Virus record (IMG/VR): IMGVR_UViG_3300009512_000024
Span: 1 to 41,710 of that record
Source of the DNA: a virus
DNA length: 41,710 bases
Direction: 5' to 3' (one strand)
This document shows positions 1 through 41,710 of the stretch, one piece after another (positions within the stretch are counted from its first letter, which is position 1; each line of letters opens with the position of its first letter). Made by a program: the position numbers and the translations under genes. The notes below the pieces were generated by a model. The model was not told where the DNA came from, searched no databases, and saw nothing but the letters and a program-made list of their open reading frames with translations.

Positions 1-119
1 ATACCGTCTTGTCCTTGATCTGGTTTAGGTGTGTATAAATCACTTCCTGCTGTGGAAGGTCTTTCACCAGTGTCTAAATCTTTTACACTTACATTAAAAA
101 TGTCGAATTCATTTGCCAT
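1..119 (-). CDS. N-terminus of a partial protein, possible gp32-like ssDNA-binding protein
   Basis: Only the first 39 codons are inside the window; the gene continues past position 1. The ATG is at 117-119 and the product begins MANEFDIFNVSVKDLD. Further in it reads DLYTPKPDQGQDG. T4 gp32 has a similar short stretch (a K-L-D-N-x-G-x-G-Q element) just before its conserved IRFLP core, and gp32-type genes lie near replication and recombination genes. On that basis a single-stranded DNA-binding protein is possible, but the diagnostic core and zinc ligands are outside the window. It follows the GroES-like gene on the same strand after a 167-base non-coding leader. The reading frame is convincing; the function is a weak inference. 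Confidence 0.5.
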   Translation of the reverse strand, partial: MANEFDIFNVSVKDLDTGERPSTAGSDLYTPKPDQGQDG

Positions 120-269
120 GTTAATTGCCTTTTTTTGTTATTATTAATTTATAATTGATAACAAAGCTCTGTGCCTAAACTACTTATTTAATTGCCTATT
201 TACTTTGCCTTGTTATCGCCTGTTTAAAAGTAACCATTTAATTATTGATTCCTTTGTTTATTATATATT
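120..269 (-). promoter_or_regulatory. Late-promoter-like motif and long leader before the partial gene
   Basis: The minus strand carries AATATATAATAAA at 269-257, an exact copy of the motif seen before several other genes here. Between it and the ATG at 119 lie about 137 bases with no ORF longer than 13 codons. The leader contains two copies of AGGCAATTA (minus strand, near 190-198 and 121-129). T4 gene 32 is translationally autoregulated through its leader. A similar role would fit if the downstream gene is gp32-like, but I see no clear pseudoknot by eye. Confidence 0.4.
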
Positions 270-286
270 CACTAAGTCAGTTTGTT

Positions 287-571
287 TCAGACTACGTGAA
301 TATTTTTATCTATTATTGCCGTTATATCTTTTTCTCTAAGACTAAATACAGTTTTACCATTATATTTAAATTCAGTTCCTGCTAAATCATGGAAAAGAAC
401 TTTCATTCCAATTTTATATTCATTATCCTTAACACCCGAGCCTACGCCGATGATTATCCCTGAATAAGGAGGGGCATACATGCCATCTTGTTTTAATAAA
501 ATTATACTACCTTTTTTATCTGGCTGCTCATCTTTTTTTATAAAAATTCTACTTCCTAATGGTTTTAACAT
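287..571 (-). CDS. GroES-like co-chaperonin (gp31 functional analogue)
   Basis: The 94-residue product has the size and layout of Cpn10/GroES. It starts LKPLGSRIFIKKDE, the first beta strand of the family. A flexible segment (about residues 18-36, KGSIILLKQDGMYAPP) sits where the mobile loop binds the chaperonin rim. Next comes GIIIGVGSGV, then KIGMKVLFHDLAGTEF and a C-terminal strand EKDITAII. GroES proteins cap GroEL; T4 gp31 replaces host GroES to fold the major capsid protein gp23. No GroEL is encoded here, so the partner would be the host chaperonin. It lies between a RuvC-like gene and a possible gp32-like gene. The start has no Shine-Dalgarno sequence, only an A/T-rich tract. The family call is strong; the capsid-folding role is inferred. 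Confidence 0.88.
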   Translation of the reverse strand: MLKPLGSRIFIKKDEQPDKKGSIILLKQDGMYAPPYSGIIIGVGSGVKDNEYKIGMKVLFHDLAGTEFKYNGKTVFSLREKDITAIIDKNIHVV

Positions 572-658
572 AATATTTTAAATTTAATTTGTGTAAAGCT
601 GAAACAAACTCCACATGTTGCAATATAATTTTTAACTATTGAATTGGAGAAATAGTAT

Positions 659-1318
659 CTAGTTGTTTGCCTTTAATGCTTTAAGTATAAAGTAAGCGTC
701 AATGATGTCATCGATAGGTTTAGGTATTTTAATGCTGAAGTCTTTTCCTTGACACCATTTCCAAAGTTTAGTCATTCTTAGGTTCTTATCATTAAGGACA
801 TCATCTTGGAATGCTTTAGCCATATAATGTTTGTTTGCATTGCCTTTCCCTGCTAACTTCTTTACATGAGAAGGTTGAAATACAGATAAATTTTCTATTG
901 AGTACTTATCTATTAGTTCCTTTCTTAAAAAAGTATTATATTGAATAATGTCTATAAATGAATTCCCTTTGGATCCATATGAGAATCCTTCTAATGCAAC
1001 TGATACTTTATCACCTTCGAATAATGTAGAAAATATATTAACCATTAAAGAACTAATATTTCCAGCATCTTCTAATTTCTGTCGCTCCCTTGGCAAAAAT
1101 TCTTTACTTGTTACATCTCTATGATAAGGGAATCCTAACATATCATTGTCATCCATTAATTCTTTATGTACACTAAAGGATTTTGGTATCTTTCTGCCTT
1201 CTTCATCCCATATACGATTACCGTAATTAAAAAAGGTTATAAAGTGATACTTCCCATCAGTAGTTTCAACACATACTCCTGGGCTATTAAGTGAAAAGTC
1301 AATTCCTATATTAATCAT
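659..1318 (-). CDS. RuvC-like Holliday junction resolvase (RNase H fold)
   Basis: The 219-residue protein shows the acidic layout of RuvC-type nucleases. D7 lies in the first strand (NIGIDFSL), E110 in VALEGFSYGSKGN, and D203/D204/D207 in KPIDDIIDAYFI, where the last helix supplies the final metal ligands. A basic patch around residues 153-163 (KKLAGKGNANK) matches the lysine-rich region that contacts DNA in phage RuvC-like proteins. Such enzymes cut branched DNA in two-metal reactions. In T4 this job, needed before packaging, is done by the unrelated endonuclease VII (gp49), so this would be a non-homologous replacement. It follows the 118-aa gene by 5 bases and probably shares its transcript. 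Family placement is confident; strict Holliday-junction specificity is not shown. Confidence 0.8.
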   Translation of the reverse strand: MINIGIDFSLNSPGVCVETTDGKYHFITFFNYGNRIWDEEGRKIPKSFSVHKELMDDNDMLGFPYHRDVTSKEFLPRERQKLEDAGNISSLMVNIFSTLFEGDKVSVALEGFSYGSKGNSFIDIIQYNTFLRKELIDKYSIENLSVFQPSHVKKLAGKGNANKHYMAKAFQDDVLNDKNLRMTKLWKWCQGKDFSIKIPKPIDDIIDAYFILKALKANN

Positions 1319-1323
1319 TCTAT

Positions 1324-1680
1324 TTATATTCTCTTACCAAGAACTGCACCTAACGCAGCTCCGACAAGACGTGAAGTCATTAAATCATATAAAGCACCTT
1401 TTTGAATACCTAATACTTTGGCAATTGCTTTACCTACAGTTTTACCTAAAGCAAAACCACCAAGACCACCAAATATACTTCCTAAGATACCTTCATTTAC
1501 AATTTCCTCAACAATTATATCTAAATCTTTACCATTTTTATGTTCTTCCATAATTCTTTCAACCGCCATATCAATAGCAGCATCCTGTTCTTCGGTTAAA
1601 TCGTGAGATTCGTTTAATAAGCTTTGAATATCCAAAGTTTCATTAATCTCTTCTGTTAAATAATCTTTAAAGGTTTTCAT
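1324..1680 (-). CDS. Small protein with acidic N-terminus and glycine-rich hydrophobic C-terminus
   Basis: I do not recognise the family. The 118 residues split in two. Residues 1-62 are helical and strongly acidic (MKTFKDYLTEEINE onward). Residues 63-118 are rich in Gly, Ala and Leu, with GILGSIFGGLGGFALG and LVGAALGAVLG separated by a more polar stretch, giving two glycine-zipper-like helices that could insert in a membrane or pack in an oligomer. The start pattern MKTFKDYL resembles the N-termini of several small virion or prohead-core proteins in T4-like phages, so a virion or injected protein is possible. A holin-like role is another option. A late-promoter-like motif lies 13 bases upstream of the ATG, and RuvC and GroES genes follow. 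Confidence 0.6.
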   Translation of the reverse strand: MKTFKDYLTEEINETLDIQSLLNESHDLTEEQDAAIDMAVERIMEEHKNGKDLDIIVEEIVNEGILGSIFGGLGGFALGKTVGKAIAKVLGIQKGALYDLMTSRLVGAALGAVLGKRI

Positions 1681-1693
1681 TATAAGTTCTTTA

Positions 1694-1707
1694 TTTGTTT
1701 ATATATT
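1694..1707 (-). promoter_or_regulatory. Late-promoter-like motif before the 118-aa/RuvC/GroES block
   Basis: Minus-strand AATATATAAACAAA ends 13 bases upstream of the ATG at 1680 and overlaps the stop codon of the preceding tube-fold gene. It is a close variant of the recurrent motif and resembles the T4 late promoter core TATAAATA. It would let the non-baseplate block be transcribed separately. Confidence 0.5.
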
Positions 1708-2260
1708 AGGTTATGTTAACCACAACATCTAAGATGTTATAACTAAATTCCATATCAAAAGTTTGAAATTCTACTGTATTACTAGAGAAGTTTAAATCTA
1801 ATGCACCTATATTTGATATAAACATATCTTTTAATTGCACAGTAACAAAAACAGCACCGTCCGCATCTAACATTTGTATACCAACACCTTCTGGTAAATA
1901 AGGGTGTTTACCACTTAGCTTATAATAATAATCAAACATTTCAACAGCCATCCAATAATTTACATAACCATCAAATGCCTGCATAGTAACAGTTAATGAT
2001 TTATCAAATAATTGTTGTATAGGTATACTTGATCTGAATGCTCGAGTATTACCTGGATAATCTGTTTGTGTTACAGGATCAAAGGATGGTCCAGGTAAAT
2101 TAATAGACTGAATTCCATAATTCCAATAATCAATAGGTTCTTTTATTAAACCACCAGGTATCCTAGTAAGAAATGGTTTATACTTCTTAGCAATAGGCTC
2201 AGGTATAAAATTCCTTGGAAAGTCAAACTTAAATTGGTTATTTCTAGCACTTAATATCAT
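1706..2260 (-). CDS. Tail-tube-fold virion protein
   Basis: The 184-residue protein has the size and strand pattern of phage tail-tube-type proteins (T4 gp19 is 163 aa). A central loop with PGPSFDPVTQTDYPG is followed by a long strand SSIPIQQLFDKSLTVTMQ. The C-terminal part reads VTVQLKDMFISNIGALDLNF, then VEFQTFDMEFSYN, the paired strands that close the tube barrel in this fold. The main tube and sheath genes are not in this window, so it could be the tube subunit itself or a tube-like baseplate or terminator component. It follows the 304-aa coiled-coil gene by 3 bases. The fold assignment comes from pattern recognition only; the exact role is uncertain. Confidence 0.55.
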   Translation of the reverse strand: MILSARNNQFKFDFPRNFIPEPIAKKYKPFLTRIPGGLIKEPIDYWNYGIQSINLPGPSFDPVTQTDYPGNTRAFRSSIPIQQLFDKSLTVTMQAFDGYVNYWMAVEMFDYYYKLSGKHPYLPEGVGIQMLDADGAVFVTVQLKDMFISNIGALDLNFSSNTVEFQTFDMEFSYNILDVVVNIT

Positions 2261-2263
2261 ATC

Positions 2264-3178
2264 TTATGAAAATCTTTCGTTATTATCAGCTCTAAACCTA
2301 TCATCAGGTCTAAAGTTGTATGGCGTTCCTACTACATTGTATCCAGTAACATACTGTTGTAAATTACGTGCTGCTTGTTGAAAGAATGCCGTCTGTTGAT
2401 TAGCAGCTGGTATAGTTCTTCTTGCTATAGCATCAATTTGTTGTTTAGACCTTATTTGTTTATCAGCTAATGCTTGTGCCAATGAAGCATTCCTATTAAT
2501 TAATTCAATATCAGCAGATTCTAAATCCTTAGTTAATTCTGCAATTTCATTTATTAATTCATTATTACTGGCTTGTAATGTTTGTATAGCCAAAGTATCT
2601 TCTTCAGCCGAGGTAACTAGCGCGGCATTTTCACTAAGGAGCTTATTGTTGTCTTCTTGTAATTTTGCAAGTAAAATGCTATACTCTAATCTCTGCTCTT
2701 CTATTTGAGAAGTTAATGTACGTCTACTAGCATCATCAACAGCTAACCAAATACCCTGATATAAAACAGATTCATCTGATATAGATCCGTCTGTTACATC
2801 TATCATCTTAGTAGAAATATAAAAGTTATTATTATCTAATGCTAAAATCTTTTTACTATCTGATCTAGTAATTCTAAATAATACCTCGCCTCTTGATAAA
2901 TCTACTTCTTCAACTTGTGTATGATTTATTATATCAATTTCATCAAACGATCCAATAAAGTTAATATAGATATCTCCCACATTACTTAAGTCTATTGGTG
3001 TATCTTCTCCATCTACTTCATCAAACAGAGTAAATAAAAAGTAATCATCAAATGGAGAGATTCTAATCATACCATCCCCTTGTGGTAATGGTGCGTCATT
3101 AACTGCTAAATCAACAAATCTTTGAAAGTATTCCTTCTGTGGTGCTGTTAGAGATATATTAGTTTGTATAGAACTCAT
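2264..3178 (-). CDS. Virion protein with BppU-like N-domain and long coiled coil
   Basis: The 304-residue protein has three parts. Residues about 45-146 are beta-rich: PIDLSNVGDIYINFIG, a later RGEVLFRITRSDSKKIL, then the closing strand SVLYQGIWLAV. This resembles the N-terminal module of BppU-type baseplate proteins, which attach peripheral fibres. Residues about 155-245 form a nearly uninterrupted heptad-rich coiled coil (EEQRLEYSILLAKLQEDNNK and onward). The tail (about 255-304) is rich in Gln, Asn and Arg. A trimeric rod bridging the baseplate and another part fits this layout. It lies between a 492-aa structural gene (3 bases upstream) and a tube-fold gene (3 bases downstream). Coding is certain; the BppU resemblance is moderate. 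Confidence 0.6.
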   Translation of the reverse strand: MSSIQTNISLTAPQKEYFQRFVDLAVNDAPLPQGDGMIRISPFDDYFLFTLFDEVDGEDTPIDLSNVGDIYINFIGSFDEIDIINHTQVEEVDLSRGEVLFRITRSDSKKILALDNNNFYISTKMIDVTDGSISDESVLYQGIWLAVDDASRRTLTSQIEEQRLEYSILLAKLQEDNNKLLSENAALVTSAEEDTLAIQTLQASNNELINEIAELTKDLESADIELINRNASLAQALADKQIRSKQQIDAIARRTIPAANQQTAFFQQAARNLQQYVTGYNVVGTPYNFRPDDRFRADNNERFS

Positions 3179-3181
3179 AAG

Positions 3182-4660
3182 TTAAGTTGTTTTTGTATCA
3201 GGAACTGATCCAACGGTTCCAGCATTTGGTTTTGCATTATTAGCAGTTCCGAATGTTGGTCTTTGTACAGTCTCATCTGTTAATGTTTGTATTTTAACTG
3301 GAGATATAGAAGCTTTAACATTTAACTTATCTCTGAATGTAGTTACATATTTTGTTTTTACTACTAACTTTTCTGCGATTTGTTCAGATGTATTTGCTGA
3401 ATTATCTACAGATGAACCTGTACCTACTACTATTTGTTTACCAACATCATTATTAATCTGGTTGTAAACATTAGCCACAGTAGGAACCACTCCTAAATTT
3501 ATAGTAAGCATTTGTGCTCCATACATTTGAGGATTAAATGAAGTTAAGTTAGCATTTTTAATTATTTGTGTAGCATCACCTTTATTATATAATCTTAATA
3601 CAAAGTTTATAGAAAATGATACGGCGGTGTTTGCATTTTTAATAATAGGCCTAAATAAAATAGGATCATCAAACAGACTGGTTTGTGCAAATGTTTGAAA
3701 GCTTGATTGTGCAAATACTTGACCTACTTGCTCAGTAACACTTATTTCATAAAATATTATCCAATCACCATTTCCTTGTGCATTTAATTGAGCAATGAAT
3801 TGGCTAAGTGAAGAACCTATAACTTGCCCTGATAATTCAAAATAATCACCATTAGTTGATGGAATTACTTGTGCATATAAATTATCATAAACATCTCTAT
3901 TTAATATAGAAACAGAATTAATAGATTGCATTTCATAAAAGCTATATCCATTCTCTATAATAGTTTCAAAAATACCAGTAGCTCTAAGTGTTATTGGTGG
4001 GGTACCTAAAAATCCTTTTCCTTCAGTTATTCTCCAGGCTAAGCCGTTTGGTACAGCTGCGTTAAATGCCTCATCCATATAATATAGAGAAGGTGTTTTC
4101 CATTCAATAAATGTAGCATATAATTTATCTGCTATTAATAATGGATCTGGGTTTAATTCTACAGGACCGCCTTTTAGATAATTAATAGAATTAAGATTCA
4201 TCATAACACCGTCTGTTCTTGGTGCTAAGACTTCAAATATAATACCATCAAAATCTCCAAAAGAAAATCCAGCTACAAAATGAATTCGTACTGTATCATA
4301 TTGTATATCAATATTAGGACTAAATACTTGTGGAAGATCAGGATCACTTGTTAATGTTGCAACTGTATTATTATAAGGAACAGCCACACCAGTTGGGCCT
4401 AAGTTAACAAATTGATTTCGTGATTCATTATTAGAAGCACTAGATTTCCTTACATCATTATTAAAGCTAATTGTATCTGGTGCTACTGGTATTAACCCCT
4501 CTGAGTTAAAAAAGTAAGTCCCGTTGGTATTAGCATCTCTCATAAGATCAACACCAAAGTTTGATGTATTATACGTTAACGCTTCTGATGGTGCGCTACT
4601 GGTATAAACATACTCTATAAGTATTTGATCCGATATTTGTATAAATCTTGATGATTCCAT
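3182..4660 (-). CDS. Beta-rich virion protein, unknown family
   Basis: This 492-residue protein has no motif I can name. It is dominated by alternating hydrophobic and polar strands (for example VRIHFVAGFSFGDFDGIIFEV and FSINFVLRLYNKGDA) and has no signal peptide or membrane segment, as expected for a virion subunit. The last 100 residues are more extended and polar, ending in a Thr, Pro and Asn-rich tail that may be flexible. It stands in a run of structural genes between a membrane-anchored protein and the BppU-like coiled-coil protein. The start ATG follows an A-rich tract. A peripheral baseplate or fibre-connector role is inferred from context alone. Confidence 0.5.
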   Translation of the reverse strand: MESSRFIQISDQILIEYVYTSSAPSEALTYNTSNFGVDLMRDANTNGTYFFNSEGLIPVAPDTISFNNDVRKSSASNNESRNQFVNLGPTGVAVPYNNTVATLTSDPDLPQVFSPNIDIQYDTVRIHFVAGFSFGDFDGIIFEVLAPRTDGVMMNLNSINYLKGGPVELNPDPLLIADKLYATFIEWKTPSLYYMDEAFNAAVPNGLAWRITEGKGFLGTPPITLRATGIFETIIENGYSFYEMQSINSVSILNRDVYDNLYAQVIPSTNGDYFELSGQVIGSSLSQFIAQLNAQGNGDWIIFYEISVTEQVGQVFAQSSFQTFAQTSLFDDPILFRPIIKNANTAVSFSINFVLRLYNKGDATQIIKNANLTSFNPQMYGAQMLTINLGVVPTVANVYNQINNDVGKQIVVGTGSSVDNSANTSEQIAEKLVVKTKYVTTFRDKLNVKASISPVKIQTLTDETVQRPTFGTANNAKPNAGTVGSVPDTKTT

Positions 4661-4674
4661 TATATTCTATTTAT

Positions 4675-5460
4675 TTACCATTGTAAAAGCTTTGGATTCC
4701 ATGAAACACCAAGTCCAATGTATGGACCTAATTGGCCGTTTCCAACAATTCCTATTCCCATGTTTAATCCAAAACCAAATGGTTTTCTATTTTGCATCTG
4801 TAAGCTTTTAAACTCCGGACTTTTTTTATCAATCATTATTCCTTTAGTACTATTAAATGTAGTACCAGGATAATCTGATGTTAATTTTATAAATATTTCT
4901 TTTGTGCTAATATCCTGTGATAATGTAGCATCTAACCAAATATTTTGTTTAAGCCCAACAGTGGCAGAACCAAATGTTAAACTATCTATAAAGCTATAAG
5001 GTAAATCTACACTTATCGATCTTGAACTTTTAATCCAATTACTATCAGAGTTAAAACTTAAAATAGAATTAAAACTATTATTACCTTGTTTAATTACAGT
5101 ATCTTTTGTTATAACTGGTACTTCAATAATTCTTTCCTCTATTATAGTTTTATACTTAACGATTGTAATAGGTGGTCTTCCTTGTTCATATTTTAAACTA
5201 TCTTTAAGTTCTTCTAATGATAAACTTAATCCTTTTATTTCACCAACCGATTCACCTTTTTCATTAACATAATTAAGTATAGTGTCATTTGCTGCACTTA
5301 AGTTATTTTGAAATCTAGTAACCTCACCTTTAGCTTCTTCAGTTTCATTACACTGTTTAAGAAGTAAAAATAATAAAATACCAATCCCACCTAATAAAAA
5401 CATCCTAGTGTTTTTTGGGTCTGTTATTATACCAAGAATATTTTTAATAATTAGTATCAT
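4675..5460 (-). CDS. Membrane-anchored coiled-coil protein, spanin-like or DUF6808-like
   Basis: The 261-residue protein has one N-terminal membrane segment (about residues 19-36, MFLLGGIGILLFLLLKQC). A coiled coil follows (about 38-90), then beta-rich segments (IVKYKTIIEERIIEVPVI, then repeated strands). The end is a glycine-rich hydrophobic sequence, FGLNMGIGIVGNGQLGPYIGLGVSW. This layout, with the final PYIGLGVSW-type strand, recalls DUF6808-type proteins of Bacteroidetes and their phages. The topology, one inner-membrane anchor plus a long periplasmic rod and a C-terminal segment able to meet the outer membrane, also fits a one-gene spanin for lysis. Its ATG overlaps the stop of the 77-aa gene (ATGA), suggesting translational coupling. 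No endolysin or holin is recognised beside it, which weakens the lysis reading. Confidence 0.5.
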   Translation of the reverse strand: MILIIKNILGIITDPKNTRMFLLGGIGILLFLLLKQCNETEEAKGEVTRFQNNLSAANDTILNYVNEKGESVGEIKGLSLSLEELKDSLKYEQGRPPITIVKYKTIIEERIIEVPVITKDTVIKQGNNSFNSILSFNSDSNWIKSSRSISVDLPYSFIDSLTFGSATVGLKQNIWLDATLSQDISTKEIFIKLTSDYPGTTFNSTKGIMIDKKSPEFKSLQMQNRKPFGFGLNMGIGIVGNGQLGPYIGLGVSWNPKLLQW

Positions 5461-5690
5461 TGTATATACTTAAGAAGCTTATTTGGTGTTACCTCAGCAG
5501 CTCCATATTTTTTTGCAATTTTTTCAATAAATTTAGTTTCTTTACCTTTCATAGAATCAACCTCTGTAAAAAGATCGTCTCTTTTCTTTGCTAAACTTAC
5601 AATACTTTTTTGCATTAGATCTAAAGAAAGTGTTATCTCTCTATATCTACTTACGAATCCATTTAAATCTTTTATTTCTTTTTTTGTCAT
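5457..5690 (-). CDS. Small coiled-coil protein, unknown
   Basis: A 77-residue protein starting MTKKEIKDLNGF. A longer in-frame reading from 5756 exists, but it would overlap the 3' end of the 878-aa fibre gene by 47 bases, and those extra residues look unlike a protein N-terminus. The ATG at 5688-5690, behind an A/T-rich tract 19 bases past the fibre stop, is preferred. The product is mostly one charged helix with heptad character (about residues 17-60) and a short basic end (TPNKLLKYIQ). It is coupled by an ATGA overlap to the membrane-anchored protein downstream, so the two may act together. I do not recognise the family. Confidence 0.5.
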   Translation of the reverse strand: MTKKEIKDLNGFVSRYREITLSLDLMQKSIVSLAKKRDDLFTEVDSMKGKETKFIEKIAKKYGAAEVTPNKLLKYIQ

Positions 5691-5709
5691 TTTATTATAA
5701 TTAATATAG

Positions 5710-8346
5710 TTAACTGTAATCTTGCAAATACGTTTCGACTGATAATGATTTTCCAACTAATCCCCAATATAATGGCAGGGTATTTGTAGTTACAACATTA
5801 CTACCGGAGCCTTGGCCACCTTCTACAAATCTAAATTGAACTTTATCAACATCACTACCTCTAAGTTGCATGTTATTACTTGATGTTTGAGTTGTTATAG
5901 TCCCAGGAACATTTGAAGCAATTGAAGGGTCGGGTGTTACTGCTACCAATGATCTCTGTACACCAAATTGTATGCCTGGTTGTGAATATTCTATTATACC
6001 ACTGACATTTTTAAATACTGCATAATTTAAATTAACTTGTCCGTATTGTTTTAATATTGTTTCAACCCCACCATTATTAATAATGATCATATTATTAGAA
6101 TTAATAAGCTCAACAAAAGCAAATTGACCTTCAAGCCAATTGTTAGTAGTTTGATCTACTGTTATATTAAAATTATAAGTAAAGTTTAGGTTATTTCCAA
6201 TTGTGCCTGCTGTTAATGCTGCTGCAGTGTACTCTGCTCCACCTCTTGCATCAGATCCTACTACTAACCTAAGATAAGGTGATGTCATTACAATATTAGT
6301 GTTAGGTGAAGTTTGACGCAATGGATCAAAATAAACAGTTTGTACACCATTCTTTCCACCATATATTAATCTATTACTTATCTTAGTAAAATCTTCTGTT
6401 ACACTAAATTTTTCAACGGCAGGCGAGAATGATGCATCATCAGTACTAGTAAGTGGCCCTTGTGTAAATACATTAGTAGAATTAACAAAGATACCTAATT
6501 CATTACTAGGGGCAAATGAACCACCTGCTTGATAATAATTTGGTTTACCTACAAAAATACTGCTTGCAGAAGCTGCAATTGCAGCTCCGTCTATGAATGC
6601 TGCCATTGCAACACCTGCATCTGTGGGTAAGACTGCATCACCAGTCTGTGTTACAATATTTCCACCTAATATACCTTTTGTATTTATTTTTCTATATGGC
6701 CAAACTGGTGGTTGTGATACTGGTAAAACAGTAACACCACTTCCGTCTATTGACCAATTTAATCTACCTCTTGTGTTTATTATTGAACGATCAGGGGTGG
6801 TACCACCTCTGTAATACAACTTTATATTAGCCGAAGCCGAATCCGAGGTAGTACCTAATTCAATCTCTCCATCAGCAGCAAGAACATCCATTGCTATACT
6901 GGACCCCGAACCTTTTCCTTTTATTAATGTCACAGCATTTGGAGCTTCTGTTATTAAGTTAAAGCCTGCATTGTTTAATGTATAAGTATTGCTAACCCCA
7001 GGGTCAAGCACTACTGCATTTTTAATGCTTCCGTCATCCTCTGTTCTAGATGCAATCTCACCAGCACCTGAAGTAGTTATAAGTATATTGTTATCATTAT
7101 TAGATATTGTAATCGGTTGGGTTACGGTATTGCTTGTTTGTTGAATTGTTATAGGACCTCCTACTGAATTCAATTGCATACCACCAGTTTTAGTTTGTAA
7201 TGTTATTAAGCCTGCTGCCGATGCTGATGTTGTTTCTAATCTTATTGCTTGCCCAGAATATACCTCAGTGTTTAAGCTTGATACTAATCTAATTCTACCA
7301 GCAACTGCTTGCCAATTACCAACCAAAGTACTAGTATTTAATAAGGTAATTGTATTGGCATTTCCTGCTTCTGTTAATGTACTAGATTCCGTGCCTGATG
7401 TAGACATCTTAAATTTATTACCTGCATTAGAAGTTGCACCGTTACCTACTGCGATCTCAAAATTAGAATTTTGTCCGCTAAACTGTTGTGTCCCTTCAAG
7501 ACCTGTTGCAAATTGTATAGATTGCCCTGCTGAGTAATATTGGGCTCTTTGTGCAGTACTAACCTCATATCCTATTAAATCAGACTGTGTTGATGGGTTG
7601 GTTGCTGCTTTAGGTACAACTATTCTTAATCTATCATCAACACCTAATTGTATACCACTTAAATTACCTAATGTAGTTTGTTCATAATTTTCTGCACCAA
7701 TAGAATTACCACCATGAAATTTTATAGCAGTTGCAGCTGAATCTCGTTGGTGAATTAAAACTGATAATACATCGGATGCCATTGCTGTAGCTATTGCATC
7801 TGGTATTATATATGCATTTGTTAATGGAATAGCAGCATCAATTGGTACAGTGTTTGATACAACACCGCCCATCATTATTGACATAACACCTTGGTTTGTT
7901 GTTGTTGCACCGGCATTTAAACCATTAGGGGCTGGGTAATAACTATTTATATTGTTAATATTACCTTGGCCATAAGCTAAACTAAAACCACCAGTAGTAC
8001 CAGCAGCTCCAGTAGGTCCTTGTAAATCTATTGTTGTGACTACCCAAATTGTTCCATTATATTCCCATACTTGACCATTAAATTGTAAATAATAATCTCC
8101 ACTCAATGGAGTTACAGTTGGGGGAGTAACATTAGGACTAACACCGGGTGTAGTAGTACTTGCATCATCATACCATGTACTTCCCTTAGGCCCTCTTCCT
8201 CCGCTTGGGCCAGTTGGGCCAGCAATACCAGTAGGACCAGATGGACCGCCACCATTTAGCAATAACTGATCAAAGTTAAAGTTAGTCTTATCGACAAGCT
8301 GCGAAATAGTATCCGATGCTATTATTTCTTGTATAGTGATTGGCAT
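5710..8346 (-). CDS. Long tail fibre with short collagen-like segment
   Basis: The 878-residue protein begins with an attachment-like module (ITIQEIIASDTISQLVDK, then TNFNFDQLLLNGG) that resembles the start of the 217-aa fibre at 19138-19791. A short Gly-X-Y stretch follows at residues 32-55 (GPSGPTGIAGPTGPSGG), and another GPTGAAGTTGG comes just after residue 108. The rest is a long, repetitive, beta-rich shaft heavy in Ser, Thr, Asn and Gly, typical of trimeric fibres. The C-terminus (about 690-878) is less repetitive and probably globular, a possible receptor-binding tip. I see no self-cleaving intramolecular chaperone. It sits directly after the 1559-aa giant, with a promoter-like motif inside that gene 64 bases before its ATG. 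Receptor binding is inferred. Confidence 0.75.
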   Translation of the reverse strand: MPITIQEIIASDTISQLVDKTNFNFDQLLLNGGGPSGPTGIAGPTGPSGGRGPKGSTWYDDASTTTPGVSPNVTPPTVTPLSGDYYLQFNGQVWEYNGTIWVVTTIDLQGPTGAAGTTGGFSLAYGQGNINNINSYYPAPNGLNAGATTTNQGVMSIMMGGVVSNTVPIDAAIPLTNAYIIPDAIATAMASDVLSVLIHQRDSAATAIKFHGGNSIGAENYEQTTLGNLSGIQLGVDDRLRIVVPKAATNPSTQSDLIGYEVSTAQRAQYYSAGQSIQFATGLEGTQQFSGQNSNFEIAVGNGATSNAGNKFKMSTSGTESSTLTEAGNANTITLLNTSTLVGNWQAVAGRIRLVSSLNTEVYSGQAIRLETTSASAAGLITLQTKTGGMQLNSVGGPITIQQTSNTVTQPITISNNDNNILITTSGAGEIASRTEDDGSIKNAVVLDPGVSNTYTLNNAGFNLITEAPNAVTLIKGKGSGSSIAMDVLAADGEIELGTTSDSASANIKLYYRGGTTPDRSIINTRGRLNWSIDGSGVTVLPVSQPPVWPYRKINTKGILGGNIVTQTGDAVLPTDAGVAMAAFIDGAAIAASASSIFVGKPNYYQAGGSFAPSNELGIFVNSTNVFTQGPLTSTDDASFSPAVEKFSVTEDFTKISNRLIYGGKNGVQTVYFDPLRQTSPNTNIVMTSPYLRLVVGSDARGGAEYTAAALTAGTIGNNLNFTYNFNITVDQTTNNWLEGQFAFVELINSNNMIIINNGGVETILKQYGQVNLNYAVFKNVSGIIEYSQPGIQFGVQRSLVAVTPDPSIASNVPGTITTQTSSNNMQLRGSDVDKVQFRFVEGGQGSGSNVVTTNTLPLYWGLVGKSLSVETYLQDYS

Positions 8347-8356
8347 TTCTTTCTTA

Positions 8357-11300
8357 TTATTTTTTAACTATGGTAACACTGAAACCAAACGATTCAGAGA
8401 AACCTGTTCTTTTATTATATATTAGCCTTAAATCAAATGGGTTTGTATTTATAGTTTTTGATGATACGTTATCATTAACAGTTAAACCTGCACTAATTTT
8501 TTCTGCATCAGTTAATTCAGCAGTACTATAGGTAGATTCACTAATGTCACGACTTGCTAAAGTATATAATTCTACTTTTTCTATTTTGTATAGCTTTAAT
8601 ATATTTTCTCTAATGTATTGATTAACATCATCATCTAATGTTTCCAAATCACCAAAACCATATAATTCATTAACATACTTTACAAACTGAGCTTTAATTG
8701 GTATAAATAAAAATTCAATTAATCTTTTTTGGTTAAACAAATAAAATTCAACTGTTGGTGTTGATGGTACTTTTTTAATATCTCTAGTATTTACAACACC
8801 TTTTGTTAAAATCTGTCTTTTATTAACAGTAACAGACGGTGTATCTTGGTGCATAAATGTTCCTTGTATTAAATTAGGTTGTTTAACTGCTGCCCTAACA
8901 AAAGGATCAGGTTTAAATGTTTCTAAAATTATAGTTTCTGGAACTTTTAAATATTTTGAACCAAAAAATGATTTTCTCTCAAACATTGATCTTGTACCAA
9001 TAACGTCTTCTATTAGTGATTTGTCAATACTTTTTGTAAAATATGAAGGTTCCCAGTTGGAGGAGAAAGCATAAAAGTCTTTATAATCAATACCTATTTC
9101 TTGTATTAAAGGATATAAACTAGGGAATGCACTTTCTCTAGATAATTCTAAAATAGTTGATGGGTCTTCTTCGTTTACTTTATGATAAAAGAAATTTTGT
9201 ACTTGTCCAAAATTAACATCCGAACTATTGAATTGTGAATTTTTAAATTTACATAATTCTAATACTTTTAATTTATAAACTGAATCAGAAATACTAGCAC
9301 CACCAGTAACAGCACCAGTTACATTTCCGGTAAAATCTAAATTCATATATGGATCCCTAAAAAACAATAGAGGTAAGGCATAAGGCGCATAATAACCTGC
9401 ATGTCTAGCAATAGGAGTTATATTAGGATTCTTTTGTAAAGATAAATCATATCCTACAACATCAGTTAAATTAAAAGCTGTAGGTTTAACAGGATCTGGT
9501 AATATACCTATATAAACAGATTTAAGAATATCAGCCTGTGCCCTCAGCTCTATTGCAAAAGTTTGAGCCAATGTACCATCAGTATTCTTTACTTGTAATC
9601 CAGCCTCTGTTATTGTTTCATATATAATATTAGGATTACCTTGATTAACTGCATTAAATATTTCGCCAAAGCTAATTGAATTTAATCTATTTTCAAATTG
9701 AAAATAACCACCATTTTCAACTGTATATGTAGCTGCACGTAAAACCAAAGTAGATGGTGTTGGGTTTGGTAACAGTATATCATTACCGGCTAATTTTACA
9801 CTAGTACATATAAATTGATTAGATGATACTATAGATTGAATACCGCTTATTAGATAACCACCACTAATCTTAACTACACCATATGTACCGTTTTCTATTA
9901 CTCTAATATCATTTACAAAATCAGTAAGCTCACCTGTACTATTAGGCATACCATTAATTGTATATAAACCAGAAGCAGTATCAAACGTTGATGTTGCAAA
10001 ACTTATAGCCCCTCTTAGTACAGTGTCTGTGTATTTAAAACTATCACCGCTTGGTGTAGGTGCACAATTGGCAGTTTGTAAATATGAACTATTTAAAGAA
10101 TATAAAGTTGTTCTATCAATAATAGAATCTCCTCCGTTATTTAAACATACATTGGCATAATCTACTGAAATTAACATTACAACAGTTTTCCACTTTTCGT
10201 TCTTAATAAATTTAATTTGAGATTCAGGCTTGTCTGGTAAATTAGGAACTAAAATAGCAGAGAAACGATAATCATTAAATAAACCATCTTGTACATATGA
10301 TAATGATCTAGCATTAAAATCTGGTTTTTCTGATCCTATCGCTTTAGATTTTGCTATTATTCTAACACCTCTTAGAAAGCCTTCTGAATAATTCTTTTCA
10401 TTACCACCATTTAATCTAGTATATCTTAACTGTCTATCAATTTCAGTTATCCCACCCGTGGTAAATCTCTCTATTATAAAATAATCATTAAAGTTATCTT
10501 TAGTAACATTCTGAAAAGTACCTAATGCAAAAGTTTGGCCAACACCATCTGTGTTATCAACTGGGGCTTTGTCAATATAACTCCAAGAACTTTTGATTGC
10601 TGCTTTTGTAAAATACTCAGGGAATTCCGAAAGATAATACCATTCATGAGTAAACCCACTAGCTTCTTGTCCTAGGTCCCATTTAGATGGTGCAAAGTTA
10701 TTTAAACCAAAAGCTTGATTAACATCTAATCTATACGGATGATTCCTTACATCTTTACCATCATTAATCCATGCCCACTTATTAATATATGGTGCAATCC
10801 TCGATATGTTAGCTTGTGATGTTAAATAGTTTTCTTCTAATCTAATATATTCACTCTTAATATATTCATCATCTGGATTTGCATCTTCAGCATCATTTAA
10901 TAAACCTATAAGATTATAAAATCCACCATTATCATAAAATTCTCTAATCTGTGGAGTACTGCTTACTCCTGTATATTGTGGCGGATTAGTTCCTGGTGTT
11001 GATTTATTATATTCTGCATATTCAAAATCTAATTCACCTTCTTCACTGTATAAAGTACTATAAAAATCAAAGTCAAAATCTTTAACATCAAAAAATGAAA
11101 ATCTACCAAATGATGGTTTATAATCAGAGTATAGAGCAACTTGGTTAGCATTCGTAACCATTATTTGATTATCATTACATGTAATTATAACAAATTTATC
11201 AATGTTAGTATATCCAATAATTTTATTATTACCACTATAAATAGGTTCTTCTGTATATGGTACCCAATCGCCGATAACTGCAAAATCACCAGTAGTTTGT

Positions 11301-13036
11301 ACAAAATTACCTTTTACAAATCTATTCTGATCCCCTATTTCAACTTTAAGTAAACCGTTGGATACATCATTTCCACCAACAAATGTTTTTGCAGGTTCTA
11401 CTTCTGTTGTTAAAGGGTATGTTTCTATTTGTAAAAACTGTTCAGGATAAATAACATCCATTTTAAAATTTAATCTATTAAATCTAGTACCACTAAATCT
11501 TGATTTAACATAAACGGTACTATCATTATAAGTAGCAGTAAAAAATCTATTATTTTCATTAATACCTATATTAATTGCTGATGTTATAGATTGTGCAACT
11601 TCTTCTGTGGTTCCATTTGGATTAAAGAAAGATTCAAATGACTTACCAGGTATTGTTGCTAATGTACTATCAGCAAATATTTCTCCTGTTAAACTTAAAC
11701 CATCATAAAATGAAATCTTAGAACCTTCTTGTACATTATCTAATATTTTAAGATACATTTGTGAAAATCCTTTATGGCTAACAATACTTGCATTAGCAAA
11801 AGTATCAGGTTCTTTATATCCTGTAAATAAAGACACGTCTACTTTAGTGTCAAATAATCTAATTTCATTAGTTCCCCACAATGATCCTTTTTTAACTGTA
11901 TGAAAATCATCTTTTTTATCTTTTACATAAAATATAGATTCAACCTCATCAACTCTAGTAGGAGTTGGCAAACCTGTAATTGTTGTTGTTTTGGTAGGAT
12001 CTAAAAATAATAGAATACCTGCATCATTTGTAATTTCAAATGGTGTATTTAAGTCTTGAGATACTTCAGTTATAGTTTTAATAGTTGGTAACTGGCTCTT
12101 CTCTGTATTCTTATAAAAACCTTCTCCTGATATATCAAAATTTCCTTCTTCTATTTCATTAACATACATACCAAAGTATCTATTAATTGAATAGTCACTA
12201 GCAGTAGGATCGTCAAATAAGAACTCTAAGTTTAAAAGATTTGCTAAAATTATTCCATTGTTCTGGAATCCTTGTGTAAACAAATATTCATCTTGTATAA
12301 TAGTTGAATCTTTAACTACAATATCTTCATATGCAAAATTTCCACTATTTACAAAACCACCATTCTTATAAGATATACCACTCCATAATATTGGTTCATC
12401 TTTCCTCCAGGTCATATTAAGTGGAACTTCTGGAAACTCTTCTTGGTTTCTGTAATTTCTAATATAAGATCCGAGTGTACTACCTTCGGTTAAATCAAAT
12501 GTTTTAATTGCAGTACAATTTTCTAATACTTGTTTTGAAAAATTAACAGAGGTTTGTGCATTTGCCTTTCCAGCATTTTCAGATGCTGCTGTTACATTAT
12601 TAACGGCAGCCGGGTTATCTAATCTAAAGATAACAAACGCGCTAGGTATTTGTTCATTTAACCATAATGGTGCTAATGTCCCTAAGCTTTGTGGGTATGA
12701 TTCTGATGCAATAGATCTAGTCCCTGCACAATAAAACATTTCATATTGATTTCTGTAATTAGATAATACAGCAGTATCTTCATATTCCTGGAATATTTCA
12801 TATGCAGCCTCTATAGGGAATTGCCCATTATCAAAGAATCTATTTACATCACGATCATATGTACTAGTTCCATCAACTTTAAATGCTTTAAATTTCTGAG
12901 AGGCTAACTGAGTACTTGCACTGAACGACTCTAAGTAAATATCCGTTCCATCAGATACTATCTTAACATTCGCAGTTAATTTAGGATTAGTCCTTACAAC
13001 ACTGTATGATGCTTTGTCAAGCAGTTCTTGAGCCAT
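8357..13036 (-). CDS. Giant baseplate-associated structural protein (1559 aa)
   Basis: This is the largest complete gene in the window. It starts MAQELLDKASYSVVRTNPKL and continues into a well-ordered N-terminal domain, with GTDIYLESFSA, EMFYCAGTRSIASESYPQ and LGTLAPLWLNEQIPSAFVIF. I recall this style of sequence from unnamed structural proteins of uncultured marine myoviruses, but no functional family name is justified. It has no membrane segment or enzymatic motif. Its position, after the gp7-like, 705-aa and 1293-aa genes and before a fibre, matches where T4 places peripheral baseplate proteins (gp8-gp12), though it is much longer than any of those. A motif matching the late-promoter consensus lies 14 bases upstream. 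It probably forms an outer baseplate or fibre-network component. Confidence 0.6.
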   Translation of the reverse strand: MAQELLDKASYSVVRTNPKLTANVKIVSDGTDIYLESFSASTQLASQKFKAFKVDGTSTYDRDVNRFFDNGQFPIEAAYEIFQEYEDTAVLSNYRNQYEMFYCAGTRSIASESYPQSLGTLAPLWLNEQIPSAFVIFRLDNPAAVNNVTAASENAGKANAQTSVNFSKQVLENCTAIKTFDLTEGSTLGSYIRNYRNQEEFPEVPLNMTWRKDEPILWSGISYKNGGFVNSGNFAYEDIVVKDSTIIQDEYLFTQGFQNNGIILANLLNLEFLFDDPTASDYSINRYFGMYVNEIEEGNFDISGEGFYKNTEKSQLPTIKTITEVSQDLNTPFEITNDAGILLFLDPTKTTTITGLPTPTRVDEVESIFYVKDKKDDFHTVKKGSLWGTNEIRLFDTKVDVSLFTGYKEPDTFANASIVSHKGFSQMYLKILDNVQEGSKISFYDGLSLTGEIFADSTLATIPGKSFESFFNPNGTTEEVAQSITSAINIGINENNRFFTATYNDSTVYVKSRFSGTRFNRLNFKMDVIYPEQFLQIETYPLTTEVEPAKTFVGGNDVSNGLLKVEIGDQNRFVKGNFVQTTGDFAVIGDWVPYTEEPIYSGNNKIIGYTNIDKFVIITCNDNQIMVTNANQVALYSDYKPSFGRFSFFDVKDFDFDFYSTLYSEEGELDFEYAEYNKSTPGTNPPQYTGVSSTPQIREFYDNGGFYNLIGLLNDAEDANPDDEYIKSEYIRLEENYLTSQANISRIAPYINKWAWINDGKDVRNHPYRLDVNQAFGLNNFAPSKWDLGQEASGFTHEWYYLSEFPEYFTKAAIKSSWSYIDKAPVDNTDGVGQTFALGTFQNVTKDNFNDYFIIERFTTGGITEIDRQLRYTRLNGGNEKNYSEGFLRGVRIIAKSKAIGSEKPDFNARSLSYVQDGLFNDYRFSAILVPNLPDKPESQIKFIKNEKWKTVVMLISVDYANVCLNNGGDSIIDRTTLYSLNSSYLQTANCAPTPSGDSFKYTDTVLRGAISFATSTFDTASGLYTINGMPNSTGELTDFVNDIRVIENGTYGVVKISGGYLISGIQSIVSSNQFICTSVKLAGNDILLPNPTPSTLVLRAATYTVENGGYFQFENRLNSISFGEIFNAVNQGNPNIIYETITEAGLQVKNTDGTLAQTFAIELRAQADILKSVYIGILPDPVKPTAFNLTDVVGYDLSLQKNPNITPIARHAGYYAPYALPLLFFRDPYMNLDFTGNVTGAVTGGASISDSVYKLKVLELCKFKNSQFNSSDVNFGQVQNFFYHKVNEEDPSTILELSRESAFPSLYPLIQEIGIDYKDFYAFSSNWEPSYFTKSIDKSLIEDVIGTRSMFERKSFFGSKYLKVPETIILETFKPDPFVRAAVKQPNLIQGTFMHQDTPSVTVNKRQILTKGVVNTRDIKKVPSTPTVEFYLFNQKRLIEFLFIPIKAQFVKYVNELYGFGDLETLDDDVNQYIRENILKLYKIEKVELYTLASRDISESTYSTAELTDAEKISAGLTVNDNVSSKTINTNPFDLRLIYNKRTGFSESFGFSVTIVKK
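8411..8423 (-). promoter_or_regulatory. Intragenic late-promoter-like motif before the 878-aa fibre
   Basis: An exact AATATATAATAAA on the minus strand lies inside the last codons of the 1559-aa gene (encoding LIYNK) and 64 bases upstream of the fibre ATG at 8346. It matches the motif found in intergenic gaps. It may drive the fibre, or may be chance in AT-rich coding sequence. Confidence 0.3.
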
Positions 13037-13050
13037 ATTTATCTTTTACT

Positions 13051-13063
13051 TTTTTTATATATT
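13051..13063 (-). promoter_or_regulatory. Late-promoter-like motif before the 1559-aa gene
   Basis: Minus-strand AATATATAAAAAA lies 14 bases upstream of the ATG at 13036, within a 56-base gap after the 1293-aa gene. It is a one-class variant of the recurrent motif at a typical distance. Confidence 0.5.
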
Positions 13064-13092
13064 CACCAAAAGATAAAGTTAAAAATCTCCTA

Positions 13093-16000
13093 CTATGCGT
13101 TCTGTATTCCAGTAAATGATTGTGAGCTACCACCTATTCTATCAGAAGTAGAAATAACAGTTTGATTTAGTGATGGTCTTAGTCCTGCAATTACTTTCTC
13201 TAAATCATTTAGACCTTTAGTCACTGTTGCTTTAGGGAAATTATCAATACTTAACCTATCAGATCTATATTTAGCCGAAACTAGAATATCAAATTGTATA
13301 GCCTCACTATTGATTGGAAAAATATCAAATCCTATTTTCTTAGCATATGTAAGATTAACAGTAGATCCAGTTGAATCACCTGCAATATTTCCTAAGCCTG
13401 TACCTGATGTAACCCCAAAATAATCAGTCATTCTATATTGAAAGACTAAAGGTATACTTACTGAGTTTTGTTGACCGAACTGAATAGTTTCTAATGATTG
13501 TATTGAATCACCATCTACTTGTATATTTTCATGCGAATCAGCAGAAATGAATAAATAAGATCCACATGATTGTTTACCTAATGTATATTGATCAAAACTG
13601 TCAAATGATGTTTTTGCATTTCTAGCATAATTAACGTAACCTACATTACCTGCGTTGCTGTCCCATAAATTAGATAATGCCGGTAATGTTAAAGATGGAC
13701 TAGCCTGTAATAACTGTGAAGTATCAAATGCGATAACGGGTAGGGTTAAGGCAAATGCCTGTAAGCGTGTAACGTTTTCATTTAAATATATTGCTTGCTG
13801 TTGTCCAAAAGTTTCACTTGATTTTAATGGTGCAAATTTAGATTGTCTAAACATTACACCAGCAGTTCCAATACCAGCAGTAACACCATTACCTGTCGTA
13901 CAATCAATTCCACCAGCAGGAATACTTGCAGGTAAAGTTTCAGTATCATTCGTTAATGCAATATATGCATTTCTATATGCAGTATAGTTTGTTAATGATG
14001 GGTGAGCTATAGAAACCTGAACTACATCATCTGTAGTAGGATAAGCCGCTGTTGTTGTTGGAGTGCCATCTGGTAAAAAACCACCACCCCAAATAAATTC
14101 AGTTGTTGGAGCAGCCAAACCTGTATTTGATGTTGCATTGTAAAGATTTTCCGTAGTATCTAAATTAATTGAATAGTTAGAGCTTGGATTAATATAACTA
14201 TAAAAATTTGCATCATTAGAAACATCACTAAATCTACTATAAAGATATTGATTCTTGTTTTGTGTTGATTGGAAAGGCGGTAATGATATCGTCTGACCAT
14301 ATTTTGTTGCTGTTGTTACTGAAGGGTTAGTTAAAAGAAGAGGAGTAAGATCATATTTTCTAATAGTATTATAATCTACATCATCAGACCTATATGTAGC
14401 TCTAGCGTTCCTTTGGTTCTCTGCTGCATTGTCTAACCATGGGTAAGTTGCTGGTAAAATAGTAGAACCATTATTTAGTGCACCAGTATCTGATGGGCTA
14501 TAAGACCCTGGATTTTCTGATTGTTTAACCATTCTAATTCTGCTACCTGTAATTCTTGCTACTAATTGTAATGCAGTTTGTGAAACGTTTGCAATATTAA
14601 TAAAATAAGTTTTTGAAATTATTGCTCCCCTAGGATCATCTAAGCCTGCAACTTCTTGAGAATAAAAACCTGCAAAAATATTGGTAACTGAATTTTGTCT
14701 TAGGTTGTATGTATTACCACCATCATCAATTAACGTAGTAGACATTTCACCTTGTGCATTATTTAGTATTTCAGCAAATAAGTCCAATTGGTTTTGCATC
14801 TCTGTTAACTTAGAGAATAAATCAATTGGTGTTTGGTTTTCTGATAAAAAACCAGAAGCAATTACTGGAGATGAATGTGCAAAATATGTTTCATTTGCAA
14901 TGAATGAACTGCTCAGGTGAGTATTAATTCCTTTTGCTTCTAGATCTTCTTCTAATGCAACCTTAGCTAAATCTTCTTGATTCTGTGCAAGAATACTTTC
15001 TAATGCACTATCAGAGCTTAAATCAGCAGGAAACTCTACTCTTATGGCTGGACTATATTGGCTTTCTAGTGGATTAGATGGCCATCCTGCTTCTGATATA
15101 GACTTAACTTGTATTTCTACTTGTTCACCTTTTCTAATTGGAATATCTAATTGATTAATATTTACAGAATCTGCATTATCATCATCAATAGCAATCCATT
15201 CATATAAACCTGTTATAGCATTTTTTACTCTAGGTCTTAATACACTATTTACAATAACATAATTTGAAAAGGCACCTTGACTTGTTCCACTACCATCAGT
15301 ATAAGAAAACTGTTTTACTTGATTAGCAGCACCGTCTGCAGAAAGATATCTATAACGATATTGAAATTTTATTATATCTTGTACACCAGTTTCAGGAGCA
15401 GATTTTTCATTAGGCATTGCCCAAAATCCTCTTACTCTATATTTAGGTGTTACACTACTTACTGAATTGTCACTTGCAGACGCATCAATTTCTGTAACTA
15501 CTGATGAATACAGTTTTGTTTGAGATGCTCTTTCTGTAATAAGTCCTTGTAATGCATTTCTATCTGCATCTCTTTCAACTTCAGTAGAATAATTAGTTGT
15601 TTGTATTTTTGTTCTGCTTTGTGCAATAGCAGTATCTAATTCAGTTAACGTAGACTGAATAGTATTCTTTTGATTATTTAAATCCTTAAGCTGTATGATA
15701 GCATCTGAATTACTAACTTGTCCATTTATTAATGACACCGAAAAATCATCAGCCGATAACACCGGAGCGTTAGGAGTTAATCCTTCTCTACTAGTAGGAA
15801 TCTTGTCTTGTGCAAATGATAATAAGTATCTTCCAAAATCAACAGCATTTTGTTGATAATAATCTGCCAGTGTTTGCTGATTACCGCTAGTATCAATTGT
15901 ATTTAAATCATTAGTATAAAAGCCACTACCTGGAGACCAGTTAACAGCAGGTATTTTAGAATCAGGATCAATAGGTTTAATAAAGGTTACACATCTTTCA

Positions 16001-16974
16001 TTAAATCCAACAGTAACATCAACCTCTACTCGGTTATTTAATGCGGATCCTATTTTTAATACATCAGCGCCAATACTGATTGTTCTAGAACCTTCCGGTA
16101 ATCTTACAACTACAGAGTTAGTACTACTATCAATTTGGGTTACTGTATATCTAGTATCAATCGGCGCAGATACAACTTCTAAACTATCACCAACTTTAAG
16201 TTGTATAGTATCAGCAAAATCAGCCTCTGAATCTGTATAAAATATTTTATTAAGTTTATATAGCTTTTGTATTACTGTTTGCTCTACACCATTCACAGTC
16301 TCTGTTATGCTTTCTTCTCCTATTCTTAATACACTAAACTTACCAGAAAATCTTTTATCTCTAGGTGGCAAATCTACAACAGCTTCATCTAAAACATATG
16401 AAATATTCTTTTCAACAATTTGTTGTAAAAATGTAGAATATACAATATCAGCAGTTCCATTATATTGATTCTCAAAGAAATTAATTTTACTTTGTGAATT
16501 TGTGTCTAAAATATATCTCTGTACAATTGCTCTTTCAGTATCAATAGGTGCTTGTCCTGTAATATCAAATGAAATGAAAAGCAAAGGATTAATTAATTCT
16601 TCAAAAAACCAATTAGGTTTAACATTAAACTCGTTTATAGAATTCATTGAAGTTACGTCCAATGCTTCTGTTGGTAATTTTGCTAAAACCAATTTTCTAA
16701 ATGTACCATCAGGTAATCTTATTGAACTATTAGAATCATTAAAATTAGTAAGGGTATTAATGTTAGTATTTAAACGATCAACTGAGTTTTTAAGAAATCC
16801 AAAACTTGGAATAGTAATCCTAGCATTAGTTCCATCATTGTTTTGAATGTTAACAGTTACAGAGTCTCTACTCGAAGTAATTGCTTGATTAACTTTCTCA
16901 AAGCTCTCCAGCGAATTGTTAAAGAGTCTTAACAGTTCTGGTAGCAAAGTTTGTATTGAATTATTTTCAGCCAT
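13093..16974 (-). CDS. Giant structural protein with FN3-like domain (1293 aa)
   Basis: The 1293-residue protein begins MAENNSIQTLLPELLRLFNN, an N-terminal helical segment. A coiled coil spans about residues 425-495 (LKDLNNQKNTIQSTLTELDT). A fibronectin-III-like region follows at about 505-650: KYRVRGFW, then FQYRYRYLSADG and later QVEIQVKSISEAGWPS, the pattern of strands C, E and F. The C-terminal half is beta-rich and low in charge. There is no signal peptide. FN3-type modules are common on phage tails and baseplates, where they may bind surface glycans. It sits between the 705-aa and 1559-aa structural genes in the peripheral baseplate run. The structural role is solid from context; the exact position in the virion is unknown. 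Confidence 0.6.
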   Translation of the reverse strand: MAENNSIQTLLPELLRLFNNSLESFEKVNQAITSSRDSVTVNIQNNDGTNARITIPSFGFLKNSVDRLNTNINTLTNFNDSNSSIRLPDGTFRKLVLAKLPTEALDVTSMNSINEFNVKPNWFFEELINPLLFISFDITGQAPIDTERAIVQRYILDTNSQSKINFFENQYNGTADIVYSTFLQQIVEKNISYVLDEAVVDLPPRDKRFSGKFSVLRIGEESITETVNGVEQTVIQKLYKLNKIFYTDSEADFADTIQLKVGDSLEVVSAPIDTRYTVTQIDSSTNSVVVRLPEGSRTISIGADVLKIGSALNNRVEVDVTVGFNERCVTFIKPIDPDSKIPAVNWSPGSGFYTNDLNTIDTSGNQQTLADYYQQNAVDFGRYLLSFAQDKIPTSREGLTPNAPVLSADDFSVSLINGQVSNSDAIIQLKDLNNQKNTIQSTLTELDTAIAQSRTKIQTTNYSTEVERDADRNALQGLITERASQTKLYSSVVTEIDASASDNSVSSVTPKYRVRGFWAMPNEKSAPETGVQDIIKFQYRYRYLSADGAANQVKQFSYTDGSGTSQGAFSNYVIVNSVLRPRVKNAITGLYEWIAIDDDNADSVNINQLDIPIRKGEQVEIQVKSISEAGWPSNPLESQYSPAIRVEFPADLSSDSALESILAQNQEDLAKVALEEDLEAKGINTHLSSSFIANETYFAHSSPVIASGFLSENQTPIDLFSKLTEMQNQLDLFAEILNNAQGEMSTTLIDDGGNTYNLRQNSVTNIFAGFYSQEVAGLDDPRGAIISKTYFINIANVSQTALQLVARITGSRIRMVKQSENPGSYSPSDTGALNNGSTILPATYPWLDNAAENQRNARATYRSDDVDYNTIRKYDLTPLLLTNPSVTTATKYGQTISLPPFQSTQNKNQYLYSRFSDVSNDANFYSYINPSSNYSINLDTTENLYNATSNTGLAAPTTEFIWGGGFLPDGTPTTTAAYPTTDDVVQVSIAHPSLTNYTAYRNAYIALTNDTETLPASIPAGGIDCTTGNGVTAGIGTAGVMFRQSKFAPLKSSETFGQQQAIYLNENVTRLQAFALTLPVIAFDTSQLLQASPSLTLPALSNLWDSNAGNVGYVNYARNAKTSFDSFDQYTLGKQSCGSYLFISADSHENIQVDGDSIQSLETIQFGQQNSVSIPLVFQYRMTDYFGVTSGTGLGNIAGDSTGSTVNLTYAKKIGFDIFPINSEAIQFDILVSAKYRSDRLSIDNFPKATVTKGLNDLEKVIAGLRPSLNQTVISTSDRIGGSSQSFTGIQNA

Positions 16975-16997
16975 TATCTAGGTTTCGATTTTATTAT

Positions 16998-19115
16998 TTA
17001 TTTAACTATATCATAGACAAAAGTTAATACTCCTTGTTCTGTACAAATCAAATCAATGATTGGAATACTACTTAAATCTGTATTTGGTATAGTGGCAGCT
17101 AATTTTCCGTATGAGCCATTATTTAATCTGCCTAATGCATCAGTATATAATCTTATATTTCTTGATCCTATAAGAAGAGTATTATTAAAGGTTAATCTCA
17201 TAGTTTGCCCAGTTCTCCACTGAGTGTCTGTATCATTAATATAAATATCTAAATTTCCACCGGCAGTATTTATAGTATCTAATCTTAACATTTGAGTATA
17301 TGTACCTAAGTCTGTAAATACCTGAGGGCTTACAACATTTAAGTTAAGTGGATTAATAGCTGTTATTTGAATATCACTACTATTTAATGGTACCATTAAA
17401 TTATATGCTTGTACATTATTTGATACTTGTATCTGATTAGGTGTGTTAGTATTAATTGTAATACCAGTACCTTGTCTTACAACATCTGTATTATATTGCA
17501 ATGTTTCTGTAACAGTACCATTTGCTAATGCTTGTATTTCATCTGAATTTTTTGAAATAAGATCTAGTAATGTAGTGCTACTAGCAAAAGCTAAAGATGC
17601 ATTATCAACTTGTGTTTGTAAATTATTAATTTGTGATTGTAAAAAAGCAGATGTACTAACAGAGTTTAACGTATTTTCAACTGCTGCTAATCTAATTTCA
17701 ATGTTAGCTAACTCTACTTGTTGTCTTTGGAAGATTTGAGCCGATGTTTGCAACTGAGCAGATGCATCAGAGAAAAGACCCATTGAAAAAGTATTATAAT
17801 CATTTATGATTGTATCAATACCAGCACTTCCTGGGGAAGCATCAAATCTTAAATTAATTTTAAAACCATAACTATTACCGTTTTGGCCAGTAGTTAGGTT
17901 AGGCTTGTATTTTGGATATCTTTGAATATAACCACCAGATGGTGTTGCTGTTACATTATCTAATAATAAGATACCGTATAGGTTTGTAGTTGTTTTAGTT
18001 GAGTCACTTAAATCAACCATATCATAATAAACTAATACTGAATTAAATTCAAATGTTTCAGATAAAGCAGTACCGTTAAATTGTGGTATTGTACTTATAG
18101 ATGCATCAGTTACAATCTGTTGATAATCATTAGCATCAAAATCTACACTGATCCCATCTAATTGACTTCTTTCATATGCCGAACCATCATAAGTACCTGG
18201 GTTATTGTAATCAGCAGCATATTTTACAATAGGAACATTTAATGCACTTGTAAAAGTTGTAGGTTCAGTAAAGTATGCATTAGTAATAGGGCTTGTTACA
18301 CCAGGACCTAATCCCATCCAATCGGCAGCAGGATCTGTATAACCTGCAGAGTTTAAGCCTTGTAGTTGATCATCATAATCATAAAATGCCTTAATGTTTA
18401 ATCCTTGTGGGTGTACAGTAGCAGCAGTTCTTCCAAGTATAAATTCACTTGTACCTTGTATTGTTAATCCTGGTTGGTAGTTCGTATCAGAAACTGAATT
18501 AAAGAGGATTGTAGGAGTATTACCTACTTCTGTTGGTACATTAATATACAACTCAGTATAAGCCTCTCCGGCTTTATCTACATTATTTACAATATCAATT
18601 GCACCTATATACTTTACAACTGGTCTATATTCCCTAGTACCTGATAAGCTTTGATCTTCTTCAACAAATCTCGGTGTTGTTACACTACCAGCCTTTTCTA
18701 AAACAGTAGCCTCTCGGAACCTCATTGCTCCAGTTTCTTTTAACCACTTAAAAAATACTCTTTCAGTTACTGTTAGGTTAGTTGTATTATCATAACCAGC
18801 ATCACTAATAATCATCTCTTCTATATTTAACATATAGTTTTGAAGACTCTGTGTAAAGTTAACATTAGGATCTGATGAAATAGCAGCATTTTGAATTGCG
18901 CCATCAATCGTATCATATTGCATATAATTTTGATAATTACCAAAATTTAAAGGTAAGCTATCCATGTCTGGTAGATCTAGAAGCACAAACCTAGAAAAGA
19001 CCAATTTAAGATCATCATTATTGAGAGTCCTAGAGAGGTCTTTTGCAGAAGAAGAGAACGTATAAAAAGTTCCACCGTCTGCTTGTGGTGTTTTAATTAA
19101 GGGCGTTGTTGCCAT
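16998..19115 (-). CDS. Baseplate-associated structural protein with central coiled coil (705 aa)
   Basis: The protein starts MATTPLIKTPQADGGTFYTF and has a conserved-looking N-terminal domain with DLKLVFSRFVLLDLPDMDS and VFFKWLKETGAMRFREA. A coiled coil lies at about residues 440-525 (VELANIEIRLAAVENTLNS and on). The C-terminal domain is beta-rich and ends in LICTEQGVLTFVYDIVK. The layout of an attachment head, a trimeric stalk and a distal beta domain suggests a short fibre or a peripheral wedge protein. T4 gp8-gp11 occupy this genomic place after gp7, but I see no direct sequence match to them. It follows the 217-aa fibre by 22 bases. Coding is certain; the role is inferred from architecture and neighbours. 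Confidence 0.55.
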   Translation of the reverse strand: MATTPLIKTPQADGGTFYTFSSSAKDLSRTLNNDDLKLVFSRFVLLDLPDMDSLPLNFGNYQNYMQYDTIDGAIQNAAISSDPNVNFTQSLQNYMLNIEEMIISDAGYDNTTNLTVTERVFFKWLKETGAMRFREATVLEKAGSVTTPRFVEEDQSLSGTREYRPVVKYIGAIDIVNNVDKAGEAYTELYINVPTEVGNTPTILFNSVSDTNYQPGLTIQGTSEFILGRTAATVHPQGLNIKAFYDYDDQLQGLNSAGYTDPAADWMGLGPGVTSPITNAYFTEPTTFTSALNVPIVKYAADYNNPGTYDGSAYERSQLDGISVDFDANDYQQIVTDASISTIPQFNGTALSETFEFNSVLVYYDMVDLSDSTKTTTNLYGILLLDNVTATPSGGYIQRYPKYKPNLTTGQNGNSYGFKINLRFDASPGSAGIDTIINDYNTFSMGLFSDASAQLQTSAQIFQRQQVELANIEIRLAAVENTLNSVSTSAFLQSQINNLQTQVDNASLAFASSTTLLDLISKNSDEIQALANGTVTETLQYNTDVVRQGTGITINTNTPNQIQVSNNVQAYNLMVPLNSSDIQITAINPLNLNVVSPQVFTDLGTYTQMLRLDTINTAGGNLDIYINDTDTQWRTGQTMRLTFNNTLLIGSRNIRLYTDALGRLNNGSYGKLAATIPNTDLSSIPIIDLICTEQGVLTFVYDIVK

Positions 19116-19137
19116 GTATAGTTTTTATCTTTATTAT

Positions 19138-19791
19138 TTATGCAATTACTATTGATCCAGCACTACCAACAAGATACCAAACCGGTATTCCTGCTCCATT
19201 ATTAATAGCTAAGAACGTTACTGTTTCTCCTATTGCATTTAATGTAACACTTGGTGAAACACCGCCTGCTGGTAATACTAGATTACCTGCATTACCAATA
19301 ATTTTTACTGGTTGAGTTCCTACTGTATATGCAAAAACAATTTCTTGTCCTATACTTCCACTAAATAATTGAAGTGTTAAAGTTTGTGCTGCATCAGTAT
19401 TACCAATCCTATACATAGTAGACGGTGGAATCGCACTTGCAGTACCAACATTAATTGTTGCTGGCATACTCTGCCCTGTGTTATCCAATGTAGTTACATT
19501 AGTATTATTTTTAAATATACCTCCACCTGTCATGGTAAGATTGCCTGTCATTCTAACATTTGTTAAAATATCGAATGTAGTAGCATTAATATCTAACAAT
19601 ATAGTGCTTAAACCTACACGCAAAGCTTCTGTTGAAACATTGGTTAGGTTAGTGATAGTACCTGCAGCTGGTGCAAAATATACCTCCATTGCATTAATCT
19701 CACTTGCGAGAACATTAAAGTTATCATTAATGACTAGTCTTGATCCTGATAAGGAATCCGTTCCTAAAATTTCTGTTACGCTAATTGCCAT
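19138..19791 (-). CDS. Short tail fibre or spike protein (217 aa)
   Basis: The N-terminus reads AISVTEILGTDSLSGSRLVI, then NDNFNVLASEINAME. It parallels the start of the 878-aa fibre (ITIQEIIASDTISQ, then TNFNFDQLLLNGG), so both may dock on the baseplate by the same module. The middle is repetitive and beta-helical in character (INATTFDILTNVRMTGNLTM). The C-terminal third (about 150-217) forms regular strands, with VKIIGNAGNLVLPAGGVSP and GETVTFLAINNGAGIPVWYL, a pattern common in head or tail fibre tips. Its start overlaps the end of the gp7-like gene by 11 bases. It is likely a trimeric short fibre; receptor or binding partner cannot be told. Confidence 0.6.
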   Translation of the reverse strand: MAISVTEILGTDSLSGSRLVINDNFNVLASEINAMEVYFAPAAGTITNLTNVSTEALRVGLSTILLDINATTFDILTNVRMTGNLTMTGGGIFKNNTNVTTLDNTGQSMPATINVGTASAIPPSTMYRIGNTDAAQTLTLQLFSGSIGQEIVFAYTVGTQPVKIIGNAGNLVLPAGGVSPSVTLNAIGETVTFLAINNGAGIPVWYLVGSAGSIVIA

Positions 19792-22700
19792 TTTGTTTTG
19801 TTTGTTTTATATTTAAGATATTTCTATCTTTTTTGTATTTATTCCCATTCGTATCTGTAAGTTCTAATGATATCATATACTTTCCTGGGTCTTTAAAAAG
19901 ATATGTTAGATACTTGCTTTCAAAATATATATCAGCCACTGACGAGTTAGTAGTATTAGATATAGTCCACTTAGGATTTGTTTTACCAACTATCTTACAT
20001 TTATCATAGACAAACATTGCCCATGTCATTGGTGGTAGTGTTTTACCATTATTAATAAATTTAGCAGTACTCCACGTTGGATTGCTTGATACACTTTGGC
20101 TTGTTTTATAAACTATGCTTACACAACCAGCACTTCCGGTTGCAGTTGAACAAACTCTTTCACCGTTTACATTTACCATATCAACAAATTTAAAATCACC
20201 AAATACACCAGTGTATCTTGCAACAGCCTGTACATATACAGCATTACTTTGTGCATTTAATACTAAGTTATAAATGTACTTATTAATTATAGAATTAGTA
20301 CTAACATTAAGTTGAGCTACTGCTTTAGCTAATGTGTCTGTTGTTGAATCAAAAAAGTGAGTAGCTGAAATACCTTTTTGATCTATTATTTTTAAATATG
20401 AATTTGCTACTACTTCATTAAATTCAAAAAATGCAGGAGTATCACCAGTCGTAGCTGTCATATCCCACCATAAGTGATATGCATTATTCCAATTTGTAAA
20501 TTTATCACCTAAATTTTTCCATTGATATGGTCCACTAAAACTAACAGCTCCACTGTTTTGATAATTCATTAATTGAAAATCAGTATTTGTTCCAATACCA
20601 AAATTATTTAAGATTGCGTTAACTCTGTCTAATGATTCATATAAACTTGGAGTTTCTTCATCCCATGTACATGACGGTTCAATTGGAAGATTCCATAAAG
20701 AACCATAATTATTCCATGTATACTTACCTTCATTATCCCAATTATAGATTAGTTTTCTAGATTGGTACCAACCAGAATATTCAACCTCTTTTTCATCTAC
20801 ACATATAGCAGATCTTTTTTCAGTTGATGATACATTATTATATACATCAAACAATTTCATTTCTACATTATAATTACCAACATAAGGTAATGTTATAGGA
20901 TAAGTTCCAAATGTTCCAATTGCACCTCTTATGTTAAAATAATAAGCAGGAGATACATCCGTAGCATCTTTAGTAATAGTCCATTCAATTTCTGTAAAAT
21001 TACCAGAACCTATACCATTCCATGTAAATAATATTTCTCCAGGCAATTGTGTTGCTGTAAAGCGACCACCAAATTGACTATTTGCTAAAACAACAGAAGG
21101 CACAAATCTATTAACATCATTACCATAAGCTCTAATACATGGACCAAAGTCATTATCAGTTTGTGTAAAATCAAAGAATATCCAAGGATCAGTATTAGCT
21201 GATCTTTTAACAAGTATTTGATTAAATAATGAAGTAGTCACTTGAAGTACAGTTTCTCCTACAGCTACAGTATGACTTACTGATGTTGATGTTGCTCTAT
21301 CTGTTATTGCATAAACATCTCCAGTAGATATACCTTGTACATTAAAATCAAATGTAAAGAAATCATTAGCATTACTTAGTTGATTCCATGTACTATTAAC
21401 AGTATCCCATGTTAAAGTATTAAAGCTATCATTAGTTAATGTTACTAATGCTCCTGCTCCAACACCTGGTTGGTCTGGTAAACTTTTTGATGATTCACCT
21501 GAAACCTCATTAGCAAGTGTTCTATTTAAATTTGGTGCATATCTTGAAAAGTATGCAGCATATACCCCAGCAACAGATGCAATTGTAACACTACTACCAT
21601 TTTGCAATGCACCTAATACACTATTAGGATCTGGTCCAATTGGTGGTTCTGGTATAATTTGTCCTGGACTATATGGTCCCATTACTAAATTTTGACCAAC
21701 TGAAACATTACCTTTAGTAAGAGGCCCAACATAAGCATTATTAAAATTAATAATTGCCTGTGCAATAGCAGCTGCTTGTGCATTTGCTGGTAAAGGTTGT
21801 TGTAATGGTCCAATAACAATACATGGATCATTTATTATAGCTGTATTAACTTTAGCCGCTTGCGCTAAACAAAATGAATTAAATCTTCTAAGATCTTCTA
21901 AATAAGTACATGAGCTCGGTGAAACTTTAAAATCTGTATTAATACCAACTTTAGCAACCGTTGCTAAATTTCTACTTACTGTATTTGTTACTTCTAGTAA
22001 ACCAAAGAAATCAGCTTCTGCTGTAATACCTTTGATGTGAGCATTGAGTGGAAGATATTCATTTTCTAATTTTCTTTTTAAACCAAATAGTTTAATTAAT
22101 ATTTCCTCAATTGTAAAATCCTGTAATTCTTCTGTCTTTGGTAAATCCTCATCTGTAAATTTACCTGGTGTTATTTTATTAATTCTATAAATAAGACTAA
22201 ACATACTAGTCTTCCTAAAGTTTTTATTAGGTAAAGTTATATTCTTATCATCAAATTGCACAGTAGGAGAAAATAAATCTACAGTATTACTTTGGATATA
22301 ATTACCAAATTGAGGAGAATTTGCATTTACATTTTTCCAAAATTCTTTAAGCTTAAGATTATCATAACCAAAAAACTTAATAGCATTTATTAAACCTTTA
22401 TATGATCCTATGAAGGGGTATATGTTACTACCTTCCATCATAATCTCTTTACGCTTAAGATTAATCTCTACATAATCAGGTAATGCTTCTTTTAAATTTG
22501 TATCTCTAAATACTGTACTGTCAGATGCTATAACATTATAACCCATATTCTGAGTCATGACTCTTAATCTTTCATCCTCTTCAATACTTTCTGCATAAAC
22601 AGTAAATTTACCAATTACATTGTTTGTACACTTATCGGTAATTTCTAATGTTCTTTTATATGTATTTTCATTTTCTGAAGAAAAAGCTAAATTTACTTGT

Positions 22701-23155
22701 AAAGCAATAGATCTGATCTCATCTGTGGCAATAAAACTTTTACCTGTTATAGGATCTGTATATTCTGTTTGATTAGCATCATAATCTATTGGAATTGTTA
22801 GCCTAGTATATTTTACTAATGGTGGTCCGTCAGGTTCTTGTGTTAATGCAGACTGTGTGCCATCATTAAAATTCCTATCAAACTGAAAAAGAAATATTTT
22901 ATCTGGTGTTTCAGTTTCCCACTCAGCATCCCAATCACAGTTATTAGTTGTTGTATGAGGATATCCATATTCTAAGGCTTGCGTTGTTTTATTAAACATT
23001 TTTTGTAAAATGAATAATTGACCTACTTCAAATAAATCTATGGAAACTTGGGGTAAAAATATGTCACCAGACCACATGTCAGTGGTGCTGTCATATTTCA
23101 TATTATAGTTCTTTCCTTCTTTATCAAAAAAGGCTAAATTTTGCCAGAGACTCAC
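19781..23155 (-). CDS. gp7-like baseplate wedge protein with PKD-like domains
   Basis: The 1124-residue protein lies just downstream of the gp6-like gene, where T4 has gp7 (1032 aa). The region around residues 220-390 has LPDYVEINLKRKEIMM, then YKGLINAIKFFGYDNLKLKE and LIKLFGLKRKLENEYLPL. Tail-protein-I-like segments of wedge proteins look like this. The C-terminal half carries two PKD/Ig-like modules: one ends in GNYNVEMKLFDVYNNVSS, the other, at the very C-terminus, in PGKYMISLELTDTNGNKY. Four WxxxG/W-rich stretches between them suggest packed beta domains. gp7 links the inner wedge to the outer baseplate. Synteny, length and the central segment support the call, but sequence identity to T4 gp7 is not evident by eye. 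Confidence 0.55.
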   Translation of the reverse strand: MSLWQNLAFFDKEGKNYNMKYDSTTDMWSGDIFLPQVSIDLFEVGQLFILQKMFNKTTQALEYGYPHTTTNNCDWDAEWETETPDKIFLFQFDRNFNDGTQSALTQEPDGPPLVKYTRLTIPIDYDANQTEYTDPITGKSFIATDEIRSIALQVNLAFSSENENTYKRTLEITDKCTNNVIGKFTVYAESIEEDERLRVMTQNMGYNVIASDSTVFRDTNLKEALPDYVEINLKRKEIMMEGSNIYPFIGSYKGLINAIKFFGYDNLKLKEFWKNVNANSPQFGNYIQSNTVDLFSPTVQFDDKNITLPNKNFRKTSMFSLIYRINKITPGKFTDEDLPKTEELQDFTIEEILIKLFGLKRKLENEYLPLNAHIKGITAEADFFGLLEVTNTVSRNLATVAKVGINTDFKVSPSSCTYLEDLRRFNSFCLAQAAKVNTAIINDPCIVIGPLQQPLPANAQAAAIAQAIINFNNAYVGPLTKGNVSVGQNLVMGPYSPGQIIPEPPIGPDPNSVLGALQNGSSVTIASVAGVYAAYFSRYAPNLNRTLANEVSGESSKSLPDQPGVGAGALVTLTNDSFNTLTWDTVNSTWNQLSNANDFFTFDFNVQGISTGDVYAITDRATSTSVSHTVAVGETVLQVTTSLFNQILVKRSANTDPWIFFDFTQTDNDFGPCIRAYGNDVNRFVPSVVLANSQFGGRFTATQLPGEILFTWNGIGSGNFTEIEWTITKDATDVSPAYYFNIRGAIGTFGTYPITLPYVGNYNVEMKLFDVYNNVSSTEKRSAICVDEKEVEYSGWYQSRKLIYNWDNEGKYTWNNYGSLWNLPIEPSCTWDEETPSLYESLDRVNAILNNFGIGTNTDFQLMNYQNSGAVSFSGPYQWKNLGDKFTNWNNAYHLWWDMTATTGDTPAFFEFNEVVANSYLKIIDQKGISATHFFDSTTDTLAKAVAQLNVSTNSIINKYIYNLVLNAQSNAVYVQAVARYTGVFGDFKFVDMVNVNGERVCSTATGSAGCVSIVYKTSQSVSSNPTWSTAKFINNGKTLPPMTWAMFVYDKCKIVGKTNPKWTISNTTNSSVADIYFESKYLTYLFKDPGKYMISLELTDTNGNKYKKDRNILNIKQTKQNGN

Positions 23156-23162
23156 TATCTTA

Positions 23163-23432
23163 TTAATTTATTTTTTGATACCATTTAGGTACTGCAAAGT
23201 TATAAAAAATCCTTACATATTTAACTTTATTAATATAAAAAACCATAATAGGAGTTAAGTAATCCTCTAAGAATGTTTTAAGACGTGGATTTTTAAACAT
23301 ATAAGCAGACATTGTATTATTTAATAAATTTTTAGAATAATCATACCCTGTATTTTTTAACTCCCACCCTTCTTCATATGTTGCTCTATATAAGCTAGGA
23401 AATCCAGTTCTGTTATCTTTAATTGTTGCCAT
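23163..23432 (-). CDS. Small baseplate-cluster protein (89 aa), unknown
   Basis: An 89-residue protein wedged between the gp6-like gene (1 base upstream) and the gp7-like gene (7 bases downstream), so it is almost surely co-translated with them. It is aromatic-rich, especially Tyr (YRATYEEGWELKNTGYDY, then VFYINKVKYVRIFYNFAVP), and ends PKWYQKIN. It has no membrane segment. The tight spacing suggests a small wedge or hub accessory, analogous in position only to small T4 baseplate proteins. I do not recognise the family. Confidence 0.5.
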   Translation of the reverse strand: MATIKDNRTGFPSLYRATYEEGWELKNTGYDYSKNLLNNTMSAYMFKNPRLKTFLEDYLTPIMVFYINKVKYVRIFYNFAVPKWYQKIN

Positions 23433-23433
23433 A

Positions 23434-25290
23434 TTAATTTCCTTTTAATGTTTTAAGTGTTGGTGTGCTTACTAATCTTCCAGTATTTAAACCTGCAGAA
23501 TTTACACCAGTCGCAATTGTAGTACCTCTATTTCTTTGCGTTGAATTATATTTTTCTTGTTGTATTTTATTATAAAGATTATTTGCTATTCCTTCTTTAT
23601 AGAATACATTAAGAGAACTAATTTTGTTAGCTTCTGGTATTGGCTCATAGAAAGTTCCATTTCTATCTTTCCATCCACCTCTAATAATAGCTAAATCATT
23701 ATTCTCTATAACAACATCACCAAAACTATCTAAACCTAATTGTGGATCTTCATCTTTTTTCAATACTATTTTTTTATTCTCTATTAAGACTCTTTGATCA
23801 GTTATAGGATCTGTTCCATAAACAGGAATAAAATAAAAACCATTTCTAATAGCTTCTTCATTTCTTTGTGATATAAAGAATACATTTACAGAATCTATAC
23901 CTTCAACGTTTTCTACTATAGAAATTATATCTGATCTAGGAATCCTATCTCTTCTATTTACGTTTAAGAAATAGTCATCTAAATTTTTTCTTATTTCAAT
24001 TCTTATTTCATCTTTATTAAAATCTTCTAACCATCTAATAACAATATTCAGTGCATATTTTCTAATAACGGCATCAACTATTCTAGTTTCTGCTGTAACA
24101 ACTTGCCTACCGCTTTTGTTTAGGATCTCATAAGTCATTGCCTTTTCATCATCAGTCATAGTAAATTCTACCTCAGGTACACTAAAATAATCTACATCAC
24201 TAGTAATTTTCTTTTTTACATCAGGAATTAAAAATAAGTAAATAATATTATCATCATTTAAGTATTCATCATTCTTAGTATTGTAAGCATCTATAAAAGA
24301 CCAAAAATCATACTTACTTAAATAGTAAATATAATTATTAGGGTTTGCTAATACAAATGAATTACTTGCATATGGTGCAATTAATCTTGTAAATTGTGGA
24401 TCCTCAGAATCTGAACCAAAACCTGGATTCCTTGTAATATTAATTGATATGATTTCATTTAAATCTACATTTATACCAGAAGAGTCTGTTCCAAATGTTG
24501 AAAACTTCATATCTAATTGTTTTCCTCCAATATTCCCAGCATTACCTCTTGTCTTTATATATGTAATTCTAATTCTTGACCCTAATGCAGGTGGTAAACC
24601 AAATTGATTATTACCAAAGAACACACTTAATCCACCATTTACTCCAGTTTTAACCATTGCAGTCTTTTCACCGTTGTTCATATCATATAGTGAATCTACT
24701 AATTTCCATAATTGTCCATCAACAAAAACCTCAACTAAAAATTGATCAGTAGGTTCTTTTGTGGTTAAATTATAACTCTGTAATGCAAAACCAGTACCTG
24801 TAAATGATTGTTCATCCTTTTCGCCCTGTACTATTTCAACATCAACAAATGTTTTTGTGGTTTTATCTAATCTGATAAAATCTGAATTAAATCGTAAAAA
24901 ATATGTTAAACCATTTTGAGCGATTTCAAAACTTGCGCCGTTTATAATTTGTACATAATCCCCATTAACGAGGCTAGCAGCACTTGTATTTAAACGTAAT
25001 CCAATTATACCTCTTGATGATATTCCTCGTGTAGGATCATGACCAGTTAATCTAGACAATCCGTATATTGATTCTATATTTCTAGCTCTGGATATATTTA
25101 ATTCAGTAAGAGCAGCCTCTATGTAAAAGAATATCATTTCACCTAAATTTGAAACAACTGTTAATATTTGGCCAAACGGCGAGGCAGGTGTAAATACTTC
25201 AACTGCTTGATTGTATGTACGCTGCAGGTATTCAAACGAATCCTGGAATAGCTCGGTGGCACTTATTCTTGTTTTACTAAAAAATGACAT
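23434..25290 (-). CDS. 6: Baseplate wedge protein gp6-like (baseplate J family)
   Basis: The 618-residue protein (T4 gp6 is 660 aa) follows the gp25-like gene after 13 bases, the conserved gp25-gp6 order of contractile tails. Its start is helical, with FQDSFEYLQRTYNQAVEVF. The baseplate-J pattern follows: FGQILTVVSNLGEMIFFYIE, then ARNIESIYGLSRLTGHDPTR and GIIGLRLNTS. Further on come NGASFEIAQNGLTYFL-type beta-domain strands and IRITYIKTRGNAGNIGG. gp6 dimers form the inner ring of the baseplate and drive the switch to the contracted state. The C-terminal 120 residues carry a Lys/Asp-rich region and a polar tail, probably specific to this phage group. The family call is among the firmest here. 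Confidence 0.85.
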   Translation of the reverse strand: MSFFSKTRISATELFQDSFEYLQRTYNQAVEVFTPASPFGQILTVVSNLGEMIFFYIEAALTELNISRARNIESIYGLSRLTGHDPTRGISSRGIIGLRLNTSAASLVNGDYVQIINGASFEIAQNGLTYFLRFNSDFIRLDKTTKTFVDVEIVQGEKDEQSFTGTGFALQSYNLTTKEPTDQFLVEVFVDGQLWKLVDSLYDMNNGEKTAMVKTGVNGGLSVFFGNNQFGLPPALGSRIRITYIKTRGNAGNIGGKQLDMKFSTFGTDSSGINVDLNEIISINITRNPGFGSDSEDPQFTRLIAPYASNSFVLANPNNYIYYLSKYDFWSFIDAYNTKNDEYLNDDNIIYLFLIPDVKKKITSDVDYFSVPEVEFTMTDDEKAMTYEILNKSGRQVVTAETRIVDAVIRKYALNIVIRWLEDFNKDEIRIEIRKNLDDYFLNVNRRDRIPRSDIISIVENVEGIDSVNVFFISQRNEEAIRNGFYFIPVYGTDPITDQRVLIENKKIVLKKDEDPQLGLDSFGDVVIENNDLAIIRGGWKDRNGTFYEPIPEANKISSLNVFYKEGIANNLYNKIQQEKYNSTQRNRGTTIATGVNSAGLNTGRLVSTPTLKTLKGN

Positions 25291-25303
25291 TCAATTTCTT
25301 TTT

Positions 25304-25666
25304 TTAAAATAGAGCTCCTAATACTCGTTGTTCATTTACTGATATATCAACTAAGCAACCATCTCTTTCTAGAGTTGAAAAGAAAGTTACTTTTACATCA
25401 ACATCAAATCCAGAAAAATCAGGCAAACAATATGCTGAAATTTGTGAAGTAATTTTATTCTCTATTGTATTTTCATTTAACACTAATGAAAATATTAATT
25501 CATCTAAATTAGCACCTATATCAGGTGCTCCTAATACATCTCCCTTCCTGGTGAATAGGCAATTTTCTATTTTTATAATTAGCTGAGATAAAGAATCGCT
25601 AACCTCAATAGTATCTTCACTAAAGTTAGGTGCTTCTATATCACGACTATAAATATCTCTTATCAT
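25304..25666 (-). CDS. 25: Baseplate wedge protein gp25-like (GPW/gp25 family)
   Basis: The 120-residue protein has the length and layout of the GPW/gp25 family (T4 gp25 is 132 aa). DSLSQLIIKIENCLFTRKGD is the typical helix ending in a turn, followed by VLGAPDIGANLDELIFS, matching the conserved glycine-containing turn and helix. The C-terminal strands DVDVKVTFFS and DISVNEQRVLGALF complete the fold. gp25 clips the wedge core (gp6 and gp53) to the sheath. The lysozyme label often attached to this family is historical; no catalytic site is seen. A late-promoter-like motif lies 16 bases upstream, so it may head the gp25-gp6-gp7 unit. Confidence 0.85.
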   Translation of the reverse strand: MIRDIYSRDIEAPNFSEDTIEVSDSLSQLIIKIENCLFTRKGDVLGAPDIGANLDELIFSLVLNENTIENKITSQISAYCLPDFSGFDVDVKVTFFSTLERDGCLVDISVNEQRVLGALF

Positions 25667-25682
25667 TATAGAATACTAATTT

Positions 25683-25695
25683 TTTATTATATATT
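25683..25695 (-). promoter_or_regulatory. Late-promoter-like motif before the gp25-like gene
   Basis: An exact minus-strand AATATATAATAAA lies 16 bases upstream of the ATG at 25666 in the 60-base gap after the neck-like gene. It is well placed to drive the wedge genes gp25, gp6 and gp7. Confidence 0.55.
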
Positions 25696-25726
25696 CTCTT
25701 TTTGTTTAATAGCTTTCAGATTATAA

Positions 25727-26590
25727 TTATCCTGTAAAAAAGTAATCAACACCCTCATCATTTTTAATTTCTTCAACTACTCTATCAACTTCATCTCGGC
25801 CTTCACTTGAAATTAAATCATAATTAATAGTAATATTACCTGGAAGATTAAATGAAAAGGTTCCTAATATTCTGGCTAATTGAATTTTAGCTATTCCTAT
25901 AACATATCTTTGGAAAGCTTCATCCTCAAATAATGCACAATCAGGAATTGTTGAAAATATTTCAAATATAGTAGCTCTATTTGGTAGTTCACCTTGAAAT
26001 CTAAACTTCTTTGTTAATCTATTATAAGTATATGATATTTGTGGTAAAAGAACTTGTCTTGCATTATCCATAAATAATGAATTTACTACATAGTACATTA
26101 AATTTTCACTACCAAGACCTGCACCATAAACATCATTATAAATAAACTTATCTATTGAAAAATCAACATCATCAGCATTAAAGCTCATACTACCAAAACC
26201 ACCATCTTCACCACTAAATCCACCAATTTCAAATACAGCATTAACTGAATATACTCTTGACGGCATTTGAACAACACCTCTAGGATTAGCAATATTAGCT
26301 TTATTGGTTATTGTTTCTTTATCTGTACCACTGCCATAAGGAACTCCTTGTTTAAAGTCAGCTTTAGTTACAGCTCCAGCCGGTAAAGCAATATACATCT
26401 GCTCTACACTATCTTCATAAATTTTATAAAAATATTGTTTTGCTCTTTGTATAATATTGTTTAATTCTTTCTTAGGAACCGTGAATGGTATCTGGCAAGC
26501 AATAGTAAGATCATCATTAATTAATTTTATTAATGCATCTAAACATTCGGCTTCTGCCGGATCATTACAATATGTATTTGTATTAGCCAT
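25727..26590 (-). CDS. Neck protein, gp13-like candidate
   Basis: The 287-residue protein starts with a helical segment (KKELNNIIQRAKQYFYKIYE), followed by a beta region and then a second half with QISYTYNRLTKKFRFQGELP. The most telling part is the C-terminal helix pair: RYVIGIAKIQLARILGTFSF, then NLPGNITINYDLISSEGRDE. Neck proteins annotated gp13 in T4-like cyanophages carry a similar run of tyrosine/arginine strand, amphipathic helix, LPGG/LPGN turn and acidic helix (family memory, not a search). gp13 connects the head to the tail tube. It ends 60 bases before the gp25-like gene and starts 6 bases past the amidoligase stop. A general virion-connector role is likely; the exact gp number is less sure. 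Confidence 0.55.
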   Translation of the reverse strand: MANTNTYCNDPAEAECLDALIKLINDDLTIACQIPFTVPKKELNNIIQRAKQYFYKIYEDSVEQMYIALPAGAVTKADFKQGVPYGSGTDKETITNKANIANPRGVVQMPSRVYSVNAVFEIGGFSGEDGGFGSMSFNADDVDFSIDKFIYNDVYGAGLGSENLMYYVVNSLFMDNARQVLLPQISYTYNRLTKKFRFQGELPNRATIFEIFSTIPDCALFEDEAFQRYVIGIAKIQLARILGTFSFNLPGNITINYDLISSEGRDEVDRVVEEIKNDEGVDYFFTG

Positions 26591-26596
26591 GCTATT

Positions 26597-27889
26597 TTAT
26601 ATTTTTTCTATTTCAATAATTTCAGTATTCTCAAATTTTGCTAATTCAGTAGCCCTACCTTTTCTAAATATACCACCTTCCATATCTCCACTAAAAACCC
26701 CTCTCATACCAAAAACATATGAATCTTTACAACTTACATTTTTACTTACATAAGAATCTTCTATTTTAGAATCGACAACATCAGTTGAGCCAAACAGATT
26801 ACATTCAGTCATTGATGAATTAATTAACTCTGTGCTAAATATATCACAATTTAAAATATTACCTTGTATTTTAGAATCAACAATATCAATACCTTTTATT
26901 TCAAAGCATTTCATTAACTCTGCACCTTTAAGTTGCATTCTACCAGTATCTGCATCGTAATTAACCAAGCCTTCTTTTAATCCAGCTTTAGTTAATAATT
27001 CAAATAACTGTTGTCTCATTTTAGGGTAATACGTTTCAATTATTTGGTCATACGTTTTTAAATCAACCATTAATCTAATTTTAGGAAATTTTCTTTTGAA
27101 TGCTTGATAAGTTTTATATGACTCTACAATACCTTTGTGTTGTTCTAAGATAACATCTAGTTTTTTAAGATCATCTTTACTGTAAACTGGATTAGCCAAA
27201 CTCTCATATAAAGATACAACAAAATGTTCTGTCATATTCATTATGGTATTATATTTCTTTTCATAGTCCTTACCACCTAAATATCTAAATTCAATATAAT
27301 TCTTAGGTATTTTAGAAAAGTTTACGCCATAATATTTTTCTGACACAAACATGTAATTCTTCCATGAAATTCTTTCAGGAGAAGGTTGTGTCATTCCACT
27401 TAATGGTACAATAAATTTTATAGATTTAGCATAAACAGAATCTCTTCTGTCTGGGAACGCTTCATAGACAGCATTTTCATTGAAGTTAAGAACAAACTTA
27501 CCAATATCTAAAGATGATACATTAGTAGGAGATCCTAATTTTTTTCCATCAAAGGCTACATTAATATGTATAGAACATCTGTCATTGGTAGATCCATTTT
27601 CTCTAATCCATTTTAGAGTCTTTGCAATAATAAGTTTAGATTCAACAAAAGGCATTGGTCCTGTTACTAATTCAATCATCCCAGATCCACCAGAATTATC
27701 TGGTTCTAATTTGAAAATTTCATCGCTAGGTACAAATTCACTGTGCGCCTTTTCCTCGACTCTTATTTGCTTATTTAGAGCTTGAGATAGGTCTCTCTTA
27801 ACTTCATCCATTCCTTCATTGGCAAAGAATTCAAATTCTAATCCAATCTTGGATGCATATATTGCATTTAGCTGTTCGTTAGTATACAT
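26597..27889 (-). CDS. Amidoligase-like enzyme (glutamine-synthetase fold) with C-terminal beta-helix
   Basis: The 430-residue protein shows the motif series of the Amidoligase_2 type, a glutamine-synthetase-like fold. KIGLEFEFF carries E18 and E20; GGSGMIELVTGPMPF carries E73 before the TGP turn; DRCSIHINVAF carries H108 and N110; KNYIEFRYLGGKDYEKK carries E200 and R202. Relatives are predicted to form amide or peptide bonds using ATP, binding Mg through the acidic residues. Residues 220-310 are mainly helical. Residues about 327-412 have short periodic hydrophobic and Cys/Ser/Asp repeats (GNILNCDIFSTELINSSMTE, then NLFGSTDVVDSKIEDSYV), a pentapeptide-like right-handed beta-helix. Substrate is unknown: a virion protein, a host protein or a cell-wall peptide are options. 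It lies between the S1-like and neck-like genes. Its start is one of the few with an SD-like AGGAA. Confidence 0.7.
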   Translation of the reverse strand: MYTNEQLNAIYASKIGLEFEFFANEGMDEVKRDLSQALNKQIRVEEKAHSEFVPSDEIFKLEPDNSGGSGMIELVTGPMPFVESKLIIAKTLKWIRENGSTNDRCSIHINVAFDGKKLGSPTNVSSLDIGKFVLNFNENAVYEAFPDRRDSVYAKSIKFIVPLSGMTQPSPERISWKNYMFVSEKYYGVNFSKIPKNYIEFRYLGGKDYEKKYNTIMNMTEHFVVSLYESLANPVYSKDDLKKLDVILEQHKGIVESYKTYQAFKRKFPKIRLMVDLKTYDQIIETYYPKMRQQLFELLTKAGLKEGLVNYDADTGRMQLKGAELMKCFEIKGIDIVDSKIQGNILNCDIFSTELINSSMTECNLFGSTDVVDSKIEDSYVSKNVSCKDSYVFGMRGVFSGDMEGGIFRKGRATELAKFENTEIIEIEKI

Positions 27890-27900
27890 GTAGTTCCTGA

Positions 27901-27914
27901 TTTGTTTATATATT
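27901..27914 (-). promoter_or_regulatory. Late-promoter-like motif before the amidoligase gene
   Basis: Minus-strand AATATATAAACAAA lies 11 bases upstream of the ATG at 27889, inside the gap after the S1-like gene. It is identical to the motif before the 118-aa gene. Confidence 0.5.
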
Positions 27915-27930
27915 CAAACCAGGATTGGTG

Positions 27931-29070
27931 TTATACTATGTTCATAGTAATCTTACGATCACTTACATTAACACTCCCGATTTTAATATCAATAACATCG
28001 CCTTTTGTTAGGTTTGCTGCTTTTAGTTTAGATTTATGAATTAAACCACTTATTCCTTTTTCTAATTCAACAAATGCACCATAAGAAGTTATTTTAGTAA
28101 CTGTTCCTTTTGTGATCATCATAGGTTTATATTTTTCATCAACACCATCCCATATATCAATCTTAGGACCTAACTGACTTAATATAATCTTTTTCTCTGA
28201 AATAATTTCTTTAGCCCAGAATGTTATTTCATCACCAGGATTTATTGCTTTATTATCTAATGCTCTTTGTGTAGCTTCATCTAATTCAACTCTAGGTATT
28301 AAACCAGTTAAACAATCATCAAATTGAGCAAACACACCAAATTTAGTAGACCCAGTTACAAAACCAGTTCTAACTTCTTTTATATTTTCTTCTAATTCAA
28401 AAATTCTAGTTGGAATCATTGTTCTTAAATATTCTCTATGGGATACTACAATTGTATCTTTTTCATTTGAGAATGTAATTGGCATTACAACGATCTCTTT
28501 ACCTACTAATGAATTAAAATCATGTAATTTATTTAAACCACCTAAAGAACCTGGCATAAAACATTTAATTCCTGCAACATCTACCCAATAACCACCATGA
28601 ATTAATTCTTTAACTAAACCAGTAAAACCAACCTCCTTATTTCCAATAGCATCTTTTATTTCTTGTAATTTAACCTCCATTATTGCATCACTAATTGAAG
28701 CAATAACATCTCCAGTGTTTGAAGTTTTAATTTTAACATCAATTTCTATACCAACTTGTAATTGCTCAACAATATAATCTGGTTCTTTTAATAAAGAACA
28801 AAATGCTGTATGTTTAGATTGTGTATCAATAAGTGCTCTTGTCCTATCAGCAGAAATAAAAGTAATTTCACCTCTAGTTGTATATGATATTCTATCTTCT
28901 GTTAATTGAGTTTTTTGTAAAATAGGATCTGTAAGATTATACATTCCTAAAACATCAGCTGCATAGTGTTCATTACACATTAGCTTTGTTCCGTGTGGAA
29001 CTTGTACCTTTACTGTCTTAGTGTCAAATGGATCATCACTTAATTGGATTGTGATTTCTTGTTCGGTCAT
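27931..29070 (-). CDS. S1-like RNA-binding protein with four S1 domains
   Basis: The 379-residue protein carries four OB-fold S1 repeats at about residues 63-128, 146-212, 233-301 and 318-379. The third and fourth are the clearest: TGFVTGSTKFGVFAQFDDC leading to LTGLIPRVEL, and KGTVTKITSYGAFVELEKGI leading to SGLIHKSKL, both matching the canonical G-x-V-x-x-I-x-x-[FY]-G-x-F-V pattern. The second has a shortened loop (FTGLVKELIHGGYWVDVAGI). Bacterial S1 has up to six repeats and helps bring mRNA to the 30S subunit; Bacteroidota rely little on Shine-Dalgarno pairing. A phage copy could favour phage messages, act in RNA protection or support replication. The N-terminal 60 residues lack a clear S1 fold. 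The gene has its own promoter-like motif and is flanked by structural genes. Confidence 0.82.
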   Translation of the reverse strand: MTEQEITIQLSDDPFDTKTVKVQVPHGTKLMCNEHYAADVLGMYNLTDPILQKTQLTEDRISYTTRGEITFISADRTRALIDTQSKHTAFCSLLKEPDYIVEQLQVGIEIDVKIKTSNTGDVIASISDAIMEVKLQEIKDAIGNKEVGFTGLVKELIHGGYWVDVAGIKCFMPGSLGGLNKLHDFNSLVGKEIVVMPITFSNEKDTIVVSHREYLRTMIPTRIFELEENIKEVRTGFVTGSTKFGVFAQFDDCLTGLIPRVELDEATQRALDNKAINPGDEITFWAKEIISEKKIILSQLGPKIDIWDGVDEKYKPMMITKGTVTKITSYGAFVELEKGISGLIHKSKLKAANLTKGDVIDIKIGSVNVSDRKITMNIV

Positions 29071-29095
29071 TTTTATTTTTTTAAAAGGTTAATTA

Positions 29096-29110
29096 TTTGT
29101 ATTATATATT
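29096..29110 (-). promoter_or_regulatory. Late-promoter-like motif before the S1-like gene
   Basis: Minus-strand AATATATAATACAAA lies 25 bases upstream of the ATG at 29070, in a 108-base gap after the 199-aa gene. The rest of the gap holds no ORF. A small inverted repeat (CAAC/GTTG, near 29143-29154) is too weak to call a terminator. Confidence 0.45.
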
Positions 29111-29178
29111 AGCTATGTGTATAAAGTATTTATTATTGTACTCAACACAAGTTGTTTTGTTTCATTATTTAATAAACT

Positions 29179-29778
29179 TTATGATAAACCTACCCATGGA
29201 AAAACATAAGGTAAAGGTGGTACACTTCCTGTGACACCTGTCCAAGTACCGCTCACTGTTGTTAAATGTTTTTTAAATGCGTCATTTAATGCATTGCATA
29301 AATCGTTTGTATTATTTAATTTAAATGCATTACCAATATCAGCTTGTAGTGGCATTATACTCCCACCATTTAGAATAGGATTTAAGGTAGGAACTACGCC
29401 AGGTGGTGGTGGTGGTAATGGTGACATTTGGCCACCGGTCCAATAATCAACTATAGACTGGGCTGCATCTTTCCATACATAATCAGGTATTTCTTGATTC
29501 CATTCTCTAGGAGCAGAAAAAGGTTCCCACGTTACATTATCAGTAGACCATTTCTCAAGTTCTGTAAATGATGATTCAAAACCTATTTGTATGCCAGCAG
29601 CAGTACCTACTGTAATTGGTGGTGTTCCTCCGTATGAAGTTTGAACAGCAATAGCAGCAGCTACATAATTTATTCCAATTTGTGTAGCAAATGGTACGTA
29701 AGAATATGGCTCTGCACCAGTGCTACTGAGTAACCATGCCTTTAATACGCCAATAATAGGTAAAGGAATCCAAGGCAT
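29179..29778 (-). CDS. Spike-adjacent virion protein (199 aa), unknown
   Basis: A 199-residue protein joined to the gp5-like gene by a TAATG overlap, so the two are probably translated together. It starts MPWIPLPIIGVLKAWLLSST, then has a weakly hydrophobic Ala/Gly-rich segment (INYVAAAIAVQ) and a proline run (SPLPPPPPGVVP at about residues 118-129) that likely forms a rigid linker. A polar helix (LNNTNDLCNALNDAFKKHL) and an aromatic end (YVFPWVGLS) follow. I do not recognise the family. Coupling to the spike gene suggests a hub, spike-associated or chaperone-like part. The hydrophobic N-terminus might instead indicate a membrane-contacting factor. Confidence 0.5.
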   Translation of the reverse strand: MPWIPLPIIGVLKAWLLSSTGAEPYSYVPFATQIGINYVAAAIAVQTSYGGTPPITVGTAAGIQIGFESSFTELEKWSTDNVTWEPFSAPREWNQEIPDYVWKDAAQSIVDYWTGGQMSPLPPPPPGVVPTLNPILNGGSIMPLQADIGNAFKLNNTNDLCNALNDAFKKHLTTVSGTWTGVTGSVPPLPYVFPWVGLS

Positions 29779-30689
29779 TAGTCAGTAGTATTTTTTGTGC
29801 TTAAGTATGTACTATTTTTAAATGGTGGTAATGGAGTTCCAGTCACACCGCCTGGCGCAGGATGAACATGAGAGTCAAATAAACTTTTGAATGTATCACC
29901 TTTAACTACAGATTCAGCAGCTGCTTCACCTAATTTAATTCTTGGTGAATTAACATGAGTTTCTCCTGTTGCGTTTATCTTAGCATCAATACAATTAATT
30001 ATAGTATTAGCATCTGCATTAATAACAGTATCAGCTCCACTATTAATTGTAAATTGAGCAGAATGAGTAAATGATATATTTCCATCATTAAGCATTACAA
30101 TAGTATCACCATTTGGATTTATTATTTCTATTGAATTATCTGGCTTTATGTTTACTGTAGTTGGTCCTACTGCCGTGGCATAGTCCATCATTATTCCTTT
30201 TTCCTCAGTAAAGAAAACCTTAACATGTTCTCCTTCTCTATCATTGGTTACTTCAGTACCATTCTCTCCACCAGTTAAACCGAATGCAGTATCATAAATA
30301 AGTACATGTGAGTTTTGGTATGATGCTTCTATTTCAGCCTTTGTTTCATCTGAAGGATAAATGTTTTCGTGATAGATTGGTTGATAAAAATTTCCATTAT
30401 CAAAAGTAAGCCTAACAATAGATCCTATCTTTGGTATTTCAAATTTACCACTACCTGTAGCACTACCACCATACATTAACTGATGTGGTCTTGACCACGG
30501 TAATGAAGCAGTTGGAAGTTTATAATCGCTATTAGGATCTTCAGGATCTACGCGATCATCCATTTTTCCGTATACTCTTATCTTGCATCTTCCTTCAAAG
30601 ATATCATCAGCAGTATCTTCTACAATACCTACCCATTGAGTAGATCTTAAATCATCTGCATTAAAATTTGCTGGATTAACTTTTCCCAT
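29778..30689 (-). CDS. 5: gp5-like baseplate spike, OB-fold plus beta-helix, no lysozyme domain
   Basis: The 303-residue protein has an OB-fold at about residues 17-110 (STQWVGIVEDTADDIFEGRC, then IPKIGSIVRLTF). A beta-helical shaft covers about 175-255, with repeats such as INSGADTVINADANTIINC. The tip is SHVHPAPGGVTGTPLPP, with H274 and H276. An HxH tip that binds iron is known from P2 gpV and similar spikes, so this spike may cap itself rather than use a separate PAAR tip. T4 gp5 (575 aa) has a lysozyme between OB-fold and shaft; here only about 65 residues lie between them, with no lysozyme motif. The spike pierces the outer membrane and plugs the hub. It overlaps both neighbours by one base (TAATG). 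The family call is strong. Confidence 0.85.
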   Translation of the reverse strand: MGKVNPANFNADDLRSTQWVGIVEDTADDIFEGRCKIRVYGKMDDRVDPEDPNSDYKLPTASLPWSRPHQLMYGGSATGSGKFEIPKIGSIVRLTFDNGNFYQPIYHENIYPSDETKAEIEASYQNSHVLIYDTAFGLTGGENGTEVTNDREGEHVKVFFTEEKGIMMDYATAVGPTTVNIKPDNSIEIINPNGDTIVMLNDGNISFTHSAQFTINSGADTVINADANTIINCIDAKINATGETHVNSPRIKLGEAAAESVVKGDTFKSLFDSHVHPAPGGVTGTPLPPFKNSTYLSTKNTTD

Positions 30690-32131
30690 TATTCAAAAAT
30701 ATTTGATGAGGTTAAACCTCCGTTATCTTGCGCTGGTCCTGGTGCACCAAATGCGTTTATACTTGCTAAATCATTTGCAGATCGTGCAATCTCATCAAAA
30801 ACTTGATCAGATCCTGTTAATGTATTATTTACAGGTAAAGGATTGCCTGACACGTTATCTCCTAATTTAGTACCACCAGATGATGAAGTATTAGTTGCAG
30901 GTAAACCTGCACCTTGTATAGCAGCACCTACTGCTGCATTTAATAAACCTTGAGGGTTTGCTATTGTTCCTAATAAGCTATTTCTTAAACCAAATACATT
31001 ACCTAATGTTAGACCTTGTATTGCATTAGAAACAGTTCTTGTTGCTAAGTTAATTGCACCGGCTGCTACATTATCTAATTGATCTTTTCCGAATTGTTTT
31101 ATTTTACCTAGAAAGGCAGGGTCTGAGTTTGATTGTAATTTACTTTCATCCAATTTACTATCAAAACCAGAAAATTGAGAAACATTTTCCATAGTGCCAT
31201 AACTAAACTTTATATCAGTTGTTGCAACAGTTCCACCAACATTGGTAACACCTTCAAATACTTTACCACAAGCACCAGGAATCCATAAACATTCTGTAAA
31301 TTTAAAACCAACTTGAGAGGTATTTTCATTTACATATTTTTTTGTATCTGCTCCAGCATTACTAGGATTTAATGAACCTAGCCAATTTCTTACAGTTTTA
31401 AATTTTCTTATTTCTTGTACATAAATATAAATATCAAACCTAAGTAAATTTTTAGGAACAACCATTCTTTTATATCTTACATCATAAACTGCCATTTTAT
31501 ACAAATTAAATAATGCAGTCATTTTTAAATCAATTGCCTCTAGGCAGCCTATAGTAATACCATCACCGTCACCACTTCCTGTAAAAGGATCTTCTGCAAA
31601 CTCAAATGATTTAGTCCAAGCTTCTAATAAACCACCAATGGTTTGAAAATAATATGGCCTTTCTTTACTAACCTCTAATAGTCCTGTAATAAAAGCTCTT
31701 AAGTATTCAACTCTATTAGTTTCTCCAATCTTGTCTAAGTAACCTATAGCAGAAGGTTCTGACGGATACGATGATGTACCAGATCCAGCATCTGATGTTG
31801 CACCAACAGACTGAGAAACATTTAAATTACCATCAACGAATGAAGCTGGGCTTTGTTCAGGTGCTGGCATGCTTACAGCTCCTCTAGTAGCACCATTAAA
31901 TAATGGAGAGCTAATATCAAACATCAAAGTAAATCCTAAGTATGTAGGGTCATCTAATGCAGTAACACCATTATTACCACTACCTTCAGCTGTATTTGCG
32001 TTATTTACAAATCGCTTTGCAAATTGATAACTTGAAGGAAATGATGAGCCTCCTAAGTAAGAACCGAATGGCCCAGCTAACTGTGCGAGTGCCTGGCTTC
32101 CTACCGGGTTTGCTAAATCTATTAAAGGCAT
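30689..32131 (-). CDS. Baseplate protein with tube-like domain (480 aa), candidate gp48/gp54 type
   Basis: The 480-residue protein sits between the gp27-like hub and the gp5-like spike. After a low-complexity N-terminus, the core has YLGFTLMFDISSPLFNG, then GYLDKIGETNRVEYLRAFIT and later KNLLRFDIYIYVQEIRKFKT. Further on, TECLWIPGACGKVF and TTDIKFSYGTMENVSQF follow. Strands of this kind (DIKFSYG) resemble those ending tail-tube folds, as in the 184-aa protein. T4 places tube-fold proteins gp48 and gp54 on top of the hub, so this could be an equivalent. The last 130 residues are Gly, Ala and Asn-rich and probably flexible or membrane-tolerant (GLLNAAVGAAIQGAG). The position in the hub block is clear; the gp identity is uncertain. 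Confidence 0.5.
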   Translation of the reverse strand: MPLIDLANPVGSQALAQLAGPFGSYLGGSSFPSSYQFAKRFVNNANTAEGSGNNGVTALDDPTYLGFTLMFDISSPLFNGATRGAVSMPAPEQSPASFVDGNLNVSQSVGATSDAGSGTSSYPSEPSAIGYLDKIGETNRVEYLRAFITGLLEVSKERPYYFQTIGGLLEAWTKSFEFAEDPFTGSGDGDGITIGCLEAIDLKMTALFNLYKMAVYDVRYKRMVVPKNLLRFDIYIYVQEIRKFKTVRNWLGSLNPSNAGADTKKYVNENTSQVGFKFTECLWIPGACGKVFEGVTNVGGTVATTDIKFSYGTMENVSQFSGFDSKLDESKLQSNSDPAFLGKIKQFGKDQLDNVAAGAINLATRTVSNAIQGLTLGNVFGLRNSLLGTIANPQGLLNAAVGAAIQGAGLPATNTSSSGGTKLGDNVSGNPLPVNNTLTGSDQVFDEIARSANDLASINAFGAPGPAQDNGGLTSSNIFE

Positions 32132-32155
32132 ATTTTTATTTTGTTTTTATATTTA

Positions 32156-33637
32156 TTAAGTAGACGGAGTGAACTCTCGACGCTTTAATATTAATTTCAT
32201 TCTTATTGGACCAGGATATGTTAATAACCATTCTACACCAGCAATAACATAAAAGCCAGAAAGGTATTCATTCTTAATACCATTTTGTGACTTTGGATCA
32301 TCCTCGGCGTCAGCCGGTCTATCTTGTTGATTATTGTTATCACCAAGAGCACTATCTGATGGTTTAAGTAATGTAGTTTTTACAGTAGGTGCATATTCAA
32401 AAATTTCACAATATATTCTACTATATCTTATTAATGCAGGATTGACAGTATCTAATTCTACAACCATTCCCATTTTATTAATTTCAGTTAAATTCTGATA
32501 ATTAAGTACTGTACTATATTGAAATTCTGGGTGGACATTATCACCTTGTGTTCCTAGGTACTTATATTTAACTTGATCATTTCGTGGACCCTCAACTTCA
32601 CCATTAATTATTCGTCCTTTAGTTGCAGGAACCATACCAGGTGTATCATTAGTCAAAGGATCTACAAATTCATTTATCCATTCCTTTAGATTTAAATCCC
32701 AATATTGAGTATATTTTTTATAACCGTTTTCTTTACTTATTTCACCGCTTCTATTAACCATTTGATATTTTGAAAGATATCTAGAACTCCCTTGAAATTG
32801 TATTTTATTAGTTAATATATTTGGCATATTAGGTGATTGCCCATCAGCACCATCTGCACCGATAGTATCATCTTGATTTGTACTAAATCCTAAACTTGCT
32901 TCTATTGCACCCTCTTGGCTAAATAGTCTATTTACATCAACCATTGTTAAATAATAATAAGGATCAATATAACTAGTAAAAAAAGTTTCGTCATTTAAAT
33001 AACTGTTTGCAACAATATCCTGAATCCAACTCTCTGTTGTATCATTAGGATTTGTCCATGTCATAATATCAGCAGTCTCTTCAACATTAGAAGCATACCC
33101 CAATTGTAATCTCTCTGCTATATTTAATAAAGCATCCCAACTTGTAACCTCTTCTTCATATTCAACATTCTCTGTAAACAAACCTGGAATAAACATTCTA
33201 CCTTTTATAAGATATTCATTTGCGCTTTCATTTCCACCACCACCTACAGGTTTACAATCAATAATAGTAAAATCTATTCGTATTGGTTTAAATGTAGTTT
33301 CATCTCCTTGTGATCTAATATTAATTTGTATAAGATCACCATCTTTAGGGTAGAATCTTGCAGTAAATGTTGAATCAACATCAGCGAATTGTATACTGAT
33401 AGTTGGATAAAATTTATTATTTTTTAAACAAAAATAATTTAGTCTATCTCCTTGTACATTATATCCATTAACTCTAACTTCTGGTATTATCGATGAAAAT
33501 TTAGAAGGCTTTTCCTTCATAGTTAAACCATCAGAATTTTCAGAATCACTCTCCGCATCTGGAATTGACAGTTCATCCAATTCAATCGCAGGTTCTATTA
33601 TTGTTAATACATTTCTTTCAACTATACTATCTGACAT
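32156..33637 (-). CDS. Baseplate hub protein, gp27-like candidate
   Basis: The 493-residue protein lies between gp53-like and spike genes, where hub genes normally sit. After an acidic, disordered N-terminus (about residues 20-45), a hub-like beta region begins: KFYPTISIQFADVDSTFTA, then DGDLIQINIRSQGD and IRIDFTIIDCKPVGG. A second part has EVTSWDALLNIAERLQLGYA followed by TESWIQDIVANSYLNDETFF, the helical insert typical of hub rings (gp27, gpD, VgrG head). These rings join the six-fold tube to the three-fold spike. T4 gp27 is 391 aa, so this one is longer, mostly through extra loops with NNNQQDRPADAEDD-type disorder near the C-terminus. The role is well supported by context; direct homology needs a structure-level comparison. 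Confidence 0.55.
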   Translation of the reverse strand: MSDSIVERNVLTIIEPAIELDELSIPDAESDSENSDGLTMKEKPSKFSSIIPEVRVNGYNVQGDRLNYFCLKNNKFYPTISIQFADVDSTFTARFYPKDGDLIQINIRSQGDETTFKPIRIDFTIIDCKPVGGGGNESANEYLIKGRMFIPGLFTENVEYEEEVTSWDALLNIAERLQLGYASNVEETADIMTWTNPNDTTESWIQDIVANSYLNDETFFTSYIDPYYYLTMVDVNRLFSQEGAIEASLGFSTNQDDTIGADGADGQSPNMPNILTNKIQFQGSSRYLSKYQMVNRSGEISKENGYKKYTQYWDLNLKEWINEFVDPLTNDTPGMVPATKGRIINGEVEGPRNDQVKYKYLGTQGDNVHPEFQYSTVLNYQNLTEINKMGMVVELDTVNPALIRYSRIYCEIFEYAPTVKTTLLKPSDSALGDNNNQQDRPADAEDDPKSQNGIKNEYLSGFYVIAGVEWLLTYPGPIRMKLILKRREFTPST

Positions 33638-33640
33638 AAC

Positions 33641-34192
33641 TTACGTTGTTGAGTTTTTATCTGTTTTTTTCTTTGTTGGTAAATTTGCCCCTAGTATAAT
33701 TCTACCACCTTTATATACTTTAGCATCTTGTCCTTGTTGTAACATATTAGGTGGGATTGGTGCTTTGACACCATTCTTTTTAGTTTTAGCTTTTTGTATT
33801 AATCTCTGTACTCTTGATTGATCTTGTACACTTTGTCTATCAGTATTAGTATATTGAGCAAGTGTTACACTTGGTCTTGATGCAGGATTAGGTCTTTTGT
33901 AAACTAAATTTATATCGTCTAGTCGAGGTATAGCTAAAACATCACCTTCTTCAACTGTGAATGGATTAAAAATATTATTTATAATACATATAGCATCAAC
34001 ATAAGCACCTGTTCCAAAATATTGTTCAGATATTTTATCAATCCTACCTGCCTGATCTATTGTAACATAATGTATAGCTTTAGCACCAAGCTCTCTTTTA
34101 TATTGAAATGAAGGTGCTGATAAATCAAAATACTGTTCTCCAGTTTTTTCAATAGTTAATCTATTCTTTAATGTTAAAGATTCAATATTCAT
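33641..34192 (-). CDS. 53: Baseplate wedge protein gp53-like with LysM domain
   Basis: The 183-residue protein has a LysM-like module at about residues 40-90. It reads HYVTIDQAGRIDKISEQYFG, then AYVDAICIINNIFNPFTVEE and GDVLAIPRLDDI, the typical strand-helix-helix-strand with the closing IP. T4 gp53 (196 aa) is a wedge protein that holds wedges together, and phage baseplate proteins of this class carry LysM domains. The C-terminal half (95-183) is basic and polar (RVQRLIQKAKTKKNGVKAP), probably an extension contacting neighbours. It is followed after 3 bases by the gp27-like gene. The start has the A-rich tract TATAAACAAA and no Shine-Dalgarno sequence. Confidence 0.8.
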   Translation of the reverse strand: MNIESLTLKNRLTIEKTGEQYFDLSAPSFQYKRELGAKAIHYVTIDQAGRIDKISEQYFGTGAYVDAICIINNIFNPFTVEEGDVLAIPRLDDINLVYKRPNPASRPSVTLAQYTNTDRQSVQDQSRVQRLIQKAKTKKNGVKAPIPPNMLQQGQDAKVYKGGRIILGANLPTKKKTDKNSTT

Positions 34193-34207
34193 TTTGTTTA
34201 TATTTTT

Positions 34208-36028
34208 TTAACTAAGTAGCATATCAGATACTGAAGTAACATAAGCAGCGGCTACCGATTCATTTGCTGCTTTGGTTGATTTTTTACTACCTTCGTTTGG
34301 ATTAACTTGAGCAGCTGTTGGTCTATTAGCACTTTCAGATAAACCTGCTGCCGCTACGCCTGGTAATGGTACATTTCCGTATGTTGCAACATCACCAAAG
34401 TTAAGTACATCTACATCCTGTGCGGTTGCATATAGTCTACCCTGCCCTGCATTAAACATGTTTTCAATATCACCTCTATCTCTTGGCTTACCATGCTTTA
34501 AGTCTACATCAAATTTAACTTCTACTGGAAAATCATCATAACCTAAACCTGAGCCTAATGTCATTACTGTATTATCACAAACCATATTACCCATCATAAG
34601 AATAGGGTTAAGAGGATTACCAATAGTTACATGCCACTGCCCAGTTGGTTCACCACTAATTAAAGCCTTAGTTGCTTGTGTACCTGTAGCACCACCTACT
34701 TGTGAACTTAAGAATCCACCTAATAAGTTTCCTAGCATAGCCTTACCTGCCTTTAGTCCTCCTTTTACAACAGATGCTACATCAAATCCACCATCTGAAT
34801 TTCCAAACAAAGATTCAGCACCTGTACTAACATCACTAATTACACTTCCCATATAACCAGAAAAATCACCACCTCTTAATTTACTAATATCTCCAAATTG
34901 ACTACCTGCATATCCAGCACTTCCATAATACCTATGACCACCGCCAAAGAATTGTGCATTGTTTGTAGACATAGTTAACATATTACTTATAACATCAAGC
35001 ATTGCTATTTTAGGATTAATATAAGACAATGATTTTAATTCATACTCAAAAGTTAATGTTATATCATTTGAAAATGAAATACCTGCTTCTCTTATCATTG
35101 TTTCATTTACAACATTTATTGGACCTAAAACAAAATTTGCATATGTAGTACCTAATTTATCTGCTGTACTACTACCAGCACCATTTCTTGCTCTAAAACT
35201 ATCAGACGCAGTGTTACCCTTAAGTGCATCTAAACCACCCTTTCCTATTGAGCCTAATTTACTATAAAAAGGTTGATTAGTATATCCACCACCGGCACCA
35301 CCAGTATCAACCTCTTCTATTTTTGATTTTATTGTTTGCCATTTTAAACCATAAGAAAATTTTAACAAGTCAGATAATTTATTACCAGACGATTCTCCTA
35401 AATAAGTTATAGCTGTTACACCTGCTAGTTGGGTAGAATCTACAATTTTAGTAGTACCTCCTTTTACATTAGGATTTGCAACATCATCACCATTTTTGCC
35501 AGTAGCTGAACTAGTACTATAATTATAAATGTTATCTGTTGTTGGAAATGAAAATCTCCTTAATGTAATTAAATGATTAACTGGTATTTTCTTGTAATAT
35601 TTAGAATATAAAAAATCTGCTGGCTTATATTGTATATCAGGATAATGTTCTCCAAAATATTCTATGATTTTTGGTACATTAACATTACTAGCACCAGTAC
35701 CACCCATAAGAGGGTTGTTAGGACTATCTGTATAATTACTTTGTTGTGATTTTGTTAAGTTTCCATGAAAACCTTGAAAGTTAAACAAAGCATATGAATT
35801 AGCTAATGAATTAGCAAGTTTAGTCGTTCCCATACCTGCAGGTACAGATTCAGCTGATGGCGCAGCACTATTGGTATAAAATTGACCACTATAATTAGCA
35901 TCAACGCCTTTAGCAAAACCAACCGACTCACCACCGAATGCAGAATTTAATAATGCATTATTTTTGGCTGGGCCAGGAAACAATGCACTGTTTATATCTG
36001 TTATAGTATTATCATTAATAAATGCCAT
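34208..36028 (-). CDS. Large tail structural protein with C-terminal tube-like domain (606 aa)
   Basis: The 606-residue protein heads the hub block. Its middle contains KIPVNHLITLRRFSFPTTDN (about residue 150), an unusually conserved-looking stretch, and IREAGISFSNDITLTFEYEL. A Gly/Ser-rich region with several glycine-zipper-like stretches (VKGGLKAGKAMLGNLLGGFL) follows. The C-terminal domain reads GQWHVTIGNPLNPILMMGNM, then DDFPVEVKFDVDLKHGKPRD and IENMFNAGQGRLY. The strand pair in this domain is tube-like. I recall such sequences from unnamed virion proteins of Bacteroidetes phages, and a gp48/gp54-type tube-initiator role is possible. A promoter-like motif sits 14 bases upstream. The coding call is certain; the function is tentative. 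Confidence 0.5.
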   Translation of the reverse strand: MAFINDNTITDINSALFPGPAKNNALLNSAFGGESVGFAKGVDANYSGQFYTNSAAPSAESVPAGMGTTKLANSLANSYALFNFQGFHGNLTKSQQSNYTDSPNNPLMGGTGASNVNVPKIIEYFGEHYPDIQYKPADFLYSKYYKKIPVNHLITLRRFSFPTTDNIYNYSTSSATGKNGDDVANPNVKGGTTKIVDSTQLAGVTAITYLGESSGNKLSDLLKFSYGLKWQTIKSKIEEVDTGGAGGGYTNQPFYSKLGSIGKGGLDALKGNTASDSFRARNGAGSSTADKLGTTYANFVLGPINVVNETMIREAGISFSNDITLTFEYELKSLSYINPKIAMLDVISNMLTMSTNNAQFFGGGHRYYGSAGYAGSQFGDISKLRGGDFSGYMGSVISDVSTGAESLFGNSDGGFDVASVVKGGLKAGKAMLGNLLGGFLSSQVGGATGTQATKALISGEPTGQWHVTIGNPLNPILMMGNMVCDNTVMTLGSGLGYDDFPVEVKFDVDLKHGKPRDRGDIENMFNAGQGRLYATAQDVDVLNFGDVATYGNVPLPGVAAAGLSESANRPTAAQVNPNEGSKKSTKAANESVAAAYVTSVSDMLLS

Positions 36029-36042
36029 ATGAGAAGGTTATT

Positions 36043-36055
36043 TTTATTATATATT
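36043..36055 (-). promoter_or_regulatory. Late-promoter-like motif before the 606-aa gene
   Basis: An exact minus-strand AATATATAATAAA ends 14 bases upstream of the ATG at 36028 and touches the stop codon of the preceding 187-aa gene. It would start the hub-spike transcript. Confidence 0.55.
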
Positions 36056-36618
36056 TAACCTAGGCTATTAAGATACTTATCAATGTCTAAGTTGCTTCTT
36101 TTAAATTTGTCTGCCCATGCTATTTTATATCGGGAATCAAATTCTTTTACACTGTCTAAAGAAAGCGGCCCTTTAAAAAACGGCCTAGTGGAGATGTCTC
36201 GTATTTCTTTTAAGTTTTTGGAAATCATAAAAAACTGAACTTTTTCAAATAATCCTAAAAGATTAACTTTAGTTTTAGTACACATAACGGATTCTATAAC
36301 AACAAAAAACCTTTCACGGTCTTTATCATTTAACCTATCTTCCAATGCTCTAGTAGTTTTAAAGTCCTCTGACTTGAGAATCATTTTTCTTGCTCTATTT
36401 TCAAACACATGTCTAAAATTCATATCAAAGAAATGCTGTTTTAAAAATTTCATATTATCATAAAATTTAATAATACGAATTTGATAAAGAGGGTTAACTG
36501 GATCCCATTTAGAATCTAAGATTACACCTTTAACTGGTAAAAGTATATTAGGATTTGTATGTGATGCTAATAAGCAATATACAGTTTGTCCTTTATTAAA
36601 TATTCTGTGGGTTTTCAT
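36055..36618 (-). CDS. Hypothetical protein (187 aa)
   Basis: I do not recognise this protein. Residues 1-50 look like a small barrel (KGQTVYCLLASHTNPNILLP, then VKGVILDSKW), similar to SH3-like modules. The rest is helical and basic (RARKMILKSEDFKTTRALED), ending with RSNLDIDKYLNSLG. It has no membrane segment or enzyme motif. Its ATG overlaps the stop of the 129-aa gene at 36615 (ATGA), so the two are likely coupled. It is the last of five small genes before the hub block, suggesting an assembly factor or a regulatory protein rather than a major virion part, but this is only context. Confidence 0.45.
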   Translation of the reverse strand: MKTHRIFNKGQTVYCLLASHTNPNILLPVKGVILDSKWDPVNPLYQIRIIKFYDNMKFLKQHFFDMNFRHVFENRARKMILKSEDFKTTRALEDRLNDKDRERFFVVIESVMCTKTKVNLLGLFEKVQFFMISKNLKEIRDISTRPFFKGPLSLDSVKEFDSRYKIAWADKFKRSNLDIDKYLNSLG

Positions 36619-37004
36619 TCAAATTCTATTATGTCATCGAATAGCTCAGCAGTACCGTTGACAGTAATATCAGGTGAATGATAAATTTTATAAGTAATAG
36701 GTTTGTTGGATAATGTTTCTACATACTCTTGTATTCCACCAACAGTTTCCTTATTAAGATTTCCTAAAACATAAAATATTGTAGTAGAGATATTACGACC
36801 TATTGCGTTTTGTAGTTGTCTCATTAAATAAGATGATACTACAGCATCAGATGGTTCATATTGATAAAAATCATTTTTTGTAAGCTTATTAAATATATCC
36901 ATGTAATTTATACACTCTATACTCCTAGGAACATTACCTAGAAATGTTTTAACGCGTAATGCATCACTAGAGTATATGAAATTAAATTCTATATGTTCTT
37001 CCAT
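36615..37004 (-). CDS. Hypothetical protein (129 aa), alpha/beta
   Basis: A 129-residue acidic protein, MEEHIEFNFIYSSDALRVKT onward. An alternating alpha/beta pattern is visible, with ISTTIFYVLGNLNKETVGGI giving a central strand and helix, then ITYKIYHSPDITVNG. There is no P-loop, metal motif or signal. It overlaps the 109-aa gene by 16 bases at its start and the 187-aa gene by 4 at its end, indicating coupled translation of the three. Function unknown. Confidence 0.45.
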   Translation of the reverse strand: MEEHIEFNFIYSSDALRVKTFLGNVPRSIECINYMDIFNKLTKNDFYQYEPSDAVVSSYLMRQLQNAIGRNISTTIFYVLGNLNKETVGGIQEYVETLSNKPITYKIYHSPDITVNGTAELFDDIIEFE

Positions 37005-37318
37005 TCTTCTAATTCCTTAAGCTCACTCTTAAGTCTTTTTATTTTAAATTCAACATCTTTAGCAGTAGGTTCATAATGAGATCCCCACTTTGTATTAATA
37101 TCTAATACATCCTTGTCAAATTTATTACCAATTTCTAAACCTAAATCATCACACAAATCAAAAAAGAATCTTTTTATATAATTAAATTTATTTCTATCAG
37201 TATCACTTAATTCAAAAACATCAGTAGAAGTAAAGTGTTCCTTCCCTCCTCCATAGTTATCGTCAACAACTTTTTTAATTACACCATTTCTAGCGGATTC
37301 TAAAATTATCTTTGTCAT
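36989..37318 (-). CDS. Hypothetical protein (109 aa)
   Basis: A 109-residue charged protein starting MTKIILESARNGVIKKVVDD. A short Gly-rich turn (DNYGGGKEHF) follows the first two strands. The C-terminal 25 residues form a charged helix (FKIKRLKSELKELEEWKNI) that could dimerise. The stop of the upstream 129-aa gene directly abuts this ATG (TAAATG). I do not recognise the family and can only say that it belongs to the coupled small-gene set. Confidence 0.45.
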   Translation of the reverse strand: MTKIILESARNGVIKKVVDDNYGGGKEHFTSTDVFELSDTDRNKFNYIKRFFFDLCDDLGLEIGNKFDKDVLDINTKWGSHYEPTAKDVEFKIKRLKSELKELEEWKNI

Positions 37319-37708
37319 TTATGATCTTTTTTGTAAACTTAATCTTGTTTTCTTAATTATATTTCTTGCTTGTTTTTTATCAGTATGCCAAGTAGATTTA
37401 TCTTTAATCATAATAAGAGAATAAGCTTCACGTAATTGCTCTATTTCTTTATCAGTAAACCCTTCTTCTTTCCAAACAGAAATCTTTTTAGATTCAATTT
37501 CTTCCAATCTAGCAAAATTAGCTTTTTCGCTTCTCTCTACATTAGCTTGGTGAAATTCCTTTCCTTTATCTCCAATTTCTTTACATAATTTAGACCACTC
37601 ATATAATGAAAGGTTTTTCTTTTGTTTTAAAAATCCTTGGTGAGCCATTGCTTTTCTTCGTTGGCTACGATTAGGTATTATTGAGGTTTGTGTTGCAGTG
37701 TCGTTCAT
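37319..37708 (-). CDS. Hypothetical basic helical protein (129 aa)
   Basis: A 129-residue protein rich in Lys, Arg and Glu. The N-terminus has a basic PNRSQRRKAMAHQGFLKQKK stretch, similar to short Arg-rich starts seen in several Bacteroidetes phage proteins. The remainder is helical (EEIESKKISVWKEEGFTDKE is approximate to residues 70-90) and ends KKTRLSLQKRS. Basic charge at both ends suggests nucleic acid or scaffold contact. A promoter-like motif lies 9 bases upstream, so it probably leads the transcript for the four genes to 36055. Function unknown. Confidence 0.45.
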   Translation of the reverse strand: MNDTATQTSIIPNRSQRRKAMAHQGFLKQKKNLSLYEWSKLCKEIGDKGKEFHQANVERSEKANFARLEEIESKKISVWKEEGFTDKEIEQLREAYSLIMIKDKSTWHTDKKQARNIIKKTRLSLQKRS

Positions 37709-37717
37709 ATGATTAAT

Positions 37718-37730
37718 TTTATTATATATT
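37718..37730 (-). promoter_or_regulatory. Late-promoter-like motif before the small-gene set
   Basis: An exact minus-strand AATATATAATAAA lies 9 bases upstream of the ATG at 37708, the shortest spacing of the series. The transcript would be nearly leaderless if the motif acts as a -10 element. Confidence 0.5.
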
Positions 37731-37747
37731 ACTACTTATAAAGTATG

Positions 37748-38290
37748 CTATTTGTCTTTATACTTGCTTATGATTAATGATTTAATACTATCCAACAAAC
37801 ACTTAGTAATTTCCTCTTGTGATAGTTGATCTAAAACAAATGAAAAGAGTTGTTCATCAACCTCATCTTTATCAAATGAAGTACTCATTAATTCATATAT
37901 ACCTTTAGGTGGAATATTTACTGGAAATTCTAATAAAAGTTTTACCTTACTATTCTTCTTTTGTTTATTAAATAAAACTCTAATTGGAGATATCGGTTTT
38001 TCAACAGCAGCTGCTTGTACAGTTTGTACAACTGCAGCACTTTGATTTAAAGGATCTATTATAGATGTATTAGGTTTTATAAATTCTCCTGCTATATCTG
38101 GATCTAATTGTTGTAAAAACTCATCTCTTAAATCTGTAGCTATTCTACCACCTTCATTAAAAGTAATCCAATGTGGACCCTCATCTTTGAATGTAACTAC
38201 ATCTCCGGAGTTATCACCCTTAATCCATTGCCAATGCTTAAGCTCCTTTATTTCTTCTTGTGGAGTTTCTTCGATATTTTCTGTTTGCAT
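37748..38290 (-). CDS. Hypothetical acidic protein (180 aa)
   Basis: A 180-residue protein with an acidic start (MQTENIEETPQEEIKELKHW) and an early compact segment WQWIKGDNSGDVVTFKDEGP, ITFNEGGRIATDL. A low-complexity linker (AAVVQTVQAAAVEKPISPIR) follows. The C-terminal domain, about residues 105-180, has KVKLLLEFPVNIPPKGIYEL and a helical end (LLDSIKSLIISKYKDK). No known family. The two-domain form with an Ala/Val linker resembles small capsid-associated or scaffold proteins, but nothing decides this. It precedes the small-gene set and follows the LamG-like gene by 48 bases. Confidence 0.45.
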   Translation of the reverse strand: MQTENIEETPQEEIKELKHWQWIKGDNSGDVVTFKDEGPHWITFNEGGRIATDLRDEFLQQLDPDIAGEFIKPNTSIIDPLNQSAAVVQTVQAAAVEKPISPIRVLFNKQKKNSKVKLLLEFPVNIPPKGIYELMSTSFDKDEVDEQLFSFVLDQLSQEEITKCLLDSIKSLIISKYKDK

Positions 38291-38322
38291 TTAATGTGTA
38301 TTTATTATTATACCTTAAATAT

Positions 38323-38340
38323 AATAATTGTTTAATTATT
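38323..38340. terminator. AT-only inverted repeat after the LamG-like gene
   Basis: AATAATT and AATTATT flank a 4-base loop, overlapping the stop codon of the gene ending at 38339. The stem is 7 pairs of A-T only, so any terminator activity would be weak. It is the clearest hairpin in an intergenic gap of this window. Confidence 0.2.
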
Positions 38341-39442
38341 AAGCAGGATCATTAACAATAGTAGGTGGAGATGATGGCGTATGTAGAGACATGTCTCCAG
38401 AAGGTGTAGCACCAGGAGTTCCAGGAGTTCCATTATTATTGAAATCGGAATTTGGCTCTCCAAATCGATAAGTGTATGCCCCAATAGTAGCACCTCCACT
38501 AGGCCCAAATTCATCCTTAGATGCTGAAAGGTCTGGTGGACACCCGGTACCATAAAATTCAGTTGCAATAGCTTGAAATTGAGCATTTGTATTACCTGAA
38601 ATACCATAAAATTGAGTAAACGCCTCAAATGTTTCTGATTTATCACTTAAACAGGTTAATTCATCTATGTTCATACCACTCTCATTTTCTGGAACTGGAG
38701 CTTGAGCTTTAAATACACCGTCGGCTGTTTCGAAAGTGGTTCCGACAAAGGTTGTTTGACCAATATCACCACCTATTACTGCATACGTACTATTACTACT
38801 ACTATTCGTCATGTTTCCTGTAGTTTGGGTACTTGTTGCTGTTAAGAGTTGACCATTCCAATAAAGATTTATTTGACCAGTACTCATAGCTGGACCTGTT
38901 CCTATACCAGAATATGGTGGTATACTAAGACCAACTGCTAAATGTACAAAATCATTGGCATTTGATGTTTGTGGTCCTCCTACTTCCCACCTAGATGCTC
39001 TAGTGGCGAGACCAGTAATAGTTGCATTTGATCCTCCTTGGTATAGTTGATATGTATTCTGAATTTGATTTATTGCTGAATTATTTCTATATGTTACTAC
39101 AATTTGATTTAAATTACCATAAGAAATTCCAAACCAATCTTGATTGCTATCACCATAGCCTTGACTGAAAGTCATAAAGTAACCTGTATGATTACTAATA
39201 CTGGTACCTTGTGCAAGATTACTCTTTGCCCAAAAACTACAAAAATTCTTATAAATAGGACTCGCTGCACCAGGACCAATGAAAGGTAAAAATTGAGGCC
39301 AGTGATTACCTCCATTTGGTGTAGAGAACTGAGTTCTAGTTGTTGCCGGTGTAGTAGGTCTATTAAAATACCTTGCGGATTCAGTACTATACGTACAACC
39401 GCCACCTCCTGCTGAGTAATTTCTACTAAAAGCTGTTATCAT
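38339..39442 (-). CDS. LamG/concanavalin-like adhesin or fibre protein
   Basis: The 367-residue protein starts MITAFSRNYSAGGGGCTYST. A jelly-roll-like domain at about residues 60-245 has FCSFWAKSN, then FVHLAVGLS, GQINLYWNGQLLTAT and YAVIGGDIGQTTFVG. Laminin-G/concanavalin-like domains show this series, in which the YWNGQ-type strand is diagnostic. Such domains often bind glycans or cell-surface polymers. A helical part follows, with FEAFTQFYGISGNTNAQFQA. The end is a Pro/Gly/Ser/Thr-rich tail (NNNGTPGTPGATPSGD). It lies 22 bases downstream of the collagen-like fibre, so the two probably decorate the same structure. Host-surface binding is inferred; direct family membership was not tested. 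Confidence 0.6.
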   Translation of the reverse strand: MITAFSRNYSAGGGGCTYSTESARYFNRPTTPATTRTQFSTPNGGNHWPQFLPFIGPGAASPIYKNFCSFWAKSNLAQGTSISNHTGYFMTFSQGYGDSNQDWFGISYGNLNQIVVTYRNNSAINQIQNTYQLYQGGSNATITGLATRASRWEVGGPQTSNANDFVHLAVGLSIPPYSGIGTGPAMSTGQINLYWNGQLLTATSTQTTGNMTNSSSNSTYAVIGGDIGQTTFVGTTFETADGVFKAQAPVPENESGMNIDELTCLSDKSETFEAFTQFYGISGNTNAQFQAIATEFYGTGCPPDLSASKDEFGPSGGATIGAYTYRFGEPNSDFNNNGTPGTPGATPSGDMSLHTPSSPPTIVNDPA

Positions 39443-39464
39443 ATTTATAAATTTAAATTATTTA

Positions 39465-41710
39465 TTAGCATGGATCTTGTTGTAATTTAATTGTTATTGT
39501 GTAACCTTTAGGTTCTGTTGTAGTAGCTGACAATGCTTTGACAGATAATGTATCTCCACCAGTCACCTGAGTAGATCCTATTATTGAAAATGTTGGATTA
39601 ACCTCAGCTCGCTGAGCTGTATGCTGGTAAGTAAAGGTGCTCAAAACATTAGAGTAATTTTGCGCATCCCTTATTAATACTTGATAATTAACATTCGCGT
39701 TCTCGGTAGCAGCTCCATAAGCTGCAGTGATTTGACAAACATACCAATCCTGTAGATCTATAGGTATTGTAATAAATGCGTCTTCCCAATCATTACCATT
39801 AGCTAAATAAGTAGTAATAGGTGTATTTGCAGGAATAGCATTAATTCCAATAAGTTCATATGATGTAGCTCCTGTTGGACCTTGTGGTCCTTGTGGACCT
39901 GGTGTTGTTGATGTTGGTCCTTGTGGTCCTTGGTTACCTGTTGGTCCTTGTGGACCTTGCGGCCCTGGATTTACTGATGCATTACCCTGTGGTCCTTGTG
40001 GTCCTTGTGGACCTTGAATACCTGGTCCTTGTGGTCCTTGTGGACCTGGTGTTGTTGATGTTGGTCCTTGTGGTCCTTGTACACCATCTGGTCCTTGTGG
40101 TCCTTGTGGACCTGGTGTTGTTGATGTTGGTCCTTGTGGTCCTTGTACACCATCTGGTCCTTGTGGTCCTTGTACACCATCTGGTCCTTGTGGTCCTTGT
40201 GGACCTGGTGTTGTTGATGTTGGTCCTTGTGGACCTTGTACACCTTCATCACCATATGCAGTAAAACTAACAGTGAACATTGTAGCATTTGGAAAATTAT
40301 TGGTATCTGTAAATACTGTTCCAAGCTGAACCGCATAAACATTAGTTGCAGCAGCAAAGGATATATTAGTTACTAATCCATTTACAAGGTAAGTATTTCC
40401 ATCTGCTGATATTGAAAGTGCACCAAACCCTGTTGTAGTTTTACCTGTATCATTCCATGAATCAATCCAGTTTGTTTGATCTCCAGAGTTTGCAGAAGTT
40501 TTACTAAGGTATAGTGTTTCAACACCACCTCCTGTATTGTCATAGTAAAATAAACCAGATCCAGGTGATACTGTTGCTGCAACAGATTTCCATTCTGGGA
40601 AGTTATTTGGACCTTGTGGACCTTGTGGTCCTTGGATACCATCAGGTCCTTGTGGACCTTGTGGTCCTTGTATACCGTCTACTCCTTGTGGTCCTTGTGG
40701 TCCTTGGATACCTGGACCTTGTGGTCCCTGTGGTCCTTGTATACCATCTACACCTTGTGGTCCTTGTGGACCTTGAATACCATCAACACCTTGTGGACCT
40801 TGTGGTCCTTGTATACCGTCTACTCCTTGTGGTCCTTGTGGTCCTTGTATACCGTCTACACCTTGAGGTCCTTGTGGTCCTTGTATACCGTCTACACCTT
40901 GTGGACCTTGTGGTCCTTGTACACCTATTGGTCCTTGTGGGCCTTGTGGGCCTTGAATACCAGTTATTCCACCTGGAACAAATAAAATATTTACATCATC
41001 ACCACTACCAAATATTGTTCCTTGAGGATTACTAATTGTATATGTCCAATAAGTACTATTATCAGTACTAGCAGTAACAAACGCTGTAAATATGTTTGAA
41101 TCAGTTCCATCAGATGGTCTAATATAAATTATACCTGTAGAATTAGTCTGTGGGAATGAATCTAACCATTCCTCCATATTTGTTCCTAAGCGATTGGTAT
41201 CATGAATAGAAATGCTAGCTATAGATCCTACAGTTGCATTATCAAATGATACTTTACCATTCCCAGGATCTCCTGATGTTGATACTGAAAAATCATAAGG
41301 TACACCACCAGTTTCACCTTGAGCACCAGTATTACCTTGTGGTCCTTGTGGTCCTTGTATACCATCAACACCTTGTGGTCCTTGTGGACCTTGTATACCA
41401 TCAACACCTTGTGGTCCTTGTGGACCTTGAATACCGTCTACACCTTGTGGACCTTGTGGACCCTGTACACCATCAACACCTTGTGGTCCTTGTGGACCTT
41501 GAATACCATCAACACCTTGTGGTCCTTGTGGTCCTTGTATACCGTCTATACCTTGTGGTCCTTGTGGTCCTTGTACACCAATCAAACCTTGTGGTCCTTG
41601 TGGACCTTGTATACCTATTGGTCCTTGTGGACCTTGTACTCCAATTAAACCTTGTGGTCCTTGTGGACCTTGAATACCATCAACACCTTGTGGTCCTTGT
41701 GGACCTTGTA
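39465..41710 (-). CDS. Collagen-like fibre protein with duplicated globular domains (5' end outside window)
   Basis: The frame stays open to position 41710, so the true start lies beyond the window; a TTG at 41583-41585 is only an internal codon. Three Gly-X-Y blocks, mostly [12 protein letters not shown] repeats, are separated by two related globular domains and end in a C-terminal domain. Domain 1 (about 41300-40976) has [10 protein letters not shown] and [18 protein letters not shown]. Domain 2 (about 40606-40250) has [10 protein letters not shown] and [18 protein letters not shown], so it is a diverged duplicate. The C-terminal domain (39868-39465) ends with [12 protein letters not shown]. 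Collagen-like triple helices make rigid trimeric fibres on phages, with globular domains as spacers or binding sites. It is followed by the LamG-like gene. Repeat number may vary by recombination. Confidence 0.85.
39868..40250 (-). repeat. Collagen-coding repeat block C ([10 protein letters not shown] type)
   Basis: Gly-X-Y coding DNA in which [14 protein letters not shown] recurs. On the plus strand the segment GGTGTTGTTGATG begins near 39901, 40048, 40114 and 40207, an irregular tandem arrangement. It differs from the other two blocks in its Thr/Ser-Thr-Thr-Pro interruptions. Confidence 0.8.
40607..40975 (-). repeat. Collagen-coding repeat block B ([12 protein letters not shown] type)
   Basis: Near-perfect 36-base units coding [12 protein letters not shown], with minor synonymous changes. 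It links globular domain 1 to domain 2. Units vary between GVDG, GPDG and GPIG at the third triplet. Confidence 0.85.
41300..41710 (-). repeat. Collagen-coding repeat block A, running off the window
   Basis: The same 36-base type of unit as block B, with GLIGVQ and GPIGIQ variants near 41580-41660 and a [11 protein letters not shown] end before domain 1. The block continues beyond 41710, so its full length is unknown. Confidence 0.85.

Follow-up and report, generated by a model that had tools for sequence, protein, structure and literature searches.

An amidoligase-like protein fused to a pentapeptide beta-helix in the neck and baseplate gene cluster of huge phages

Background

What would an amidoligase-like enzyme joined to a beta-helix be doing among the neck and baseplate genes of a phage? 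The question is raised by a gene at positions 26597..27889 (minus strand) of IMG/VR record IMGVR_UViG_3300009512_000024, of which the whole stretch of 41,710 nucleotides analysed here is called 'the window'. The gene has an ATG start and encodes a protein of 430 amino acids. A first-pass annotation, made from the letters alone, had described it as a glutamine synthetase (GS)-like amidoligase fused to a beta-helix and located between S1-like and neck genes, and had suggested that a peptide-tagging step in virion assembly would be a new system. The enzyme class, the fusion and the S1-to-neck location are all backed by the profile, structure and synteny comparisons given below. To speak of a 'new system' went too far, since amidoligases are widespread in phages and have already been described. 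Those that we found in the literature have predicted roles and no demonstrated substrate.

Fold and class of the catalytic domain

The AlphaFold2 model of the fusion protein (pLDDT 91, pTM 0.85) comprises three parts: a GS-fold catalytic domain (residues 1-230; 27200..27889, minus strand), delimited from the model, Foldseek and hhalign comparison with known phage amidoligases; a helical connecting segment defined by the secondary structure of the model (residues 231-305; 26975..27199, minus strand); and a pentapeptide-type beta-helix (residues 306-412; 26654..26974, minus strand), supported by the model, an in-phase repeat count and Pentapeptide_4 matches in relatives.

Used alone against Pfam and PDB sequences, the window protein gave no useful match, including none to PF12224 (Amidoligase_2), and relatives and profiles were needed to class it. 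The PF12224 cut-off of 22 bits is exceeded by a relative 74% identical to the window protein (L101, 23.2 bits) and by a distant homologue in Agrobacterium phage Atu_ph07 (30.2 bits). Against ten annotated phage amidoligases combined into a profile, hhalign aligned 203 columns (Prob 97.1, E 4.9e-11), bringing GxExE, D-x-S, the following E, H-x-H/N, R, Y..N and E-x-R into register.

The model retains a GS-like fold. Its top PDB matches are glutamine synthetases (Foldseek E 8e-5, prob 1.00), with a poor superposition (TM about 0.3). Among viral models the best match is A0A6J5PQ40, followed by many proteins named amidoligase enzyme, with E down to 1e-11. A0A6J5PQ40, a 439 amino acid protein of an uncultured Caudovirales phage with no assigned function, has the same two-domain architecture (TM 0.90, 25% identity). 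Membership of the GS-like amidoligases is well supported by these profiles and by the predicted structure, and from it we infer catalysis.

Conservation of the catalytic motifs

The residues picked out in the first-pass annotation (E18, E20, E73, H108, N110, E200 and R202) all occur at the positions given there in the 430 amino acid ORF, and relatives keep them. All motif coordinates that follow are on the minus strand. E18-x-E20, in the first strand (G-x-E-x-E; 27830..27838), aligns with the GxExE of known amidoligases and is invariant in a non-redundant alignment of 41 members, as are D64, S66, E73, R148, Y153, N190, E200 and R202. In the same alignment H108 is kept in 37/41 (Gln in the other 4) and N110 in 38/41 (Ser in 3). 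A larger set of 132 distinct homologues shows D64-x-S66 (EPDxS; 27692..27700), E73 (ELVTGP; 27671..27673), R148...Y153 (27431..27448) and E200-F-R202 (27284..27292) in every member, while both the histidine and the asparagine of H108-x-N110 (27560..27568), the counterpart of H-V-H in known phage amidoligases, are found in 128/132. All 12 sites (those invariant in the 41 plus H108 and N110) are present in 125 of the 132; two of the seven homologues lacking the full set are sequences that are incomplete at the start.

The H-x-N variants are Q-x-S in three homologues (L203, L216 and L217), Q-x-N in one (L229) and H-x-S in one (L134). Metal binding is possibly altered in these, and the four with Gln at H108, three of which also have Ser at N110, count against the protein being an active ligase. 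Compared with close relatives, dN/dS is about 0.04-0.08 in the GS domain, indicating strong purifying selection on the catalytic part, and 0.10-0.16 in the helix.

The pentapeptide beta-helix

The pentapeptide-like stretch noted previously was confirmed by the count of in-phase units, whose longest run in residues 322-412 is 5 (reached by 0.16% of shuffles), and by short, regularly spaced strands from residue 334 to 413 of the AlphaFold2 model. For comparison, the longest run in residues 1-230 is 2 (93% of shuffles). Several relatives have in-phase runs of 8-12 (0 of 1000 shuffles). Pentapeptide_4 hits in relatives reach E values as low as 5.6e-6, but the best scores miss the curated Pfam cut-offs (26.8 versus 38 bits for Pentapeptide_4 and 17.3 versus 20.2 for Pentapeptide). 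The repeat region is present in all 132 distinct homologues except that of Atu_ph07. The net charge of the helix, counted from its residues and not mapped on a surface, is -5 in the window protein, with a median of -4 over 41 homologues.

Gene neighbourhood

That the gene lies in a phage structural cluster was borne out by PHROG matches to head-tail adaptor, baseplate wedge and hub proteins, and by a Pfam match for the S1 protein. All of these genes are on the minus strand. Upstream of the fusion are a gene for a baseplate hub-like protein (29778..30689; phrog_37871 E 2.7e-13, phrog_430 E 1.8e-10) and one for an S1-domain protein of 379 amino acids (27931..29070; PF00575 E 1e-16), which apparently contains four S1 repeats (two by Pfam, the others by eye). 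Downstream, at a distance of 6 bp, is a neck or head-tail adaptor gene (25727..26590; phrog_211 E 4.8e-12), followed by those for a gp25-like baseplate wedge subunit (25304..25666; phrog_43 E 4.4e-4, and synteny) and a gp6-like baseplate wedge subunit (23434..25290; phrog_219 E 6e-24).

Within the window's clade the genes for hub, S1, amidoligase, neck, gp25 and gp6 follow one another in a near-constant order. In about 180 loci (some of which are the same contig twice) the amidoligase gene lies upstream of the neck gene with a gap of 1-25 bp, and in most loci about 40 bp separate it from the S1 gene. Phages of 630-735 kb keep the gene in a broken order, where it no longer adjoins the neck gene.

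The neck protein, whose model is of moderate quality (pLDDT 70), shows a weak match to the amidoligase PHROG 2443 (E 0.047). When conserved C-terminal tails of the neighbouring gene products were inspected for a tagging signature, that of the neck protein, EEIKGDEGVDxFF, proved conserved within the window's clade. It was rejected as a signature: the acidic GDEG part is lost in the larger rearranged genomes, which keep the amidoligase, and we therefore claim no substrate from the tail.

Elsewhere in the window, also on the minus strand, are genes for a phage-encoded GroES-type co-chaperonin (287-571; PF00166, E 4.8e-14), for a collagen-repeat tail fibre protein (39465-41585; PF01391 E 1.5e-39; its TTG start was called mechanically and the gene may reach the window edge), and for a protein of 118 amino acids starting MKTFKDYLTEE (1324-1680). 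In 58 kb of LR756502.1 (L267, L268 and L269), about a dozen of 84 ORFs share an N-terminal leader that fits the pattern M[KR][HYF][ILV]xx[FY]xxFE, which may mark packaged or ejected proteins. We take both this leader and the start of the 118 amino acid window protein to resemble the capsid-targeting leader of T4.

Distribution among huge phages

A first scan of the viral collection gave 61 loci; two alignment-led scans gave at least 567 and at least 483 confirmed relatives, of which 80 from each were kept. Full-length homologues occur in huge phage records of 462, 635, 636, 642 and 735 kb, and the set of distinct homologues covers phages of 460-735 kb with identities down to about 30%. Both the huge-phage amidoligase fusion and its position beside neck and baseplate genes are genuine and conserved over a wide range of phages. 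One 642 kb phage also encodes a second protein of this kind, a 364 amino acid amidoligase-like paralogue that has no helix (L262:1558-2652, at about 209 kb of LR756502.1; profile E 3.8e-5), starting MKHIIKFSLFEE. It adjoins genes for a SET-domain protein (PF00856 E 2.3e-11) and, judged by eye, an isochorismatase-like protein.

Among annotated, cultured phages the closest relative that we found is AUZ94978 of Atu_ph07 (Amidoligase enzyme A0A2L0UZM1 in BFVD). It has the same motifs (hhalign E 2e-13) and differs in having no C-terminal beta-helix, a long N-terminal insert and no adjoining neck-gp25-gp6 run.

No amidoligase fusion was detected in Lak phages A1 and B1, both of which encode an S1 protein and a homologue of gp6, nor in Tenacibaculum pT24, Sphingomonas PAU and Flavobacterium MaF61, which have a related gp6. 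All were searched by reading through stops, which addresses the possibility that the gene is hidden in the Lak phages by alternative stop codons. Since the Lak phages have gp6 and S1 without this gene, it would be an accessory modifier that is not required to build such virions. One large phage group conserves the fusion as an accessory, and it is not a universal assembly factor.

Possible functions

Our preferred reading, a tentative one to which we give slightly less than an even chance, is that the protein is a late, accessory, ATP- and metal-dependent carboxylate-amine ligase of the GS-like type. It would most probably act on a protein that accumulates late, joining an amine (of an amino acid, polyamine or peptide) to a carboxylate of its target, and the C-terminal beta-helix would form a rigid arm for docking or for self-association and oligomerisation. 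Expression is presumed to be late and translationally coupled to that of the neck and baseplate genes. The target could belong to the virion, to the assembly apparatus or to the neighbouring S1/ribosomal machinery. The modification would be accessory, and particle building would proceed without the ligase step: the absence of the gene from Lak phages and its separation from the neck gene in phages of 630-735 kb weigh against an essential step in virion assembly. A more specific version, in which the enzyme is positioned by its pentapeptide arm and conjugates a peptide, polyamine or amino acid to a protein of the neck or tail of huge phages, or to one that is co-packaged, is unlikely. If true, it would mean that a protein-conjugating modification is built into a phage morphogenesis operon, for which we know of no precedent.

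The best of the alternatives, which we consider rather unlikely, is that the enzyme behaves as those of small phages, making amide bonds, gamma-glutamyl or other, within peptidoglycan peptides or a small metabolite, with its place in the tail cluster setting only the timing. The outcome would be an altered host wall or protection against superinfection. The superfamily and motifs are indeed shared with known phage amidoligases, whose cassettes have been interpreted as modifying peptidoglycan (PMC5498523; PMC10580990). The usual GGACT/AIG2 cyclotransferase counterpart is present in 4/7 carrier genomes, away from the fusion gene, and in 0/5 of the non-carriers tested. These numbers are too small for a conclusion, and the co-occurrence is suggestive of gamma-glutamyl chemistry while being statistically weak; it fits a small-molecule or wall role equally well as a protein substrate. 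Conversely, the GATase_6 partner was found in 0/7 huge genomes, the fusion gene is tightly coupled to neck and baseplate genes and not to a transcription or replication region, and the known cassette proteins that we examined have no pentapeptide arm. Matches to COOH-NH2_lig (PF14395) were also found in 0/7 huge genomes, but control genomes gave none either. The lack of a GATase partner, the S1/neck location in many huge-phage loci and the docking-type repeat together focus attention on a late protein target, as in the preferred reading.

The second alternative is that the enzyme modifies the translation machinery in concert with the adjacent S1 protein, much as ribosomal protein S6 is lengthened by RimK-type ligases. 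Almost every locus of the window's clade has an S1 gene immediately upstream of the fusion, and S1 proteins are encoded by 7/7 huge genomes with the fusion and not by Atu_ph07, whose distant homologue is helix-less. We nevertheless regard this as improbable: Lak phages have S1 and no amidoligase, and phages of 630-735 kb carry the two genes at widely separated positions.

Finally, a structural or ejected virion component that keeps the GS fold without catalysis is very improbable, given the near-complete catalytic set down to about 30% identity (unexpected in a scaffold) and the lack of the gene in Lak phages, whose gp6 is homologous, even though the gene lies in a structural cluster and its Atu_ph07 homologue is two genes from the portal, which by gene order should place it within CDS 170-215, a region rich in virion proteins (PMC6102473).

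Comparison with known systems

Pentapeptide repeats are shared with MfpA and Qnr: the window helix has the five-residue repeat with a small residue at i-2 and a hydrophobic one at i, and a weak Foldseek match to MfpA (2bm5). It differs in being short, fused to an enzyme and without a strongly negative charge. A gyrase or DNA-mimic role was rejected because a net charge of only about -5 is not strongly acidic.

PafA and Dop, the Pup ligase and deamidase, are GS-fold enzymes that act on proteins. They were outside the best 50 Foldseek fold matches listed for the window model.

The closest comparison is with the phage amidoligases themselves, which are common (a single query matched 127 phage records). 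Known relatives fall in PF12224 and in PHROGs 2443 and 7469, for example gp7 of Pseudomonas phage PA11, gp9 of Salinivibrio phage CW02 and gp98 of Arthrobacter phage Salgado. The window family shares with them the GS fold and the motif series already described, has H-x-N in place of H-V-H, lacks their invariant Cys, and has a pentapeptide beta-helix. Amidoligases of the podovirus type share a neighbourhood close to replication genes with those for GATase, ATP-grasp, COOH-NH2 ligase and AIG2/GGACT, whereas the fusion gene sits in the neck and baseplate cluster and not among early or replication genes. In the titles and abstracts of the papers searched we found no description of an amidoligase-pentapeptide fusion, which is no proof of novelty. 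Phage amidoligases as such are already known; what is new is their fused form, placed among structural genes and lacking the GATase that is their usual partner.

Follow-up and report, generated by a model that had tools for sequence, protein, structure and literature searches.

What does an S1-type protein encoded among the tail and baseplate genes of a virus do, and does it act on the ribosome of the host? The gene lies in IMG/VR record IMGVR_UViG_3300009512_000024, a linear 41.7-kb virus record without tRNA genes, which was analyzed over its full 41,710 nucleotides (here called the window). A sequence-only reading had seen four S1 repeats in the predicted protein, and the coordinates of the ORF, Pfam, alignment to solved bS1, and an AlphaFold2 model all agree with it. 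Pfam S1 matched the ORF at 1e-16, with two domains passing individually, and domain profiles found only S1-type domains across all 379 residues. The Pfam and structure-search matches indicate four S1 domains in the order OB1 to OB4 of bS1, where six are the rule for Bacteroidetes bS1; aligned to solved bS1, residues ∼64 to 379 correspond to OB1 to OB4. The top match among solved structures in a sequence search was E. coli bS1 residues 22 to 309 (against residues 66 to 352, 1.8e-30), and a profile of the phage family matched E. coli bS1 OB1 to OB4 at 7.6e-41. The same reading had left room for an exonuclease or Tex-like protein, but bS1 fits far better: Tex (1.7e-5, residues 314 to 376) and PNPase (2.7e-5 or worse) match OB4 alone, neither a Tex core nor a catalytic core is present, and a Tex, RNase R, or PNPase identity was therefore excluded. 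NCBIfam rpsA models matched at up to 7.8e-40, but the best score, 136.7 bits, fell far short of the equivalog cutoff of 624, so we file the protein as a bS1-like homologue and not as an rpsA equivalog.

The AlphaFold2 model shows four OB domains (mean pLDDT, 73.5; pTM, 0.49), with pLDDT values mostly of 65 to 89 in the OB domains and below 50 for residues 20 to 60, which include the anchor helix. Its best Foldseek matches were 30S-bound bS1 (9gut_B, 5.6e-25). VIA-align superposed model residues 39 to 216 on OB1-OB2 of 30S-bound bS1 9guq_B (Z, 13.2; 169 aligned; rmsd, 3.9), and OB4 gave Z values of 12 to 13 against single bS1 domains. The top viral model, 80% identical, belongs to Virus NIOZ-UU157; next came uncultured-phage proteins named "30S ribosomal protein S1"; a PHROGs search returned no named family (best E, 0.03). 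By these comparisons the window protein is a bS1-type S1 protein, closest to OB1 to OB4 of ribosomal bS1. The features discussed below are collected in Table 1.

Table 1. Position of the S1 gene, its predicted domains, and neighboring features in the window
Feature	Coordinates	Strand	Basis or remark
bS1-like protein, 379 aa, ATG start, OB1-OB4	27931..29070	-	Pfam, solved structures, AlphaFold2
N-terminal anchor helix, residues ∼36-59 (predicted)	28894..28965	-	Y44 aligned with E. coli bS1 F9; low model confidence
OB1, residues ∼61-126	28693..28890	-	K86 aligned with E. coli K43
OB2, residues ∼146-211	28438..28635	-	H158/Y161/F171 aligned with K117/F120/F130 mRNA pocket
OB3, residues ∼231-300	28171..28380	-	Aromatics kept; usual His replaced by Pro259
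OB4, residues ∼316-379	27934..28125	-	Y330, F333, H345, D371, R372: all canonical RNA-binding positions
AATATATAAT, promoter-like motif, S1 leader	29101..29110	-	Invariant in aligned leaders
Hairpin TCCTGGTTTG / CAAATCAGGA, AATATATAAA in loop, between S1 and next gene	27895..27924	-	
Gene directly 3' of S1, 430 aa, conserved neighbor	26597..27889	-	
Head-tail adaptor / neck-like protein	25727..26590	-	phrog_211, 4.8e-12
Baseplate wedge protein	23434..25290	-	phrog_219, 6.3e-24
Baseplate hub-like protein	29778..30689	-	phrog_37871, 2.7e-13

In the cryo-EM structure of E. coli bS1 on the ribosome, F5 and F9 stack on uS2 (F9 on uS2 F32), K43 enters a uS2 pocket, F79 stacks on uS2, and K117, F120, and F130 face the mRNA (PMC10123108). 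Alignment places V40, Y44, K86, and T119 of the window protein at the positions of F5, F9, K43, and F79. Y44 and K86 are invariant when the phage copies are aligned with Bacteroidales bS1, and among 79 family members K86 and F171 are found in all, Y161 in 78, and Y44 in 77. The F5 position is nonaromatic in the phage protein, as it is in most of the Bacteroidota sequences compared, and the residue that makes the F79-uS2 contact is not retained. OB4 carries Y330, F333, and H345 in all 79 members and D371 and R372 in most; OB3 retains two aromatics, with Pro in place of His in 79 of 79. The RNA-binding positions were assigned from the S1 fold as known through PNPase work. By alignment, the putative ribosome-anchoring positions and OB4 are preserved, and OB3 is altered. 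The copy in Lak-B5 (L036 3611-4720) has no OB4 and carries Ser in place of the anchor Lys; it also has an FDW motif resembling the N terminus of Bacteroidota bS1.

The family is common among viruses. A first scan gave 28 marine viral contigs with S1 relatives at 78 to 100% identity, and a profile scan confirmed at least 580 IMG/VR stretches as S1 relatives. The 462-kb phage LR756500 encodes a copy with 44.5% identity over 96%, and the same S1 is present in further huge phages of 635 to 735 kb and in Lak phages of Prevotella; the other huge-phage copies are ∼29 to 36% identical to the window protein. The longest relative contig, G001, spans 181.7 kb and is still linear, and a megablast of 12 kb of the window matched no phage record. 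In a tree, the phage copies formed one clade (100/99), marked by particular signatures in OB2 and OB3 and separate from the 49 Bacteroidota bS1 sequences and the outgroups, with long branches meeting between them. Given the long branch, neither the donor nor the neighboring bacterial group of the phage clade can be named, and function may have shifted along it. The phage S1 is under purifying selection, with dN/dS of 0.07 to 0.21. S1 was absent from the five cultivated jumbo relatives searched, which belong to the outer group of Tenacibaculum, Flavobacterium, and Chryseobacterium phages and Sphingomonas phage PAU, and the searches yielded no cultivated phage that carries this S1. Since the gene is present in the inner clade and lacking in these five outer-group phages, the distribution suggests that S1 was acquired by the ancestor of the inner clade and then retained.

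Several S1-like sequences stand apart from this family. Matches labeled "Acinetobacter phage MD-2021a" and human-fecal "Bacteriophage sp." were dropped, since those examined were of the full-length bacterial rpsA type: full-length bacterial rpsA is carried by MT835643 ("Bacteriophage sp.") and "Acinetobacter phage MD-2021a" (L034, L042), and the L042 gene sits in a cmk-rpsA-IHF neighborhood, so that its phage label looks wrong. One contig (L027 8001-9142) has the S1 frame split into 135 and 208 aa, either a sequencing error or a decayed copy. A second divergent S1 paralogue of ∼480 to 555 aa is found beside rpsA in some genomes of the Bacteroidota phylum (G066, G108, G112, and others; L180, L182, L184).

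The same tail and baseplate genes flank S1 in those marine relatives that were examined and likewise in LR756500, whose neighbor proteins are 31 to 47% identical (S1, 44%). In Lak-B5, S1 adjoins genes for a tRNA-His guanylyltransferase and a DnaB-like helicase, with no recognized structural block. The neck-like protein of the window matches proteins annotated as neck in phages of Tenacibaculum and Chryseobacterium, and the baseplate wedge matches best those of S1-bearing phages, then those of Tenacibaculum, Flavobacterium, and Chryseobacterium phages and of Sphingomonas phage PAU; the relatives of the structural proteins mostly infect Bacteroidota. A second pointer to the host is Tyr54 in the bS21 encoded by relatives of the window, which in Flavobacterium johnsoniae is the aromatic that covers the anti-Shine-Dalgarno (anti-SD) sequence (PMC9723584). 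Together with rare SD sites and an A peak in the leaders (see below), these relatives and Tyr54 make a Bacteroidota host likely, and the window is probably part of a very large virus of marine bacteria. The window also encodes a large tail-fiber protein with collagen-like repeats (39465-41585; Pfam Collagen, 1.5e-39) and, amid structural genes, a RuvC-like Holliday junction resolvase (659-1318; phrog_159, 1.6e-12).

Upstream of S1, AATATATAAT is invariant ∼30 to 40 nt before the start codon in 22 aligned leaders; TATATAA occurs in 73 of 78 family S1 leaders and an SD tetramer in none. ATATATAA lies upstream of 7 of 32 window genes (0.28 expected) and of 20 of 180 genes in G001 (1.35 expected). 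A search of the whole window with one mismatch allowed gave 33 sites versus 30 by chance, which is no excess, so the evidence for the motif is its positional enrichment. We read ATATATAA as a putative phage promoter common to virion genes and S1, and AATATATAA as a candidate promoter. The claim that S1 is expressed with late structural genes thus stands in part: fixed synteny and the common motif speak indirectly for coexpression, whereas the late timing of both the motif and S1 is something we infer.

The motif recurs in the loop of the hairpin between S1 and the next gene. Across relatives (L194-L273; window 27889-27930, minus strand) the arms covary while the loop keeps AATATATAAA, and 33 of 39 distinct sequences have a stem of at least 6 around the motif, versus 30% of shuffles. 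At the extremes, the stem reaches ∼20 bp (L253) or takes in the start codon (L266). The arrangement resembles that of T4 genes whose start is masked by a hairpin in early transcripts and whose late promoter lies in the hairpin loop.

That nearly all starts in the window lack SD sites was borne out. SD-like tetramers precede 4 of 30 genes (13%, versus 4 ± 3% in shuffled sequence), and no five-base match was found among these 30; in G001, 2% of 159 genes have such a tetramer at -18 to -4, versus 4% shuffled, and T4 as a positive control gave 60% versus 9%. One of the four window tetramers is the AGGA of the gene at 26597-27889, inside the conserved hairpin arm. The S1 loci as a group gave 13% versus 3%, an excess that we rejected as real SD use, since it is largely this AGGA in the leader of the next gene, a hairpin arm (55 of 74 loci). 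The leaders are also A-rich as described, with an A fraction of 0.64 at -15 to -11 versus 0.36 to 0.39 further upstream.

Al-Shayeb et al. (2020, PMC7162821) found SD sites to be rare in huge phages with a possible rpS1 and saw in this a sign that the protein may act in initiation; the sequence-only reading had likewise let the lack of SD sites point to S1. We examined this argument with three control phages. In Flavobacterium phage FCL-2 and Cellulophaga phage phi38:1, neither of which encodes a protein with an S1 domain, SD frequencies are 4% and 6% (3 to 4% shuffled), and A peaks at -15 to -11 as well (0.56); crAss001 is somewhat richer in SD-like tetramers (26% versus 9% shuffled) and hence a weaker control. 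S1-less Bacteroidota phages are therefore equally SD poor and A-rich, the cultivated jumbo relatives also do without S1, and the host phylum explains the SD-poor leaders. The correlation between S1 and missing SD sites is confounded by host, and we dropped it as support for an S1 role. As the signature is common to S1-less phages, it is no evidence of coadaptation between S1 and the leaders or of a preference for phage mRNA.

A second ribosomal protein, bS21, is encoded by three relatives from the window's own clade (G001, G002, G130), by 12 of 20 long S1-bearing contigs above the cutoff (G130 and about 11 more distant ones), and by 4 of 6 huge or Lak genomes with this S1, counts that are not independent because most of these contigs are pieces of related viral genomes. 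Within the phage collection, the G001 bS21 matched best the S1-bearing huge phages. It was not seen in LR756500, in Lak-B5, or in the 41.7-kb window fragment; in G001, G002, and G130 it lies 25 to 27 kb upstream of S1, and the window extends 12.6 kb on that side. The five S1-less cultivated relatives searched have no bS21. Conversely, a bS21 scan gave five out-of-clade contigs (fragments of up to 125 kb) on which S1 was not matched, so bS21 may occur without S1, the contigs being fragmentary. In the ribosome, bS21 bridges OB1 to 16S rRNA (PMC10123108), and a bS1/bS21 pairing makes structural sense on that account.

We propose that the virus produces, alongside its virion genes, a bS1 homologue reduced to OB1 to OB4, whose N-terminal helix and OB1 would dock on uS2 of the host 30S subunit. 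Docking would either replace loosely held host bS1, a displacement that we infer, or use 30S subunits without bS1. Messages without SD sites would next be gripped by OB2 to OB4 at their A-rich 5' leader (about -11 to -15), which would help translation to start at a time of high demand for virion proteins, and the phage bS21 in many relatives would refit the same mRNA-exit platform. Published work gives the parts of this scheme a basis. E. coli grows nearly normally on an S1 that lacks domains 5 and 6, and domains 1 to 3 retain the 30S activities of S1 (PMC3858243), so shortness does not disable an S1 of four domains. Initiation on a message without an SD site increased twofold when bS1 was supplied in F. 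johnsoniae (PMC9976891), and bS1 domain 4 sits at mRNA positions -12 to -15 (PMC6847099), which coincide with the A peak of the phage leaders. Against the proposal stand the loss of the OB3 His, the missing OB5 and OB6, and a score below the rpsA cutoffs. On the conserved contact positions, the phage S1 probably docks on the 30S subunit, and we lean toward the proposal as a whole, an initiation helper made with the virion genes. That it would prefer phage over host mRNA seems doubtful, given leaders that look like those of other Bacteroidota phages.

The same leaders fit a protein that simply adds to the loosely bound host bS1 at late times and treats phage and host messages alike, and bS1 is indeed substoichiometric in purified F. 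johnsoniae ribosomes (PMC9976891). An ancient, divergent, phage-specific clade whose OB2 and OB3 carry distinct signatures suggests more than dosage, however, as does the presence of bS21 in many relatives, and we consider such a supplement unlikely. A short bS1 might instead be a decoy that occupies uS2, handles ordinary messages poorly, and so lowers host translation; the anchor residues are better conserved than the RNA-binding set of OB3, and OB5 and OB6 are missing. Yet OB4 keeps every canonical RNA-binding residue, E. coli S1 functions without domains 5 and 6, and the position among virion genes that share its motif fits a need for translation and not shutoff. A general block would also hurt both partners, since phage leaders resemble those of the host type, and the decoy is decidedly improbable.

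Two further possibilities place the protein off the ribosome. It might protect or unwind phage mRNA, act with transfer-messenger RNA (tmRNA), or aid a ribonuclease, as host S1 does with T4 RegB and with Q-beta replicase; OB4 has the makings of a canonical RNA binder, interaction of S1 with tmRNA is known, and the 181-kb relative encodes a tmRNA. The uS2-contact positions, kept in 77 to 79 of 79 members, would not be needed there, and we give this idea little credence. The tmRNA of G001 (L125 3184-3528 = G001:43184-43528; Rfam, 77.8 bits; tag DNAELAMAA) is followed by tRNA-Ala, three more tRNAs lie elsewhere in that contig, and G130 has a subthreshold tmRNA match. A baseplate OB-fold protein, perhaps injected, would account for a gene inside the baseplate/tail block of marine relatives and LR756500, and baseplate hubs contain OB folds too; but all top structure and sequence matches are to ribosomal S1, the Lak-B5 copy lies outside any recognized structural block, and a virion role is very hard to credit.

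The preferred reading, a 30S-docking helper, can be set against known systems. With ribosomal bS1 (rpsA) the phage protein shares the order and spacing of OB1 to OB4, the N-terminal helix, the uS2-contact Lys and aromatic, the aromatic pocket of OB2, and a canonical OB4. It differs in length and domain number (379 aa and four domains, where Bacteroidota bS1 has six in ∼600 aa), and in having its own N-terminal extension (∼35 residues ahead of the helix), an altered OB3, a separate clade, and scores below the equivalog cutoffs. The rpS1 of huge phages (Al-Shayeb et al. 2020, PMC7162821) and of Lak phages belongs to the same family and to one clade (100/99), with SD sites rare; the window S1, unlike these, falls in a marine subclade centered on Virus NIOZ-UU157, whose protein is 80% identical, the Lak version lacks OB4, and the window is a linear 41.7-kb fragment. 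Phage bS21 (Chen et al. 2022, PMC9723584), with its suggested role of redirecting late translation, is likewise a 30S-platform ribosomal protein of large Bacteroidota phages, and its Y54 is kept in the window's relatives, but there bS21 lies among small genes and not in a capsid/terminase block, and S1 is a different protein. The jumbo cyanophage PhiMa05 also has an S1 gene, annotated rpsA, but its protein falls outside this phage clade in the tree, and it is accompanied by other ribosomal proteins, the six reported not including bS21 (PMC13157829). Mizuno et al. set S1 aside because the domain is ambiguous.

The presence of rpS1 in huge phages with rare SD sites is already known (PMC7162821). 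What is new is a residue-level case, from alignment, for a bS1-like family predicted to keep the ribosome anchor, together with the bS21 association, the shared motif, the conservation of the locus, and the control that exposes the SD confounding. With S1 in this virus and bS21 in its relatives, the virus may refit the message-loading site of the ribosome late in infection. A bolder version, in which a bS1-bS21 pair of giant Bacteroidota phages rebuilds the 30S mRNA-exit platform into a late, phage-specialized form that would read A-rich leaders through OB4 without SD sites, we offer as a speculation that is more apt to be wrong than right. Message choice in bacteria that hide the anti-SD sequence still awaits an explanation; bS1 is a proposed, not directly proven, reader of A-rich leaders. 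A phage bS1 of OB1 to OB4 only, often accompanied by bS21, offers itself as a minimal test of this idea and of whether viruses specialize ribosomes.
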